From: an uncultured Fibrobacter sp.
GTDB taxonomy: Bacteria > Fibrobacterota > Fibrobacteria > Fibrobacterales > Fibrobacteraceae
DNA: 64,000 bases
Direction of reading: 5' to 3'
Assembly: GCA_946408125.1 (NCBI GenBank)
Contig: CAMJQW010000004.1
Coordinates: 1 to 64,000, forward strand
How positions within the stretch are numbered: position 1 is the stretch's first letter; the number at the start of each line of letters is the position of its first letter. Below are positions 1 through 64,000 of this stretch, piece by piece. The notes below the pieces were generated by a model. It was not told the origin of the DNA. It was given only the letters and a program-made list of their open reading frames with translations, and searched no databases. Made by a program: the position numbers and the translations under genes.

Positions 1-1196
1 CCGTTACCGGTCACGGCGTGGTGACCATCGGCATGAAGAACCACATCCCGAGCGGGTTTCCGGTGCCGCACCTGCCGAACATCAGCCTCGAGATGATGCA
101 GAAGGTGTTCCAGCCGGCTTTGACGATCGCCATCCTCGGCGCTATCGAATCCCTGCTTTCGGCGGTGGTGGCCGACGGTATGACTTCCACCAAGCACCGC
201 TCCAATACCGAGCTCTTCGGCCAGGGTGTCGCCAACGTGCTTTCGCCGATGTTCGGCGGCATTCCCGCGACAGGCGCGATTGCCCGTACCGCTACCAACA
301 TCCGTAACGGCGCGGTGAGCCCGATTTCGGGCCTCGTGCATGCGGTTGTCCTTTTGCTTATCATGCTCGTCCTCGGCAAGTACGCCGAGATGATCCCGAT
401 GGCGGCGCTTGCCGCGGTGCTGTTCCAGGTGGCGTTCAACATGTGCGGCTACCGCAGCTTCATCAAGATGTTCAAGGCCCCCAAGAGCGACGTGATCGTG
501 ATGCTCGTGGCCTTCTTCCTCACCGTGATCATCGATCTCACGGTTGCCATCGAAGTCGGCGTGCTGCTGGCCGCGGTGCTGTTCATCAAGCGCATGAGCG
601 ACGTTTCCGAGATGGAAACGGTCACGGAAGCCCTCAAGGAAGACGATGAGGAAGCCGCCCACAACGAGCTTTCCCGCCAGGTTCCGAAGGGTGTCGTGGT
701 TTACGAACTCGCTGGTTCGCTGTTCTTCGGCGCGGTCGACAAGTTCAAGGACACGATGGCCCGCATTTCCGACAAGCCGAAGATCCTCATCTTGCGCATG
801 CGTAGCGTCTCGAGCATCGATGCCGCCGGAATCCAGATGATCGAGGACCTGCTCGCGCGTTGTAATCGCGAAGGCACACGTCTATTGTTAAGCGGTGTGC
901 ATGCCCAGCCCGTGGTGGCGCTTACCCGCGCTGGCGTCCTCGGCCAGCTTGGCGAAGAGAACGCCCTCGGCAACATCGACGCGGCCTTGAACCGCGCCCG
1001 CGAACTCCTGGGTCTCCCGATCGTGGATACCTCGCACGAGGCGCAGCAGGCGCCTACTGTTTCCTGGGAAAAGAGCCTCGACAAACCTTGGATGCCCGAG
1101 GAGTCGAACGCCGCTGTTGCCGAGGAAACTCCTGAGGTTATCGCCGAGAAAATGATGGACGAACCGGTGGTAAAAATCGAGGAAAAACAGCCTTAG
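1..1196 (+). CDS. SulP-family anion transporter with C-terminal STAS domain (5' end outside window)
   Basis: Frame is open from base 3 (VTGHGVVTIGMKNHIPSGFPVPHLPNIS...). Multi-TM region, then an STAS-like segment (GVVVYELAGSLFFGAVDKFKD...ILILRMRSVSSIDAAGIQMIEDLL). Confidence 0.93.
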   Translation, partial: VTGHGVVTIGMKNHIPSGFPVPHLPNISLEMMQKVFQPALTIAILGAIESLLSAVVADGMTSTKHRSNTELFGQGVANVLSPMFGGIPATGAIARTATNIRNGAVSPISGLVHAVVLLLIMLVLGKYAEMIPMAALAAVLFQVAFNMCGYRSFIKMFKAPKSDVIVMLVAFFLTVIIDLTVAIEVGVLLAAVLFIKRMSDVSEMETVTEALKEDDEEAAHNELSRQVPKGVVVYELAGSLFFGAVDKFKDTMARISDKPKILILRMRSVSSIDAAGIQMIEDLLARCNREGTRLLLSGVHAQPVVALTRAGVLGQLGEENALGNIDAALNRARELLGLPIVDTSHEAQQAPTVSWEKSLDKPWMPEESNAAVAEETPEVIAEKMMDEPVVKIEEKQP

Positions 1197-1306
1197 TCGC
1201 GTAAGCATTTTGTCACTTTGTGACGTCTATTGCAGTGTGATTTGTAACACTTGAATCGGAGGCTAACCTAATCTATATTATGGTCGTCAAGGGAAAGGGA
1301 TTAGCA

Positions 1307-1408
1307 ATGAACCAAATCAGAAAGGACCTCTGCAGCAACGCCTTCTTCATCAACTTCATCATGGCGTTCTCAGGTGTCGCCCTTATCCTTTACGCGAACT
1401 TTACATAG
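1307..1408 (+). CDS. small hydrophobic peptide, 33 aa (MNQIRKDLCSNAFFINFIMAFSGVALILYANFT)
   Basis: ATG preceded by the purine-rich SD-like run aagggaaaggga, one predicted TM segment, and a terminator-like hairpin 22 bp after the stop. Confidence 0.5.
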   Translation: MNQIRKDLCSNAFFINFIMAFSGVALILYANFT

Positions 1409-1430
1409 AGATTCTCATTCCCCTAAGAAG

Positions 1431-1458
1431 GCGGTCCCTTGCAAGAGGGGCCGCTTTT
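1431..1458 (+). terminator. Rho-independent terminator-like hairpin
   Basis: GCGGTCCCtt-gcaa-gaGGGGCCGC followed by TTTT. Confidence 0.6.
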
Positions 1459-1476
1459 CCGTTTATGGGCCGGATT

Positions 1477-2460
1477 TTAGCCGTTTTCGAGCACCTGGAG
1501 CAGGCGCTTCTTGGCGGGGGAATCGGGCAACGGGTAGAACGTCTCTTTCGCGAAGCTTGCCATGAGCATTTTTTTCGCAACTTCCTTCGGGATGCCGCGG
1601 CTCACGAGGTAGAACATCTGTTCTGCGTCGAGTTCGCCCACGGTGTTGCCGTGGGTGCATTCCACGTCGTCGTGGTAGATCTTGAGCACCGGCTTCACGG
1701 AGACGGAACTGTCCTCCGAAAGCAGGATGGTGTTCACAAGCTGGCTCGAGAACGCCTTGGTGCATCCGTTCCCGACGATGACGCTCCCGTCGTAGCTTGC
1801 GCGCGAACTTCCGTCGAGCAGGTTCCTGGAGAGCTGTACGCTGGTCGTTTCGGGGGCGTTGTGGTATATATGGAGCCTGTGGTGGCTTTCCGAATTGCCT
1901 CCGAGCATGTTCAGCGTGCGGATTTCGAATTTCGCGCCCGGGGCGTTCAGGAAGGCGTCGATGCTCACGCGTGCGATGCCGTTCCCGCGTTCGATGGACG
2001 AAAACCGCACGCTGCTGCCTGCGGCCTGCGTGATGCGGAAATGCCTGAAGGCGAGCGGCAGCTCGTTCGCGGGATTCGCGAAGAAGATTTCCACGTCGGC
2101 GCCTTCGCCAACGTTCACGTCGAAGCGTTCCGCGCAAACGGGATGCGGGATCTTGTTGTCGAGAATTTCGATGCTTGCTTTTGCTTGCTTACCGATATCC
2201 AGTATGGTGCGGCCAAAGTCGTTGTTGCACTTGATGAGTGCCATTTCCGATTCGCCGTCGGCGATGGCCCTTTTGAGCGCACGGGCGTTCTGGGCCACCG
2301 GGAGGAGGGCGGCAAAGTCTTTTTCTTCTGCGAAGTCTTCTTCACAGGCGCATGCGTCCGGGAATTCGGGCGCGGGAATCCTTGAAACGGGGAAGAATGT
2401 CCACAGCTCGTCGTTACGGCGGGGCATTCCCAGTTGCTTGATGCGGGAGAGTGCGTCCAT
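1477..2460 (-). CDS. sufD: Fe-S cluster assembly protein SufD
   Basis: SufBD-like sequence (SRASYDGSVIVGNGCTKAFSSQLVNTILLSEDSSVSVKPVLKIYHDDVECTHGNTVGELDAEQMFYLVSRGI), adjacent to sufC. Confidence 0.92.
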   Translation of the reverse strand: MDALSRIKQLGMPRRNDELWTFFPVSRIPAPEFPDACACEEDFAEEKDFAALLPVAQNARALKRAIADGESEMALIKCNNDFGRTILDIGKQAKASIEILDNKIPHPVCAERFDVNVGEGADVEIFFANPANELPLAFRHFRITQAAGSSVRFSSIERGNGIARVSIDAFLNAPGAKFEIRTLNMLGGNSESHHRLHIYHNAPETTSVQLSRNLLDGSSRASYDGSVIVGNGCTKAFSSQLVNTILLSEDSSVSVKPVLKIYHDDVECTHGNTVGELDAEQMFYLVSRGIPKEVAKKMLMASFAKETFYPLPDSPAKKRLLQVLENG

Positions 2461-3206
2461 TATTTCTCCTCGATCCAGTCGTAGCCCTGTTCTTCGAGCT
2501 TGAGGGCGAGTTCCGGCCCGCCGGAGAGGATGATTTTCCCATGGCGGAGCACGTGTACGTAGGTGGGCTTCACGTAGTCGAGCAGGCGCTGGTAATGCGT
2601 CACGAGGATGACCGCTTTTTCCGGGCCCATGATATGGTTGATGCCGTTTGCGACGATGCGGAGCGCGTCAATGTCGAGGCCGGAATCCGTCTCGTCGAGG
2701 AAGCTCACTTCCGGGTCGAGGATGGCCATCTGCAGGATTTCGTTCCTCTTCTTCTCGCCGCCGGAGTAGCCGTCGTTCACGCCGCGGTCGCGGTAGCGTT
2801 CGTCCATCTCGAGAAGGGCCATCTTCTCGTCGATAAGTTTTTTGAACTCGTCGTCGCCGATTTCGGGCTGGCCGAGGAAGGCGCGCTTGCTGTTGAGCGC
2901 CATCTTCAAAAATTCCACGTTGTTCACGCCCGGGATTTCGGTCGGGTATTGCGTGCTGATGAACAGCCCGGAGTTCGCGCGTTCGCTGATTTCCATGTCG
3001 AGGAGGTTCTTGCCGTCGAGTTCTACGGAGCCGCCGTCCACGTGATAGGCGGGGTGGCCCATGATGACCTTCGAAAGGGTGCTCTTGCCCGAACCGTTCG
3101 GGCCCATGATGGCGTGGACTTCGCCGGGTTTGACTTCGAGGTTGATCCCTTTCAGGATTTGGGTTCCGTCTTCGATGCTTGCTTTCAGGTTCTTTATCGA
3201 TAACAT
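2460..3206 (-). CDS. sufC: Fe-S cluster assembly ATPase SufC
   Basis: ABC ATPase: Walker A GPNGSGKST, signature YSGGEKKRNEI, SufC-like C-terminus. Confidence 0.95.
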   Translation of the reverse strand: MLSIKNLKASIEDGTQILKGINLEVKPGEVHAIMGPNGSGKSTLSKVIMGHPAYHVDGGSVELDGKNLLDMEISERANSGLFISTQYPTEIPGVNNVEFLKMALNSKRAFLGQPEIGDDEFKKLIDEKMALLEMDERYRDRGVNDGYSGGEKKRNEILQMAILDPEVSFLDETDSGLDIDALRIVANGINHIMGPEKAVILVTHYQRLLDYVKPTYVHVLRHGKIILSGGPELALKLEEQGYDWIEEK

Positions 3207-3210
3207 GGTG

Positions 3211-5136
3211 CTATCCTTTCGTTGCGGCTAGAATCTGTATGAGGGCCTGTTTGCTCTTGATAATCTGGTCTGCGAATCCGTCTATGGAGAGGGAGCCCTT
3301 CTTGTACTGGGTTTCGAGTTTCTGCATGCCCTGCGTGAACTGGTTCAGGCGGAGCCTCTGCTCCATGCCTTCCTGCGTCGAAAGCGATATCTGCTTCTTG
3401 GTACGGTCGCAGAGGCGCTGCGTGAGGACCATCAGGGTCTCGTAGAATTCGATGATTTCTTTGGGCGGTGTCCAGGATTCCTCGGGGAGGTTTTCCAGGA
3501 ACAGCTGCAGCGTGGGCGAGAGCTGTTCGTACAGGAGCTGGGCGGAAAAGTATCCGGTTTCCGCGTAGTTCGCGATGATGGTGTTGACGAATTCGTCGAT
3601 GAGCGAGGATTCCAGCAGCTGGATCCCGCTGGCGGCGAATTCCATGTCGAAATATTCGCTGGCACGGTCGAGGAGTGTCGGGTTGTGGAACAGCAGGTTC
3701 GCAAAGCGGATCTCGATGGGGGAAAGGATTTCCCACGGGACGCGCACCTGTTCCTGCACCGGCGCAGAATAGTCGACGCCGTACTCCGCGAGTTCCGGGT
3801 TTGGCTGCGGTTGGGACGCGGGAACCTTGGGCGCCCTTTGCGGCTTGATGCTCTTGACGCCGTTCAGGGAGCGGTTCGTGTCGAATCGTTCCGCGATGAG
3901 GTTCAGGTACTGGTTCTGCAGTTCCTTGTTCTCGATGCTCTTGACGAGGGATTTCGCGTAGGTGATGAACTCCGCGCGCGCCTCGATGCTGTTCAGGTCC
4001 TTCTTGCGGGCGAGATAGCTGAGCCAGTCTTCGGCATGGGAAAGTTCCGCGCGGAAGGCGTCGGCGCCGCGCTCGTTCACGAAGTTGTCCGGGTCGATCT
4101 TGGTGCCGTCGGGGCGCGAGAGCGCAAAGATTCTCGGGTTGATGCCCTTGGGGAGCACGATTTCCAGCGAACGCATGGTCGCCTTCTGGCCGGCGGCGTC
4201 TCCGTCGAATACGAGGTACGCGGTTTTCGCGTAGCGGGCGAGGATGTTCGCGTGGAATTCGGTGAGGGCGGTGCCCGATGCCGCCACCACGTTCTGAACG
4301 CCGCCTTGGTAGAGGCTGATGAGGTCGAAGTAGCCTTCGACGATGATGACGGCGTTCTCTTTCGCGATGGCGCCACGGCTATGGTTCAGGCCGAACAGGA
4401 TTTCGCTCTTGTTGTAGAGTGCCGTGTCGGGGCTGTTCATGTACTTCGGGCGTTCGAAGCCTTCCTGCTTGGGGGCGAGGTCGCGACCGCCGAATGCGAC
4501 GACGATTCCCGACTGGTTCTGTATGGCAATCATGAGGCGGTCGCGGAACTTGTCGGCGATGCCGCCGTTCTTCTTTTCGGTGGCGAGGCCCGCTTTGACG
4601 CAGTCGCGTGGCGAAAAGCCGTTCTTGGCCGCGTAGGCGATGAAGCCTTCGCGTCCGTCGGGGGCGTAGCCGATATGGAATTCCTTGCGCGTCTGTTCCG
4701 AGATGTTTCGCTTGGCCAGGTATTCGAGCGCCTTCGGGCTCAGCGAGAGCTGCTGCTCGAACCATTCGCAGGCGAGTTCGTTCAGCTTGCGCACCATCGC
4801 GCGTTCTTCGGTGATTTCGGAGTTTTCCTTCGAGGAAAACTTGGGGAGCGGGAATCCCACGAAATTCGCGACCCATTCCACCGCGCCGTTAAAATCAATT
4901 TTTTCGTGTTCCTGGACGAACTTGAACACGTCCCCGCCCGCACCGCAGGCAAAGCACTTGTAGATGCCGATGGTCGGGTTTACCGTCATGGAGGGGGAGT
5001 GGTCGTCGTGGAAGGGGCATACGCCCACGTAGCGGTTCGTACCCGTGCGCTTCAGCGGCAAGAACTGCTGGATCACGAGCGAGATGTCCGCTTGCGACTT
5101 GAGCTGCTGAATAACTTCATTAGGGTAGAACGGCAT
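3211..5136 (-). CDS. dnaG: DNA primase
   Basis: CHC2 zinc finger (GVCPFHDDHSPSM...YKCFACGAGGDVF), TOPRIM (IIVEGYFDLISLYQGGVQNVVAASGTALT...LVFDGDAAGQKA). Confidence 0.97.
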   Translation of the reverse strand: MPFYPNEVIQQLKSQADISLVIQQFLPLKRTGTNRYVGVCPFHDDHSPSMTVNPTIGIYKCFACGAGGDVFKFVQEHEKIDFNGAVEWVANFVGFPLPKFSSKENSEITEERAMVRKLNELACEWFEQQLSLSPKALEYLAKRNISEQTRKEFHIGYAPDGREGFIAYAAKNGFSPRDCVKAGLATEKKNGGIADKFRDRLMIAIQNQSGIVVAFGGRDLAPKQEGFERPKYMNSPDTALYNKSEILFGLNHSRGAIAKENAVIIVEGYFDLISLYQGGVQNVVAASGTALTEFHANILARYAKTAYLVFDGDAAGQKATMRSLEIVLPKGINPRIFALSRPDGTKIDPDNFVNERGADAFRAELSHAEDWLSYLARKKDLNSIEARAEFITYAKSLVKSIENKELQNQYLNLIAERFDTNRSLNGVKSIKPQRAPKVPASQPQPNPELAEYGVDYSAPVQEQVRVPWEILSPIEIRFANLLFHNPTLLDRASEYFDMEFAASGIQLLESSLIDEFVNTIIANYAETGYFSAQLLYEQLSPTLQLFLENLPEESWTPPKEIIEFYETLMVLTQRLCDRTKKQISLSTQEGMEQRLRLNQFTQGMQKLETQYKKGSLSIDGFADQIIKSKQALIQILAATKG

Positions 5137-5141
5137 GCCTG

Positions 5142-5149
5142 CAAAAATA
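5142..5149 (-). promoter_or_regulatory. putative -7 element TATTTTTG, 5 nt before the dnaG ATG
   Basis: Matches TAnnTTTG; see leaderless-transcript finding. Confidence 0.5.
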
Positions 5150-5187
5150 GCAATTTCTTATATTTATCGCGGATAATAGGAGGAATT

Positions 5188-6591
5188 ATGCGTTCCCTTT
5201 GGCTTGGTGCTTTTCTTTGTGCGGCGATGCTTGTCTCGTGTAGCGATGACGATAGCGATTTCTTGATTAGCCCTTCGAAAGAATCGTCTTCGAGTGCCAA
5301 ATCCTGCAGTTCGGCGAAGTCGTCTGCCAAATCCAGTTCGTCTTCCGCGAAATCTTCGTCTAGCGACGAGTCCAGTAGCAGTTATGAGGAGTCATCGAGT
5401 TCCGCCGAATCATCGAGTTCGCTGGCGGTGCGGCAACAATGCAATGTTAAAACGGTCGAGAACTGCTTTATGGATGAACGCGACGGCCAGACGTATAGGA
5501 CCGTGCAGATTGGTAATAAGTTGTGGATGGCAGAAAACTTGGCATATGGTATTTATACGGATACTTCATTGTGTCCGTATTATGATAAACTCAACGATTG
5601 CGTCAAGTATGGGGGCCTTTACTATTGGGAAAAGGCGATGGAGTCTTGCCCGTTCGGCTGGCATTTGCCTGATTCAACGGAATGGGAGGAATTGTTTAAA
5701 ACGGTTGGTAAACGCTCGGAGGCTGCGAAAGTTCTCAGGTCAAAGACTGACTGGCTCTTTGAAAAAAATGGTACGGATGATTTTGGTTTCTCGGCTCTCC
5801 CTGCTGGCTCTCGGAGTGGTTCCGGCACGTATTCCGGTTTTGGTGATGTTGCGGCCTTTTGGGCCTATGATAAATGGGTCTACCAAAAAGATTGGTCTTT
5901 ATCGGTATGGTTGTATCGTGATGATGACACTCCGGACATAGGCTCCGTCTTTAACGCATATGACTTGTCTGTTCGTTGTATTAGAGATGAAGATTACTTT
6001 AAGAGGGAACAGTGCGACGTGGAAACAGACGAACACTGTTTTATGGATGAACGTGACGGCCGGACCTATAGGACAACGAAAATTGGTGACCAGGTATGGA
6101 TGGCGGAAAATCTGAATTATGACACGTATCGGGATTATTGTTATCTGGGAACTATTAGCAATTGTGAACGTTTTGGAATGCGCTACCGCTGGGCTGCTGC
6201 GATCGACGAGGACGAGAGAACGTGTGGCCCTAACAAGGATTGTCCTTTGCGTTCGGGAAATATTCAGGGCGTTTGCCCCAATGGTTGGCACTTGCCTGAT
6301 TCAACGGAGTGGGTCGTGCTAATCAATACTGTCAAAGCAGATTCCGCTTCGGGGGAGAACGCTCTTATGTCCGCCAGCGGATGGAATGCAGGATCTCTTT
6401 TCGAATTATTGCAGCCAAATGGCTATCGCTATTTTGGAAGAATGCGGTTCTGGAGCTCTACGGAGTATTGGGCCGGTTGGGATAGGGTCGTGGACAATTC
6501 GTATGGTATGGATCTGGACAACTTGGGCAGACCGTCTGTGAATCTCTTTAATAAGGGTGACAGTCTCTTTGTCCGTTGCATCCAGGACTAA
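5188..6591 (+). CDS. lipoprotein with Ser-rich linker and two FISUMP domains
   Basis: Lipobox CAAMLVSC; SSSSAKSSAKSS... linker; two repeats of CFMDERDG(Q/R)TYRT...IG(N/D)..WMAENL...CP.GWHLPDSTEW. The ORF track starts far upstream (3685) through the dnaG antisense strand; the real start is the ATG at 5188 after aggagg. Confidence 0.92.
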   Translation: MRSLWLGAFLCAAMLVSCSDDDSDFLISPSKESSSSAKSCSSAKSSAKSSSSSAKSSSSDESSSSYEESSSSAESSSSLAVRQQCNVKTVENCFMDERDGQTYRTVQIGNKLWMAENLAYGIYTDTSLCPYYDKLNDCVKYGGLYYWEKAMESCPFGWHLPDSTEWEELFKTVGKRSEAAKVLRSKTDWLFEKNGTDDFGFSALPAGSRSGSGTYSGFGDVAAFWAYDKWVYQKDWSLSVWLYRDDDTPDIGSVFNAYDLSVRCIRDEDYFKREQCDVETDEHCFMDERDGRTYRTTKIGDQVWMAENLNYDTYRDYCYLGTISNCERFGMRYRWAAAIDEDERTCGPNKDCPLRSGNIQGVCPNGWHLPDSTEWVVLINTVKADSASGENALMSASGWNAGSLFELLQPNGYRYFGRMRFWSSTEYWAGWDRVVDNSYGMDLDNLGRPSVNLFNKGDSLFVRCIQD

Positions 6592-7928
6592 ACAACGGCC
6601 TTGCTTTTCCAGCGGCCGCTGCGCCAGCGCCAGATGTTGGCAAACGAACGGTAGAATTCGTCGCTTGCCATGCCGAGCCAGAGGCCGGGGAGGCCTAGCC
6701 CCACGACAAACGCGAGGATAAGCGAAGTCGCAAGCCCGAGCGTCCACATCATGCCGCTCCCGACAATTGCGGGGAACTTGGAATCGCCCGCGGCACGCAG
6801 CGATGTGGTGAGAATAAAGTTCACCGCCTTGAACGGCTGCACGGCCACGTCGCACCAGAGGCATATCTTCCCGAGCCTGAGAACTTCGGGATTGTCGGTG
6901 TAGAGCCGTAGCAGGAGCTCGCCCAAGAGTGCGACGATTATCGAGAGCAAGAGCCCGCTTGTGATGCCCACGGCAAGCGTCTGGTAGACGCGGCGGTTCG
7001 CTTTCACAAAGTCATGCGCGCCTACGAGGTGTGCCACGAGAATTTGGTTTCCGCTGCCGAGGCCGACCCCGAGAATCACGGAGAGGGCGGCGAAGTTGCC
7101 CGCAAACACGCGGGCGGTCATCGCGGTGGTGCCCACGTACACGACCATCGCGGTGATGAACACCTGAAAAAGCTGGAAACTGATGGGTTCCGCGGCGGCG
7201 GGGAGGCCGATGCGCACCCAGTCGGGGAGGAGTATGCGGGAGCGCTTCCAGTCGCGGGCCTTGCTCTGGTGCTTTACCTTGAACTTGAGCACCATCCACA
7301 AAATGCCCGAAGAAATCAGCCACGAGAGCGCGGTGGCGAGGGCCACGCCGTAAACGCCCATCTTGGGAAGCCCGAAATACCCTTCGAGGAACACGACGTT
7401 CAGGCCGGCGTTACTCGCGATGGTGAGCGTGTTGCCCACGAGGTTCCATACGGTAAGGCCGTGCGTGGCGATGAGTGCGGTGAGGATGGTCTGCAATGCG
7501 CGGAAGGCGAACCCGAACGAGACGACGCTCAGGAACATCATCGCGTATTTCGCGGGTTCCTCGGTGAGACCCATCCATTGCGGGATATGCCCTGAAAGCG
7601 GGAAGATGACGAGCGTGAGGGCGACCCCGAGCAAGATGCTCCCGAAGAGGACCATCGTCTGCGTGCTGCTTGCATGGCTGTTCTGCTTGGCGCCGATGTA
7701 CTGAGAGACGATGCTTGCGCCGGACTGCGCGAAGGCGTGGAGTGCGGTAAACAGGGCCCCTAGAATCGGGAGCATGGCGCCGACGCCGGCGGCTGCGGTT
7801 TCGGATGTGCGCGAGAGGAACCAGCTGTCCATCATGGGCTGGATCATGCCCACGGCGAACGTGAGGATAAGCGGCCAGGAGAGGCTTATCAGGGAGCGGT
7901 CTTTGACGTCTTTTTGGGGTCCGCGCAT
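6588..7928 (-). CDS. MATE family efflux transporter
   Basis: 12-TM MATE-like sequence (SLISLSWPLILTFAVGMIQPMMDSWFLSR...GASIVSQYIGAKQ). Confidence 0.93.
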   Translation of the reverse strand: MRGPQKDVKDRSLISLSWPLILTFAVGMIQPMMDSWFLSRTSETAAAGVGAMLPILGALFTALHAFAQSGASIVSQYIGAKQNSHASSTQTMVLFGSILLGVALTLVIFPLSGHIPQWMGLTEEPAKYAMMFLSVVSFGFAFRALQTILTALIATHGLTVWNLVGNTLTIASNAGLNVVFLEGYFGLPKMGVYGVALATALSWLISSGILWMVLKFKVKHQSKARDWKRSRILLPDWVRIGLPAAAEPISFQLFQVFITAMVVYVGTTAMTARVFAGNFAALSVILGVGLGSGNQILVAHLVGAHDFVKANRRVYQTLAVGITSGLLLSIIVALLGELLLRLYTDNPEVLRLGKICLWCDVAVQPFKAVNFILTTSLRAAGDSKFPAIVGSGMMWTLGLATSLILAFVVGLGLPGLWLGMASDEFYRSFANIWRWRSGRWKSKAVV

Positions 7929-7942
7929 GGCACAATTTTAGA

Positions 7943-7970
7943 AATGGGAAAGGGGCTCAGAAAGAGCCCC
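7943..7970 (-). terminator. terminator-like hairpin downstream of the thioesterase gene
   Basis: Perfect 7-bp stem GGGGCTC/GAGCCCC followed on the minus strand by TTTCCCATTTC. Confidence 0.45.
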
Positions 7971-8012
7971 GAACATAAATAATGGTTCCGCCTGTATACA
8001 GGAAGCCAGAAC

Positions 8013-8058
8013 GTCATCCTCGCTCACTGGAATGTCATCCTCGCGAAGGCGAGGATCT
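8013..8058. repeat. intergenic palindromic repeat element
   Basis: GTCATCCTCGCtcactggaat + GTCATCCTCGCgaagGCGAGGATCT: a half unit followed by a full palindrome, same layout as the hrpB insertions. Confidence 0.7.
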
Positions 8059-8059
8059 T

Positions 8060-8572
8060 TTACTGGAGTTTCTTCCCCAATTCAATTCTTGCTTCGCGAC
8101 GGACAAGCGCCTGCTCGTAGCGGCGCTTTTCTTCGGCGGTTTCGGGCTCCACGGGGGCGACTGCGGTGGGGCGGCCGTCTTCGCCGATGGCGACGAACGT
8201 GAAGTAGCCATGCGCGATGGGCAGTTCGCACTTGTTTACCGGGTCGGTTTCGGTGATTTTCAGGCCGATTTCCATGGAGGTGTTGAAGGCGCGGTTCAGG
8301 CTCGCGTGGATGTTGAGGATAGTCCCGAGCGTTGCCGGGCGGAAGAACCGCACCCCGTCGATGGAGATGGTGTTCACCTTGCGGCCCGCATGGTTGAACG
8401 CGACTACGCAGGCGGCTACGTCCATGAGTCCCATCAGGTACCCGCCGAAGGCGTTGTGGAGCGCGTTCGTGTTGTCCGGATGCACGATGGCGTGCGTTTC
8501 GGTTTGCGAGTCCTTGACCTTGCGCGGGGTCATGTCGTTCGCGATTTCGGGAATCAGGTCGGTGTTCTTCAT
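8060..8572 (-). CDS. acyl-CoA thioesterase (hotdog fold)
   Basis: Hotdog-like sequence (HPDNTNALHNAFGGYLMGLMDVAACVVAFNHAGRKVNTISIDGVRFFRPATLGTIL). Confidence 0.82.
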   Translation of the reverse strand: MKNTDLIPEIANDMTPRKVKDSQTETHAIVHPDNTNALHNAFGGYLMGLMDVAACVVAFNHAGRKVNTISIDGVRFFRPATLGTILNIHASLNRAFNTSMEIGLKITETDPVNKCELPIAHGYFTFVAIGEDGRPTAVAPVEPETAEEKRRYEQALVRREARIELGKKLQ

Positions 8573-9717
8573 AGGGCGGCCCTCAGTTTGTCTATGATAA
8601 AATCTACATCGGTAAAGGCGCAGACGGGGAGGCTCACGGCCATCCGGCTTGCACGGTCGGCATTGTTCTCGGCGCGACCCGCGTCACTTTCGAAGCAGGG
8701 CTGGCGGTGCAGCGGCATGGGGTAGTGGATGCAGTGCGGGATTCCTGCGGCATCGAGGACCCGAATAAAGCTTTCGCGCTTTTCGGCCAGAATCGTATAC
8801 TGCGCGTAGGTGCTCGTGTTGTCTTCCGCGATTTTTTGCGGCACGATTTTTGCACCGTCAACGCCTCCGGAAGCGCGAAGACCCGCATTGTAATCTGCAA
8901 AAAAATCATCGTACTTGCGGGCGTTCTCGCGGCGCACCTTCAGTTCGTCTTCGAAGTGGCGGAGCTTGACCCGCAATACGGCGGCCTGCAATGCGTCGAG
9001 CCGGCTGTTCATGCCCACGGTCTCGTGCAGGTAGCGTTCCTTGCTCCCGTGGTTCGCGAGCATCCTCACCTTCTCGGCGAGCCGCGCGTTCGAAGTAAAG
9101 ACGGCGCCTCCGTCCCCGTAGCAGCCGAGAGGCTTGCTCGGATAGAAGCTCGTAATCGCGATGTCTCCGAAGGTGCAGGCGCGGCGAGCCCCGGAAGATG
9201 CCCCGAATGCCTGTGCGCCATCCTCGATGAGCCACAGACCGTGCTTTCGCACCAGCGGAACCAAAGTATCGTAGGGGGCGCACTGGCCGAAGAGGTCCAC
9301 CGCGATGATTCCGCGCGTCCTTTCCCCGATGAGGGATTCAACCGAACTCGGCAAGATCTGCAGCGTTTCGGGATCGATGTCCGCAAAGACGGGCCTTGCC
9401 CCGAGCATCGAGACGCATTCCGCGCAGGCGATGAACGTAAAGTCGGGAACGATGACCTCGTCGCCGGGTCTGACCCCGAGGGCCATGAGCGAGAGCGTGA
9501 GCGCGTCGGTACCGCTTGCGCACGTGATGGCCTGGGTTTCGGGTCCCGCGCCGCCATTTCCGGCGCCGGAATTGCAATAATCCACGAGTTCCCTTTCCAG
9601 CGCCTTGACTTCGGGCCCACCGATGTAGCAGCCGCTGTCCAGAACGGCCTTTTCCGCTGCCGAGAGTTCGTCCCGGTAGGCGTCACGCTGCCCTGTCAAG
9701 TTCACGAAAGGTATCAT
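8569..9717 (-). CDS. DegT/DnrJ/EryC1/StrS family aminotransferase
   Basis: PLP aminotransferase motifs (MIPFVNLTGQRDAY...ITCASGTDALTLSLMALGVRPGDEVIVPDFTF...SFYPSKPLGCYGDGGAVFT). Start trimmed to the ATG at 9717. Confidence 0.93.
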   Translation of the reverse strand: MIPFVNLTGQRDAYRDELSAAEKAVLDSGCYIGGPEVKALERELVDYCNSGAGNGGAGPETQAITCASGTDALTLSLMALGVRPGDEVIVPDFTFIACAECVSMLGARPVFADIDPETLQILPSSVESLIGERTRGIIAVDLFGQCAPYDTLVPLVRKHGLWLIEDGAQAFGASSGARRACTFGDIAITSFYPSKPLGCYGDGGAVFTSNARLAEKVRMLANHGSKERYLHETVGMNSRLDALQAAVLRVKLRHFEDELKVRRENARKYDDFFADYNAGLRASGGVDGAKIVPQKIAEDNTSTYAQYTILAEKRESFIRVLDAAGIPHCIHYPMPLHRQPCFESDAGRAENNADRASRMAVSLPVCAFTDVDFIIDKLRAAL

Positions 9718-9755
9718 ATTGCCCAAAATTAGCATTTTTTGAGGTTTGGGAGGGC

Positions 9756-9785
9756 TTGACAAAATGCAAACCTTTACTATCTTTG
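9756..9785 (+). promoter_or_regulatory. rpsT promoter: TTGACA-N16-TATCTTTG
   Basis: -35-like TTGACA (9756-9761) and TAnnTTTG (9778-9785). Confidence 0.6.
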
Positions 9786-9824
9786 TGCCTACAATTTTTT
9801 GAAAGTTTTACCCGGAGATATAAG

Positions 9825-10085
9825 GTGCCGCAACATAAATCTTGCAAAAAGCGTTTGCGTCAGGCCGAAAAGGCCAATACCATGAACCGTGCAGCCCGTG
9901 CAGCGATCCGCGCTAGCCTCAAGGTTATCCGTACCGCTACCACGAAGGACGCCGCCCTCGCCGAAATGCCGAAGCTCTTCAGCATGCTCGACAAGGCCGC
10001 CTGCTCCAAGCGTGCCGGTTTCAACGCGAACCGCGCTGCCAACTACAAGGCCAAGGTCGCCAAGGTCGTCAACGGTTTCGCCTAA
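9825..10085 (+). CDS. rpsT: 30S ribosomal protein S20
   Basis: VPQHKSCKKRLRQAEKANTMNRAARAAIRASLKVIR...; GTG start. Confidence 0.92.
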   Translation: MPQHKSCKKRLRQAEKANTMNRAARAAIRASLKVIRTATTKDAALAEMPKLFSMLDKAACSKRAGFNANRAANYKAKVAKVVNGFA

Positions 10086-10271
10086 TCGCGAAGCCCGGCT
10101 CCTTGCCCGATCGATTCTATTTGCAGACGCCGATGCACGGATGTGCACCGGTGTTTTGTATTGCCCGGACAATCTGCTCTTTTTTACCGAAAATGGGCGT
10201 TTTGCGGGTGTGAAAGCATGTGCGAAATTTTTTATTTGCTAGATTAAGGTTAAGAGTATCAAGGATATAAA

Positions 10272-11222
10272 ATGTCTTCGATAAATTTTGCAACAAGAGA
10301 AATTAGCTGTAAAGTGGTCTACTACGGGCCTGGCCTAAGCGGAAAGACGACGAATCTGCAGGTCATCCACCAGAAGATGCCCCAGGACAAGCGCACCGAC
10401 ATGGTCTCGCTTGCGACCGAAGGCGACCGCACTTTGTTCTTTGACTTCCTTCCGTTGAATCTTGGCGATATCAAGGGCTTCAAGACCCGTTTCCAACTTT
10501 ATACGGTTCCTGGCCAGGTGTATTACAACAGTACCCGTAAGTTGGTGCTCCGCGGTGTGGATGGAATTGTCTTTGTGGCCGACTCCCAGCGTTCGCGTCA
10601 GGCCGAAAATATCGAGAGCCTCCAGAACCTGCGTCAGAACTTGCAGGACTACGGCATGGACCTTGACGATATGCCCTTCGTGCTCCAGTACAACAAGCGC
10701 GACATGGACAACGTGTTTTCCCTCGACGAGATGAACGCGGAACTGAATCCGCGCAACGTCCCGTTCTTCCCGGCGACCGCCCATAACGGCAAGGGCGTGG
10801 TCACTACGCTCAAGACGATCGCCATGCTCGTTATCGAGAAGTTTAACGTGAAGCAGGGCTTCCTCCGCAAGGCTGCGGAGAGCGTGAACAATACCGGCGT
10901 GCACGACGTCTCCCTCACCAAGGAAGGCGTTTCCGTGACCCAGTCCGCGCCGAAGCCGGCTGCGGCTCCCGCGGCTAGCGCACCTGCCGCGTCCCCGTTC
11001 AAGATGCCCTCCTTTGCGGCCAAGCCTCCTGTCGGAGGAGCACCGTCTGGCGGTAGTGGTTCGGGGTTGTTCCAGAAAGGAGTTACGTCCTCGCCCTTTG
11101 GTCGCCCCCGCGCGGCGGCCCCGGTTTCCCGCATGCCGACCTTCGGCCGTGTCGTCGACAAGCCGCAGGAAGCCGCTGATGACGAAATCGAATTGCGTCC
11201 GTACGTTCCCAAGAAGAAGTAG
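10272..11222 (+). CDS. mglA: MglA-like small GTPase with Pro/Ala/Gly-rich C-terminal extension
   Basis: P-loop YYGPGLSGKTTNLQ, MglA-type YTVPGQVYYNSTRKLVLRGVDGIVFVADSQ, NKRD; about 110 aa low-complexity tail. Confidence 0.93.
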   Translation: MSSINFATREISCKVVYYGPGLSGKTTNLQVIHQKMPQDKRTDMVSLATEGDRTLFFDFLPLNLGDIKGFKTRFQLYTVPGQVYYNSTRKLVLRGVDGIVFVADSQRSRQAENIESLQNLRQNLQDYGMDLDDMPFVLQYNKRDMDNVFSLDEMNAELNPRNVPFFPATAHNGKGVVTTLKTIAMLVIEKFNVKQGFLRKAAESVNNTGVHDVSLTKEGVSVTQSAPKPAAAPAASAPAASPFKMPSFAAKPPVGGAPSGGSGSGLFQKGVTSSPFGRPRAAAPVSRMPTFGRVVDKPQEAADDEIELRPYVPKKK

Positions 11223-11233
11223 GTTCTAGCGAA

Positions 11234-11650
11234 ATGAGCGATTTTACCATTTATTCTGATGATGTTGGAAAAGTTCGCCGTTTGATGGTTGCGTACCAGG
11301 CGAGCGTGAAGGCAGAATACATCGTGCTCTGCCATCGCGACGGTTCGATCATTGCGGAAGTCGGTTCCCTCGGGATCGACGCGACTCCGCTCGCCGTCCT
11401 CAGCACGGCGTCGTTCGACTCCGCGAAGCAGGTCGGCCTGATGCTCGGTGGCGAGACTTTCCAGTCCGTTTCCTATTCCGGCGAGAACCGTTCGATCTAC
11501 ATTTCGCCCGTGGACGAGGCCCTACTGCTGGTGCAGGTATTCCCCGGTTCACGCCTTCCGAACCGCATCGACGACTTCAACCGCCTGTTGGTCGAGAAGC
11601 TGGTGGACGCGGTCCCCGCATTCACCCAGAACACGAGTAAGCTTATCTAG
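11234..11650 (+). CDS. mglB: MglB/roadblock-LC7 domain protein
   Basis: Roadblock-like (KAEYIVLCHRDGSIIAEVGS...ALLLVQVFPG), directly downstream of mglA. Confidence 0.85.
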   Translation: MSDFTIYSDDVGKVRRLMVAYQASVKAEYIVLCHRDGSIIAEVGSLGIDATPLAVLSTASFDSAKQVGLMLGGETFQSVSYSGENRSIYISPVDEALLLVQVFPGSRLPNRIDDFNRLLVEKLVDAVPAFTQNTSKLI

Positions 11651-11661
11651 CGGGAGTTCCT

Positions 11662-12177
11662 GTGGCTGGCATTCCGCCACTTCGCAATCTTAGAAAGACG
11701 ACCGTTCTGGTGCTGGCCGTCTTTGCCGCTTTTTTTGTCCATCGCTTTATTGATATCTGGATTGAGGACCACGCTGTCGACGACTCCGTGGAGACGGAGT
11801 TGTCGCCCGCGCAGAGCGTTGTCTGCCGCAACGTCGTGCGCGGCACGCCTTTCGGCGTGGACAGCGTGTTCGACGAGACGACCCGCCTTTATTTCTATTC
11901 GACGATTTCGAATACGGCGCAGTTCGCGAAGGATACGCTCAAGCACATCTGGTTCATGGGCACCGACACCATACAGGTGCTGCCCTGCGAAGTGAAGTCC
12001 GCCGACAGCAGGATGGGAATCGAATCCAAGAACGAATCGTCCCAGTCCGAACTCGGCGTCTGCCATACGGAGATTTCGCCCAAGCTCCTGAAGCCGGGCG
12101 AGTGGAGCGTAGACCTGGTCGCGGGCCGCAAGTTGCTTTCGAGCAAGCAGTTCATGATCGATTCCGCCGGTAGGTAG
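11662..12177 (+). CDS. single-TM protein with DUF2914-like domain
   Basis: N-terminal TM; TRLYFYSTISNTAQFAKDTLKHIWFMGTDTIQ...LKPGEWSVDLVAGRKLL resembles DUF2914. Confidence 0.7.
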   Translation: MAGIPPLRNLRKTTVLVLAVFAAFFVHRFIDIWIEDHAVDDSVETELSPAQSVVCRNVVRGTPFGVDSVFDETTRLYFYSTISNTAQFAKDTLKHIWFMGTDTIQVLPCEVKSADSRMGIESKNESSQSELGVCHTEISPKLLKPGEWSVDLVAGRKLLSSKQFMIDSAGR

Positions 12178-12182
12178 CTCCT

Positions 12183-15098
12183 ATGCGCGGGGCGGTCTGG
12201 CTCAAGGCGGTTATCGTCGCGCTTGCCTTTGGCGAATCCTTCGCCATGGACATCGATTCCCTGCCCGTATGGAATCCCGATTACCTAGTGCAGAACAAGA
12301 CGGTCGCAGAAGCTGCCGCCCGTAGCGACAGTTCGTCGTCGAAACTCGAGACGCATGGTTACAAGACGATGCAGGTGACCGTGGGCGATGGCGGTACGCA
12401 AGTGGACCAGGAACTGCGCCTCTCGATACAGGGATTCGTCGGCGACAGTGTATACATCGATGCCTTGCTGAACGACGTGGACCGCCGCGCGGGCGACCAG
12501 ACGACGGCAACGCTACAGGAAGTGGACCGCATTTACTTTCGTGCGGAATCGAAGCACTGGATGGTGCACCTGGGGGACCTGACCTGGAAAGACGACAACA
12601 TGGGGCTATTCTCGTTGGAACGCTCCACGCTCGGCGCCATGGCCGGGCTCCGCGCAGGCTATACCGAAGTGCGCGGCGCCGCGGGCACGGACCGCACTGA
12701 CCGCAGGACCGTCGTGATGAACGGTGTGAGCGGACAGCGCGACGGCTATGCGGTCAGCGGCGATGGCGCCTACCTCTCGCTTGTCCCGGAATCGGAAACG
12801 GTCTGGGTAAACGGGAACAAGCTTACGCGCGGTAAGGATTACGAAATGAATTATGCCGGCGGCCTGCTCGATTTCAGGGGACCGAAGGTTCCCGGCCCCG
12901 ACGACGAGATCCGTATCGAGTACGATTCGTACGAAGACGAGAATATCTTTAATTTGTATGCAGCGAAGGCGAAGTACAGGCATCCGAACCTCTACTTGGA
13001 TATGTCGGGATTCCGTCTGGAAAATGATCGCGACCGCTTGAAACGCGGCGTGTGGACCGATGACGATTATGCGGCGCTCAAGTCCGATAATGGCGGGGAG
13101 CTCTTCCGCTCGAACGATTCCCTGCCCGGTGGCGTCGATTCCCTTTCGCCGCTTACGAGGCCCGAACGTGTGGAGCGCTTCGGCGCGCGCATGCGTATGC
13201 AGGCCGACAGGCGTTATTATGCCGACCTGGAAATCGCGATGAACCGTCAGGATACAAACACGGTCTCGCACGATATCGACGGGCCCGAGGGACGCGCCTA
13301 CCGGTGGTTCTTGACGACAGACTCCTCGGAACAGATGAAGAAATTTCCCGTGGCCTTCTCGGTTTACGGTAACTTTATTGAAGACGGCTATCGTGCCGAC
13401 ATGTTCCAGGGCGGAGACCAGGACTGGAATGCCTACAGGCTCCTGGATGAATGGGATCTCGACAGTTCCGCGATTACGTCGGGTGACCTGCGGCACGATG
13501 AATTTGGCATGCGCACCCGCTTAGCCACGGGTTGGTACACCAATGCCCTCTGGGGATACCGTCAGGGAGAACATGAAGACTGGAATTCTTCGCGTGCGAA
13601 ACTCTCGCTCGTCCACAAGACGCGTGAGGTTTCGAGCGATGTGGGCGTGGTGCGCGTGGCGAGTGTGCAGGAGGTGGAAAAGGAACGCTACCAGACGCTG
13701 GGCGGCGCGGAATACCTGCAGGGATTGTGGCGCCCGTTCGGGAACTTCGACCTGCGCTACACGCGGATTACGGATGCTATCGATGGTGCGGATGACGCGG
13801 TTGAAGACGAAATCGCGTATGGGAAGACGGGAACCGGTTTTCAGCTGGTGGGAAACCGCTGGAACGCGAGCGAAGGCGTCGAGGAAAAGCTTGCGAAACG
13901 CAGGGGCGATACTTATGGCGACGAATGGTCCGATTCGTTGCGCTCGATTGTGTGGACGCAGACCGCCGAATACCGCGGGCACCGATTCGGCATCGAGCAT
14001 TTCTTGCAGTACGAACGCAGGAAACTCGATTCCTCGGATGCGGAACATTCCTGGATGGGAAACGTGGATGCGCATGTCGCGGACGACGATCGCGGTATTT
14101 CGGGAAACGTGAGCTACAAGCTGGGACTTACGGAGGAGCAGACTTATACTCCCGTCTACAAGGCGGTGGCGCCCGGTACGGGCGACGTGCGTTACGATAG
14201 CCTTACGGGAACGTTCATCGAGGATGTCGACAACGGCGACTTCGTTTACGAGGGCATGGGCCGCAACGATTCCGTCGGGGCGGTGCGCGCCTCCAATGCG
14301 GCGTTCTCCATCGACATGGAATGGGTTCCCGGTTTGAGCTTCGGCGTGCGCCGGGGAATCCTGCGCGATATTACGCTGGGCGGCATGTATAGCGCATCGG
14401 GCGAGGACACGACCGGAAAGAAGTTGTTCTTCCCGCCGGCAAGCCCGCATCAGTTGCGGAAGGTTACCTCCGGTACGGTTTCGTGGGAAGCTCGCATGGG
14501 ATGGACGCATCCTTCGGGATTATATGCGACGTACAAGCCGGGTGCCGATTACGACAAAAAACTCAGTTCCATGGCGTATTTCGAGACGGTATTCCATCAC
14601 AATGTGGATGCAGGATTCCAGATAAACGAAAGCCACTTTGTCGGTGCGACGTTCCTCCTCGAACAGGAAGAACTGCAGGCGATGCAGGATCTGGAATGGG
14701 ATACCCGCGACTATTCCGGACGTTACCGCTACGATTTCCTGGAAGCGTTCTACGTGCAGCCGGGAGGCCGCTACCGCGTGGGCGAGGGCTCTGACGATGC
14801 TGGCTACGAATTCGACGCTTACCTCTGGGAAGCCTCTCTGCGGCTCGGTTACGCGAAGGACCGCATTGGCGACGCGTTCGTGCAGTTCTCGGCAGTTCAG
14901 ATGGAAAGCGGCGACGATGTCGTGCCGTACCAGATGATGTCGGGTTACAGCGAAGGGCGCACTTACCGTTTCGAGGCGTCCGCGTCCGTGGATATCAATG
15001 ACTTTATCTCGCTTGGGCTGCATTACGTGCTGCGGTTCGGCGATGCGGAAGAGAATGTCTTCCAGAAGCTGAGTACGGAAGCGAGGGCGGTGTTCTGA
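12183..15098 (+). CDS. large putative outer-membrane beta-barrel/surface protein (971 aa)
   Basis: Signal peptide; alternating aromatic/charged beta-strand pattern; VWVNGNKLTRGKDYEMNYAGGLLDF...IRIEYDSYED motif; C-terminal aromatic residue. Confidence 0.65.
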   Translation: MRGAVWLKAVIVALAFGESFAMDIDSLPVWNPDYLVQNKTVAEAAARSDSSSSKLETHGYKTMQVTVGDGGTQVDQELRLSIQGFVGDSVYIDALLNDVDRRAGDQTTATLQEVDRIYFRAESKHWMVHLGDLTWKDDNMGLFSLERSTLGAMAGLRAGYTEVRGAAGTDRTDRRTVVMNGVSGQRDGYAVSGDGAYLSLVPESETVWVNGNKLTRGKDYEMNYAGGLLDFRGPKVPGPDDEIRIEYDSYEDENIFNLYAAKAKYRHPNLYLDMSGFRLENDRDRLKRGVWTDDDYAALKSDNGGELFRSNDSLPGGVDSLSPLTRPERVERFGARMRMQADRRYYADLEIAMNRQDTNTVSHDIDGPEGRAYRWFLTTDSSEQMKKFPVAFSVYGNFIEDGYRADMFQGGDQDWNAYRLLDEWDLDSSAITSGDLRHDEFGMRTRLATGWYTNALWGYRQGEHEDWNSSRAKLSLVHKTREVSSDVGVVRVASVQEVEKERYQTLGGAEYLQGLWRPFGNFDLRYTRITDAIDGADDAVEDEIAYGKTGTGFQLVGNRWNASEGVEEKLAKRRGDTYGDEWSDSLRSIVWTQTAEYRGHRFGIEHFLQYERRKLDSSDAEHSWMGNVDAHVADDDRGISGNVSYKLGLTEEQTYTPVYKAVAPGTGDVRYDSLTGTFIEDVDNGDFVYEGMGRNDSVGAVRASNAAFSIDMEWVPGLSFGVRRGILRDITLGGMYSASGEDTTGKKLFFPPASPHQLRKVTSGTVSWEARMGWTHPSGLYATYKPGADYDKKLSSMAYFETVFHHNVDAGFQINESHFVGATFLLEQEELQAMQDLEWDTRDYSGRYRYDFLEAFYVQPGGRYRVGEGSDDAGYEFDAYLWEASLRLGYAKDRIGDAFVQFSAVQMESGDDVVPYQMMSGYSEGRTYRFEASASVDINDFISLGLHYVLRFGDAEENVFQKLSTEARAVF

Positions 15099-16480
15099 TG
15101 TGGAAGATCGTATACATATTGCTCCTTGTGGCTTTCGCGCTGGCGAAGGGCGGGGAGGTGTGTTCCGTCGACAGCATCGCATGGGTCGGGGAACACGACG
15201 CCTTCGACGAATCGCAGATGGCGCCTGCCCGCGACAATCCCTGCGATGCCTGGAAACCCCTTGCCGCGAAACTGGAACGCTACTACGAGGACAAGGGCTT
15301 TGTCGCGGTGCGCGTCCTTGGGAACCTGCGAGGGGAAGGCCCGTCGCGTCTGCTTGAACTGCGCCTGGAACGCGGCCCCGGTTACGTGTGGGCCGCTCCC
15401 GAAAATTTGGATAATGGCGGTACGAAAGCGGAAGTGTTCCGCAAGTTGAGCGGGCTCGAGGAGGGCGATCCGGTATCGCTTTCGGACCTCGAACGCTCCG
15501 AACGCAAGCTCGCACGACTCGGTTACTACGAGATGACTGCTCCGACGAAGCTCTTCCGCGATGCTTCCCGCAACCGCATCATTCCGGCATTCAGCATGCG
15601 CAGGGCGAACGTCTCGCGCGCCGAGGGCCTGCTGACTTATTCGAGCGAGGACAATGTCTGGGAAGGCCTTGTGGACGTAGAACTTTACAACATTGCGGGA
15701 ACGGCGCGCGACCTGATGCTGGAAGGCTTTTCGGGCGAGGATTCCCGTCACCTGACGGGCAGCTACAAGGAACCCTGGATTTTCGGGACTTCCTGGAACG
15801 CGGTCGTGCGCGGTAGCTTTGACGAGGATTCGGAAATTTCGGAAAAGACTGCCGTGGGTGAACTCGGTGTCACGCGCGACATCGGCTTCGACTTTATGTT
15901 GGGCGTTTTCCTCGGGATAAGCAATGACGGAAAGCTTTCCTCGTTCGAGATGTCCTACGTGTCGCTCGACAGGTTCATCTTGCCGCGCAGCGGGTGGCGC
16001 ATGGACGGTACCCTCGTATGGAAGATGGACCGCCCCGATTCTCTCGACAACTTCTTGAAGGCGAACGCCCGTATGGTCGCCTACATGCCGCTGTACGGGA
16101 ACTTCATTTCGCGCTTTACCGGGGCTGCGGGAGGAGTATTCCCGACCGATGCGACCCTCGGTCGGATGGACCTTTTTGCGTTAGGCGGGTTGGAAAGCTT
16201 CAAGGGAATGCAGTACCGCATGCTTCGTAGCCGCTCTTTCGGATTCTCGGAATTCGCGCTATTGTGGCAGGACGGTTATGACTTGAGCGTGGAAGTGTTC
16301 TATCAGCCGGGACTGTACCGCCGCATGAATCCGGGACACGGCTGGGCCCGCGAGCAGAATTACGGTCTTGGCTTTACGCAGTACCGGGGCAACTGGAGTA
16401 TCAATCTGTATTACGCCCTGCGCAACGGCTGCAACTACCTCGACGGCATTTTGGGCTTTGGGGTGAAAACGCTGTTCTAG
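15098..16480 (+). CDS. POTRA + Omp85/BamA-TamA-like outer membrane protein
   Basis: Signal peptide, POTRA-like segment (LERYYEDKGFVAVRV...LSGLEEGDPVSLSDLERSERKLARLGYYE), barrel ending ...GVKTLF. Confidence 0.75.
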   Translation: MWKIVYILLLVAFALAKGGEVCSVDSIAWVGEHDAFDESQMAPARDNPCDAWKPLAAKLERYYEDKGFVAVRVLGNLRGEGPSRLLELRLERGPGYVWAAPENLDNGGTKAEVFRKLSGLEEGDPVSLSDLERSERKLARLGYYEMTAPTKLFRDASRNRIIPAFSMRRANVSRAEGLLTYSSEDNVWEGLVDVELYNIAGTARDLMLEGFSGEDSRHLTGSYKEPWIFGTSWNAVVRGSFDEDSEISEKTAVGELGVTRDIGFDFMLGVFLGISNDGKLSSFEMSYVSLDRFILPRSGWRMDGTLVWKMDRPDSLDNFLKANARMVAYMPLYGNFISRFTGAAGGVFPTDATLGRMDLFALGGLESFKGMQYRMLRSRSFGFSEFALLWQDGYDLSVEVFYQPGLYRRMNPGHGWAREQNYGLGFTQYRGNWSINLYYALRNGCNYLDGILGFGVKTLF

Positions 16481-17451
16481 ACCGGCGTCTTGCTCTTCTC
16501 TCCAGCAATCTCGCGCACGAGCTTAGGCACCATGTAGCCGGGGAGCTTGGTGCGGATTTCGGCAATCAGTGCGCGGGCGCGGTCGTCGTCGAGTTCGAAA
16601 TGGGCGACTCCGTTCGCGTGGTCCAGCTGGTGCAGGTAGTAGGGGAGGACTCCCTGCTCGAATAGCCTGCGGCTCAGTTTTTCGAGTGTCGCGGCACTGT
16701 CGTTCACGCCTTTCAGCAGCACGCCCTGGTTCAACAGCGTCCATCCGGCATACTTGAGCTGCCCGAATACGGCCTGCGATTCCTCGTCGAGTTCGTCGGG
16801 ATGGTCCACGTGCGATACCAGCACGCAGTCAAAACGGGCAGGCAGTTCGCGTAAAAGTTCAAAATGCTGCATTACGAGGTCTGGCCGCATCACCGGAGTC
16901 CTCGTATGGATGCGGAGTGTCGTGACCGAGCCGTGCATGGCGATTGCTTCCACGAGGTCGCGGAAGGCTCCGGGGCCGAGTGTCAGCGGGTCGCCTCCCG
17001 AAAGGATTACTTCCCAGATGTCGCTGTGCGTGTCGAGCCAGTTGCCGACATCGCGTGCGATGTCCGGGACGCTTCGGAACGGGTAGTTCTTGCGGAAGCA
17101 GAAGCGGCAACGGGCACCGCAGGTGGCGGTCGAGACAATCAGGGCGCGCCGGTCGTATTTCTGGATGATGCTTTCCGCCTTGCCCGCGGGCAGGTCCCCG
17201 ACGGGATCGTCCACGAATCCGTCCACCTTTTTGAGCTCGTCCGTAATCGGCAGGATCTCGCGCAGCAGTGCCGCGGGTTCGCTAGCCTTCTTGATAAGGT
17301 CGGCGTAGTGGCGCGAACACAGGAACGGGAACTTTGGGTTGCGGTCTAGCCCCGCGATGGCGCCGGCGACGGCTTCGTTTGCGGTAAAATCGTCGCCGAG
17401 ATACTCCAAAAAGTCAGAAATTTGCGTGAATGCGGTTACGGGGCTTTCCAT
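16477..17451 (-). CDS. epmB: EF-P beta-lysylation protein EpmB / lysine 2,3-aminomutase-like radical SAM protein
   Basis: CGARCRFCFRKNYPF radical-SAM motif, KamA-like sequence, divergent from efp. Confidence 0.9.
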   Translation of the reverse strand: MESPVTAFTQISDFLEYLGDDFTANEAVAGAIAGLDRNPKFPFLCSRHYADLIKKASEPAALLREILPITDELKKVDGFVDDPVGDLPAGKAESIIQKYDRRALIVSTATCGARCRFCFRKNYPFRSVPDIARDVGNWLDTHSDIWEVILSGGDPLTLGPGAFRDLVEAIAMHGSVTTLRIHTRTPVMRPDLVMQHFELLRELPARFDCVLVSHVDHPDELDEESQAVFGQLKYAGWTLLNQGVLLKGVNDSAATLEKLSRRLFEQGVLPYYLHQLDHANGVAHFELDDDRARALIAEIRTKLPGYMVPKLVREIAGEKSKTPV

Positions 17452-17492
17452 TATATTGCTAAATTTAGAATCAAAATCAACAAGAGGATAAT

Positions 17493-18077
17493 ATGGGTAC
17501 TGTAAGCACCAACGAATTCCGCAAGAAGTTAAAAATCATGGTTGATGGTCAGCCGTACGAAATCATCGAAAACCAGTTCGTGAAGCCGGGTAAGGGCCAG
17601 GCCTTTAACCGCGTCCGCATCAAGAACCTGGTGACGGGCCGCACGCTCGAACGCACTTGGAAGAGCGGCGACACGGTCGAAGAAGCCGAAGTGACCTACA
17701 CCGAAATGACGTACCTCTACAACGACGGTGCAACTTGGTACTTCTTGAACAACGAAAACCAGGAAACTGAAGAAATCTCGAAGGAACACCTCAACGGCTG
17801 CGAAGTGTGGCTGCTTGACGGCGCTACCGTCGAAGTCACTTGGTGGAAGGACCCGAAGAGCGGTTCTACCTTGCCGATCGAAGTCATTCCGCCGACATTT
17901 GTCGACCTGATGATCGTGGAAGCTCCTCCGGCAGTGCAGGGCAACACCAGCGGTAACGTGATGCGCGAAGCCATCCTCGAAACCGGCGCCAAGGTGATGA
18001 TCCCGCTGTTCATCGAGAACAACACCAAGATCCGCGTGGACACCCGCGACGGTTCTTACCTCGAACGCGCGAAATAA
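17493..18077 (+). CDS. efp: translation elongation factor P
   Basis: FVKPGKGQAFNRVRIKNLVTG modification loop; C-terminal IRVDTRDGSYLERAK. Confidence 0.96.
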   Translation: MGTVSTNEFRKKLKIMVDGQPYEIIENQFVKPGKGQAFNRVRIKNLVTGRTLERTWKSGDTVEEAEVTYTEMTYLYNDGATWYFLNNENQETEEISKEHLNGCEVWLLDGATVEVTWWKDPKSGSTLPIEVIPPTFVDLMIVEAPPAVQGNTSGNVMREAILETGAKVMIPLFIENNTKIRVDTRDGSYLERAK

Positions 18078-18166
18078 GACCGCTCGGTTCTATCGCATAT
18101 TAGAAACGCTCCTGGTTTCGGCTGGGGGCTTTCTTTGTACGCATTGACAATCTGTCTATAGAACAA

Positions 18167-18188
18167 GGGCGCTTCGGGCGCCCTTTTT
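18167..18188 (+). terminator. Rho-independent terminator
   Basis: GGGCGC-ttcg-GGCGCCC followed by TTTTT. Confidence 0.8.
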
Positions 18189-18233
18189 GCGTTTTAGAGG
18201 GTAGATTTAGGATGTTGTTTGAAAGGAGTATGT

Positions 18234-19814
18234 ATGGGAATGTTTAAACAACTCACCCGGTTCACGTCCGTGGCGTGTTTTGCCGCGGGCTTCTTTGCGT
18301 TCGGAACCGCGCCTGCTGGTGCCGCTCCGGACCCGAATTTCCACATCTACATCGCGTACGGCCAGTCCAACATGGGCGGCACGGCCAATGCCGAAAACGC
18401 CGACAAGGTCGAAAATCCGCGTTTCAAGATTTTTGCGACGCAGAAATGCTCGGGCAAGGGCCGCAACACCATCGGCGAGGTCTACCCGGCGGTGCCATCG
18501 CTCTTCAACTGCGGCACCACGATTTCGATTGCCGACTGGTTCGGGCGCACGATGGCCGACAGCATGCCCGACGTGACCATCGGGATTATCCCGGTTGCGG
18601 TGGGCGGCGCAAGCATCAAGCTGTTCGACCAGGACCAATATGCGAGTTACCTCTCTACGGCGGAGGATTGGCTCAAGAACTACGCGAAGGAATACGCGAG
18701 CGACGGCAACGTGACGAAGACGATTATCGATATCGCGAAGAAGGCGCAGCAGGTGGGCGTCATCAAGGGGTTCATCTTCCACCAGGGCGAAACCGACGGC
18801 GGCTACCCGGACTGGCCGAAAATCGTGAAGAAAACCCGCGACGATATCCTCAAGGCGCTCGACATGAGTTCCGATACGGTGCCGTTCGTGGCGGGCGAGC
18901 TCCTGCGTTCGGGCTGCTGCTATTCCGACCGCGTGTCGAAACTCCCGAACACGATGGATAATACCTATTACGCTTCTTCCGAAGGCCTTGACGGCAACGG
19001 CGTGGACCGCTACCACTTCGGTCACGATGCCTACGTGACATTCGGCAAACGCTATGCCGAACAGATGCTCAAGGCGGTGAACCGCGCTCCGGTGGTACCT
19101 GAACCGCAGAAGCCGTTCAAGGGCAAATCGTTTGAAATTCCCGGCAAGATCGAGGCCGAAGACTTCGACATCCCGGGTGTCGGCTCGGGCAACGACTCCT
19201 ACAAGGAAAACGATTCCGAAGACCACGGCGGCAGCAATTACCGCGAAGGTACGGGCGTCGATATTTACAAGAAGGCGACGGGCTACATCGTGGGCTACAA
19301 CCAGGAAGGCGAATGGCTCGAATACAGCGTGAATGTCAAGGAAGCGGGCGAGTACGTTTTCTTGGCGGCGGTTGCATCCGCAAACGAGACTTCCGGTTTC
19401 CAGATGTCGCTTGACGGCAAGAACATCACGGAAGTAATCTCTGTCCCGAAAAACGAAGGCGAGGACAACTACGACGACTACAACAAGGTGCGGGCGACGG
19501 TGAACCTCCCTGCGGGCGAACACATATTGCGCTTTACGGTGACCGGTTCCTGGATGGACGTGGATTACTTTGTGTTCGGAGAAGACGAAATCGTTTGCGT
19601 TGACAGATGCACAGACTTTGTAAGGCCTGCGCTATCGCATGCGACCGGAACCGAAAGCTACCGCATGTTCGACATGAATGGCAACTATCTTGGAACGGTG
19701 CGGGCCTCTGGAATGCAGGAACTCCGTGCCAGCGCGAAACCCCTTGTGAAAACGGGCGGCATGTTCATCGCAAAATCGAAGAATGGCTCCACGATGGTTC
19801 GCGTGGCGAAGTAA
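18234..19814 (+). CDS. secreted CE6-like carbohydrate acetylesterase (SASA/SGNH) with C-terminal CBM6
   Basis: Signal peptide; IAYGQSNMGG, GFIFHQGETDGG; CBM6-like IEAEDFDIPG...GYNQEGEWLEYSVNVKEAGEYVF...MDVDYFVF; basic C-terminal tail. Confidence 0.88.
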   Translation: MGMFKQLTRFTSVACFAAGFFAFGTAPAGAAPDPNFHIYIAYGQSNMGGTANAENADKVENPRFKIFATQKCSGKGRNTIGEVYPAVPSLFNCGTTISIADWFGRTMADSMPDVTIGIIPVAVGGASIKLFDQDQYASYLSTAEDWLKNYAKEYASDGNVTKTIIDIAKKAQQVGVIKGFIFHQGETDGGYPDWPKIVKKTRDDILKALDMSSDTVPFVAGELLRSGCCYSDRVSKLPNTMDNTYYASSEGLDGNGVDRYHFGHDAYVTFGKRYAEQMLKAVNRAPVVPEPQKPFKGKSFEIPGKIEAEDFDIPGVGSGNDSYKENDSEDHGGSNYREGTGVDIYKKATGYIVGYNQEGEWLEYSVNVKEAGEYVFLAAVASANETSGFQMSLDGKNITEVISVPKNEGEDNYDDYNKVRATVNLPAGEHILRFTVTGSWMDVDYFVFGEDEIVCVDRCTDFVRPALSHATGTESYRMFDMNGNYLGTVRASGMQELRASAKPLVKTGGMFIAKSKNGSTMVRVAK

Positions 19815-19833
19815 TTAGCGATTGTGCGTTCAG

Positions 19834-20811
19834 TTAGAGACCGAGCGATTTCCTGAAAACCCGGGCGACTTCGTCCGGGTTGTCGCTTTTTAGCCAGCTG
19901 AGCGTCTCGGTGCCGCGGTAGCTCCATGCAAAGATGTTGTCAATCCCAGCGGCACGGCTTTCCTGGACGGCGATGGCGAGGTCGTTCTCGCGGCCCGCTT
20001 CTATCTGGTACGCCTTGATCCACATCTGCACGGCCTTCCCGTAGCGGGCCGCGACATCCACGAGCTTCTTCGCCGTCTCGGCATACTTCTCGCGGACCCA
20101 TTCCTCGGTGGCGCCGCGTTCCCAGTACGGGTCGCTGGCCACTTCGTCTACGCTTTCCAGCTTGGCCACGCGGCCCCAGTCGTCGAGACCCGCGGGGAAC
20201 CACGGCGGCAGCATGCACACGCAGTTGCGCTTGCCGCGCGCGTGCACATCGCGCGTCATCTCGTCCAAGAAATCAATCAAGCTTTCTTCGCGGAATTTCT
20301 TCACGTCGTCTGTGAGCTGTTCGGGCATCTCGTAACCGAATCGTTCCCGAAAAAGCCTGCGGCAGCTTTCACACCTGCAGCTCCAGTTGGTAAGTCCGCC
20401 CTTCTCAAAATAAAAGTGCGGTTCGTCCCAGAAAATCGTGCTCACCTTCGTAGCGCACACGGATTCAATCCACTTGTGCATGTACGCGCGGAATTCCGGA
20501 TGGTTCGGGCAGGCGGCCACCTTGGGCTTGCCGTCGAGCGCCACTTGGCATAAATCGTGGTTGCGTGCGGTGAGTTCCGAATATGCTTCGCCGCCGAATA
20601 CGCGGCCCACTCCCCACGGGTTCACGTAGACCGATAAACCGAGCTCTGCAGTCCGGTCGACGATTTCCTTCATGGTGTCGAAGTAGTATTGCTGGTCTTC
20701 TTCGCTCCAGGTGTGGAGCACCGCGTTGAATCCTGCGGCCTTGATGTCGGCCATGTCGGCCAGCGCATGCTTTGGCGAGCGCACTCCGAAGTAGCTTACG
20801 CCCTTGATCAT
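19834..20811 (-). CDS. TIM-barrel glycoside-hydrolase-like protein, cytosolic
   Basis: MIKGVSYFGVRSPKHALADMADIKAAGFNAVLHTWSEEDQQYYFDTMKEIVDRTAELGLSVYVNPWG...TIFWDEPHFYF; CRCESC motif; no signal peptide. Confidence 0.55.
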   Translation of the reverse strand: MIKGVSYFGVRSPKHALADMADIKAAGFNAVLHTWSEEDQQYYFDTMKEIVDRTAELGLSVYVNPWGVGRVFGGEAYSELTARNHDLCQVALDGKPKVAACPNHPEFRAYMHKWIESVCATKVSTIFWDEPHFYFEKGGLTNWSCRCESCRRLFRERFGYEMPEQLTDDVKKFREESLIDFLDEMTRDVHARGKRNCVCMLPPWFPAGLDDWGRVAKLESVDEVASDPYWERGATEEWVREKYAETAKKLVDVAARYGKAVQMWIKAYQIEAGRENDLAIAVQESRAAGIDNIFAWSYRGTETLSWLKSDNPDEVARVFRKSLGL

Positions 20812-21227
20812 GCGTCAGCCCATTGCGGGGTCGGCGTGCGGCGCAGCACTTGCTCGAGCGTCTCGCACCATTCGTCCTCGTCCACGGGGCGGCGTATCCA
20901 GAACAGGCTTCCGTCGCTCTTTTCGATGGGCATCTCGTCGGGGACGATTTCCACGATCCACGATTCGGGAATCGCTGCATGCAGCTTCTTGCTGAACTTG
21001 AGGTTCACGTCCTTGGCCCTGTCGGCGTGGTCGAACACGATGAGCGCGGGGGACTCGCCTTCGATGAGGGCGGTTTCAAGGATGTCCTGCGCGTCCTCGA
21101 TGGAATTGCAGGTGTACATCGTGGCGTCGTCGGCCATATCGTTCTGCAGGAGCCAGCGGAGAGTCCATTGGCTCATCTTGTCGAGACTTCCCGGCGATGA
21201 CGGCGTTATGAAGAATATGTGTCCCAC
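20808..21227 (-). CDS. hypothetical protein, receiver-like fold possible
   Basis: GTG start; 4-nt overlap with the next gene; alternating hydrophobic strands (ALIVFDHAD, WIVEIVPDEM). Confidence 0.55.
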   Translation of the reverse strand: MGHIFFITPSSPGSLDKMSQWTLRWLLQNDMADDATMYTCNSIEDAQDILETALIEGESPALIVFDHADRAKDVNLKFSKKLHAAIPESWIVEIVPDEMPIEKSDGSLFWIRRPVDEDEWCETLEQVLRRTPTPQWADA

Positions 21228-21250
21228 GGGCGTAAAAATAGGTTATTTAG

Positions 21251-21340
21251 GGCGATTTGTGGATAAACAAAATGGCCTATTTTTGATTTTTATTTTCTAT
21301 GACAAACTTGTAACCGACTTATCCACAGAAAATCGCCAAG
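21251..21340. promoter_or_regulatory. extended inverted repeat with two perfect inverted DnaA boxes flanking AT-rich DNA
   Basis: TGTGGATAA at 21258-21266 and TTATCCACA at 21319-21327; outer arms GGCGATTT / AAATCGCC. Confidence 0.7.
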
Positions 21341-21377
21341 ATGTTTTTTCGCGGGGAGAAATTGCTACATTCTAGAC

Positions 21378-22358
21378 ATGTTTCCAGACCTCGGCGAATT
21401 CAAACTTGTCTCGAAAATCCTTGAAAATCCGGCGGATCTCGTGGAGCGTTCACCCCAGTTCCGGGAGTGGCTCGGCGCGGGTGACGACTGCGCCATCTTC
21501 GACGGTTGGCTCGCGACCAAGGACCTCTCCGTGGAGGGGACGCATTTTCGCCTCGACTGGTCGACGCCGGAGCAGGCGGTGGAGAAGCACATCGTCTCGA
21601 ACGTCTCGGATATTTCCGCGATGGGTGGCCGCCCGAGGCTTGCGCTGTTTGGCCTGTGCGTGAACAAGCATTGGAGCGCGGACGTGCGTGACCGCGTGGT
21701 GAAGGCCGTGTCCGAAGGCTTCGCGAAGCGCGGGATTGCGCTGATTGGCGGCGATACGGTCGCGGGCGAGGTGGGCATGTTCTCGACGACGCTCCTGGGT
21801 GAGCAGGTCTCGGCGAGGGCGCTTGTACGCAGTGGCGCCCGGCCTGCCGATACGGTATATGTGGCAGGCAGTCTAGGAAAGTCGGCGGCCGGGCTCTGGC
21901 TCCTTTCGAACCATCCGGAGGCCGCGCCCGAGTTCCCTGAACTCGTGCGCTTCCACCTGTGTCCCGAAATCGAGGAAGGCATGGGCGCGCACTTGGTGCG
22001 CGCCGGCGTGGACGGGGCCTGCATGGACATAAGCGACGGGCTCTCCTCGGAACTCAACCATGTCGCGCTCTCTTCGGGCGTGAAAATCGAAATCCGGGAG
22101 GATTTGCTGCCTATCGACGCGGAAGTGCTGCGCCTGTCAAGGCGGTATGGCCTGGATCCGCTCGATTTCGCCATGAATGGAGGGGAGGAATACGGCCTCC
22201 TGTTCACCGTTTCTTGCAAAAATGATATATTTCCATTAGATTTACCCGCGGGGAGCGTCTCCAGGATAGGCACGGTGCAAGAGGGCGCCGGTGTCGTCAT
22301 GGTCCGCCCGGACGGGGAGAAGGTTTCAGTCAACGCTCAGGCTTGGTCGCATTTATGA
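21378..22358 (+). CDS. thiL: thiamine-monophosphate kinase
   Basis: GAGDDCAIF, TKDLSVEGTHF, VSNVSDISAMGGRP, LIGGDTVAG, MDISDGLSSEL. Confidence 0.95.
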   Translation: MFPDLGEFKLVSKILENPADLVERSPQFREWLGAGDDCAIFDGWLATKDLSVEGTHFRLDWSTPEQAVEKHIVSNVSDISAMGGRPRLALFGLCVNKHWSADVRDRVVKAVSEGFAKRGIALIGGDTVAGEVGMFSTTLLGEQVSARALVRSGARPADTVYVAGSLGKSAAGLWLLSNHPEAAPEFPELVRFHLCPEIEEGMGAHLVRAGVDGACMDISDGLSSELNHVALSSGVKIEIREDLLPIDAEVLRLSRRYGLDPLDFAMNGGEEYGLLFTVSCKNDIFPLDLPAGSVSRIGTVQEGAGVVMVRPDGEKVSVNAQAWSHL

Positions 22359-24289
22359 TTACAAATACAAAGATGAACTTGGGAGAATTGCTGCTTCGCC
22401 AGGGCGTACTGGATGAAGACCAGCTGAACCACGCCATTTCGGAACACAAGCGCACGGGTATGGCCCTCGCGAAAATCCTCATCCGACTCGGTATGGTCAG
22501 CGAGGACACGCTCACGAGCATCCTTGGCGTGCAGATGCAGTCCACCACCAAGATGCGTATCGGCGAGATGCTCCTCGCCCAGAAGTACATTACGCACGAA
22601 CAGCTGGATAAGGCGCTCGAGACGCAGAAGACTACCGGCAAGCGCCTGGGCCGCACGCTGGTGGACTTGGGATTCATGCCCGAGGAACGCCTGGTCGAAA
22701 TCCTTTCGCGCCAGTTCGAAGTCCCTTACGTGAAGCTCGACAATTTCGCCATCGACCCCGAGGCGTATACCTACCTGCCCGAAGACCTTTGCAAGACTTA
22801 CAAGGTGGTGCCGCTGTACGTTTCCAAAACGGAAGACGGCCGTCGCGTCGTTCGCGAGGCCATGACGCTCGCCATGACGGACCCCACCAACATGCGCGTC
22901 ATCAACATCGTGAAGTTCAAGGTCAAGATGGAAGTGGACGTTGTGATGGCGTCCGATTCCGACGTGCAGAAGGCCATCGAGCGCGTGTTCGCCGGCCACG
23001 GCTCGCAGGAAGAATCCCTTGCCGAATTGATCGGCGAGACCAAGGACGGCGAGGAACTCGAGACCGTCGAACGCGGTCAGGGCGGTAGTGACGAACCCGA
23101 ACTGAGTGACGAAGAAGGCCGCGCGGTCGTGAAGATTGTGACGACGCTTATCCACGAAGCCATTGCCCGTCACGCATCTGATATTCACCTGGAGCCGCAG
23201 GAAACCTTCCTCAAGCTCCGTTACCGCATTGACGGTGACCTGCAGGTGCAGCCGCCTATCCCGGCGCGCCTTATGCCGCAGATCCTTTCGCGTATCAAGC
23301 TCCTTTCCAAGATGGACATCGCCGAAAAGCGTCGCCCCCTCGACGGCCGCTTTACCGTGCGTTACAAGGGCGCCGAAGTCGACCTTCGTGTGAGCTCGTT
23401 CCCGATTTCCCTGCGTAAGCGCGGCGTGTGCGAAAAGATCGTTATGCGTATCTTGGACCCGAACTCGGGACAGTTCCCGCTGAAGGACATGGGCTTCGAC
23501 CCGCGTGTCCTCAAGCAGTTCATCGACGCGATTAACGCTCCTAACGGCATTGTGCTCGTGACCGGTCCTACGGGTTCCGGTAAGTCTACCACGCTTTACG
23601 CCTCTATTCGTGAGATTCTTGATAGTACGATCAATATTTCTACCATGGAAGACCCGGTCGAATTGAATATCGACGGCGTGAACCAGGGACAGATCAACAA
23701 TGCGGCGGGCTTTACCTTCGCCGCGGGCATCCGCGCCTTGCTCCGTCAGGACCCGGACGTCATCATGATCGGTGAAATGCGTGACCAGGAGACATCGTCC
23801 ATGGCTATCGAAGCCGCTCTGACGGGTCACTTGGTCTTCAGTACGTTGCATACGAACGATGCTGCCGGTGCTTTCCCGCGTTTGCTCGAAATGGGTCTGG
23901 AACCGTTCCTTGTGTCTACCGCTATCAAGGGCGTGCTCGCCCAGCGCCTTGTGCGCCGCATCTGTAAGTACTGCAAGGAACCCGTGGAAATCTCGCAGGC
24001 CATGCGTGACGAACTCCACCTGTCTCCGGAAATGCAGTTCTACCACGGCCGCGGTTGCGAAAAGTGCGACGGCTCGGGTTACAAGGGACGTTGCGGTATC
24101 TACGAGTTCCTGGTGCCGAACGAGACGGTGCGTAACCTCATCATCAAGCGTTCTTCGGGCGACGTGATCAAGCGTGCCGCCATGAAGGAATGCGGCATGA
24201 TTACGCTGCGTATGGACGGTATCCAGAAGGCCTTGGACGGCGCGACCACGCTCGAACAGGCCGTTGGCGCCTCTGCTGCCGACGACTAG
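22355..24289 (+). CDS. pilB: type II/IV secretion-pilus assembly ATPase (GspE/PilB family)
   Basis: Walker A GPTGSGKSTTLYA, Asp box, AALTGHLVFSTLHTNDA, zinc motif CKYC...CEKC. Confidence 0.92.
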   Translation: MITNTKMNLGELLLRQGVLDEDQLNHAISEHKRTGMALAKILIRLGMVSEDTLTSILGVQMQSTTKMRIGEMLLAQKYITHEQLDKALETQKTTGKRLGRTLVDLGFMPEERLVEILSRQFEVPYVKLDNFAIDPEAYTYLPEDLCKTYKVVPLYVSKTEDGRRVVREAMTLAMTDPTNMRVINIVKFKVKMEVDVVMASDSDVQKAIERVFAGHGSQEESLAELIGETKDGEELETVERGQGGSDEPELSDEEGRAVVKIVTTLIHEAIARHASDIHLEPQETFLKLRYRIDGDLQVQPPIPARLMPQILSRIKLLSKMDIAEKRRPLDGRFTVRYKGAEVDLRVSSFPISLRKRGVCEKIVMRILDPNSGQFPLKDMGFDPRVLKQFIDAINAPNGIVLVTGPTGSGKSTTLYASIREILDSTINISTMEDPVELNIDGVNQGQINNAAGFTFAAGIRALLRQDPDVIMIGEMRDQETSSMAIEAALTGHLVFSTLHTNDAAGAFPRLLEMGLEPFLVSTAIKGVLAQRLVRRICKYCKEPVEISQAMRDELHLSPEMQFYHGRGCEKCDGSGYKGRCGIYEFLVPNETVRNLIIKRSSGDVIKRAAMKECGMITLRMDGIQKALDGATTLEQAVGASAADD

Positions 24290-24335
24290 TACGTTTGTCA
24301 GAGACTTTTTGATTTTCAGATTATAGATTCTAGTT

Positions 24336-27011
24336 ATGGTGTGTAGACATCTTTCCATAACTGTATTTTGGAGTGTGCTCGCGGCATGGATGCTTGCGGC
24401 GTGTTCCGACGATGGCAGCTCGCAGGGATCTTCGGGCACGGATGAAATCGACAACTCCGGTTCTGCCGCCGAATCGCTTTTGCCTTTTGCGGGAGGCCCG
24501 CTGAAGATTACCGAGGTCGATCCCATCAATATCGATTTCGAAGACCACGAGGGCGATGATGCGGGCTGGGTGGAAATCCTCAACACCTCGGCGGACACGG
24601 TGGATTTGTCCGGGATGTACCTGACCGATTCGCAGGAAGCCCCGTTCAAGTGGAAGTTCGGCAATGTAAAGATGGCGCCCAGCTCCCAGTTACTCGTATT
24701 CATGTCGGGAAAGAACTATCCCGATTACGTGTTGCCACACGATACGCTTGACATGATCGGTCCCGGTTGCTGGACTTGGACGGACGCGCAGAGCGACCCG
24801 CCGGGTGAGAGCTACGCGGAACCCCTGCCCGGGCAACAGAAGAACTGCTTCAAGGAGGGGAACGTTCGTCGCGTGGGAGCCATCATGCAGCTGGGCGAGA
24901 ACGAAGAACTCGGCTGGTCGTCGATTGCCGTATTTGTTGGAACAGGCAACTCCGGCAAGGACGACGTGCTCGACATTTCCGGTGCGAACGAGCTGTTCTT
25001 GCATGCCTACATCACCAAGGACAGGAAGGTCTCCTTCCGCCTGACGCAACCCGATGTTGACGACTGGAAGGGCTATGAGTTTGTCTTTACCGGTACGGGG
25101 GATTCCTCGACGGTCTATCATGCACGAATTCCGACGGGCTCTACTTTCCCCGACCTTGAAAACATCTATGGTACACGTATCAGCCCCGAGTCGAACGAGT
25201 CGCAGGAAATGACGCTCAAGGTGTTCGATTATTTTGTCCGGAATCGTGGTCACGAACCGCATGCAGGCTTCAAGCTTTCGAAGAAGGGTGGCTCGCTCTA
25301 CCTGGTGAATGCGGATACGGCCATCGTTGATTCCGTGGCCTACCCGGAACTTCCCATCGGAAAATCCTGGAGCTACGGGACTTTTGCGGATGGGGCAAGC
25401 GACGGCTTTGGCTTTGCGGATCCGACCCCCTATGGACTGACTGCGAAAATCGTGGCGCAGTCGCGCTCGCCCTCGCTGGATACCTTGGCGGAACTTCCTC
25501 CGTCCGGATTCTACGCGCAGGCCTTTGCGGTGAGTTTCCCCGGGGATGCATCCGTCCGTTGCGAAAGCGATGGCAAGGCTCCTGCGAAAAATAGCCCCGC
25601 GGTGACGGACCTGCAAATTGTCAAGACGACGGTGCTTCGGTGTGCGAGTTTTGCGGATGACATGTTGCCGGGCGATGTAGTCACGCGTACCTACGTGTTC
25701 GAGGATGCTCCCGCCGTCCCTGCGGTGTTCCTGTCGGCTGACCCGAATTCGCTCTTCGATCCTGATTCGGGAATCTACATGGAAGGGAAATTCGCGCAAG
25801 AGAAGGAACCGCATTACGGCGCGAACTACTGGCTCGACAAGGAAATCCCCGTGGCGGTGGAATTCATGGAACCGGGGACAAAGACGCCCGCCTTCGCGCA
25901 CAACGCGGGCCTCAAGATATTCGGCAATTACAGCCGCCAGAGTCGCAAGAAGTCGGTCGCCATCACCTTCCGCGAAAAGTATGGCGAAAGCCGCCTCAAG
26001 TATGCGCTATTCCCCGATTTTCCCGAACTGAAGGAATTCAAGGTGTTCCTGCTGCGCAATAACGGCAGCAACTTCGACAACGACTACGTCCGCGACAGGC
26101 TTGCAAGTTCCATCAGCGAAGGACTCGGCGTCGATTATCAGCGCGGACGATTTGCGGTCGTCTATTACAATGGCGAGTACTTCGGCATTCACAGCATCCG
26201 CGAGCGCAGTACGGAATACTACTTCGAAACGCATTACGGAATCGACCCGGGCTCCGTTGACCTTATCAAGGCGGATAATACAGTGTCGGCGGGTTCCGCG
26301 GTTGACTACGAGGCGCTCATAGACTGGATCGAGGAAAACGATTTGAACGATGCGGAAAACTACGCCTATGTTGCAACGCGGATGGATGTGGACAATTACC
26401 TCAACTACATGCATACCGAGATATATGCGGATAACCGCGACTGGCCTGCCAACAACATGAAGAAATGGCGTGGCACCAATCCGCAGACCAAGTGGAAGTG
26501 GTTCCTGTACGACCTCGATTTCGGCATGGGGAACGAGTACAGCGAGTACAAGGACATAAATATTTTTGACTTCGTGACGGCGGAAGATGGCCCCGGTTGG
26601 CCGAACGGCCCCGAGCATACGCTGCTTCTGCGCCGCCTGCTCGAGAATGATGGATTCAAGGCCGCGTTCATAAACCGCATGGCCGTACTGCTTGCGATGA
26701 ATTTCGAAAGTGGCCGCGTTCGCAAACGACTCGATGCGATGATGTCGGAAATCGAGGCGGAAATCCCGCGTGACCAGAAACGCTGGGAGCAGAGCGCATC
26801 GAGGATGCAGAGTCAGCTCGGGCTCATCGAGACGTTTATCGAGGAGCGCCCGGCCAAGGTCTCCTCGGAAATGCGGGAACATTTCGGGCTGGGTGATGTT
26901 GCTTCCGTGAAGCTTGCTGCGGAAGGTAATGGCCGCATCCTTGTCCATGGGCTTCCGCTCGACACCCCTGCGTTGACGGGGGGCTTCTTCGAAGGCTTCC
27001 CGGCGAAGTGA
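24336..27011 (+). CDS. lipoprotein with lamin-tail-like and CotH kinase-like domains
   Basis: Lipobox LAAC; LTD-like WVEILNTSADTVDLSGMYLTDS; CotH-like LRNNGSNFDNDYVRDRLAS...YFGIHSIRERSTEYYF...KWFLYDLDFGMG. Confidence 0.87.
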   Translation: MVCRHLSITVFWSVLAAWMLAACSDDGSSQGSSGTDEIDNSGSAAESLLPFAGGPLKITEVDPINIDFEDHEGDDAGWVEILNTSADTVDLSGMYLTDSQEAPFKWKFGNVKMAPSSQLLVFMSGKNYPDYVLPHDTLDMIGPGCWTWTDAQSDPPGESYAEPLPGQQKNCFKEGNVRRVGAIMQLGENEELGWSSIAVFVGTGNSGKDDVLDISGANELFLHAYITKDRKVSFRLTQPDVDDWKGYEFVFTGTGDSSTVYHARIPTGSTFPDLENIYGTRISPESNESQEMTLKVFDYFVRNRGHEPHAGFKLSKKGGSLYLVNADTAIVDSVAYPELPIGKSWSYGTFADGASDGFGFADPTPYGLTAKIVAQSRSPSLDTLAELPPSGFYAQAFAVSFPGDASVRCESDGKAPAKNSPAVTDLQIVKTTVLRCASFADDMLPGDVVTRTYVFEDAPAVPAVFLSADPNSLFDPDSGIYMEGKFAQEKEPHYGANYWLDKEIPVAVEFMEPGTKTPAFAHNAGLKIFGNYSRQSRKKSVAITFREKYGESRLKYALFPDFPELKEFKVFLLRNNGSNFDNDYVRDRLASSISEGLGVDYQRGRFAVVYYNGEYFGIHSIRERSTEYYFETHYGIDPGSVDLIKADNTVSAGSAVDYEALIDWIEENDLNDAENYAYVATRMDVDNYLNYMHTEIYADNRDWPANNMKKWRGTNPQTKWKWFLYDLDFGMGNEYSEYKDINIFDFVTAEDGPGWPNGPEHTLLLRRLLENDGFKAAFINRMAVLLAMNFESGRVRKRLDAMMSEIEAEIPRDQKRWEQSASRMQSQLGLIETFIEERPAKVSSEMREHFGLGDVASVKLAAEGNGRILVHGLPLDTPALTGGFFEGFPAK

Positions 27012-27215
27012 GCGCGGTGAAGGCTCTGTTCAAATAATTTCGTTTCCAAGAAAAAGACTTGACAGAGTCAAGACAAAGTTGTAAGCCCCATTTTCTCAAG
27101 AGCGACGCAATCGTCCTGTCCAGCGGAAAGAAAATCAATATTGTAGGCGAATTAAAAAGCGATGCCATTATCAACCTGAACATCGCAGAACCTTTGTCTG
27201 ACAAAAAACTCAGGG

Positions 27216-28559
27216 CTAAAATTTCTGCCGTTTGATGTTGTAGAAATAGATTCCCATGATGACCGAAATCGTGATGACCCAGCTGATGGGGTAGACGACC
27301 ATCAGCGAGGCGAACGACTTGTACCTGGGGAAAACGAAAATCACCCAGAGAATGCGGATGCCGCAGACGCCCGCCATGCAGGTGAGTGCCGGCGGTAGCG
27401 ACTTACCCATTCCGGAAAGTGCGCCCGAAAACACGTCCAAAAAGACGTTGATGGCGAGAAGCCCTACTACCATGTACATGCGGATGGATGCGATTTCGAT
27501 GATTTCGGTATTGGAGGTGAATACGCTCAGCATGGGCCTTGCGAAAATGCAGCAGAGCGCACTCAGCACGATAGTGGTCGAACACCCGAGCAGAAGTGTC
27601 CAGCGAACCGTGCGGCGGCAACGTTCCATGTTCTTTGCGCCGAAGTTTTGCCCCACGAAGGTCACGCAAGCCTGCGAGAATGAACTCAGCCAGTAATACA
27701 CAACAAACTCGTAATTCAGGGCGATGGACGAGGCCGCCACAGTAGCGGAGCCCAGGCTGTTGATGGCCGATTGCAAGCACACGTTGCTGAACGAGAATAC
27801 GACGCCGCGCAGCCCCGTCGGGAGCCCAACGCGCAATATTCGGCTCAAGAAGAAGGGCGTCACGCGCAACTTCCAGAATTCCAGTTTGAAGGGACCCACC
27901 TCGTGCAACAGAATGTAGAACAGGGTAATTCCGCTGATGATGTTGGCGATGACCGTCGCAATCGCAACGCCCGCCACACCCATGCCAAAGCCCGCCACAA
28001 GTATCAAATTCAGCGCCACATTGACGGCGCCCGCCACCATGAGCACGTAAAGCGGCCGCTTTGTATCGCCCTTGCTGCGCAACACTGCGGCGATAAAGTT
28101 GTAGACCATCACGAAGGGCATGCCGGCAAAGTAGATTTGCAGGTAAAGTACCGCCATGTCCAATACGTCAGAAGGCGTCGAAATCAGTTCGAGAATCGGC
28201 CTTGCAAAAAAGATTCCCACGAATGAGAGGAAAATCCCGCTAAAGAACGCCACCATCACCGACGTGTGGACGCTGCGGGTCACGGAGCGGTAGCTGCGCG
28301 CGCCGATGGAATTGGCCACCACCACGTTCGCACCCACGGAAATTCCGACGAACAGGTTGATGAGCATATTGATGACGAACGTATTCGCACCCACGGCCGC
28401 TAGGGCCTTGTCGCCCGCGAACTGCCCCACCACGGCGACGTCTGCCAAGTTGAACATCTGCTGGAAAATGCTGCTCAAGGCAATAGGAATGGCGAACCTC
28501 AGGATTTTTCTCCCGAGGGGCCCGTTCAGCATATCTATGTTCGTCTTTGAAACGCCCAT
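27216..28559 (-). CDS. MATE family efflux transporter
   Basis: NMLNGPLGRKILRFAIPIALSSIFQQMFNLADVAVVGQFAG..., MATE-like throughout. Confidence 0.94.
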   Translation of the reverse strand: MGVSKTNIDMLNGPLGRKILRFAIPIALSSIFQQMFNLADVAVVGQFAGDKALAAVGANTFVINMLINLFVGISVGANVVVANSIGARSYRSVTRSVHTSVMVAFFSGIFLSFVGIFFARPILELISTPSDVLDMAVLYLQIYFAGMPFVMVYNFIAAVLRSKGDTKRPLYVLMVAGAVNVALNLILVAGFGMGVAGVAIATVIANIISGITLFYILLHEVGPFKLEFWKLRVTPFFLSRILRVGLPTGLRGVVFSFSNVCLQSAINSLGSATVAASSIALNYEFVVYYWLSSFSQACVTFVGQNFGAKNMERCRRTVRWTLLLGCSTTIVLSALCCIFARPMLSVFTSNTEIIEIASIRMYMVVGLLAINVFLDVFSGALSGMGKSLPPALTCMAGVCGIRILWVIFVFPRYKSFASLMVVYPISWVITISVIMGIYFYNIKRQKF

Positions 28560-28662
28560 GTATTACCTTGAAAACGGGCGTAAATTTAGTTTTTAAATTT
28601 TGGAAACAAGAAAGGATTATATTGGCAAACAAGTAAAAAAAAGATATATTTCAAAAAAGCCT

Positions 28663-29490
28663 ATGAACATCCACAAATTCTTGAACAAAATCATCCTTAT
28701 ATCTGCAGCGCTCTTCTGGGCGGGGTGTTCCGGCGATTCCGCCACAAAAGCCTCCAGTGACAACGAAGAAGCGACCGCAGGCTCCGACACCTCAACGGCA
28801 GACTCCGGAAACTCAACCGTCGGGGACAAATCTAGCAGTTCGACCATTATTGAATCGTCCAGCAGTAATTCAGGGAAAAAAAATGATTGCAAGCCGATTG
28901 ATTACGAATGGCCGATAGACTACCGGGATGAAACCTATAAAGGGGATCCGAAGGAACCCGCCGAAAATTCTGCCGATAAGCGTGCACAAACCGATATCCG
29001 CGACTCTGTCTTGCAGCAAATTTTTCACGAGGATTATGTTTACGATATCGACCAATACCCAGATACGACAACTTTCTGTCTTTTTAAAATGGCAGACACG
29101 CTGGAACAACGTATCGCACCCCTATACGGAGCGTTTCCTGCTGACGAGGTTATAACAAAGACCGTCTATTGCCCCGACGGAACAACGCATTTCACGGAAG
29201 AATACCTAAGCTACGAAGAAGATCTCAAGGCTCACAAAGATGAAGTCAAGGCCTACGAGGAACAGAAAGCAGCCTATCAGGAAGCATACGACAAGCATTT
29301 TGAAGAATACTACAACAAGAGAGCCGCTGAACTCAAGGCCCTATTGGATTCTTGCGTCAATCATCCGGACGATTTCAAGCCCGCCGACAACGATGAGGGA
29401 GAAAGATATTGTAATTCCCTAGATTTGTTCGAGCATGATTGCAGTTGGCACCCGGAAGAAGACAGCGGCAGTTCCAAGGAAGAAAAATAG
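28663..29490 (+). CDS. hypothetical lipoprotein with Ser/Thr-rich linker
   Basis: MNIHKFLNKIILISAALFWAGCSGDS lipobox; SSSSTIIESSSSNS. Confidence 0.8.
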   Translation: MNIHKFLNKIILISAALFWAGCSGDSATKASSDNEEATAGSDTSTADSGNSTVGDKSSSSTIIESSSSNSGKKNDCKPIDYEWPIDYRDETYKGDPKEPAENSADKRAQTDIRDSVLQQIFHEDYVYDIDQYPDTTTFCLFKMADTLEQRIAPLYGAFPADEVITKTVYCPDGTTHFTEEYLSYEEDLKAHKDEVKAYEEQKAAYQEAYDKHFEEYYNKRAAELKALLDSCVNHPDDFKPADNDEGERYCNSLDLFEHDCSWHPEEDSGSSKEEK

Positions 29491-29510
29491 TGGCGGAGAC
29501 TTCCCGATGC

Positions 29511-29768
29511 TCAAACGCTGGAAGTAGCGTTTTTCCCGAGTACGGCGCGGGCTAGCTGGTCGGCGCACGATGTCGGCTTCCCGTTGCATGTATTGCCTAG
29601 GAGCTTGGCCGCGATATCTTCGGCGCTCATGCCTTCGCAAAGTTTGGCAATCGCTTTCAGGTTTCCGTTGCATCCGCCCGTAAAGCGGATGTTTCTGATT
29701 TTGTCTCCGTCGCGCGTGAACTGAATTGTCGTCGCGCAAACGCCTTTGGTCTTGAAAGTCTCTTCCAT
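29511..29768 (-). CDS. TSCPD-domain protein (TIGR03905-like)
   Basis: GGCNGNLKAIAKLCEGMSAEDIAAKLLGNTCNGKPTSCADQLARAV. Confidence 0.85.
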   Translation of the reverse strand: MEETFKTKGVCATTIQFTRDGDKIRNIRFTGGCNGNLKAIAKLCEGMSAEDIAAKLLGNTCNGKPTSCADQLARAVLGKNATSSV

Positions 29769-29820
29769 ATGTGCCTCGGGGTTGAATGCCTAGTTTAAAT
29801 ATAGATTCTAATACTGGCCT

Positions 29821-29831
29821 GGGGGGGGGGG
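29821..29831. repeat. poly-G homopolymer tract (11 G)
   Basis: Direct reading: ggcct-GGGGGGGGGGG-agtgc, in a divergent intergenic region. Confidence 0.9.
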
Positions 29832-29859
29832 AGTGCTAGAATAAAAATGCGGAAAGGAC

Positions 29860-29889
29860 TTGACAAATTTTTAAAATAGTGTACATTTG
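29860..29889 (+). promoter_or_regulatory. promoter TTGACA-N16-TACATTTG
   Basis: Same architecture and spacing as the rpsT promoter. Confidence 0.55.
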
Positions 29890-29925
29890 AACACATGATT
29901 CAAGGAGTAACTAAAAGGAGAAATT

Positions 29926-30513
29926 ATGGAAATGAAATTTTGTCAGAGCTGCGGAATGCCGCTTACTCCAGAAATCCTCGGCACCAACGCCGACGGCAGC
30001 AAGAACGAAGAATACTGCATCTACTGCTATAAAGACGGTGCCTTCACCGGCGACTTCAACATGGAACAGATGGTGGAATTCTGTTCGCAGTTCGTCGATG
30101 AATTCAACAAGAATACGGGCAAGAGCCTTACCCGCGAAGAGTACAAGGTAGAACTGCGCAAGTATTTCCCGACGCTCAAGCGCTGGCGCCTCCCCGCGGA
30201 CCAATTGCCCCATGCCACTTCGCCCATGAAGCAGAAGTTCATTGAAGAAGTCAACACGCTGGGCATCAAGGACATGCCGAAAATCGACAACCTCTTCGTG
30301 CTGCAGGGGTCGTTCATCAATCAGGAATACAAGATCAACGGTAACAGCATCAAGCTCTTGGACGATAATGCAAGCTACTGGGGCAATCAGGTCGAAAAGC
30401 AGGGCGCCGAAGGCCGCTGCTTTGGAATCGCCTGCGACGAACGCTACATTCTCGTGAGCGAATACGGCAAGAACGGCGCGGACGCTGAAATCGTCGTGCT
30501 GAAGCGGCGATAA
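29926..30513 (+). CDS. zinc-ribbon protein with uncharacterised C-terminal domain
   Basis: KFCQSCGMPLTPEILGTNADGSKNEEYCIYCYKDG zinc ribbon. Confidence 0.8.
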   Translation: MEMKFCQSCGMPLTPEILGTNADGSKNEEYCIYCYKDGAFTGDFNMEQMVEFCSQFVDEFNKNTGKSLTREEYKVELRKYFPTLKRWRLPADQLPHATSPMKQKFIEEVNTLGIKDMPKIDNLFVLQGSFINQEYKINGNSIKLLDDNASYWGNQVEKQGAEGRCFGIACDERYILVSEYGKNGADAEIVVLKRR

Positions 30514-30564
30514 ATCGGAGAACATTTCTATATTGCACATCCGTATATCGTATAGGAGCGCTTG

Positions 30565-33006
30565 ATGGCGAATGTTGTGGATGGTGCAGTCCTTGACCGC
30601 GAGTTGAACCCGGAGCAGGCTGCCGCGGCAAAGAAGATTGATGGACCGATGCTGATCTTGGCGGGTGCGGGTTCGGGAAAGACCCGTGCCATCACGTACA
30701 AGATCGCCCACCTGATTTCGTACCACAACGTGGAGGCGAACAGGGTCCTTGCCGTGACGTTCACCAACAAGGCCGCCCGCGAGATGAAGGAGAGAATCCA
30801 GAAGTTGCTGGGCTGCTACGTGCCGTTCAACTGGATGGGAACTTTCCATTCCGTATGCCTCAAACTCCTCAAGCTCTGCCTGGGCAGGGATGCCGCCGTG
30901 AAGGCGATGGGCTCGCAGTGGTACGATTCGAATTTTTCCATATACGACGATGACGACCAGAAGAGGGTCCTCAAGGAAATCTTGAAGGAAGATCTGGGCG
31001 ACAGCTACGATGTGGCCGAGGTGAAGAAGGTGCATGGCGCCATTTCGCGTTACAAGAATACGGTGCTCTACGAGTACGGCACGCCCAGGCTGCAGACTCC
31101 CGAAATAGCTCTCCAGCGTGCGGAATTCGCCGACGAGGAAAAGCGCGCCCGCTATTACGCCGAATACCAGAAGCGCCTCAAGGAATCCAATGCGATGGAT
31201 TTCGACGACCTGCTGTTCAATACGGTATTGCTGCTGCAGAATGCCCCCGAGCTGGTAAAACAGCTCAAGAACCAGTTCCAGTTCGTGGTGGTGGACGAGT
31301 ATCAGGACACGAACGACGTGCAGTACGAACTGCTGAAGTTGCTGATAAACGAAGACAAGAACGTGACGGTGGTGGGTGATGACGACCAGAGTATTTACGG
31401 CTGGCGCGGTGCGAACATCCGCATCATCCGCAACTTCCACCGCGATTTTGCCCCGGTGACCATCGTAAAGCTCGAACGCAATTACCGCTCCACGAGCAAT
31501 ATCGTGAAGGGCGCGGGTTCCGTGATTGCCCACAACATCCGCCCGGCCGAGATGGAAAAGAAAGTATTCTCGAAGGAAGAGGCCGGTGACCCGATTCGCG
31601 TGCGCCACATGATGGACGACCGCAGCGAGGCACAGCAGATTGCAGAGACCATTCTCAAGGCGGGTTCGGATTTTTATTCCAAGACGGCGATTTTCTACCG
31701 CACCAACGCGCAGTCCCGCGTGATTGAAAAAGCTTTGAACGACAGCCGTATCCCGTCCGTCATTTTCGGGGGCACGCGCTTCTGGGACCGCAAGGAAATC
31801 AAGGATATCCTTTCGTACTTGCGCTTGCTCGCCAACGAGAAAGACGACGCGGCGCACCTGCGCGTCATCAACACGCCGCCGCGCTCCATCGGGAAGACGA
31901 GCGTGGAGACTGTGCTGAGCCGCGTGCGTAACGGCGACGGCAATTTCTGGCAGATGCTTGTGGCCGAAGCGAACGGCACGGGCCGCGCCGCCCCGAAGCT
32001 CAAGGGCTTTACGGACCTAATTCAGGGCTGGAAGGATTTGCTGGCAGCGGGGGAGACTCCGCTCCCGATTCTGGCCGAACGTATTATCGCCGATACGGGT
32101 TACAAGGACTTCTTGCGCAAGGACGACGAACTTACTGCCGACGAGCGCATCGCGAACATCGACGAAATGGTGAACGCCATCCGCGAATTCGACGAAGAAC
32201 ATCCGGGCGCGAACCTCGACGACTTCCTCCAGGACATCTCGCTGTTGACCGACGGCGACAAGAAGGTGGACACCTCCAAGGGCGTGGTGACGCTCATGAC
32301 TATCCACATGGCGAAGGGCCTGGAATTCAATACGGTCCATATCGCCGGCTGCGACGAGGAAATCTTCCCGCTGGTGCGCGGTTCCGCCTTTATGTCGGGC
32401 AAGGAAGCGAACGAGCAGATGGAAGAGGAACGTCGCCTGTTCTATGTGGGCTGCACCCGCGCCGAGAAGAAACTTTATCTGTACCATGCGGAACGTCGCT
32501 TTTTCCAGGGGACTATCCGTCCGTTCGCGCCGTCGCGGTTCCTCAAGGAACTGGACCCGTCCGTGGTGGAATTTACGCCGTGCATCGATTTTGGCGGCGG
32601 CGCTCCGGGCCAGATTCGCTATAATTCGGCTCCTGTGGGCATGTTCCGCAAGCCGTCTTCGTTCGGCTCCTCCGGCTATGGGCGCTCCTCCGGCGGCTTC
32701 AACCGCCCGGCATCCGTGCCCGCGTCCATCCGCAAGAACGACCAGCGCATCGTCTACCGCAATCCTATCAAGGTCTCGCCCCCGGTGAAACCTGCCGCCC
32801 CGAGCGGCCCGCGTATCGTGTACGACGAGTACAGCGAGAATCCTTTCCATCCGGGAGCGCGCGTACGCCACACCAAGTACGGGTTGGGGACCATCGTCAA
32901 GTGCTACGGTACCGGCGATAACGCGCGCGTGGACGTGCGGTTCAATGGCGACAACACCATAAGGACGATTATCCTCAAGTACGCCGCCCTGCAGATTGTT
33001 GGATAA
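30565..33006 (+). CDS. pcrA: UvrD/PcrA-family ATP-dependent DNA helicase
   Basis: GAGSGKTRAITYKIAHLI, VVVDEYQDTNDVQYELL, GDDDQSIYGWRGA, LMTIHMAKGLEF, RRLFYVGCTRA. Confidence 0.95.
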   Translation: MANVVDGAVLDRELNPEQAAAAKKIDGPMLILAGAGSGKTRAITYKIAHLISYHNVEANRVLAVTFTNKAAREMKERIQKLLGCYVPFNWMGTFHSVCLKLLKLCLGRDAAVKAMGSQWYDSNFSIYDDDDQKRVLKEILKEDLGDSYDVAEVKKVHGAISRYKNTVLYEYGTPRLQTPEIALQRAEFADEEKRARYYAEYQKRLKESNAMDFDDLLFNTVLLLQNAPELVKQLKNQFQFVVVDEYQDTNDVQYELLKLLINEDKNVTVVGDDDQSIYGWRGANIRIIRNFHRDFAPVTIVKLERNYRSTSNIVKGAGSVIAHNIRPAEMEKKVFSKEEAGDPIRVRHMMDDRSEAQQIAETILKAGSDFYSKTAIFYRTNAQSRVIEKALNDSRIPSVIFGGTRFWDRKEIKDILSYLRLLANEKDDAAHLRVINTPPRSIGKTSVETVLSRVRNGDGNFWQMLVAEANGTGRAAPKLKGFTDLIQGWKDLLAAGETPLPILAERIIADTGYKDFLRKDDELTADERIANIDEMVNAIREFDEEHPGANLDDFLQDISLLTDGDKKVDTSKGVVTLMTIHMAKGLEFNTVHIAGCDEEIFPLVRGSAFMSGKEANEQMEEERRLFYVGCTRAEKKLYLYHAERRFFQGTIRPFAPSRFLKELDPSVVEFTPCIDFGGGAPGQIRYNSAPVGMFRKPSSFGSSGYGRSSGGFNRPASVPASIRKNDQRIVYRNPIKVSPPVKPAAPSGPRIVYDEYSENPFHPGARVRHTKYGLGTIVKCYGTGDNARVDVRFNGDNTIRTIILKYAALQIVG

Positions 33007-33041
33007 TTTGCTATCTTGTTCTTGTAACTAACGAGGTTTTT

Positions 33042-33329
33042 ATGCTCGAACGTGAAGATGTTTTGAAACTGGCCAAGCTTTCGAGGCTCGAGGTCGCCGA
33101 GGGCGATATCGATTCCGTGAAGGGTCACCTGGACAAGATGCTCGACCACATGGAAGCCCTCAAGGCGCTCGACCTGTCCAACGTCGAACCGATGACCGCC
33201 GTGGAAAACGGCGCCACCATCCTCCGCGAAGACGTGCCCGTGCAGGGATTCTCCCTGGACCAGGCTTTCGCGAACGCCCCGGCGGTCGAGAACGACCATT
33301 TTGCCATCCCGAAGGTGATCGGCGGCTAG
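33042..33329 (+). CDS. gatC: Asp-tRNA(Asn)/Glu-tRNA(Gln) amidotransferase subunit C
   Basis: VLKLAKLSRLEVAEGDIDSVKGHLDKMLDHMEALKALDLSNVEPM. Confidence 0.9.
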   Translation: MLEREDVLKLAKLSRLEVAEGDIDSVKGHLDKMLDHMEALKALDLSNVEPMTAVENGATILREDVPVQGFSLDQAFANAPAVENDHFAIPKVIGG

Positions 33330-33362
33330 CGCCTCCGTCCACATTCGCGCTTATTAGATTTT

Positions 33363-34076
33363 ATGACTGCGGTTCACTGCATCGTCCCTGCGCGTATGGG
33401 GTCTTCCCGGTTTCCCGGGAAGCCCCTTTTTAAGCTATGCGGCAAGGAGATGATTGTCCGTACGCTTGAACGGGCGCGCCTCGCCGAGTGCTTCGACCGC
33501 ATCGTGTGCGCGACCGACAGCGAAGAGATTGCTGCGGTCGTCACGAAGGCGGGCTTCGAGGCCGCCATGACAGGCGCTGCGGCGACAGGCTCCGACCGTG
33601 TGTCGGAGGCGGCTCGCGCCCTCGGCCTGGACCTCGTGGTGAACCTGCAGGGCGACGAGCCGCTGGCGGAGCCCTCCGTGCTCCGCTCTGTCGCCTGCGA
33701 GCTTGCCGCTCATCCGGATTCCTGGGTGACGGTCGCCTGCCCGCTTAACCCGGCGGAGGCGATGCTCAAGACTGTCGTGAAGGTCAAGGTCCAGGATGGC
33801 CTTGCCGTAGACTTTACCCGCGAGGTTCCCCCGGAGGAGGCCCCGCGCTGGTTCCAGCATCAAGGGATTTACGCTTATTCCAGGCGCTCCCGCGATGAAT
33901 TCTCCTCCTTGCCGCAGTCCCCCGTGGAACTGGAACGCTCCCTCGAGCAGATGCGCATCCTGGGCCTACGCTCGATACGCATCGTGGAGAGCCCATTTCC
34001 GAGCATCTCTGTGGACGTGCCTTCCGACGCGAAAGCGGTGGAGGCCTTGATACATGAACGTGAGCTAGAAGGATAA
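33363..34076 (+). CDS. kdsB: 3-deoxy-manno-octulosonate cytidylyltransferase
   Basis: CIVPARMGSSRFPGKPL, CATDSEEI, LVVNLQGDEPL. Confidence 0.95.
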   Translation: MTAVHCIVPARMGSSRFPGKPLFKLCGKEMIVRTLERARLAECFDRIVCATDSEEIAAVVTKAGFEAAMTGAAATGSDRVSEAARALGLDLVVNLQGDEPLAEPSVLRSVACELAAHPDSWVTVACPLNPAEAMLKTVVKVKVQDGLAVDFTREVPPEEAPRWFQHQGIYAYSRRSRDEFSSLPQSPVELERSLEQMRILGLRSIRIVESPFPSISVDVPSDAKAVEALIHERELEG

Positions 34077-34153
34077 TTCCATGAGTTATCAAAACGCAAG
34101 GCTTGCTTCCTGTATATATCCGGTACATGCTTCCTTGAAGAAGGCGGTGCCGG

Positions 34154-34627
34154 ATGAATTCTGCTGAGAAGAAAGTCGTCTATATGGCGGTCGCCTTCCT
34201 CGTGGTGGGCGTCGTCGTGAGGTTCCTCCCGTGGGGAGTGCCATCCATCGAACAGCTGGTCGATTTGCCCGCGCAGGAGCCCGCCGTCTCCGAGTCGCGA
34301 GCCTCCCTCCCGGATGTCCGGGAAACCGCTCTTACAGAGGAAATTACAGACAAAGTAATTTCTGAGGAGGACGGAGGTGCCGCCCCCGCGAAGCGGCGCA
34401 AAAAAGCTCGTAAAAAGCCCAAAATTGTCAGATTGCCTATCGGCATAAACAAGGCCGGGCTGGACGAGCTTTGCGCCCTCAAGGGGGTCGGCCCGAAGCT
34501 TGCGGAGCGGATAATTGCCTATCGCGAGCAAAAAGGGCCGTTTTTGACCCCCTCGGACCTGGAAAAAGTGCCCGGAATAGGCAAGAAAAAGCTGGAGGGT
34601 ATACTCCAGGGCATAATTTTTGATTAG
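34154..34627 (+). CDS. comEA: ComEA-like helix-hairpin-helix protein with N-terminal TM
   Basis: INKAGLDELCALKGVGPKLAERIIAYREQKGPFLTPSDLEKVPGIGKKKLEGI. Confidence 0.82.
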   Translation: MNSAEKKVVYMAVAFLVVGVVVRFLPWGVPSIEQLVDLPAQEPAVSESRASLPDVRETALTEEITDKVISEEDGGAAPAKRRKKARKKPKIVRLPIGINKAGLDELCALKGVGPKLAERIIAYREQKGPFLTPSDLEKVPGIGKKKLEGILQGIIFD

Positions 34628-34663
34628 TTTTAGGGGGTACAACTTTCATAAGTCGTTGAGTAT

Positions 34664-35578
34664 ATGAGTGATACGAAGATTTACATGGGTATTGAGGTAG
34701 GTGACGCCTCCCTGAAAGTGGCCCTCCTGGACTCCGCTGAAAGGCGTGTTCTGAAGACGGCCGTCCTCGAAACGGAGACGAGCCCCATCGATGACATCTA
34801 CACGTTCGAAACGGTCCTCCAGACGTGGATGGAATCGGCCGCGATCGAGAACGTGGAGGCCATTTCGGTCGCCATCCCGGCATTCCGCTCCATTATCAGG
34901 CAGGTTTACGTGCCCGCCGAAGCCGCGACGCACCTGGACGACTACCTCCAGTGGTACCTCGGTCTTATCACCAACGCTGAGAAGGGCGCCTATATCGTGG
35001 ACTACAAGGTCCTGAGTGGTTCCGCCTCCCTCGGTCTCACCGTACTTCTTATCGCGGTCCGGCGCCAGTGGGTGGATGCCCTGCGCAAGGGATTCCGCTC
35101 CAAGGCGCTCGCTCCCAAGGCTATGGAAGTGGACGTGCTTTCGCTTTTGAACCTGATGGACGTCGCCGAGGGCATCAAGGACCTCCAGTGCGTCATCAAG
35201 GCTGACTACATGGGCGTGACGATGATGTGGCTTTCGAAGGACAACCTGCAGGGACTGCGTTGCGTGTCGACGCTCCCGCTCGTGAACAAGTCCCGCGAGG
35301 AAGCTTACGCGATTCTCGCAAGCGAGGTCTTGCAGCAGATCAACTTGGCGAAGCAGGAAAATGCGGCGCTCGATATCCGCCAGATCAACATCTGCGGCGA
35401 GCTCGCCCAGGACCCGCTGTTCGTCGAGGATCTTCGCCGCAGCTGCCCGGACTACCAGCTTTCCCTGATGGATTCCTTCTCGAACCTGAGGCTCCCGGTG
35501 GATGAACAGGATTCTGCCGCGGTGCTCTGCTGTGCGGGTGCCATCGGTACTGCCCTGAACGTGATGGAGGGTGTATGA
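34664..35578 (+). CDS. pilM: PilM-like actin-fold pilus assembly protein
   Basis: Actin-like N-terminus (YMGIEVGDASLKVALL) and immediate overlap with a PilN-like gene. Confidence 0.65.
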   Translation: MSDTKIYMGIEVGDASLKVALLDSAERRVLKTAVLETETSPIDDIYTFETVLQTWMESAAIENVEAISVAIPAFRSIIRQVYVPAEAATHLDDYLQWYLGLITNAEKGAYIVDYKVLSGSASLGLTVLLIAVRRQWVDALRKGFRSKALAPKAMEVDVLSLLNLMDVAEGIKDLQCVIKADYMGVTMMWLSKDNLQGLRCVSTLPLVNKSREEAYAILASEVLQQINLAKQENAALDIRQINICGELAQDPLFVEDLRRSCPDYQLSLMDSFSNLRLPVDEQDSAAVLCCAGAIGTALNVMEGV

Positions 35579-36588
35579 TTCGTTTGAACTTGATCGATGC
35601 CGCGGAACGCGAGTCGCTGATTAGCAACGTGAACCCGGTTCACGTGACCGACGTTTCCTCGCAGGTGAAGTCCTCCAAGAAGAGGGCCCTGACGGTATTC
35701 CTTACGATCCTTTTCGTGTTCGTTGCGTTCAGCTGCTTCCTCAGCGTGGCTGGCGTTCCGAAGCCGTTGCAGGGCGCACTCCCGAGCCAGTATCTCGATT
35801 TGATCGGTGCCGAGGACCCGAGCCGTTCTGCCCTGACCTTGAGTTCCGGTCAGACGACTACCGCCGGTGGTTCGCTCGAGGCGCAGGTCGCCGAGGCGAA
35901 CGAGGCCATCAAGCGTCGTGACGCGTTGACTGTCAATCAGGTCGTGGGCGAGATCAACCCGACGGTGCTGTTCAACAACAAGCGCACGGACTTCGTGCAG
36001 TTCCTGCCGATGGAAAGGATCTCGTTCGAACGCGCCGCTGTCGCGCAGTTCTTCACGTTCCTCAATACGGCCGCTCCGGACGATGTCGGATTCTCCGACT
36101 GCGTGTTCCAGACCCCGAACTTCTACTACCTGCGCGGTGTGGCGGCCAAGCCCACTTCGCAGCGCAGCTTCCTCGAGAGGGTGAAGTCCTTGAGCTCCGA
36201 GTTCAAGACGCCGCCCATTCCCGAAAACGCTCCGGCGACGGACATCACCGCGTTCGGCAAGTTCAACGTGACGAACGTCAACATGAACGCCGTTACGAGG
36301 TTCGTGCCCGCGGCTGACCAGGCCGAAGAAATCAAGTCGCTCAAGGCGCTTGCCGGTACGCACAAAGTAACGTTGAACGGATTCGACAAGCCGACCGTCG
36401 AGGATTTCGGCGTCTACAAGCGCTTCGCCTACCAGGTGTCCACTTCCTGCGATTATCCTGAACTGCAGCAGTTCTTCGCGGCCCTCTCCGAATCTCCGAT
36501 CCGTGCCGCCGTGCAGAAGGTCGAGCTCAAGTTCGCGAAGAGGAACATGCAGGTGGCGATGCGCATCGAGATGTTCGTTTCTCCGTAA
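35575..36588 (+). CDS. PilN/PilO-like pilus assembly protein, possible fusion
   Basis: MIRLNLID N-terminus typical of PilN, one TM helix, long periplasmic region. Confidence 0.6.
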   Translation: MIRLNLIDAAERESLISNVNPVHVTDVSSQVKSSKKRALTVFLTILFVFVAFSCFLSVAGVPKPLQGALPSQYLDLIGAEDPSRSALTLSSGQTTTAGGSLEAQVAEANEAIKRRDALTVNQVVGEINPTVLFNNKRTDFVQFLPMERISFERAAVAQFFTFLNTAAPDDVGFSDCVFQTPNFYYLRGVAAKPTSQRSFLERVKSLSSEFKTPPIPENAPATDITAFGKFNVTNVNMNAVTRFVPAADQAEEIKSLKALAGTHKVTLNGFDKPTVEDFGVYKRFAYQVSTSCDYPELQQFFAALSESPIRAAVQKVELKFAKRNMQVAMRIEMFVSP

Positions 36589-36591
36589 CGT

Positions 36592-37149
36592 ATGCCCATC
36601 CGTATCACTGGCGGACTACTCCGGGGCAGGAATGTCGCTTCCCCGGATTCCATGAAGACAAGACCGACGGCTTCCCGTACGAGGGAGGCCCTCTTCAACA
36701 TATTGCAGGGAGTCGAGAACTTTCGCATGCTGGACCTCTTCGCAGGTTCGGGAATCATGGGCATCGAGGCGGTTAGCCGCGGGGCTTCGCATGTGGTCGC
36801 GGTCGAGATGGCACATTCGCAGGCACGGCTCGTGTACCAGGCGTACAAGGTTCTCGGAATTGCGGACAAAGTAACGTTGCTCGAAAAGAATGCGCTCACG
36901 CTCGACAGGGAATCGCTCTGCGCGGAAGGCGGATTCGACCTGATTTACGCGGATCCCCCGTTCAGGAATATGGAGTATCCGGACCTGCGCCCGTTTTGGC
37001 AATGGCTGAATCCGGGCGGCGTCGCCGTATTCGAGGCCCCGAGCAAGAACATTCCCGCATGGGTGAAAGAGGCTTCCGATGCCGGAAGCGTGCAGGTGCG
37101 CCGTTACGGTGAATCCTCCCTCGTGATTTACAGGGCTCGTTGCTCGTAG
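36592..37149 (+). CDS. rsmD: 16S rRNA (guanine966-N2)-methyltransferase
   Basis: MPIRITGGLLRGRN, TRPTASRTREALFNIL, LDLFAGSGIMGIEA, DLIYADPPF. Confidence 0.95.
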   Translation: MPIRITGGLLRGRNVASPDSMKTRPTASRTREALFNILQGVENFRMLDLFAGSGIMGIEAVSRGASHVVAVEMAHSQARLVYQAYKVLGIADKVTLLEKNALTLDRESLCAEGGFDLIYADPPFRNMEYPDLRPFWQWLNPGGVAVFEAPSKNIPAWVKEASDAGSVQVRRYGESSLVIYRARCS

Positions 37150-37176
37150 CTCACGGCTATTTTCTATATTTAGGGC

Positions 37177-37677
37177 ATGAAGAAAATCGCCGTATTCGCG
37201 GGGTCGTTCGACCCGTTTACGTTGGGACACCTGGATATCGTCAGGCGTGCCGCTTCGCTGTTCGACGAGCTGTATGTGCTCCTGGCGGTGAACGCGTCCA
37301 AGAAGTACTACTTCGACGAGGCGACCCGTGCCGAGATGGTGCGGAAGGCGGTCGCGGATATCCCGAACGTGAAGGTGGACTGCTACGACGGCCTCACGGT
37401 CGACTTTGCGAAGCGTGTCGGGGCGAAGTTCCTGGTGCGCGGCATTCGCGGTGCTGCCGACGTGGAATACGAGCAGACGGTCGCCTGGAACAACAAGGTG
37501 CTCTGTCCGGAAATCGAGACGGTGTTCCTTTCCAGCGCGTCGGAACACCTGGCCGTGAGCAGCTCGGTGGTGCGCGAACTCCTGAAGGCGGGAATCGCGA
37601 ATGACGGGGAAGGCCGCGCGAAGCTTGCGAAGTATGTCCCCGCCGATGCAATCCCGTTACTAACCACTAGCCGCTAA
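37177..37677 (+). CDS. coaD: phosphopantetheine adenylyltransferase
   Basis: AVFAGSFDPFTLGHLDIV...LVRGIRGAADVEYE. Confidence 0.97.
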   Translation: MKKIAVFAGSFDPFTLGHLDIVRRAASLFDELYVLLAVNASKKYYFDEATRAEMVRKAVADIPNVKVDCYDGLTVDFAKRVGAKFLVRGIRGAADVEYEQTVAWNNKVLCPEIETVFLSSASEHLAVSSSVVRELLKAGIANDGEGRAKLAKYVPADAIPLLTTSR

Positions 37678-37679
37678 TT

Positions 37680-38534
37680 ATGACTCCTTTCCGTTTCTTG
37701 CCCAAGGCCATCCGAATCCTGTTAATCGCCAATGCGGTCGTGTTCGCCATTGCGTTTGTCCTGGGTTCCATCATGGGCCTGCACCTGAACCTCCCGGGAG
37801 CCGGCTACGGCAATATCCGTGACTACATCGTCTACTTCGGGGCGTTCTTCCCGACGAGCCCGCTCGAGGCGTGGCGCTACCTGACCTACATGTTCGTGCA
37901 TGTGGATTTCTGGCATTTTGTCTTCAACATGCTCATGCTGTGGATGTTCGGCGGCAGTGTCGCCGAGTACATGGGCGCAAAACACTTTACCGCGATGTAC
38001 CTGTTCTGCGGGGTGTTCGCGGCGTTCTTCAGCTTTGTGCTTTGCATGGCGGGTCTTACGAACAACCCGATTATCGGTGCGTCCGGCGCGCTGATGGGAA
38101 TCTTTGTCGCGTGCTACAGGTTCTTTCCCGAGAGCCGCCTGTTGCTTTTCTTTGTCGTCCCGATGAAGCTGAAGCATGCCATGTGGGTGATGGTCATTTT
38201 CGATTTGATCATGGCGCCTTCGGGCGACGGCGTCGCTCACTTTGCGCACCTGGGTGGCGTGGTGGCCGGCTTTATTTACATGTACTTCTACGAGAAGGGC
38301 TTCCGCAAGCTGCACAACTTCCGCAGACCGCGCAGGCGCGAATCTTCTGCCGATAACCGTCAGGATGATTCCGATGCCATCGAGGGCGAAGTCTTCTACG
38401 TGGACGAGCAGAAGCGCATGAACGAGATCCTGGACAAGGTGAACCGCGAGGGAATCCACTCGCTGAACGAATCCGAACGGCAGTTCCTGTTGAGGGCGGG
38501 CGATAAATTGCGCCGCCGCAGGGGTGGCCTGTAA
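37680..38534 (+). CDS. rhomboid family intramembrane serine protease
   Basis: VHVDFWHFVFNMLMLWMFG, IIGASGALMGIF, HFAHLGGVVAGF. Confidence 0.93.
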   Translation: MTPFRFLPKAIRILLIANAVVFAIAFVLGSIMGLHLNLPGAGYGNIRDYIVYFGAFFPTSPLEAWRYLTYMFVHVDFWHFVFNMLMLWMFGGSVAEYMGAKHFTAMYLFCGVFAAFFSFVLCMAGLTNNPIIGASGALMGIFVACYRFFPESRLLLFFVVPMKLKHAMWVMVIFDLIMAPSGDGVAHFAHLGGVVAGFIYMYFYEKGFRKLHNFRRPRRRESSADNRQDDSDAIEGEVFYVDEQKRMNEILDKVNREGIHSLNESERQFLLRAGDKLRRRRGGL

Positions 38535-38557
38535 TCAAATTTTTTAGAGGTAGTCTG

Positions 38558-39517
38558 ATGAAGAAAGTTTTAGGTATGGGCGCTGCCCTCGTTGATATTC
38601 TCGCGAATGTGGATGACGCATGGATTGAATCGCAGGGCGTGCAGAAGGGCGGCATGAACATGGTGGACTGGCCGCAGATGGAAAAGTTCCTCGCGGCGCT
38701 TAAGAATCCGCTGCGCGTGCCGGGCGGCTCTACCTGCAATACGATGGTCGGACTTTCTCGCCTCGGTGGCAAGGCTGCCTTCATCTCGAAGGTCGGCGAT
38801 GACGAACTCGGGAAGATTTTCCGCGAGCACCTGGAACGTAACGGCGTGGAATCGAAGCTCGGGATGAGCGATGCCGCTACGGGTTGCGTGTTCTCTGCGG
38901 TGACGCCCGATGCGCAGCGCTCCATGTGGACTTACCTCGGTGCTTCCGATTTTCTCGTGAGTGAAGACTTCGTGCCCGCTCTCTACGACGGCGTGGGCCT
39001 GCTCTATGCGGAAGGCTACCGCGCGTTCAATGCGGACTGCTTCAAGAAGTCATTCACGCTTGCCCGCAGCCTGGGCGTGGAAACCGCGCTCGACTTCAGC
39101 AGCTTCGGCGTGGTGGATGCCTGCCGCAAGCTGTTCGACGAACTCTTTGCTGAAAAGATGATTGATATCATCATTGCGAACGAAGACGAGGCTTTTGCGT
39201 ACGCGGGTGTGAAAGAAGAAGCTGCTCTCGATGTGCTTGCACAGAAGGCGAAGGTCGCGGTGGTGAAGATCGGCAAGCGCGGCGCCCTCATTGCCAAGGA
39301 CGGCAAGGTGACGCGTGTGCAGGCTGGCCCTGCGAAGGCAATCGATACGACGGGCGCCGGCGACCTGTGGGCGTCGGGATTCCTGTACGGCTACATGAAC
39401 GGCTGGGACATGGAACGCAGCGGAAACCTCGGTAGCGTCGTCTCCAACGAGGTGGTGCAGGTGATGGGCGCCCAGATTCCCGAAGACGGCTGGAAGCGGA
39501 TCCTCGCGACCATTTAA
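38558..39517 (+). CDS. PfkB-family carbohydrate/nucleoside kinase (adenosine kinase-like)
   Basis: VPGGSTCNTMVGLSRLGGKAAFISKVGDDELG; AIDTTGAGDLWASGFLYG. Confidence 0.9.
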   Translation: MKKVLGMGAALVDILANVDDAWIESQGVQKGGMNMVDWPQMEKFLAALKNPLRVPGGSTCNTMVGLSRLGGKAAFISKVGDDELGKIFREHLERNGVESKLGMSDAATGCVFSAVTPDAQRSMWTYLGASDFLVSEDFVPALYDGVGLLYAEGYRAFNADCFKKSFTLARSLGVETALDFSSFGVVDACRKLFDELFAEKMIDIIIANEDEAFAYAGVKEEAALDVLAQKAKVAVVKIGKRGALIAKDGKVTRVQAGPAKAIDTTGAGDLWASGFLYGYMNGWDMERSGNLGSVVSNEVVQVMGAQIPEDGWKRILATI

Positions 39518-39639
39518 GGCTCGTTTTTGCGTTTTTTGACGTTTTTGGCGCGTCCCAAATCACATTTTGGGCATAAAAGGGCCTGCAAAAGCGCCTTAAT
39601 GTAAATTTTTGTATATATTTAGCGCGTAAGGAGGTTCTT

Positions 39640-40797
39640 ATGCGCCTTTTTTCTGTTGTTGCACTGGTAGCCGTTCTCTCTGCGGTTGCTTTCGCCGATG
39701 ACGACGAAGTTTTTATCCGCAATGTGTGCGATACCCTGGCATCCAAGGGCCACGAACCGGTGACGCTAGTTGCTACGGATCTCGTTGAAACCAAGTGGGT
39801 CGCGAGCAAGAAGTCGGGTGACTGGGAACATGGGACGTCGACCAAGAACGAACTCAGTTCCTATGAAGCTCTCCAGCCCATTGTGAAAAGCACGGAGTAC
39901 CGGTTCCCGCTTTCGATTGTGGCGGCCTGCCGTGCTAACGATAACGTCCCGTTCAAGTATATGGCATGGACTGAGCGAAAGTGGAAGGAAAAAACACTTC
40001 AATACTCCACCTATATTTTCGACTCGCATGCGATTTCTGTGGGCGCTTACGATGCTACGAATACAAACAATATCCTGATTTTTGTGTCGGCGCCTCCTGT
40101 CGAAAAGGAACAGTACACTTCTGACGAAATTATGGTCTCCAAGCCCTTCGAGTTTGCGTTTGAATGGTGGTTTGCTGCGTCTGAAATTAAATGGCAGTTA
40201 ACTGGTGGGGGTTATACCATGCGGTACTTCAATTCCGCCGCTCATGATTCGATATCGGCAGTTCGGGCCATGTTCGAAATCATGAAGACTAATATGGCGG
40301 ATCCGGATAAGGAAATCCCGGATACTATAAGTACAGCCAATATCCAGGTCATCCAGGTCGTATTGAAGGATTCGGAGAAGACGGCGACCATCATCGAACC
40401 GGCATCTTCCAGTTCCGTGGTCCCGCCTTCCAGCTCGAGCGATACGCCAAAATCCAGTGCGAACGAACCGGAATCGAGCGCGTCCGAACAGCCCAAGTCT
40501 AGCGCGGAGCAGTCGAGTTCCAGCTCGAAGGATTCCCCGAAATCGAGCGCGAGCGAACCGGAATCGAGTTCCAGCTCCGGTGAAGATAAGCCCAAGTCGA
40601 GCGCCGGCGAATCGAGCTCCTCCGGCGGCAAAACCTCGATTGCCATCATGCGTAACGAAGCCGTGGACGACGAGATTGTCGAGATGCGCGGCCTCGACGG
40701 AACCCTCGTCAAGAGGAATGCCGAAGTGAAGCCCGGAATCTACTACGCGAAGACTTCCCGCGGTATCTGGATTCGCAAGGCCGTGATGCCTAGATAA
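39640..40797 (+). CDS. secreted hypothetical protein with Ser/Pro/Glu-rich linker and basic C-terminal tail
   Basis: Signal peptide; SSANEPESSASEQPKSSAEQSSSSSK...; tail MRGLDGTLVKRNAEVKPGIYYAKTSRGIWIRKAVMPR. Confidence 0.82.
   Translation: MRLFSVVALVAVLSAVAFADDDEVFIRNVCDTLASKGHEPVTLVATDLVETKWVASKKSGDWEHGTSTKNELSSYEALQPIVKSTEYRFPLSIVAACRANDNVPFKYMAWTERKWKEKTLQYSTYIFDSHAISVGAYDATNTNNILIFVSAPPVEKEQYTSDEIMVSKPFEFAFEWWFAASEIKWQLTGGGYTMRYFNSAAHDSISAVRAMFEIMKTNMADPDKEIPDTISTANIQVIQVVLKDSEKTATIIEPASSSSVVPPSSSSDTPKSSANEPESSASEQPKSSAEQSSSSSKDSPKSSASEPESSSSSGEDKPKSSAGESSSSGGKTSIAIMRNEAVDDEIVEMRGLDGTLVKRNAEVKPGIYYAKTSRGIWIRKAVMPR
40455..40626 (+). repeat. degenerate coding repeat encoding S/A/E/P/K linker
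   Basis: Recurring tcgagcgcg/gaaccggaatcgagt-type units within the 39640-40797 CDS. Confidence 0.6.
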
Positions 40798-40821
40798 TAT
40801 CGGTTTTTGTATATTTGAGCC

Positions 40822-41241
40822 ATGAAGATGGTCAAGATTTTTTTCGTGTCCTTCGCGCTGTGCGCCTCGTTCGCCATGGCCGAAGAAGCCGTTCCGGAGG
40901 CCCAGCAGGCTCCGTCTGCCGAAGCGGAACTCCAGCAGGAGATTGCCGTGCGCGACAGCGTGATGCAACAGCAGGGTGACGCGTGCAATCTGGAAAAGGA
41001 TTCCCTGCGCGCCGCTATCGAGGTGGAGAAGGCGAAGAGCGATAATTGGGAAAAGAGTTACAATACCATCAAGAAAGACAATGAAACCTGCGCGCAGATG
41101 CTCAGTACGTCCATCGGCGTGAACGAGAAGAAGAAGGAAAAGGAAGACCAGGACCGTCGCAGTGCAGCGATGGCGACTTCGTCTTCGTTCCTGGGCGGTT
41201 TCGGTGTCGGTATGCTGGTGATGTGGCTCATCATGAAATAA
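40822..41241 (+). CDS. hypothetical membrane-associated coiled-coil protein
   Basis: Signal peptide, coiled coil, C-terminal TM (FLGGFGVGMLVMWLIMK). Confidence 0.75.
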   Translation: MKMVKIFFVSFALCASFAMAEEAVPEAQQAPSAEAELQQEIAVRDSVMQQQGDACNLEKDSLRAAIEVEKAKSDNWEKSYNTIKKDNETCAQMLSTSIGVNEKKKEKEDQDRRSAAMATSSSFLGGFGVGMLVMWLIMK

Positions 41242-41260
41242 CCGGATGGAGAAAACTCCG

Positions 41261-42778
41261 ATGAAACGTATCCTCGCCATCGCGTCGTGTTTTTTGGTGC
41301 CGTTCTGTTTTGCAAAGCAGAATGCGCAGTCCGCGGGTCCGTTCCAGCTGGGCGGCGTGCTCAAGCCGCTCTCAACCGTTTCTTTGAAGACGGCGGAAAT
41401 CTCGGCGTTCATGCCTGCGAAGAAGGTGCTCTTTGTCGTGGGTGAAGGCAAGATTGTCGAAGTCGTCGACATGAAGAATCCGGGACTACCGAAGAAGATT
41501 GCCGAGACGGCGATTCCGGGGAACGCCTCCAGCGTGACGGTGCATGGCGATGTCGTGGCGGTATCTATGCTCGAAGACGAGGAATGGAAGGACGGCCAGG
41601 TGCAGGTGATGCGCTATACGGACAGTCTCGAAGTCCTCGGGCTCTACAAGGTGTGCAGCCAGCCCGACATGATCAAGTTTACTCCCGATGGAAAGACTCT
41701 GCTGGTGGCGTGCGAAGGTTCGCCGAGTACGGATTTTTCGGAAGATCCCGAAGGCGGTGTCGCCATCTTGTCCGTGAAGGATGCGTCGAAGTTCGAATCG
41801 TGGGCGGAGGCTGCCTTGGATGTCGTTCGGTTCGACAAGCTCGATACGGCGGCGCTCAAAAAAGCCGGTGTGCGCAGCCCCGGCGTGAAGGGCTTTGTCC
41901 GCTCGCTGGAACCCGAATACATTACGGTATCGGATGATTCCAAGTGGGCGTGGGTGAGCCTGCAAGAAAACAACGCCATCGCGAAACTGGACGTGCCCGC
42001 CAAAAAGATTGCGAAAGTATTCCCGCTCGGTTACGTGGATCATTCGAAGCCGGGTTTTGCGCTCGATGCGGTGAGCAACGGGCAGATTGAAATCAAGAAC
42101 TATCCGCTTCGCGGGTTGCGCCAGCCCGATGGCATCGCTTCGTTTATGGCGGGCGACAGGCATTTCGTGCTTACCGCGAACGAGGGCGCGCCGGTGAACG
42201 ATTACAAGGCATGGACCGACGTGACGGCTCCGCTGATGCTTTCGGAAAAAGGGCTGCTGGACCGCACCGTATTCACGGATTCGCTGATGGCGGAACTGAA
42301 GGACCTGTCGGTGAGCAATCTTGAAAAGAACGGCCCCTACATGTACACGTTCGGTTCGCGCTCGATGAGCGTGTTCGACGGAGAAACGGGTCGGCTCGTC
42401 TGGGATTCCGGCGAAATATTCGAGCGTACGATTGCAAAGATCGCTCCCGGGTATTTCAACTGGAACGCCAAGAAGAACAAGCTCAAGATGGACAAGAGAA
42501 GTGCCGACAAGGGTTGCGAACCCGAGAACGTGACCGTGGGCGAGGTGAACCGTCGCCGCTATGCGTTTGTCGGGCTGGAACGCACGAGCGGGATTGCCGT
42601 TTTCGACATTACGGAACCGCAGTCGCCGCGCCTGGCCGATTTCTATTTGGATCCGCTTGACCGCGGGCCCGAAGGCGTGTTGTTCATTCCGGCCGAAGAA
42701 AGCCCGATTGCGGACCAGGCGCTGCTCGTCGTCGGGTACGAATACAGCAAGACGCTCACGATTTATACGGTAAAGTAG
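41261..42778 (+). CDS. choice-of-anchor-I-like beta-propeller secreted protein
   Basis: Signal peptide; FTPDGKTLLVACEGSPSTDFSEDPEGGVAIL; FVLTANEGAPVNDYKAWTD; ANEGA-type motifs. Confidence 0.78.
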   Translation: MKRILAIASCFLVPFCFAKQNAQSAGPFQLGGVLKPLSTVSLKTAEISAFMPAKKVLFVVGEGKIVEVVDMKNPGLPKKIAETAIPGNASSVTVHGDVVAVSMLEDEEWKDGQVQVMRYTDSLEVLGLYKVCSQPDMIKFTPDGKTLLVACEGSPSTDFSEDPEGGVAILSVKDASKFESWAEAALDVVRFDKLDTAALKKAGVRSPGVKGFVRSLEPEYITVSDDSKWAWVSLQENNAIAKLDVPAKKIAKVFPLGYVDHSKPGFALDAVSNGQIEIKNYPLRGLRQPDGIASFMAGDRHFVLTANEGAPVNDYKAWTDVTAPLMLSEKGLLDRTVFTDSLMAELKDLSVSNLEKNGPYMYTFGSRSMSVFDGETGRLVWDSGEIFERTIAKIAPGYFNWNAKKNKLKMDKRSADKGCEPENVTVGEVNRRRYAFVGLERTSGIAVFDITEPQSPRLADFYLDPLDRGPEGVLFIPAEESPIADQALLVVGYEYSKTLTIYTVK

Positions 42779-42781
42779 AGC

Positions 42782-45397
42782 TTAGGGCTCGACGCTCTCG
42801 GGCCACGGGTGCTTGGGATAGCGCCCGCGCAGTTCCTTGCGCACCTCGGCGTAGGTGTTCTTCCAGAATCCCGTCAGGTCCCAAGTCTTCTGGATGGTGC
42901 GGAAATTCGGCGCCAAAATGTCGTAGCGGACTTTCAGCTTGCCGTCAGCAATCTTGTGCTCGCCGCGCAACTGCATGAAGTCTTCGATGCGGGCGGAAAT
43001 TTCCACGAGTACGCCTTCGATACTTTGTACGGATTTTCCGTCATCGCTTGTGGCGACTTCCTGGTAGCTGTAGCGGGCGCGCTTGCCGTTCGGGAGCATA
43101 TAATGGTCGGGGAAAGTCTTGTTTAGCCAGGCGAGCATGGACTTGCCGAAGTAATCTTCTACGATGTTCCTGTAACGGCTTTCGTCGATGTCGCGCAGCA
43201 GGAACTTCCCATCGGCGAATTCGTCGAAGATGATTTCCATGTCCTCGTCGTTCATTTCGGGGAGCCCGTATTCCGGATAGAGCTTGGCGGCGAGGCGCAT
43301 CTTGGTCAGGAGGGTCTGCACGGATTCGGTAAGATAGCGACCCGACCAGTTTTCCTTCTCGATTTTTTCTTTCCACGCATCGACGGTGAGCTTCTTCAGT
43401 TCGGCAAGCACCTTCGGCGACGCTTCCTGCGTGGGGATTTCCTTGCGCGAGAGCTCGGTGACTTCGACGCCGATGAATCGTTCCTGGCCGCTGCGCCACA
43501 GGAGTTCGTATCGCGCTTCCGCATTGCCGGTGTCGAGCATTTCCTTGTCGATGGCGGCATACAGGTTCACCTTCAGTTCCGACTTGTTTCCGCCTCCGGT
43601 GCGTAGCATCGAAAGGGCCAAGATGGCATATGGCGGTTCCGCGGTTTGCAATCGGATGATGCTTTGGTTCGGGAGCTTGTATGCGTTGCCGTTCGGCGTG
43701 GCGAGCCTGTCGGGATATGCCTTGAGGAGGCTCTGCGCAACGAGATGCGAGGTCGTCATTCCGGCCTCCGACTTTTGCGTCATTCCGGCCTCCGAGCCGG
43801 AATCTGGAATGCTTCTCGCGCTTATCTGGTCGCGGTACTCCCGCAGTTGCCGGAACGTGAAGCTCACTTCGCGCGGCACGTTTACGGCCTTGTCGAGCGT
43901 GTCTTTCGCAAGTGTCAGGATGTCTTGCGGGAACTTGGATTTCTGTAATGTTTCGGTACCGGAGTGAATCCACGCGAGCGCTGCGAGGAGCAGGTCGGGG
44001 AGGTCCTGCGGGCCGCTTGCGGAGGCGAGAAGCAGCGCGAGCGGGATGCTCGATATGGGCGTGCGGATTGCCTTGAGCCCGAGTTCCGTGATGGTGCCGT
44101 CCTTGAGCATGCCGAAACTTTCGAGCAGTTTCGTGGCGGCCTGTGCGCACGCTTCCGGAATGGCCGTCGGCAGTTGCAACTCCGTCAATCCGGCCTCTGA
44201 CTTTTGCGTCATTCCGGCCTCCGAGCCGGAATCTAGATGGCGGGTCGGAGCCCGCCATGACGGTGGCAGAGAACTGCTCTCCAGCGCCGCCTTCTGCAGC
44301 AGCAGTTCCGAGGGCTCTATCTGCAGTACCTCGGGCACGATCCCCCTGGGCATCCGCTTTTCGGATTCTTCGCTCCAGAGGCGGATGGCGCAGCCGTTCT
44401 GCGTACGTCCGCTACGGCCGCTGCGCTGGATGGCGTTCTGCATAGAGATGGGCATGGTGCGCAGCACGTTCACTTTCTCGCTGTCGTCGTAGAGGCTCAC
44501 GCGCTCGATTCCGCTGTCCACGACGCCTGTGACGTTCGGGACCGTGATGGAGGTTTCCGCGATGTTTGTCGTGAAGATGACGCGCGGGCGTTCCGTGACT
44601 TCGAAGATGCGGTCCTGCGTTTCGCGGTCCTGCCCTCCGTAGAGTTCCAGGAATTCGGCGCAGTTTGTACCGAGCGCTTCGGCGGCGGCGCTGTGGCAGC
44701 GGGCGATTTCGGCCTTGCCCGGCAAGAATACGAGAGTCGTTTGCCAGATGTTGTTGCGGTAGAGCGTCTTGAGCGCCCGCACCACTTCGGCGTCAAGGCC
44801 CACGCCCGAAACGAGCGAGTTGCCCGTGGACGGCGTCTGGTTCAAGATCTGCACGGGGTACAGCGGGTGCCCGAGGCTTAAGCACTTGACGCCGAGAACC
44901 GCTTCGAGTTCGTCGCGGTTCAGTGCCGCCGACATCACTGCAATGCGTGGCGCAGCCATCTCCGGCGCGTGCGGAAAACTCCTATTAAGATACGCGAACA
45001 GCAAATCCATGTCGGCCTTGCGCTCGTGGTATTCGTCGAATACGACCCAGTCGGCATCCATCTTGCCGTGCAGGAGTTCCTGCAGAAAGTTTCCGTATGT
45101 CTGGAACAGGATGCGCGTGTCGGCGCTCTTGCAGCTGTCTTGCCGGAACTGGTAGCCGACGGTCTTGCCGCAAGGCTCGCCGTGCAGCTTCGCCGAAAAC
45201 TGCGCAAGGGACAGGGCCGCGATACGACGCGGTTGCAGGACGACGACGCGACCCTTGCAATGCTTGCTTAAAAAGTAGGGGATGAATAGCGACTTGCCCG
45301 AACCCGTGGGAGCTTCGATAAGCAGGTTGCGCGACGCTTCGAGTGCCGCTTCCAGCTTGTCTTCTTCTTCCGCGAGGGCGAGGTCGTTGTAATGCAA
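42782..45397 (-). CDS. hrpB: ATP-dependent helicase HrpB, with two in-frame repeat-derived insertions
   Basis: APTGSGKSLFIP, VVFDEYHERKADMDLL, TTNIAETSITVPNVTGVVDSG, QRSGRSGRTQNGCAIRLW; HrpB-type C-terminus (GRYPKHPWPESV). Confidence 0.93.
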   Translation of the reverse strand: MHYNDLALAEEEDKLEAALEASRNLLIEAPTGSGKSLFIPYFLSKHCKGRVVVLQPRRIAALSLAQFSAKLHGEPCGKTVGYQFRQDSCKSADTRILFQTYGNFLQELLHGKMDADWVVFDEYHERKADMDLLFAYLNRSFPHAPEMAAPRIAVMSAALNRDELEAVLGVKCLSLGHPLYPVQILNQTPSTGNSLVSGVGLDAEVVRALKTLYRNNIWQTTLVFLPGKAEIARCHSAAAEALGTNCAEFLELYGGQDRETQDRIFEVTERPRVIFTTNIAETSITVPNVTGVVDSGIERVSLYDDSEKVNVLRTMPISMQNAIQRSGRSGRTQNGCAIRLWSEESEKRMPRGIVPEVLQIEPSELLLQKAALESSSLPPSWRAPTRHLDSGSEAGMTQKSEAGLTELQLPTAIPEACAQAATKLLESFGMLKDGTITELGLKAIRTPISSIPLALLLASASGPQDLPDLLLAALAWIHSGTETLQKSKFPQDILTLAKDTLDKAVNVPREVSFTFRQLREYRDQISARSIPDSGSEAGMTQKSEAGMTTSHLVAQSLLKAYPDRLATPNGNAYKLPNQSIIRLQTAEPPYAILALSMLRTGGGNKSELKVNLYAAIDKEMLDTGNAEARYELLWRSGQERFIGVEVTELSRKEIPTQEASPKVLAELKKLTVDAWKEKIEKENWSGRYLTESVQTLLTKMRLAAKLYPEYGLPEMNDEDMEIIFDEFADGKFLLRDIDESRYRNIVEDYFGKSMLAWLNKTFPDHYMLPNGKRARYSYQEVATSDDGKSVQSIEGVLVEISARIEDFMQLRGEHKIADGKLKVRYDILAPNFRTIQKTWDLTGFWKNTYAEVRKELRGRYPKHPWPESVEP
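43755..43805. repeat. palindromic repeat element, copy A, inside the hrpB coding sequence
   Basis: GTCATTCCGGCCTCCGACTTTTGCGTCATTCCGGCCTCCGAGCCGGAATCT; 49/51 identical to copy B; encodes DSGSEAGMTQKSEAGMT. Confidence 0.85.
44184..44263. repeat. palindromic repeat element, copy B plus an extra hairpin, inside the hrpB coding sequence
   Basis: GTCAATCCGGCCTCTGACTTTTGCGTCATTCCGGCCTCCGAGCCGGAATCT + AGATGGCGGGtcggagCCCGCCATGACGG; encodes SWRAPTRHLDSGSEAGMTQKSEAGLT. Confidence 0.85.
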
Positions 45398-45404
45398 AGA
45401 GGGC

Positions 45405-45869
45405 CTACCTCGGGTACTTCAGCTTCTCTCCGGTAGCGATGTCCATGTAGGGCGGCTTGCCTTCGCGGAACTTCTGGTTGATGACGAGGTTCTCGATACG
45501 GCGGCGCAGTCCCTGTTCCGTCTTGCAGAAGAAGTAAACGACCTTGTTCGTGCCGGGCACGAGGAACATGGCGAGCTTGTACTTCTGGCGCACGGCGCGG
45601 CGGAAGAACATCATGTCTTCTTTCTTGGGAATGACGAGGCTGCTGTTTTCCTTGGTCTCGCAAATCATGTCGGCGTCGGCGAGCAGTGCCTTGGACTTCT
45701 GCTTGAGTGCTGCGAAGTTCGGTTCGCTGTTCTTGCGGATGGTCTCGAGATTGAATGCTCCGCCGCCTTCCTTGAGGGCCTTGCGGAGACCGCGGAACGC
45801 GAAAATGGCGAGCACGATGACGACCAGTGCGATAATGTAGGGCCAGTAGTTGGCAAGAAAATCTAACAT
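45405..45869 (-). CDS. hypothetical single-TM protein
   Basis: N-terminal TM (YWPYIIALVVIVLAIFAF), 154 aa. Confidence 0.7.
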   Translation of the reverse strand: MLDFLANYWPYIIALVVIVLAIFAFRGLRKALKEGGGAFNLETIRKNSEPNFAALKQKSKALLADADMICETKENSSLVIPKKEDMMFFRRAVRQKYKLAMFLVPGTNKVVYFFCKTEQGLRRRIENLVINQKFREGKPPYMDIATGEKLKYPR

Positions 45870-45977
45870 AGAAACCTCGGAATTTCTCCTATCTAGGACA
45901 TGCCAAATATAAAAAAAGATGAAGGGTGGCCGGCTTAAGGTTTGTTTTGAAAAGGCTTATTTCTATATTATGTAGGA

Positions 45978-47282
45978 ATGGTAAAAATTGTAAAAACAGG
46001 ATGCCTCGCCTTGAGCCTGTCCGCAGCGCTTGCCTTTGCGGATGCGCCCGTAGAAGGCTGCGCCGACGGTGCGGTGGTTTCCTCGATATCTTTCGAGGGA
46101 CTTGAACACACGAAGTCCCGCGTGGTGGAACGCGAGCTCCTGAACAAGGTGGGCGAGCCCTTCTCCGCCAAGAATTTCGAGGCAGAGAAGCTCCGCCTGC
46201 AGGACCTGGACTTGTTTACCGAGGTCTCCGTTTCTTGCGAAGGCTCGAAACTGACGTACCGCTTCAAGGAAATCTTCCGCTGGATTCCCGCGCCCGCGGG
46301 CAAGAAGACGGACCGCGACGGCCTGATGCTCGGGCTTGCGCTTGCGAACCTGAACGTGCTGGGAGAAGACATTCGTGCCGAGGTCCAGTATCGTACGACG
46401 GTTGATCCCTTCTTCGACAAGAACGAGTATGCGTTCTATGCGAGCTCTCCCTATTTTCTCGGATTCCCGCTCGGGTGGAACTTCGAATTCCTCGTGACCG
46501 ACAGCTACGACAATATCCGCGGCTTCCAGGAGAACAGCATCTTGCTCGATCTGGATTTGGATTACAAGGTGTTGCCGCACCTGTCGCTGCTATGGACGGT
46601 TGCCGGACGCGACCTGCAGGATGCAGCCTTCTTGCCGGAACTGGGAATCGGTTTCGCTTTCGATTACCGCGACAGCAAGCTCGATACCCGCAGGGGCGTG
46701 TACTTCGAGTATATGCTGACGCATGTGGGCGAGGGCGACGACAGCGACAGCGACTGCGACGTGTCCAATGGCGAAAGCTGCCGCGGCATGGGTGGCGAGA
46801 ATTTCTGGGAATACCTGACGGATGCCCGCGCCTACTTTACGCTCGGTAAGTTCGTGACGGGTGCGACGGCGCTGGTGCGCTTGCGTCCGGGCGATGTGGA
46901 ATTCTACGATTACTACTACCACGGGGGTGCAAATACTTTCCGCGGTCACGAGGCCGACTCGGGCTCTCTCGGTGTCCACGAGGCGCTCCTTACGCTTGAG
47001 GAAAGGTTCGTGTTGCTGGAACGCCGTTCGGCCAGTGTCGCCGGCGTGAACTTCTTCTATGGAGTGCAGTTGGTGGCCGGTCTCGATGGAAGCCTGCTCT
47101 GGGACAAGGGACATCCAGGCTGGGATGACTATGAGGGTGCCGTCTACGGCGGCGTTCACCTGGTAATCCCGGCGCTCGACCGCATCCGCTTCGAGGTCGG
47201 TTATAGCCCTGACAAGGGCGAGCCGGTGTTCTATTTTGGCCTGTTCGACAAGGTGACGTCTTCTAGATGGCGTAGTAGATGA
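45978..47282 (+). CDS. POTRA-containing Omp85/BamA-like outer membrane protein
   Basis: POTRA VVSSISFEGLEHTKSRVVERELLNKVGEPFSAKNFEAEKLRLQDLDLFTEVSV; barrel with GANTFRGHE...; acidic loop GEGDDSDSDCDVSNGESCRGMGGE. Confidence 0.83.
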   Translation: MVKIVKTGCLALSLSAALAFADAPVEGCADGAVVSSISFEGLEHTKSRVVERELLNKVGEPFSAKNFEAEKLRLQDLDLFTEVSVSCEGSKLTYRFKEIFRWIPAPAGKKTDRDGLMLGLALANLNVLGEDIRAEVQYRTTVDPFFDKNEYAFYASSPYFLGFPLGWNFEFLVTDSYDNIRGFQENSILLDLDLDYKVLPHLSLLWTVAGRDLQDAAFLPELGIGFAFDYRDSKLDTRRGVYFEYMLTHVGEGDDSDSDCDVSNGESCRGMGGENFWEYLTDARAYFTLGKFVTGATALVRLRPGDVEFYDYYYHGGANTFRGHEADSGSLGVHEALLTLEERFVLLERRSASVAGVNFFYGVQLVAGLDGSLLWDKGHPGWDDYEGAVYGGVHLVIPALDRIRFEVGYSPDKGEPVFYFGLFDKVTSSRWRSR

Positions 47283-47302
47283 GACCGCTTGAGCGTGCTC
47301 AC

Positions 47303-47333
47303 TTGACTATTTGTTATATAAATGTTAAATTTA
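47303..47333 (+). promoter_or_regulatory. ppa promoter: TTGACT-N17-TAAATTTA
   Basis: Matches the rpsT-type architecture. Confidence 0.5.
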
Positions 47334-47388
47334 CGTTAACGTATTGAAAAACAAAGACTTAGGCCAAAGGTGGCCTATCGGAGAATAA

Positions 47389-47979
47389 ATGGCAATCAAC
47401 TATCTGGACCTCCCGATTGGACGCAAGTATCCCTTCGAAGTGGACTGCGTCGTGGAAATCGGCAAGGACACGAACCTCAAGTACGAATATGATGAACGCT
47501 TGCACGTGTTCCGCCTGGACCGTTGCCTGCTCAGCTCCATGAGTTATCCCTGTACGTACGGATTTATCCCGAGCACCAAGGCCGATGACGGCGATGCCCT
47601 CGACATGCTCATTTACAGTCCCGCCTCTATGATGACGGGTTCCGTCTGCACCTGCCGCGTGATTGGCGCTCTCGACATGACCGACGGCGGCAAGAAGGAC
47701 TACAAGGTGCTTGGCGTGCCGGTATTCAACCCGCGCCCCATCAAGGACATCGGCGACGTGGACCAGATGTTCCTGCGCATCACCAAGAACTTCTTCCAGA
47801 ACTACAAGGAGCTGGAAGGCAAGGACGTTCAGATTGGCGAATGGAAGGATGCCCAGTTTGCCCGTGAACGCGTCATTGCCGCTCACCGCGCCTACTTCCA
47901 GAACCAGGTGCAGGTGCCCGAATCGTTCTATCAGGAACCGGAAAGTGCGGATCACCTCCCGCCCGAAGAACTGATTTAA
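47389..47979 (+). CDS. ppa: inorganic pyrophosphatase
   Basis: KYEYD, YPCTYGFIPSTKADDGDALDMLIYSP. Confidence 0.92.
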   Translation: MAINYLDLPIGRKYPFEVDCVVEIGKDTNLKYEYDERLHVFRLDRCLLSSMSYPCTYGFIPSTKADDGDALDMLIYSPASMMTGSVCTCRVIGALDMTDGGKKDYKVLGVPVFNPRPIKDIGDVDQMFLRITKNFFQNYKELEGKDVQIGEWKDAQFARERVIAAHRAYFQNQVQVPESFYQEPESADHLPPEELI

Positions 47980-48010
47980 GTGCTCTGGCTCACTTATTCG
48001 AAAGAAATTT

Positions 48011-48041
48011 GCCCTAAATTCGTGATTTAGGGCTTTTTTTT
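48011..48041 (+). terminator. Rho-independent terminator
   Basis: GCCCTAAA-ttcgtga-TTTAGGGC followed by T8. Confidence 0.9.
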
Positions 48042-48138
48042 GTATGTCTGAAAAAAAATGCGTCTTTACGGAAAAAAAGAAACTATATTAATCGCATATA
48101 AATGTAAAAATACCCTTACAAATGTAATAGGAGTTCAT

Positions 48139-50412
48139 ATGAATCTTGAACGAAGGCCCTTCTGGCTCATTGGAGGAATCGCGCTTTCCCTGGCGCTTGC
48201 ATTCAGCGCTTGTGACAGCACTTCCAATTCAACGACGGTCGATGACGACGAAGCCCTCGAGGACGATTCCGATAGCGGAAAGTCGGGTGATTCCAAGAGC
48301 GGAAAGGATGCTAAGGATTCCGTGACGACGCCGACCGAGATGGATACGAAAATTCCTGTCCCGACGGATTTGAAGGCAGTCCGTCTTTCTCCCAGCATGT
48401 GGGAACTGAGTTTCAAGGTTTCGGATGAAACGGATGGCTTCGTCGTCCAGCGCCTGCCGCAGAGTGGTGGCTCGTGGTCGAGCTATGCCGAACTGAAGTC
48501 GGGCGTTACCCGCCTGGTCCTGGATGGTTCGTCGAAGGGCGGTTACTATTATCGCGTCGCTTCGGTGATGAACAAAAAATCTTCCGCTTACTCCGATGAA
48601 GTCCTCGTGTCCGATAGGATGGACTATCCTTCGGGTTCCGAACTTAAGGTGCCCGAAGCGACTCCGAACATCCTTCAGGACAAGGTCCTTGAGCTGGTCC
48701 TGAGTGGCGGTGCACCCGGCAAGGACGTCGTCAAGTCTCCGTACAATCTTGATTCCAGTGGCAAGGCGGTCGGTTCCGTCTACTATCAGGCCCGCTTTGT
48801 CTATGGTAGCGACCTCACTGTGGATACGGTCAAGTTCGACGTAGACCAGGTGTCGGTCTCCAAGACGTTCAAGACGACTGCAGACCTGTGTAACTCCTAT
48901 GCGCAGATCCGTACCGTATGGACCGACAAGAACAAGGTTTCCGATTATAGTGACTGGTCTAGCCCGATGGGTACGAAGGCCGGCACGGATTCGAAGCTTG
49001 TGAATACGAATAACCGCTGCAAGGCCGATACTGCGCAGAGCACGGTCGTTACCGAAGAAGGTGGTTTGCCTAGCCCGGTGAACCCGAAGGTTGAGCAACT
49101 TTCGGATGGCAAGTGGATGATGCAGTGGGATTACACTCCTTCTGAAGATCGTCCGGAAACGGGATTCATCGTGCAGAAGCTAGATACCGAGAAGAGCAAG
49201 TGGTCGGATGTCGACTCGACGGGGAGTGGTGTCTACCGTTGCGTGCTTGGCAAGCTTACTGACACGTACAACTACTTCAGGGTCGTCGCCTATGACAAGG
49301 AAGGCCGTTCCGCCTATTCTGCCGATGTGCTGGCTGCAAGCGGAGGTACTGCAACTGGCGATGGTACTATGCTCCAGACGCCGAACGGACTGACTTTCGT
49401 GCGCGTTGCCCCGAGCGTTTGGGAAATGAGCTGGAAGTATGATATCGCTGCAGAAAAGCCCGAAAACCAGTTTATCATCCAGAGTTCCAAACTCAAGAAC
49501 TTTGAATGGAAGACTATCGCAACCATCAAGGGCGAAAACAGGGTATTCCTCATCGAGGGTAAGGACAAGCTTGAGGGCTATTACAGAATGGCGACAACGG
49601 ATGGAAAGGATACGTCCCTGTTTACCGAAGCGTTGCAGTTGACGCCCTCTTTCCCTTATCGTGAAGATATGAATCCGGCAACCCCGATACTGGGAATTTC
49701 TCTGAATTATGGCGTTTACTCCGGTTATGAAGCCAATATGGATACTTCGTCGCATGACAAGATTATCGTGTCCGCAAGCGTTGCCTTCGATGTCCAGAAG
49801 AACATTGTTGATAAGAATATCCACGAGTCTGAGTACACGGATACCGTCTACTACCAGGCCCGCTGGTTCACTCCGACGGAATATGCCCCCCGTGGTGATA
49901 TGGTAGACATGTTTAACGATGGCAAACTTGAAGATCGCGATAATCTTGGTGTCACGTGGGATGAAGATTTCGCTTACGAAGAGCCCTCGGTGGGCTTCTC
50001 CGCCTCTTGGAGAGACTCGTTAATGGATGATGAAGGTAACGTTAAGGAATATTGGGAATTGTGTGAAGAGGCTTATGGATACAATAATACAATCCATGCT
50101 GTGCGTACGGATTCCCTGAAGGACGATGAAGGAAAGTTCATTCGTACTGAAGAAGTCGAAGTCGATGCCAACGTCGAGTCTATCGTGAACGGGCTTGTCA
50201 AGGTTGACAAGGAATTCTTCTACAGGGCGTCAAAAATATCGATGAATACGGCACTGTGCATCGAGAACCATGTCAGGAACTTCTGCGATATCAGAATTCA
50301 GGTTCGTATCGTGTGGACCGACAGAAATGGTGAAACCGACTACAGTGAATGGACGCTCCCGACAGGAATAGGAGGCGGAAAGGATTCGGACAAGCTCTGC
50401 TACAACCATTAA
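48139..50412 (+). CDS. lipoprotein with tandem fibronectin-III-like repeats
   Basis: Lipobox AFSAC; three repeats of the type (P.)xLxxxR(V/L)(S/A)PS.WE(L/M)S(F/W). Confidence 0.82.
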   Translation: MNLERRPFWLIGGIALSLALAFSACDSTSNSTTVDDDEALEDDSDSGKSGDSKSGKDAKDSVTTPTEMDTKIPVPTDLKAVRLSPSMWELSFKVSDETDGFVVQRLPQSGGSWSSYAELKSGVTRLVLDGSSKGGYYYRVASVMNKKSSAYSDEVLVSDRMDYPSGSELKVPEATPNILQDKVLELVLSGGAPGKDVVKSPYNLDSSGKAVGSVYYQARFVYGSDLTVDTVKFDVDQVSVSKTFKTTADLCNSYAQIRTVWTDKNKVSDYSDWSSPMGTKAGTDSKLVNTNNRCKADTAQSTVVTEEGGLPSPVNPKVEQLSDGKWMMQWDYTPSEDRPETGFIVQKLDTEKSKWSDVDSTGSGVYRCVLGKLTDTYNYFRVVAYDKEGRSAYSADVLAASGGTATGDGTMLQTPNGLTFVRVAPSVWEMSWKYDIAAEKPENQFIIQSSKLKNFEWKTIATIKGENRVFLIEGKDKLEGYYRMATTDGKDTSLFTEALQLTPSFPYREDMNPATPILGISLNYGVYSGYEANMDTSSHDKIIVSASVAFDVQKNIVDKNIHESEYTDTVYYQARWFTPTEYAPRGDMVDMFNDGKLEDRDNLGVTWDEDFAYEEPSVGFSASWRDSLMDDEGNVKEYWELCEEAYGYNNTIHAVRTDSLKDDEGKFIRTEEVEVDANVESIVNGLVKVDKEFFYRASKISMNTALCIENHVRNFCDIRIQVRIVWTDRNGETDYSEWTLPTGIGGGKDSDKLCYNH

Positions 50413-50437
50413 TGAGTCTTGAAACAGAAAAAGAAAA

Positions 50438-50465
50438 CCCGGCCGAATGGCCGGGCTTTCTTTTT
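50438..50465 (+). terminator. Rho-independent terminator
   Basis: CCCGGCC-gaat-GGCCGGG followed by CTTTCTTTTT. Confidence 0.85.
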
Positions 50466-50481
50466 GAAACTGTAGAAGCTC

Positions 50482-51087
50482 TTACCTGGAGTAGTATTCC
50501 ACGACGAGCTGTTCCTGCAGCTGGACAGGGATCTGTTCGCGGAGCGGGAGCTTCACGAGCGTGCCTTCCATCTTGCCGGCATCGACAGTCAGGTATTCCG
50601 GAGCTGCCGGGGCGTTGGCGATGGCTTCCTTAATCTGCACGTGTTCCTTGGAACGTTCGCGCACGGAAATCACGTCGCCGGCCTTCACGAGGCGGCTGGG
50701 GGAGAAGCTGCGGACACCGTTCACGGCGAAGTGGCCGTGTGCGACGTACTGACGGGCAGCGAAGATGGTGCGGGCAAAACCCATGCGGTAGACGAGAGCG
50801 TCCAGGCGGGTTTCGAGCAAGATCATCAGGTTGTCACCGGCAGAGCCTTCGCGACGGTTGGCTTCCTTGTAAGCCTTGGCGAGCTGTGCTTCGGAAATGT
50901 TGTAGGTGAAGCGAAGACGCTGCTTTTCGACGAGCTGCTGCTTGTACACGGAAGCGGACTTCTTGCGGTTCTGGCCATGCTGGCCGGGCGCGAAGTTGCG
51001 GCGATCGAGAGCCTTTTGAGTCTTCTGAGAAACGGCGACTCCGAGGGAGCGCGCTACTTTACCTTTTGGTCCACGGAAGGAGGACAT
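50482..51087 (-). CDS. rpsD: 30S ribosomal protein S4
   Basis: RRNFAPGQHGQNRKKSASVYKQQLVEKQRLRFTYNISEAQ...; S4 domain LDALVYRMGFARTIFAARQYVAHGHFAVNG. Confidence 0.96.
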   Translation of the reverse strand: MSSFRGPKGKVARSLGVAVSQKTQKALDRRNFAPGQHGQNRKKSASVYKQQLVEKQRLRFTYNISEAQLAKAYKEANRREGSAGDNLMILLETRLDALVYRMGFARTIFAARQYVAHGHFAVNGVRSFSPSRLVKAGDVISVRERSKEHVQIKEAIANAPAAPEYLTVDAGKMEGTLVKLPLREQIPVQLQEQLVVEYYSR

Positions 51088-51197
51088 AGTTACCTCTTTG
51101 AGGAAGCTCTTTGGTTCAGCTTGCAAGTTGGCAGAGCTTGGCGCGACTTGCAAGATTAGGCCCCAATAATAGCAATTTTAGGGCCAGGTTTCAAGAT

Positions 51198-52934
51198 TTA
51201 CTGCACGATAATGGCCAAAGTATCGCGTTTTAGCGGGTCGGCGAGGCTTTCGGCAATCAGGCGGAACGTGCCTCCCTCGGATTCGCCCATTGGTATGAGC
51301 CTCGAGGAGGAGATTTCCTGTTCGCCCTTCGTGAGGAGGTTCCCGCTATTGTCCTTGCAGTCGACGTTCTGGACGCTGAACACCGGGACGGTCGTGAAGC
51401 CGTTCTCGTCTTCATGGGACACGATGTCCTCGCAGGGGACGAACCATTTGACGCTCGAACCGGCCCCCGCGGTCATGGTACGGGACAGGGCCGCCCTGAA
51501 GGTGAACTTGGCGAGGTAGACCGTGTCGCCGAGCACGATGTAGGTGGTGTCGAGCTTCTTGTTGCTGTTGTCCTTGTCGTTGAAGAAGAACGAGCTGAGG
51601 GAACCGTAGTAGCTGACGCGGGTCGAGAACTTCAGGGACTCGTCGTTGTTGTCGTTGCTCAGGTAGGGGCATGTGCTCAGGTAGTGGAGGTAGACGGGGC
51701 CGTCCGACGTCGCCTTGTAGCGGGTCTCCATAGAAGAAATCTTGCCGAGTTCCTTACCCTTCTTGTCGATGATGGTGTACGACTTGTTGTTCACGCCGCC
51801 GAAGTAGCCGATCATTTCCTGGTACACTTCGATGGAGTCGCCCTTCTTCATGTCGGCGAGCCATACGAACTGTTCCTGGCGCAAATAGTACTTCGCCTGC
51901 GTGTTGCGTTCGCGGACTACCTCGAGGGCGTCGCCAATCTTGGTGATGGAATCCGGGAAGGCGAGGTATTCGCCCTGACCGAGCTCGCGGGAATTCGTGA
52001 TGGCCTCGAACGTGGCATACGGGCCCGACAGGTAGTTCTCGATGTTGAGCGGCTTCACCTTGAGGGTCCAACCGGTGGAGTCTTCGGGCAGCAACAACTC
52101 GTCGAGCAGGGAATCCGAAGCGATCTGCTTGTCCTTCTCGAGCAGGGTGAACGAGTTGATCCAGTTGCCCCTCGCCACGAAGTCGATGCTGTAACCCGTG
52201 GTGGAACTGAACTTGACCTTGATTTCCTTGGGCGAATTGCCGATGACGGTGATGCCGCGGAGCGTGTCCTTGAGGCCAATGGTCACTTCGGTCGTGTCGC
52301 CGATGTAGTTGTAGTAGGCGCTGTCAATGCTTACGAAGAGGCGCAGAACGCAACTCTTGCTGAATTTTGCCGCGAGGTCCAGGTAGTAGAAACCGTCCTT
52401 GAACGTGACGAACTGGTTTTCTGCCGGGGCGCTCGACTTGCCGGGAATCATGTAGTTCGAAAAGATTTCTTCTTTCTTGGTACTATCGTATATGGGGTGT
52501 GCAGTCTTGAGAATTTCCCCGAATTCGCTACGGATGCGGAGCGTATCCTTCTTCATGTCGCCCGTGGACGCTGTTACCGTAATGCGGCTGCCTGCGGGGA
52601 ATTCCCCGAGGAACATCGAGAGGGACGTTGCATTCGTGTCGAGGCAGAGGACGTCGTCACTGCAGGCGAGGTTTACGGTCTTCTTGCCGTCCTTCTTGAC
52701 GGTGTCGAGTCGCGCCTTTTCAATGCGGATGACCGCCGAGTCGCCGAGCTTCAGGGTGTCGTTGTAGTCGATGTCCAGACGGGTCGAGAGGGAAGAACTG
52801 GACTTGAAGGAGTCCTCGGCGAAGCTTGCGCCATCGTTCTCGTCTTCCCAGGAATTCGTGTGCTTCTCGTCGCTGCACCCGACAAGGAAGGCTGCAGCAG
52901 TAAGGGCCAAAATAAGGAGCTTGTTCGTATTCAT
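51198..52934 (-). CDS. hypothetical lipoprotein (578 aa)
   Basis: MNTNKLLILALTAAAFLVGCSDEK lipobox. Confidence 0.82.
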   Translation of the reverse strand: MNTNKLLILALTAAAFLVGCSDEKHTNSWEDENDGASFAEDSFKSSSSLSTRLDIDYNDTLKLGDSAVIRIEKARLDTVKKDGKKTVNLACSDDVLCLDTNATSLSMFLGEFPAGSRITVTASTGDMKKDTLRIRSEFGEILKTAHPIYDSTKKEEIFSNYMIPGKSSAPAENQFVTFKDGFYYLDLAAKFSKSCVLRLFVSIDSAYYNYIGDTTEVTIGLKDTLRGITVIGNSPKEIKVKFSSTTGYSIDFVARGNWINSFTLLEKDKQIASDSLLDELLLPEDSTGWTLKVKPLNIENYLSGPYATFEAITNSRELGQGEYLAFPDSITKIGDALEVVRERNTQAKYYLRQEQFVWLADMKKGDSIEVYQEMIGYFGGVNNKSYTIIDKKGKELGKISSMETRYKATSDGPVYLHYLSTCPYLSNDNNDESLKFSTRVSYYGSLSSFFFNDKDNSNKKLDTTYIVLGDTVYLAKFTFRAALSRTMTAGAGSSVKWFVPCEDIVSHEDENGFTTVPVFSVQNVDCKDNSGNLLTKGEQEISSSRLIPMGESEGGTFRLIAESLADPLKRDTLAIIVQ

Positions 52935-52947
52935 ATTATTTGACCTT

Positions 52948-55900
52948 TTAGTTGAGGATATAGAACTTCTGCTCGGCGGTGAATGCCTCGCCGATAATCT
53001 TCAAGGTGTAGCGTCCGGTGGGGAAGGCTATGGCCTTGAACTTGAAATGCGTCTTCTTTTCGCCGGCAAGTTCGCGGGCTGCGACCACCAGCATTCTCTT
53101 CCCGAATTCGTTCAGGATTTCAATCTGCACGAACTGCGGGTAACCGACCGTCAAGTCGAAGTCGCAGTCCAGGCTGTAGATGTCGATGTTCACCTTCGTG
53201 AGCGTGTAGCCGCCGTCCATGGCGTCGCCGGTTACGGACTTCTCGTTGTTGAAGTAGCCGACGAACAGGGACGGCGCGAGGTTCTTTCCGGCCTGCTTCG
53301 ATTTTACGAGAGTCTCGCCGGGTTCGACCGCGGTAAGGATGAGCGTGTAGAGCCCGGACTCGTGCTTGCGCTTGAAGAATTCGGTGAGGGTCGGCGTACG
53401 CAGGAATGCGCCGAGCGGAGCCTTCGGGTTGATGGTGATGATGCCCAGGAAGTCGGCATACTTGGTGTCGATGCCGCCGCCGGAATTCTTGCGGATGTTG
53501 AACTGGCCGCCTGTCTGGTCGCGGATGTTCGCAGGAGCGTTCTCCCAGGTCAGTTCGTCGTCACGCCAGTCGACGCCCAGCCGCTCCTCGCCGAAGTTCA
53601 TATTCTTCGAGTTCTCCTTCAGACCGAAGATGTTCAGCTGTACGGGCTTCTTGATGGAGTCCGGATCGAATTCCAGCTTGAGTGCGGCGTCGAACAGCGG
53701 GCCGGGCAATGCGGAGAGGTCGAACTTCAGGTAGATCTTGCCGCCCTGGTCCTTCACGTTTGACACGTGCAGGGCGTCGTCGGTATTGTGCGGACTGTAA
53801 TTGTCGAACTGCGAAATCCAGGTGTCGGCGCCGCGTCCGCTCGGGATGTTGTCGCCGGTATGGTCGAGCGTCGTGTAGCGCTTGTCGAATACGTAAATCT
53901 TGCCCGTATCCGCTCCGGTGAGGTAGCCGTCGTTCGCGGTGAATGTCACGTTGTAGCGTCCGCTCGATGTGAACGTCACGTCGGTTTCGTAGCTCGTGCT
54001 ATCGGAGAACATCGCCTTGCCCGGGCCGGAAACCTTCTTCCATTCCACGGGAACGCGGCAGAGGCCGTCGCCGCGGCCGTCGTCTTCGACTTCGCCAGAG
54101 AGCCTCAACTTGTTGGGCTGCACGAGAAGCATTTCCTTTGCGACTTTCGCGGTGGGCTTTTCGTTTGCGCCCTGCTTGGGGGCGTAGCCCGTATAGAGCG
54201 AAACCATCGAACCACCACTCTCGTTCTTTTCCTGGTCGGCAGCCATTAGGGCGTAGATGGCTGAGCCCTGGCGTGATTCCTCGACAATCTTCGGGAAGGG
54301 GTTCCCGCGGGTGAGCGTTTCCTTGAGGCCCGCGATGGAAAGGCTTGAATTGTCGTTGATGAACATCGGCCTGTTCTTCGCCTTGTCGCTTGCAATCACG
54401 TGGACGCCGAGCAGTTCGGCAAATCCCTTGTTGAAGTTCTGCAGGACGGTGTTGCCGTCGCGTGCGGTGAGGCCGAGAATCCAGAGCGTGCCGCCGTTGT
54501 TCTGGATCTTGGGACCCTTCGTGTCGCCGCTCATCGTAATCTGGCGGCCCCAGAACTTCTGGTAATTGAGCTGAATCGTTCCTACGGACACGTCTTCCAT
54601 GTAGACGTCGCCCGTGCCGACTTCGGCGGATTCGAACGACTTGAACATCATGTTCTTGAGGAGGACCGTCCTGCGGGATTTCAGGATGATGCCGTTGCCG
54701 AATTCGGAGAACCTCTCGATGGTAAGCTCGTTGAACGCGCCGTCCTCGATAATGAACTTGCCCTTGCCATCGATGCGGCCTTCGGTTCCGAGAATCCAGC
54801 GGACACGGTTACGGATGTAGATGTCGCGGTTGATGGTCCAGCGGCCTCCGGGAGGGAAGTAGATTGTTTCCGCGCCGTCGTCGATGGCGTCCTGGATGGC
54901 TTTCGCGTCATCGGAACCGGTATTCTTCTTTCCGCCGTAGTCGCCGGCGATAGAAATCCAGTTGTCCGCCTTCTGCTCGGAGAAGTACGGTGTCTCGGCG
55001 ACGGGCACTCGCATGGACTGCTTGGGACTGTGGCAGAGCTGCTGGCTTGCCTGGGTTGCGAATTCGATGATCTCGTTACCGATGAACACCTCGCCGAACG
55101 CCTTCTTGGTGCTCTTGATCTTTGTCTGGAACTTGCTCGTCATGATGGAACGGGCGAAGAGGTTGCTCTCGTTCACGATGGCGGTAGTCGCCTTCGACTT
55201 TCCGCCCTTGGGCGGGTTGTATTCAAGGGTGCCGTCGACCATCACCAGCGAGGCGTTCTTGCCGCGGTTGTACACGGCCGGGACCGAACCCTTGAATCTG
55301 AGTCCGCGGACAGCGACCGTCTGGCCGTCGTTCACGAAACCGTACTTGGTCTGTCCGCCGAGCGTCACGTGCTCGAGCGTCATCCCGTTCATGGCGCCGC
55401 CGGTATATACGCCCACACCGAATCCGTTGACCTCGACGTTCTTGAGCAGGAGCGGGCCGATATTTTCGGTAAAGCCCATGTCGATGCCGTAGATGCCCGC
55501 GCTGTCGCCGGAATAGACCTTCACGTTGTTGATGGTGCCCTGGATGCCCGCATTGAAGCGGATGCCGATGGCGCCCGCGTTGCCCTTGCCGGTACGGATG
55601 GTGAGGTCGCGGATGGCGTTCCTCTGCTTGACCTTCGGGCCTTCGCCGGTCATGATGACGGGAGCGGGAAAGTCGGCGTTGTCGAATCCCTGGCAGTTGT
55701 CTTCGAGCTTGATGATGGTGCCGCCCATGCTCTGGCCTTGCAGGATGGTGCGTTTGTAGGAATCTTCGGGCTTCTGGCCTTCGGGCCAGGTGAGCGTATT
55801 CGTAATCTTGTAGATGCCGTGGGGGAGGTAGATGATGTAGTCGCCGTTCGGGTGGTCGTTCAGGGCTTTCTGGATGGCTTCGGTATCGTCGGTCTTGCCG

Positions 55901-56031
55901 TCGCCCTTCGCGTTGTAGGGCGCCTTGCGTACGTTTACGACCTCGGAACCCAGGGGGAATTCGACCTGGGCCAATGCCTGGCTACAGAAAAAGGCTACGA
56001 CAAAAAATGTTAAAAAGCGGGTACGAAACAT
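52948..56031 (-). CDS. secreted pectate-lyase-superfamily (beta-helix) protein with DNRLRE-like and C-terminal sorting-like domains
   Basis: Signal peptide; VNVRKAPYNAKGDGKTDDTEAIQKAL...YLPHGIYKI; second NTGSDDAKAIQDAIDDGAETIYFPPGGRW; tail FVQIEILNEFGKRMLVVAAREL...GRYTLKIIGEAFTAEQKFYILN. Confidence 0.88.
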   Translation of the reverse strand: MFRTRFLTFFVVAFFCSQALAQVEFPLGSEVVNVRKAPYNAKGDGKTDDTEAIQKALNDHPNGDYIIYLPHGIYKITNTLTWPEGQKPEDSYKRTILQGQSMGGTIIKLEDNCQGFDNADFPAPVIMTGEGPKVKQRNAIRDLTIRTGKGNAGAIGIRFNAGIQGTINNVKVYSGDSAGIYGIDMGFTENIGPLLLKNVEVNGFGVGVYTGGAMNGMTLEHVTLGGQTKYGFVNDGQTVAVRGLRFKGSVPAVYNRGKNASLVMVDGTLEYNPPKGGKSKATTAIVNESNLFARSIMTSKFQTKIKSTKKAFGEVFIGNEIIEFATQASQQLCHSPKQSMRVPVAETPYFSEQKADNWISIAGDYGGKKNTGSDDAKAIQDAIDDGAETIYFPPGGRWTINRDIYIRNRVRWILGTEGRIDGKGKFIIEDGAFNELTIERFSEFGNGIILKSRRTVLLKNMMFKSFESAEVGTGDVYMEDVSVGTIQLNYQKFWGRQITMSGDTKGPKIQNNGGTLWILGLTARDGNTVLQNFNKGFAELLGVHVIASDKAKNRPMFINDNSSLSIAGLKETLTRGNPFPKIVEESRQGSAIYALMAADQEKNESGGSMVSLYTGYAPKQGANEKPTAKVAKEMLLVQPNKLRLSGEVEDDGRGDGLCRVPVEWKKVSGPGKAMFSDSTSYETDVTFTSSGRYNVTFTANDGYLTGADTGKIYVFDKRYTTLDHTGDNIPSGRGADTWISQFDNYSPHNTDDALHVSNVKDQGGKIYLKFDLSALPGPLFDAALKLEFDPDSIKKPVQLNIFGLKENSKNMNFGEERLGVDWRDDELTWENAPANIRDQTGGQFNIRKNSGGGIDTKYADFLGIITINPKAPLGAFLRTPTLTEFFKRKHESGLYTLILTAVEPGETLVKSKQAGKNLAPSLFVGYFNNEKSVTGDAMDGGYTLTKVNIDIYSLDCDFDLTVGYPQFVQIEILNEFGKRMLVVAARELAGEKKTHFKFKAIAFPTGRYTLKIIGEAFTAEQKFYILN

Positions 56032-56132
56032 AACAACCTCTTTTTGGGGTCCTCTGCCTTGAAAAATACCTTTTTCCAAACAAAAAAGGGCTTGGCGGTT
56101 GCAAAATATGCGTCTAAAACTACATTTGTGAA

Positions 56133-57728
56133 ATGAATTTCAGAAAAGTTCGCAAAGAGCCCCTTTGGGCCGCCTTGTTCATCGTTTCCGTGGCGTCGGG
56201 TGCGCATGCCGCATCACCGGTTCTCGGCCCCGAAAACACGCGGAATCTGAGGACGCTCGAGACCGCCCCTATGTTGTTCGAATACCACCGCCAGACGGTG
56301 GGCGATGAGCGTCAGTACTTCACGTACCCGAGGCGCGACACGACCTTCCGCAAGCAATTCCAGAGCACCGAAGCGAACGCGCTCCTGTATTACGACAACG
56401 TGCAGGGGCCCGCCATTTCGGGACACGGGCATGCGGTAAATTGTGATGCGAACGATACCTCCTGCATCGCTGCAGCGAAGGAACTCTATGCGAAGGACCC
56501 GCGTTTCGGGATTGCGGCGAGCCTCGTCGGTGGCATGGACTACCGCGGAGGCGAAGCCTTGGGCGATACCATATGGCCGGGAATGGACGGCGGACTCTAC
56601 GTGCGCGGCTTTGCCGATTCCGTGGACTTCGTGCTCGACGCACGCATCTATAGCGAAGGACATTCCGCTGAATACCCGCGTTCCTGGGACCGCGAATTTC
56701 TGGAAGTGCAGAAGGAAGAGAATAATTCCGGCGTGGAGTACACGAGCTACGCGCGCTACCGTACGCATTTCGCGTTCAATCACGACTGGCTGCGTCTGGA
56801 TTTCGGCCGCGACGTGATGCATTGGGGCCCGGGCTACTACAACAACTTGACGCTCAACCAGTTTGCGCTCCCGTACAACATGATGAGCTTGGACCTGGTG
56901 ATTGGACCCCTGCGCGTGATGAGCTTCTATGGCGACATGCGCATCTACAACAACAGCATGAGTGATGGGAACAAGGATGACCGCAACGTGTTCGGGCACC
57001 GCTATGAACTCGCCATCGGGAATGCGACATTCGGCATCAGCGAACTGCAGGTGCAGTACGACAACCTCAAACCGTGGCTGTTCGTACCTACGGCGCCGCT
57101 GTTCATGGAAAAGGGCAACTATAGCGAAAACTCCAACAACGGTTCGCTCGCGTTTGATTTCAACTACCGCCTGTTCAGCATGGCGCGTATCTATACGGAA
57201 TTCTTCCTCGACGACATGGAATCCCCGATAAGCCTGGTGAAGAACGATAACATAGAAGCCAAATGGGCCTGGATGGCGGGTATGCAAGCGGGACATGACT
57301 TTTATTTCTCCGGGCACAGGCTCGAAGCCGGTACAATTTTCGAATACGCCCGCGTGGAACCGTACGTTTATAGCCACTTCGTTGAGAATACGGCGCAGAT
57401 AGCGAACCTCGGGTATCCCCTTGGGAACCCGGGCGGCCCGAATAGCCGCACCATAGATTGGACACTGTATGGCCGCCTCGACGGCCGCATCTTCGCGGGG
57501 TTGCACAATCGCTGGTTCTGGAAGGGGACGGATTACGGCTCGGCTCTGAATGATACGACGCCCACGCGCAACCACATGAAAATCCACAAGAAGTTCTTGG
57601 ACGGCGCAAAAATGCAGTATTCCCTTTCGCCCGCGCTCAGTTACGAGGGCCAGTTCGTGAGCTTCATGGGTGAGCTTTCGCTGATCGACGACAAGAAGGT
57701 GTATCTCCGCGCAGGATTCAAGTGGTGA
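56133..57728 (+). CDS. outer membrane protein, capsule-assembly Wzi-like
   Basis: Signal peptide; LRLDFGRDVMHWGPGYYNNLTLNQFALPYNMMSLDLVIGPLRVMSFYGDMR resembles the Wzi family. Confidence 0.65.
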   Translation: MNFRKVRKEPLWAALFIVSVASGAHAASPVLGPENTRNLRTLETAPMLFEYHRQTVGDERQYFTYPRRDTTFRKQFQSTEANALLYYDNVQGPAISGHGHAVNCDANDTSCIAAAKELYAKDPRFGIAASLVGGMDYRGGEALGDTIWPGMDGGLYVRGFADSVDFVLDARIYSEGHSAEYPRSWDREFLEVQKEENNSGVEYTSYARYRTHFAFNHDWLRLDFGRDVMHWGPGYYNNLTLNQFALPYNMMSLDLVIGPLRVMSFYGDMRIYNNSMSDGNKDDRNVFGHRYELAIGNATFGISELQVQYDNLKPWLFVPTAPLFMEKGNYSENSNNGSLAFDFNYRLFSMARIYTEFFLDDMESPISLVKNDNIEAKWAWMAGMQAGHDFYFSGHRLEAGTIFEYARVEPYVYSHFVENTAQIANLGYPLGNPGGPNSRTIDWTLYGRLDGRIFAGLHNRWFWKGTDYGSALNDTTPTRNHMKIHKKFLDGAKMQYSLSPALSYEGQFVSFMGELSLIDDKKVYLRAGFKW

Positions 57729-59050
57729 TGACTAAACCTGAACTTTTGGCTCCGGCGGGTGACTTGACCCGCATGAAATATGCGTTTGCCTACGGTGCGG
57801 ACGCCGTGTATGCGGGACAGCCTGCCTTTAGCCTCCGTTCCCGCGAGAATGGATTCAAGAATTTGGATGACCTTGCCGAAGGGATCGCTTACGCACATGC
57901 CCGCGGAAAGAAATTCTACTTGACGAGCAACGTGATTGCGAGGAATACGAAGGTGGAACCTTTCCAGAAGGCGCTCCTTGCCGCATTGGAACTGAAGCCT
58001 GACGCTCTGATCGTTGCCGATGCGGGCTTTGTCGGGTGGCTCCGCAAGGTGTCTCCCGAAACGGAAATTCACCTTTCGGTGCAGGCGAACACGACGAATT
58101 ACCTGACGGCGCAATTCTGGCATGATTTGGGTGTACGGCGCATTATTTTGAGCCGTGAACTTCGCTTGTCTGAAATTTTGGAGATAAAGGAACGTGTTCC
58201 TGGGCTCGAACTGGAGGTGTTCGTCCACGGCGCCGTCTGTATGGCGATGTCCGGACGGTGTATGCTCAGCAACTGGGTCACGCACCGCGACGCAAACCAG
58301 GGCGCCTGCGACAACAGCTGCCGCATGCCTTACAGGCTCTACGCGAACGAGGGCCCGCAGTGCGACGGTTACCGCGAACACGAAGGCAATTTTAGCTTGC
58401 AGAGGACGGACCGCCCCGAGCTTGATCCGGTGGCGCTTGACGAGGATACGTGGGGAACTTACTTCATGAGCAGCCGCGACCTCTGCGCGCTGGACGTGGT
58501 TCCCGAGCTGGTGCGCGGTGGCCTCGATTCGTTCAAAATCGAGGGGCGCACGCGTTCCGTGTATTACTTGAGCCAAGTGGTGCGTGCCTACCGTATGGCG
58601 ATTGACGCGTGCGCGTCCGCACTCCGTGCGGACGGACCGTGCACCGTGGACTGCGTTCCTGCGGAATCCCGCAGGGCCATCAGCTGCGTGGACGGTCGCG
58701 GCTTCATGCCTGGATTCTTGCGCGGTCCCTTGCCGCAGAACTACGAGAGTACGCACGTGAATGCCGAGGGCGGTTGCGTTTGTGCGCAGGTCCTCGGGTG
58801 CGACATGCAGGCGGGAGGGTTCCGCGTGAACGTCAAGAACCCGTTCTCCCCGGGCGATTCCATCGAGCTGATGACGCCTTCAGGAATGCATCCCTGCGAG
58901 GTCAAGGGAATGCTCAACTTCAGGGGCGAGCATGCGGACCGGCTTAACCCGGGTACGGAAGGACTCGTGCTTGTTCCGGACGATGTGTTGCAGAACACGG
59001 AGAATGCCGAATTTGCGTTCCTTGTGAGGATGGACACGGCAAAATCCTGA
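57728..59050 (+). CDS. peptidase U32-family protein (TrhP/YegQ-like)
   Basis: KPELLAPAGDLTRMKYAFAYGADAVYAGQ...EVFVHGAVCMAMSGRCMLSN...GACDNSCRMPYRL. Confidence 0.93.
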   Translation: MTKPELLAPAGDLTRMKYAFAYGADAVYAGQPAFSLRSRENGFKNLDDLAEGIAYAHARGKKFYLTSNVIARNTKVEPFQKALLAALELKPDALIVADAGFVGWLRKVSPETEIHLSVQANTTNYLTAQFWHDLGVRRIILSRELRLSEILEIKERVPGLELEVFVHGAVCMAMSGRCMLSNWVTHRDANQGACDNSCRMPYRLYANEGPQCDGYREHEGNFSLQRTDRPELDPVALDEDTWGTYFMSSRDLCALDVVPELVRGGLDSFKIEGRTRSVYYLSQVVRAYRMAIDACASALRADGPCTVDCVPAESRRAISCVDGRGFMPGFLRGPLPQNYESTHVNAEGGCVCAQVLGCDMQAGGFRVNVKNPFSPGDSIELMTPSGMHPCEVKGMLNFRGEHADRLNPGTEGLVLVPDDVLQNTENAEFAFLVRMDTAKS

Positions 59051-59071
59051 AGGAAAACATAAATTTGGGCT

Positions 59072-59503
59072 ATGGCAGTCGACGAAGCGACGAAAAAAAA
59101 GGACGAACTGGAACTCTACCAGATAGACGATAGGGCGATAGTACCTTTCTTCAGGGATCACCTTGAAGATCTGAAGCGCTTTCTCAACGAGCACAAGGGA
59201 CAGAATCTGTCTCTCCTGGTAATGCTCAAGCAGTTCATCCGCACATACCGGATGCCTTTCAATATGCAGCGCTACATGGAAGTGCAGCGCACGTTCATCC
59301 AGCAGAGCATTCACGAAAAGATGCAGGACCGGCAGGCCGCCGTGAGCCACTGGATCCAGGAACACGCGGGCCGTCACCGCGACCGCATGATCCAGTTGCA
59401 ATGCCTGTACCTGGACCGCGTCAAGGAAAAGCTCCTGCCCGAAATCGAGGCGCTGCTCGACCGCCGTATCGAGGCCCTTCAGGCCAAGAAAAACGATAAA
59501 TAA
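59072..59503 (+). CDS. hypothetical protein, 143 aa, charged helical
   Basis: ORF with promoter-like TAAATTTG directly upstream; no family recognised. Confidence 0.65.
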   Translation: MAVDEATKKKDELELYQIDDRAIVPFFRDHLEDLKRFLNEHKGQNLSLLVMLKQFIRTYRMPFNMQRYMEVQRTFIQQSIHEKMQDRQAAVSHWIQEHAGRHRDRMIQLQCLYLDRVKEKLLPEIEALLDRRIEALQAKKNDK

Positions 59504-59654
59504 AATTTACAATCGGCAAAAAACATCTAAGTCTTTGTCGTACATCACATTTTTTTGGGAAAGGGCCGTAAATTGGTTTTTTCCTGTTTTTCTTATTAAA
59601 GAAAAAAATATATATTTCACGAGGTTAGAAATAATTTTACAAAGAGGTAACCAC

Positions 59655-60650
59655 ATGAAAAAGATTCTCGGACTCTTGGCAATCTGCTCCCTTGTAGCTT
59701 GCAACGATTCCAGCGAAACCGTCGCCGCTCCGGCGTTCGGCGGAAACCAACAGGCTCAGGACACGCGTACGCAGGAGCAAATCGCGGATTCCATCGCCAA
59801 GCACATGGCTGACTCCATCGCGGCCCTCAACGGTCAGGGACAGCTGATGTCTTCTAATGCTTTGGTGATGAGCAGCGATGCCGGTGTCATGATGTCCAGC
59901 AGCAGCGCTCCGGTCATCGTTGGCCAGTCCAGCAGCTCCGCTGTTGTCCAGTCCAGCAGTTCCGTGGTTGGCCAGTCCAGCAGCTCCACGGTCGTAAGGT
60001 CCAGCTCCGCGGTTACTCCGAAGTCGAGCGCGACTGTCGCCGCGGATGATGGCGTGTTCAAACTTGAACTGTGGGATGCTGCCGATGGTGAAGCGCAGGT
60101 CCCGACCGGCAACTCGACCGGTGGCTGGTGGTATGGTTACGCAGATGATCTGGGTTCTGAAATCACTTGGGCCGCCGAACCGGAAGATGGTGACATGACG
60201 CCCGTGATTGCAGCATGCGGAGGCATTTGCGGTGATTTCGTCATTGGCGAAGGTGATGCCGAAGAAGGTATATACCCGTACCTCGGCTTTGCATTCGGCT
60301 ATGCCAAGAATGAGAACCTTACCGGCGATGCTACTTCCGTTAAGGGCATCTGCGTTACCTACACCTATTCCGGTACCGCTTCGTTCGTTATCGAACTCGG
60401 CATGACCAAGTCTCAAGAAGATAAGCTTGGAAGCGCCCTCCCGGTAGCACCCTTGCCGAAGGGCACCAAGAAGACGGTTGACTACAAGTGGAGCGAATTT
60501 GAACAGCCGGATTGGGCTAAGAAGCCGATGAGCGGTCCTGAAGCTGCGGCTGATCTTAAGTCCATCAAGTTCAAGTTTGCGGATGTCTCCGGTGGCGAAA
60601 GCGGTTCCTTTGCCGTCTACAAGGTCGGCCCGTACGGCGGCTGCAACTAA
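59655..60650 (+). CDS. lipoprotein with Ser-rich linker and putative carbohydrate-binding (CBM11-like) domain
   Basis: MKKILGLLAICSLVACND lipobox; QSSSSAVVQSSSSVVGQSSSS linker; beta-sandwich-like C-terminal region. Confidence 0.8.
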   Translation: MKKILGLLAICSLVACNDSSETVAAPAFGGNQQAQDTRTQEQIADSIAKHMADSIAALNGQGQLMSSNALVMSSDAGVMMSSSSAPVIVGQSSSSAVVQSSSSVVGQSSSSTVVRSSSAVTPKSSATVAADDGVFKLELWDAADGEAQVPTGNSTGGWWYGYADDLGSEITWAAEPEDGDMTPVIAACGGICGDFVIGEGDAEEGIYPYLGFAFGYAKNENLTGDATSVKGICVTYTYSGTASFVIELGMTKSQEDKLGSALPVAPLPKGTKKTVDYKWSEFEQPDWAKKPMSGPEAAADLKSIKFKFADVSGGESGSFAVYKVGPYGGCN

Positions 60651-60672
60651 TCGCCTGATTTCAAGGATTTAA

Positions 60673-60704
60673 AAAGAACACTCCTTCGGGGGCGTTCTTT
60701 TTTT
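60673..60704 (+). terminator. Rho-independent terminator
   Basis: AAGAAC...ttcg...GTTCTT followed by a T run. Confidence 0.75.
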
Positions 60705-60772
60705 GTGCAAAGGGCTCGGGCCGCACTATGCCCGGGATGTCATGACGGGCATCATGTTCGGCGCGTGTGCTA

Positions 60773-61399
60773 TTATTTTCCGAGGGCCTTCTTGAGGGCG
60801 CGGATGGCGTTCCCGCGGTGGCTGATGGCCTTCTTTTCTTCGAGTTCCATCTGGGCGAAGGTGCGGTCGAATCCGTCAGGCACGAACAGCGGGTCGTAGC
60901 CGAACCCCATGTCGCCGACGGGTGCGCGGTTGATTTGCCCGCGGCATTCGCCTTCGAAAATCTTGGGTTCGCTGATGGAAAGATTTCCGTCTGTGTCCCT
61001 GGTGATAGTCTGGTACGAAAGCGCGCAGAAATAGCGGGCCTTGCGGTCCTCGATGTTTTCCATCTTTTTAAGGAGCAGTTCGTTGTTGCTCTCGTCGGCA
61101 CCGTGGATGCCACTGTAGCGAGCGCTGTAGATGCCGGGTTCGCCGTTGAGTGCGAAGACTTCGAGTCCGGAATCGTCGGCGAGCACGGTCGCTTCGATGT
61201 TGCGGTCTTTGAGCCAGCGGGCCGTGGTCGACGACTTGATGATGGCGTTCTCGGCAAAGCTCTTGCCGTCTTCCACGATATCCTCGTCGAATCCGATGTC
61301 CTTGAGGGTCTTGAATTCGTAATGTTCGGTGCCCAGAATGTGGGCGAAATCCCTGATCTTGCCGGCGCTCCCGGTCGCGATAACGAAAAGGTGTTTCAT
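60773..61399 (-). CDS. rdgB: RdgB/HAM1 XTP/dITP diphosphatase
   Basis: VIATGSAGKIRDFAHIL, ADDSGLEVFALNGEPGIYSARYSG, GFGYDPLFVPDG, SHRGNAIRAL. Confidence 0.95.
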   Translation of the reverse strand: MKHLFVIATGSAGKIRDFAHILGTEHYEFKTLKDIGFDEDIVEDGKSFAENAIIKSSTTARWLKDRNIEATVLADDSGLEVFALNGEPGIYSARYSGIHGADESNNELLLKKMENIEDRKARYFCALSYQTITRDTDGNLSISEPKIFEGECRGQINRAPVGDMGFGYDPLFVPDGFDRTFAQMELEEKKAISHRGNAIRALKKALGK

Positions 61400-61457
61400 T
61401 TTTGAAGTGGCCAGTAAATAGTAGGCAGTGGGTTGCTCAATGCGATCTGACTACTAA

Positions 61458-61649
61458 TTAGTAGTGGGTCGGTTTAAAGAGGATGATGATGGCGTCGACG
61501 ACAACGCCTACGCCGCATAGGCCCGCCGTGCAGAGCCACAGGATTCCGGTCCAGATTTTCCCTTCGTAGAATCTGTGTATGCCCAGGTATCCGAGCAGTA
61601 TACAGAGGGCGAGGGCAATCCATTTGTTGTGTTCACCTTGTTTTGGCAT
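61458..61649 (-). CDS. TM2-domain membrane protein
   Basis: LALCILLGYLGIHRFYEGKIWTGILWLCTAGLCGVGVVVDAIIIL. Confidence 0.88.
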   Translation of the reverse strand: MPKQGEHNKWIALALCILLGYLGIHRFYEGKIWTGILWLCTAGLCGVGVVVDAIIILFKPTHY

Positions 61650-61682
61650 AAAAACCTCAATTGTATAGTATAAATTTAGCAA

Positions 61683-63632
61683 ATGCGTCGTTCAGATTTA
61701 TATATTGGGAATGTGAAAAAGATTATTTGTCCATTCGCCATTCTGCTCGGGCTCTGCGCCTGTGCTTCCGATAATCCGCGCCCGGCCACGGACTCCTCGT
61801 CCGAACCGGCAACCGCCTCTGCACAACCCCTGCCACAGTCTGTACCTTCGACGCTGTTCGAGGTGAAGGCTTCGGGTGCAGACAAACAGGTGCGTGTCGT
61901 CGCGAAGCCGACGCTCGCCGCGCTCGATTACGCTGCTTACTCCGCCAACCCGATTCGCTTGGCAGGGAAGGACGAGAAACCTGAAAACTATGCGGGCAAG
62001 ATGGCTTCGGCAAAGATTGCCGACTATCCGTTCCCGATGCTAGAATCGCTTTCGGAGTCTGCTCCTGTTGCTGTTGCGGGCAGGCCGCCGCTTGCGTGGG
62101 AACCGCTTTCGAAGATCCTTTACGCGCAGACGGGTAACGACTCTCTTGGAATCTTGCTCAACGCGGTCGAGGCCGTCAAGTGGGACGAGCCCGAAGTGTT
62201 CCGCGCTTTCCAGACGGTTTCCAAGCTCTGGGGCGTTGCGCTGACGGACGGCAGCGTGGAATGGTGGGTGGAAGTTTCGCCTGCCGCGTGGACCGGGCGC
62301 GCGCCGTTCTACGGCAAGCTCAAACTGGTGTCGGCAGGCGAGACTGCGGAAGTCCTGAATTATTACTTGACGGCCGAGATGGGCGCCGAGGATGCCATGA
62401 ACTGGGTGCGCACGCTTTCGTCTTACTGGTATCCGACCCTGAATACGGATTTGGAACAGCATACGCCGGGCGCTCCCTGGGAAGGCGGTAGGCCTTTCGC
62501 GGTGATGCGCGGTAACCCGATGGGGACTCCGATGTGGGTCGCCTTTGATGTTCCCGCCTTTGAGCTGAGCGACGAGGCGCTGCGTGCGAAGTTCGTTGCC
62601 GATTCCCTGGCGGAAGCGGGCGAGGTTGTTCCCGTGGACCGCTCCCTCGATACGAATTCGTCTTTCCGTCTCGAAACGCTTGCCTCGCTCGAAGGAGCTT
62701 GCCCGGCGAACGATGCTACGGCCAAGTTCCGCGACGCGCTCTCGAAGCAGCTGAAGAAACTCCCGAAGGAACAGAATGCCTGGGAATCTAACGGAATGCT
62801 TTGGTTCAGGCGCAACGCGAATTACCTGCTTGCCGACAAGATCAGCGGCCAGGACAGCCTGCACAATCCGCTCTCGCGCCTGCTGGAACTCAAGAAGTAT
62901 CTCGATTCGCAGAATATCCAGCTGTTGGTGGTTCCGGTTCCTGTCAAGGAAGAAATCTATGCCGACAAGATTGTGGCCGGGACTCCGGCGGATCTCTGCG
63001 TGAACGTGAACGGGCGTGAATTCTTCCGCGAAATGCTTGCCGCGGGCCTCGACGTGCTTGACCTCTATCCGGCGCTCATGGCGGCCCGTGCGGGTGATGA
63101 ACCGCCGCATTACAGCTACCAGCGCTACGATACGCACTGGGCGCTGCCGGGAATGCTTGCGGCTATGGAAATGCTCGCATCCCGCGTGACGCAGTACAGC
63201 TGGTACGCTTCTTCGGGCGCCCAGCCGGGAAGCTTGCAGATGCAGGAAACGACTACGGTTCGCGAAGGTGACCTCGTGGCGCACCTGCCCGATGCGGAAA
63301 AGCCGAAATATACTGCGGATACGTTGTCTGCAATGAAGATTTTCAAGGGCTCCAATCCTTACAAGGGCGGCAAGAATGCTCCGATTCTCCTGATGGGAGA
63401 CTCCTTCACGGGAGTGTTCGAATCGGTGGACCAGAAGAGCGGCGGTCCGGGATCCCTGCTGGCTTATGCTACCGGCCTCGACGTGCAGGTGGTGACTAGC
63501 TGGGGTGGCGGCCCTGGCGTGTATCACCGCATGATGAAGATGACCAAGGATATGCAGAGCAAGCGACTCGTCATTTACATGATGACGGCCCGCGACTTCT
63601 GGCAATCCCCGATGGAATGGGATGGCCTGTAA
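61683..63632 (+). CDS. AlgX/AlgJ-like SGNH-type lipoprotein (O-acetyltransferase family)
   Basis: Lipobox LGLCAC; YQRYDTHWALPGMLAAMEML; LLMGDSFTGVFE. Confidence 0.75.
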   Translation: MRRSDLYIGNVKKIICPFAILLGLCACASDNPRPATDSSSEPATASAQPLPQSVPSTLFEVKASGADKQVRVVAKPTLAALDYAAYSANPIRLAGKDEKPENYAGKMASAKIADYPFPMLESLSESAPVAVAGRPPLAWEPLSKILYAQTGNDSLGILLNAVEAVKWDEPEVFRAFQTVSKLWGVALTDGSVEWWVEVSPAAWTGRAPFYGKLKLVSAGETAEVLNYYLTAEMGAEDAMNWVRTLSSYWYPTLNTDLEQHTPGAPWEGGRPFAVMRGNPMGTPMWVAFDVPAFELSDEALRAKFVADSLAEAGEVVPVDRSLDTNSSFRLETLASLEGACPANDATAKFRDALSKQLKKLPKEQNAWESNGMLWFRRNANYLLADKISGQDSLHNPLSRLLELKKYLDSQNIQLLVVPVPVKEEIYADKIVAGTPADLCVNVNGREFFREMLAAGLDVLDLYPALMAARAGDEPPHYSYQRYDTHWALPGMLAAMEMLASRVTQYSWYASSGAQPGSLQMQETTTVREGDLVAHLPDAEKPKYTADTLSAMKIFKGSNPYKGGKNAPILLMGDSFTGVFESVDQKSGGPGSLLAYATGLDVQVVTSWGGGPGVYHRMMKMTKDMQSKRLVIYMMTARDFWQSPMEWDGL

Positions 63633-64000
63633 GCGGTTACGACATCTCTTTTGGCCTGTGTTCTCGCTTGCGCTCCTGGCGGCGCTTGCGTTTGCGCTGT
63701 GGAGCGGGCAGAAGGAAAACGTCAGTTATCGTGCGATGGCGTGCGCTTTCGAGGAACGTACTCCCGCGTGCCTGGATTCCGTTGCGGAATGGAATCGCGG
63801 CCTTGCTTTTTTTGATAGCGCCTATGCGGTAAGCGGTGATGCGCTGCAATCGCTGAAGGCACTCCTCTGGAATTTCTGGAATATCGAGTTTACGGGCGCG
63901 GGCGAGGCGGCGGTGGCGCACGACGCCATACTCCCGCTACGCGTTCTCGAGACGAAAAAGTCGGGATGCATGGGGCTTTCGTGGCTTGCGATGATGGTCG
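63622..64000 (+). CDS. membrane-anchored protein, possibly SirB1/transglutaminase-like (truncated by window end)
   Basis: ATG at 63622 overlaps the previous stop; frame open to the end (MACKRLRHLFWPVFSLALLAALAFALWSG...LPLRVLETKKSGCMGLSWLAMMV). Absent from the ORF track because no stop lies in the window. Confidence 0.6.
   Translation, partial: MACKRLRHLFWPVFSLALLAALAFALWSGQKENVSYRAMACAFEERTPACLDSVAEWNRGLAFFDSAYAVSGDALQSLKALLWNFWNIEFTGAGEAAVAHDAILPLRVLETKKSGCMGLSWLAMMV

Follow-up and report, generated by a model that had tools for sequence, protein, structure and literature searches.

Why are the genes of a cytoplasmic polarity switch packed together with those of outer-membrane proteins in Fibrobacter? 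MglA drives gliding in Myxococcus and is known to act on type IV pili and gliding motors. Fibrobacter, called non-motile, ranks among the leading cellulose degraders of the gut, and its contact with fibre is poorly understood. The question was raised by a locus in the window, a stretch of 64,000 nucleotides from an uncultured Fibrobacter sp. (contig CAMJQW010000004.1), in which mglA and mglB are followed by genes for a predicted membrane protein (P3), a very large predicted beta-barrel protein (BigOMP) and an Omp85-type protein. Genuine MglA/MglB and an undescribed, phylum-wide barrel in one operon provide concrete genes for tests of polarity and attachment.

Layout of the cluster and its products

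The five open reading frames lie head to tail on the forward strand with gaps of 11, 11, 5 and -1 bp (Table 1). Coordinates and strand agreed with the packing described in the initial annotation, and we infer co-transcription of the genes from mglA through the Omp85 gene. In an alignment of 58 intergenic sequences the hairpin and T run 3' of rpsT (position read off the sequence) were conserved, as was the probable ribosome-binding site of mglA; the hairpin folded both in the window sequence and in those of several relatives. TTTTTnCTAGATTA was among the best-conserved blocks 5' of mglA in this alignment. The conserved element CTAGATTA is a possible -10 region of a putative operon promoter; it was not listed by a sigma-70 consensus scan of the window. 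An Rfam scan of the window gave no matches.

Table 1. Positions of the features discussed (window numbering)
Feature	Position	Strand	Length	Remark
hairpin CCGATGCAC-GGAT-GTGCACCGG, then T-rich tail	10130..10157	+		probable rpsT (S20) terminator
promoter-like element CTAGATTA	10239..10246	+		possible -10 region of the operon
AAGGA	10261..10265	+		probable mglA ribosome-binding site
mglA	10272-11222	+	316 aa	
mglB	11234-11650	+	138 aa	
P3	11662-12177	+	171 aa	
BigOMP	12183-15098	+	971 aa	
SprA-type module of BigOMP	12774..12995	+		residues 198-271; hhalign; TIGR04189 weak match there
Omp85 gene	15098-16480	+	460 aa	
second Omp85-type protein	45978-47282	+	434 aa	

The mglA product aligned without gaps over positions 1-191 with M. 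xanthus MglA from the PDB (5ymx, E 2e-74), and the P-loop, the R53 finger, T78, Q82 and NKRD could all be read from its sequence. By these features it is a genuine MglA-family small GTPase of the Ras-like type with intact catalytic residues, as annotated. MglA of Fibrobacteres has been placed in Group 1 together with M. xanthus MglA (PMC4316618). The two systems have the same catalytic residues and a roadblock MglB partner. They differ in that the PDB chains of M. xanthus MglA comprise 195-203 aa whereas window MglA has an additional tail of about 120 aa with conserved motifs, ending in ELRPYVPKKK, and in that the window genes share one operon with outer-membrane proteins. The roadblock identity ascribed to the mglB product also stood: it matched Pfam Robl_LC7 (2e-8) and, weakly, MglB structures in the PDB (6h5b, 3e-4). 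It is a roadblock/LC7 protein that has diverged from characterised MglB, and is probably the GAP of MglA.

P3 had been called a membrane-anchored, DUF2914-like protein. The second part of this description finds support among the orthologues, 8 of 18 of which matched DUF2914 (PF11141, best 1e-5), but not in window P3 taken alone, which gave no Pfam match. The first part agreed with the AlphaFold2 model (pLDDT 80), in which a helix (12-38), the single predicted transmembrane segment, is followed by beta strands. Foldseek found 6oe6 as the best match and several Ig-like folds, and the invariant columns of the orthologue alignment included Cys109 and Cys134. P3 is thus modelled with a short cytoplasmic N-terminus (PPLRxLRKTT), one transmembrane helix and a periplasmic Ig-like domain of the DUF2914 type.

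BigOMP had no Pfam match above the cut-off, whether the window protein or 21 members of the family were searched, and none of the PDB sequences matched its profile. AlphaFold2 with 32 alignment rows (pLDDT 78.5, pTM 0.67) predicted an all-beta protein with about 40 strands, a count of the listed strands that does not imply closure into a single barrel. The model is in line with the predicted beta barrel of the initial annotation: BigOMP would be a giant outer-membrane barrel and, should the model be correct, could rank with the largest barrels made of a single chain. Among 50 listed Foldseek matches there were only generic barrels, with TM values of at most 0.27 by query length.

Comparison with SprA, which had been proposed at the outset, revealed one shared module in an otherwise different protein. 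Using hhalign, 74 columns of BigOMP aligned with SprA of Fibrobacterota (probability 96, E 4e-9) and the rest remained unaligned; the match to TIGR04189 reached 16.2 bits over 60 profile positions, below the cut-off of 200 bits. The motif VWVNGNKLTRGKDYEMNYAGGLLDF, quoted earlier as an OMP entry motif, is real and conserved, but it sits within this module of about 74 residues and is no known 'OMP entry' signal. BigOMP and the T9SS translocon protein SprA/Sov are both very large barrels (BigOMP by prediction); however, SprA has about 2,100-2,370 aa and does not align outside the module, and the global folds match poorly (TM 0.27/0.15). In relatives true SprA is encoded by a separate gene (frames of 2,100-2,370 aa, three of them confirmed by TIGR04189); it was not found in the source MAG, which is 81% complete. 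BigOMP as SprA could thus be ruled out. The same was true for LptD: no BigOMP member gave an LptD match, and LptD_2 (PF19838) was found at another locus in 9/9 genomes. (The first LptD model, PF04453, gave no match in 6 genomes, nor in the Bacteroides control, and was therefore uninformative.) BigOMP itself was detected in 145 of 168 genomes by a single-protein search and in all 62 non-core Fibrobacterota genomes by a broad profile search. It is a phylum-wide family of the Fibrobacterota for which there is no Pfam model.

The last gene encodes the POTRA/Omp85-like barrel that had been annotated: Pfam Omp85 (3.5e-11) and POTRA (4.9e-6) both scored above the cut-off, the BamA model TIGR03303 matched with 2e-16, and the profile matched BamA and TamA structures. 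The protein has an Omp85 barrel with POTRA in common with BamA/TamA, but differs from them by a short POTRA region and by KG[MYF] replacing RG[FY] as the L6 motif; all 16 aligned members carried KG[MYF], and the expected motif was absent. The R-to-K change is conservative and membership in the superfamily stands. It is the adjacency of the two genes that suggests an action of the Omp85 protein on BigOMP. Counting against such an action, no Omp85 gene adjoined BigOMP in family f5 and at the examined f7-f12 loci, and in genus g4 the two genes are apart. The source genome contains six Omp85 matches; a stronger match, a 970-aa frame, lies elsewhere in this genome. One of the six, a second Omp85-type protein, is also encoded in the window (Table 1).

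Conservation and history of the cluster

Of the 81 loci read in the family, 78 carried an intact mglA-mglB-P3-BigOMP block, the locus of F. intestinalis ATCC 43854 among them. (Of these 78 loci, 67 came from the named collection, and some genomes occur in both sets.) The whole five-gene block was read in 74 loci. The three exceptions were a contig fragment (L096) and two MAGs of the termite lineage (L122, L123). mglB adjoined mglA in 78/78 linked loci; gaps did not exceed 50 bp in 78/78 loci for mglA-mglB, in 78/78 for mglB-P3 and in 76/78 for P3-BigOMP. Because order and strand were held in this proportion of loci, the adjacency is not due to chance. The conserved neighbourhood, put forward in the initial annotation as a check, was found both in Fibrobacter and across its family. 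A downstream KAM gene was convergent in all 33 loci where it was seen. In genera g3 and g8, whose BigOMP proteins showed 27-29% identity, the DegT, KAM and EFP neighbours were not found, and the order S20-mglA-mglB-P3-BigOMP-Omp85 was retained.

Outside this family the two halves were mostly separate. In f4, f5 and f7-f11 the examined mglAB loci were separate from BigOMP, with rpsT close to several of these loci, and in f3, f4 and f14 BigOMP and the Omp85 gene were adjacent without mgl genes. In one genome (G155) the order BigOMP-Omp85, KAM, EFP was that of the right side of the window. The separate blocks across the phylum, together with this order, make the Fibrobacter operon look like a fusion of two older blocks. 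In the sister family f2, where no one contig runs from a whole mglA to BigOMP, linkage was read from a contig end (G041; the contigs of G042 break in the same region), which carried the MglA tail, mglB, BigOMP and the Omp85 gene, with no P3 between mglB and BigOMP. In the BigOMP tree the linked rows all grouped together (99/97), and g4, which lacks mgl genes, branched within this group; the long f2 row is placed with less certainty. The operon is a composite, formed once, in the common ancestor of f1 and f2, and broken once; it dates back to the ancestor of the order.

The tail of MglA differed with linkage. In linked lineages it comprised 99-151 aa, the motif [EI]xLRPYxP was present in 76/76 complete MglA orthologues of the family, and the f2 tail at the contig end read ELRPYIPKKK. 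The unlinked MglA proteins of f4, f5 and f7-f11 had tails of roughly 230-630 aa without LRPY, which were of low complexity and mostly ended in a basic KGFxxKLFNK-like stretch. The ELRPYxPKKK end was found only where the operon exists. The change to a short tail coincides with operon formation and, as a single event, is a correlation only. In deep lineages (L132, L134-L136, L138) a conserved gene of about 340-385 aa, DUF4388/PATAN-like by eye, and a gene of about 700 aa lay between rpsT and mglA; PATAN neighbours of MglA have been described (PMC4316618).

The break occurred in g4, which we take to be the termite-gut lineage Fibromonadaceae. MglA was absent from 12/12 g4 genomes and MglB from the 9/9 searched. 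(For this search MglB, P3 and Omp85 were joined into a composite query, and matches were assigned by the query positions covered.) In four g4 loci (L229-L232) rpsT was directly followed by P3, at the place where mglAB would be; this junction is apparently what a deletion of mglAB left behind. P3, BigOMP and the Omp85 gene were retained in g4 at three separate loci, Omp85 having 379-396 aa in the four loci read. By-eye reading of the sequence indicated flagellar-type genes at g4 loci, for example a FlgK-like gene beside BigOMP. Flagella have been described in termite Fibromonadaceae and as lost in Fibrobacteraceae (PMC4704652). Since f7 genomes mostly have MglA, its loss does not simply track flagella. 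Among the matches listed for genus g15 of f4 and for the deep genomes G166 and G167 there was no MglA.

Proposed function of the composite operon

The composite operon is solid and conserved, and literature searches found no described system of this composition, as the initial annotation had stated; its function is a matter of inference. The reading that we favour, with a probability of about 0.5, is a single composite operon through which polarity switch, surface barrel and barrel-assembly partner are co-expressed. The mglA-mglB pair would have been placed upstream of the older BigOMP-Omp85 pair in the common ancestor of f1 and f2, and P3 lies between the two pairs in f1 only. From one promoter the MglA/MglB switch, the barrel and the assembly factor would then be made together on surfaces, for example on plant fibre. 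The Omp85 protein would aid folding of BigOMP into the outer membrane, and P3, anchored in the inner membrane, would occupy the periplasm between MglA/MglB and the barrel. A functional link between MglA and the barrel is plausible; physical contact is not claimed. The statistical weight for such a link is small because the co-location amounts to one origin and one loss. It also counts against this reading that either protein, MglA or BigOMP, occurs elsewhere unlinked to the other or in its absence.

The initial annotation had gone further and suggested a dedicated system connecting the GTPase to outer-membrane machinery. This suggestion could not be upheld. BigOMP occurs throughout the phylum with and without MglA, its pairing with Omp85 exists without mgl genes in three families, most of the other families have mglAB unlinked, and in one lineage mglAB was dropped and the other three genes were kept. 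That P3, BigOMP and Omp85 outlived the loss of mglAB there speaks against an obligate machine.

The same finding weighs against a trans-envelope machine, in which the tail of MglA-GTP would contact an inner-membrane partner such as P3 and reach BigOMP/Omp85, giving the GTPase direct control over the position or gating of the barrel. The predicted topology of P3 suits a connector, and the two tail types follow linkage. However, tail change and linkage represent one event, in f2 mglB is followed by BigOMP with no intervening P3, and the cytoplasmic PPLxxLRK segment of P3 was kept in g4 together with the three genes. Because this segment persists there without MglA, docking of MglA does not explain it, and the P3 motif as an MglA dock is unsupported. 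We regard such a machine as unlikely.

Similarly low is the probability that a rearrangement merely joined the blocks, which were then kept by chance or for a good promoter, the roles of the products being unrelated. The single origin, the independence of the two halves across the phylum and the resemblance of BigOMP to a general envelope component are consistent with this. On the other hand, the core was held together across the family while its flanks changed, and where mglAB was lost the remaining three genes sit at three separate loci.

It seems quite improbable that MglA was rewired in the f1/f2 ancestor, its tail being swapped for the ELRPYxPKKK end as mglAB joined BigOMP-Omp85. The switch would thereby have gained a direct envelope partner and would polarise the giant barrel at the surface, serving attachment to fibre or movement without flagella, and the lineage without mglAB would be the flagella-bearing termite Fibromonadaceae. 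Very unlikely is that BigOMP and Omp85, as a relative of SprA or a pair of the two-partner type, form a channel for secretion or translocation which MglAB places at a pole: the very large predicted barrel, its pairing with Omp85 and the 74-residue module speak for it, but sharing with the T9SS translocon is limited to that module in a poorly matching fold, relatives encode SprA separately, and no passenger gene was seen at the locus.

Candidate outputs of MglA

If switch and barrel are co-expressed from the composite operon as favoured above, MglA-GTP would direct surface machinery, either type IV pili or an Agl/Glt-like motor cluster elsewhere in the genome. According to published work (PMC4704652), every Fibrobacteres genome studied carries type IV pilus genes. 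On the other side, an earlier genome paper on F. succinogenes (Suen 2011, PMC3079729) reported neither known motility genes nor a complete set of pilus genes, nor any demonstrated motility.

Agl/Glt machinery in Fibrobacteres has been described as acquired by transfer (Luciano et al. 2011, PMC3169522). The source genome likewise contains an Agl/Glt-like cluster (L152:6276-15606), which encodes a TolQ-like protein, two TolR-like proteins, a protein with a TonB/GltG C-terminus (GltG C-terminus match 7e-18) and large TPR proteins. Unlike the genes described here it lies on another contig, unlinked to the mglAB operon, and no sequence link of the cluster to BigOMP or P3 was found. Loss of an Agl/Glt-like gene together with MglA was not seen: the TolR-like gene was kept in most g4 genomes. 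Gene order and annotation indicate that FSU_2396-2403 of F. succinogenes is likely the counterpart of this cluster; it includes proteins that are up-regulated on cellulose (PMC6851124).

Follow-up and report, generated by a model that had tools for sequence, protein, structure and literature searches.

Palindromic repeats of an intergenic type predicted to lie in frame in linkers of HrpB and other conserved enzymes of Fibrobacter

Protein-coding palindromes are best known from the intracellular genera Rickettsia and Wolbachia, and elsewhere they have been listed gene by gene. Rickettsia palindromic elements (RPEs) are dispersed palindromes that are translated in frame, and one RPE-bearing enzyme has been reported to be active (PMC2229807, PMC3733652). 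Reviews of Ogata et al. 2000 give their length as 105-146 bp (PMC2229807, PMC3733652), and two of them, RPE-4 and RPE-6, are CGTC-type repeats (PMC3733652). Wolbachia palindromic elements (WPEs) are protein-coding palindromic repeats of a second genus, as cited in other work. CGTC-tagged REPs were described by Di Nocera et al. 2013 (PMC3733652), who gave five phyla for them, as small asymmetric hairpins with an unpaired (C/T)GTC tag at one end, a stem of 8-9 bp starting A-T, T-A, a loop of 4-5 nt and a CCA tail. These REPs are mostly intergenic and in some cases intragenic, frequently occur as paired units, and have no transposase of their own. The same study noted exceptional loop lengths among CGTC REPs and found intragenic CGTC and GTAG repeats, of which many were in genes for DNA replication and repair; the targets included RNA helicases and tRNA synthetases (PMC3733652). 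GTAG REPs and REPINs with RAYT are likewise short dispersed hairpins, some of which lie in genes. We found no earlier report of such repeats in Fibrobacterota in the literature searched, which consisted mostly of journals readable without subscription.

The locus that we compared with these systems lies in a 64,000-nt stretch of DNA (hereafter the window) from an uncultured Fibrobacter sp. (source genome G000: 2.49 Mb, 98 contigs, 81% complete). The genus assignment agrees with a named Fibrobacter MAG (L194), which a translated search showed to be ~95% identical to the corresponding locus of G082, another genome of the genus. A minus-strand frame of 871 codons at 42782-45397 is open throughout, and its predicted product contains a DEAH helicase core and an HrpB_C Pfam domain (E = 1.7e-26, above the cut-off). 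E. coli HrpB structures were the best PDB matches to this protein; the NCBIfam HrpB model TIGR01970 reached 4.7e-100 yet stayed below its curated cut-off, and we regard the NCBIfam HrpB matches as weaker support. On this homology, we assign the frame to the HrpB helicase. The gene apparently starts with TTG (45395-45397), where many relatives have ATG.

A first-pass annotation of the window had described two 51-bp palindromic elements inside this frame, and our analysis recovered them as described: a repeat finder placed the pair 429 nt apart, and they differ at 2 positions (49/51 identical). Each element consists of a lone half unit followed by a full CGTC-type palindrome 24 nt downstream on the plus strand, an arrangement that recurs at other loci. 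In copy A, the lone 5' half unit GTCATTCCGGCCTCCGA (43755-43771) precedes a palindrome at 43779-43805 that reads DSGSEAGMT on the gene strand; in copy B, the half unit GTCAATCCGGCCTCTGA (44184-44200) precedes a palindrome at 44208-44234. The 27-nt palindrome GTCATTCCGGCCTCCGAGCCGGAATCT matches both sites exactly, with 0 matches expected from 100 shuffles. The additional hairpin that had been ascribed to copy B is a mirrored CGTC-type hairpin, GTCATGGCGGGCTCCGACCCGCCATCT, on the minus strand (44235-44261), which meets copy B tail to tail (0 expected from 100 shuffles, searched with any bases in the stem and with GTCAT, the CTCCGA loop and ATCT fixed). The residues that had been assigned to the elements also stood, with their order clarified: along the gene, the first insert is copy B (residues ~379-405), directly past helicase domain 2, and copy A follows at residues ~531-548. 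Elsewhere in the window, a half-plus-full element with a different stem (GTCATCCTCGC, spacer, GTCATCCTCGCGAAGGCGAGGATCTT) at 8013-8058 on the plus strand was classed outside genes and is apparently intergenic.

As had been suspected, the element is a dispersed repeat. Its core 27-mer occurs 12 times in the source genome (at most 3 mismatches; 0 for the reversed pattern) and was present in 54/61 genus genomes at up to 36 copies each, copy counts that depend on assembly completeness. In a class-wide sample, the element was found in 52/61 genus members vs 2/40 other genomes. When the stem was kept and the loop was allowed to be 4-8 nt, the pattern matched many phyla, in which most loops are of 4 nt (GAAA, GAAG, GCAG) and the tail is CCAG, as in the CGTC REPs already published; this tail was found in 83 elements of the genome-contig loci set. 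The Fibrobacter form, in units of 27-51 bp, has the 6-nt loop CTCCGA in 88 of 121 elements and a CT tail in most copies. Across these 121 elements, the base preceding GTC was T in 59% and C in 40%, and the dominant stems were ATTCCGGC/GCCGGAAT, ATTCCCGC/GCGGGAAT and ATCCCGGC/GCCGGGAT. Hairpin stability was slightly above that of shuffled sequences (z -1.4 to -3.05).

The Fibrobacter element thus shares with CGTC REPs the tag, the stem, the small asymmetric hairpin, the mostly intergenic location with frequent pairing, and, as judged from Y1 transposases, the lack of an own transposase. It differs from them in its mostly 6-nt loop and its CT tail, and its phylum is outside the five given for CGTC REPs. 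Given these mismatches of loop and tail, and the exceptional loops in the published set, we treat the element as a variant of the CGTC type that is related to the known REP superfamily and outside its four published families. Fibrobacter further differs in that several linkers of one gene are filled in parallel by several families, and in having nested loop-in-loop composites. The proposed analogy to RPEs proved to be a close one, as both are dispersed palindromes that lie in frame within conserved proteins (in Fibrobacter, as read from open frames and orthologues) and as RPE-4 and RPE-6 are themselves of the CGTC type. The 27-51 bp units are short in comparison to RPEs at their reviewed length, belong to another phylum and have another sequence, and in Fibrobacter the same linkers are used repeatedly across 35 genomes. 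By this analogy, the Fibrobacter element would work like an RPE without being one.

We aligned HrpB from the 35 genomes of the genus in which the hrpB frame is open over its full length and found three hypervariable linkers, in which all frames are open and the repeat families differ by species. Linker 1 (residues ~140-150, 44948-44980, minus strand), in the first helicase domain, has no element in the window and holds other repeat families in relatives. Linker 2 (residues ~374-406, 44180-44278, minus strand), past helicase domain 2, and linker 3 (residues ~526-549, 43751-43822, minus strand) are hypervariable both in the alignment of 35 orthologues and in the DNA. The window element's peptide SGSEAGMTQ is present in HrpB of G000, G012 and G002. 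EIPACAGMT and GRSPVKPGMT, also in HrpB linkers, correspond to other stems of the same type, NVIASEAKQS and CHASSEARND are apparently one repeat read from opposite strands, and further linker peptides include SVILSEARQGEVEGS, GSAGSPTLT, PISRPTDSFQGD and VSRSDQAQAGRGGESEAMPEV.

The expectation that orthologues would lack the insert residues was borne out. In the alignment, neither insert peptide was found in HrpB of outgroup genera, and within the genus the inserts are cleanly absent from several orthologues (G035, G011, G026 and others), whose linker 2 is short. As the inserts of G000 are common to G012 and in part to G002, they are old rather than fresh transpositions; no target-site duplication was definable. 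The sharing of insert sites also bears on whether the inserts arose as artefacts of assembly or binning, the source genome being a draft of 98 contigs at 81% completeness. We consider this extremely improbable, as G012 and G002 were assembled separately and similar open-frame inserts occur in many genomes.

Linker DNA matched other Fibrobacter loci in 39/91 cases by blastn, vs 1/91 length-matched hrpB control segments, in a database enriched for the 27-mer family (35/87 without the four linkers that belong to the search family). This recurrence at other loci, together with the dispersal of the 27-mer to 12 places, contradicts for the window elements an explanation free of mobile elements, in which linkers simply grow as low-complexity DNA slips during replication. 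Some linkers do consist of runs such as DERRETRDERRE (GAGACGA repeats), and half-unit duplications resemble tandem growth. Slippage may account for a minority of linkers, while as a general explanation of the inserts it is highly improbable.

The first-pass annotation was correct about the two copies in hrpB and too narrow in scope, as the phenomenon extends to three HrpB linkers, to topoisomerase III and to a GluQ-type tRNA synthetase, and involves several repeat families. Topoisomerase III (Pfam Topoisom_bac) has open frames of ~877-1183 residues, part of this range being an extra zinc-type repeat rather than inserts, and its hypervariable linkers use the same peptide vocabulary as those of HrpB. 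The second topoisomerase of the same genomes is steady in length (~818-878 residues). The GluQ-type synthetase (tRNA-synt_1c) has one insert linker, between YQGKC and PHNLR, which holds the window element in G000 and G012 and other repeats or nothing in other genomes. Single inserts were found in a 1008-residue protein (L011) and in frames that by eye only resemble HemD, LysE and FeoB. As read from these open frames, palindromes of an intergenic type have entered flexible linkers of at least three conserved enzymes, HrpB among them, without loss of the reading frame.

Intragenic copies are the smaller part of the family. Of 120 distinct element clusters, a codon-usage model placed 13 (~11%) within genes and in frame; 100 were intergenic or unresolved and 7 contained a stop, in a sample gathered with the 27-mer and enriched for few genomes. 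Within the source genome, 4/12 copies were intragenic, and a 400-kb sample from two other genomes yielded one more in-frame case among ~10 elements. The unit is open in 5/6 reading frames. At ~11 separate intragenic sites, counted by eye, the frame encoding DSGSEAGMT was used 8 times, that encoding VIPASEPES 3 times and the three arginine-rich frames 0 times, a count made post hoc on sites picked in part by the 27-mer search.

Pairs of near-identical regions show how the linkers change. In HrpB linker 2, G030 has a precise insert of 51 nt, in frame, that the otherwise near-identical region of G013 lacks, and in the GluQ gene of G022, in comparison to the otherwise near-identical G016, the apical loop of one element has been replaced by another element (+24 nt). 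Where G000 has the mirrored hrpB hairpin in linker 2, its sister G012 has a nested composite. G027 has almost the same composite at a different locus (L335), which suggests that composites spread or are exchanged from site to site. A relaxed scan detected 7 distinct nested composites and 0 in a reversed-sequence control, and a strict scan that demanded a perfect 7-bp inner stem detected one case only. The inner end is truncated in a similar way in several nested elements, pointing to a common origin or a specific mechanism. It is possible, though in our view unlikely, that Fibrobacter has a hairpin- or single-strand-directed system that puts new palindromes into old apical loops and a few set protein linkers; if this were true, HrpB, topoisomerase III and GluQ-RS would carry genus-wide, continually renewed hypervariable linkers derived from mobile DNA. 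The outer stem was kept in the nested elements L366 (G022 GluQ), L016 (G012 hrpB), L127, L133, L335, L105 and L002.

Half units are a further part of this variation. Across Fibrobacter loci, ~20 of 217 elements have a lone 5' arm 17-24 nt upstream and only 3 have it downstream; of the 25 upstream cases listed, three are outside this pattern (periods 14, 31 and 41) and some of the rest are imperfect. In the coding copies L003, L016, L017, L022, L079 and L344, the distance to the upstream half unit is exactly 24 nt and so divisible by three, whereas in intergenic copies it varies from 17 to 24 nt (small sample).

A search for a transposase that could mobilize the element gave no Y1 gene in G000 (12 element copies), nor in G014, G068 and G074, which are nearly complete and carry 21-36 copies each. 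Y1 transposase genes are present in 20/61 genus genomes, and 11 of 12 Y1 loci had no such element within ~1.5 kb. As no Y1 gene was found in these element-rich genomes and the Y1 loci mostly have no element nearby, Y1/RAYT was rejected as the mobilizer. For Y1 transposases, these data agree with the published lack of transposase association of CGTC repeats (PMC3733652). The REP-like size and hairpin, along with the Y1 genes in the genus, would otherwise fit a GTAG-type REP or REPIN moved by a RAYT tyrosine transposase; given the (C/T)GTC tag in place of GTAG and the distribution of Y1 genes, we consider this origin very unlikely, and no RAYT linked to the Fibrobacter element was found.

We propose, as the probable reading of the sequence data, that these are non-autonomous REP-type elements tolerated in permissive linkers in the manner of RPEs and turned over by exchange and nesting. 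A copy of a mostly intergenic CGTC-type REP would enter hrpB in frame and be translated within HrpB. Persistence of the 51-bp units would be due to their position, in linkers with room for extra residues, and to their frame, which is free of stops and reads as an acidic, hydrophilic peptide. There they would be neutral, and insertions elsewhere in genes would presumably be purged. An occupied linker would then keep changing by exchange with dispersed copies, by nesting in old loops and by short tandem growth. A means of movement is presumed; the search for Y1 transposases yielded none that explains the elements.

The elements had been called domesticated, and of this claim in-frame insertion stood, whereas tolerance in permissive linkers accounts for the data without a gained function; insertion and tolerance are well supported. 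Under functional domestication, the linkers would be kept as flexible acidic spacers or as hairpins in the hrpB mRNA, and repeat capture would be favored as a means of diversifying helicase, topoisomerase and synthetase behavior. Three genes are filled repeatedly, each in the same linkers, which is consistent with such a role, as are the retention of inserts in sister species and the somewhat greater hairpin stability. However, neither peptide sequence nor length is conserved, several species are insert-free in a given linker, and unrelated peptides of different families occupy the same linker, all of which neutrality predicts. We therefore judge functional domestication to be unlikely and favor tolerance of REP-type elements.

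The data suggest that selfish-type DNA has been turned into protein sequence in Fibrobacterota too, in dozens of species and with different families per linker. We find most interesting that, throughout the genus, many repeat families renew the same linkers of three genes. Fibrobacter lives in gut and rumen, and many of its species have been sequenced; its filled and empty sites, repeated independent hits of the same linker and frame choice make it testable within one gene whether such inserts are passengers or new protein parts. Database peptides such as SEAGMT, VIPASEPES and NVIASEAKQS should be read as translated repeats and not as conserved motifs.

Other repeat families of the genus were also seen in hrpB linkers. 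Those of G013, G030 and G006 contain GAGACGA-type tandem runs (DERRETRDERRE) and a 51-nt element around GGGGCTTTGCCCC, which belong to such families. Linker 1 of G020, G022, G029, G032 and G033 holds a longer repeat (VSRSDQAQAGRGGESEAMPEV...RAERPR), which is in tandem in G022 and in G032 is flanked by repeated GAGCCGAACGGCC, a possible target duplication or repeat end.
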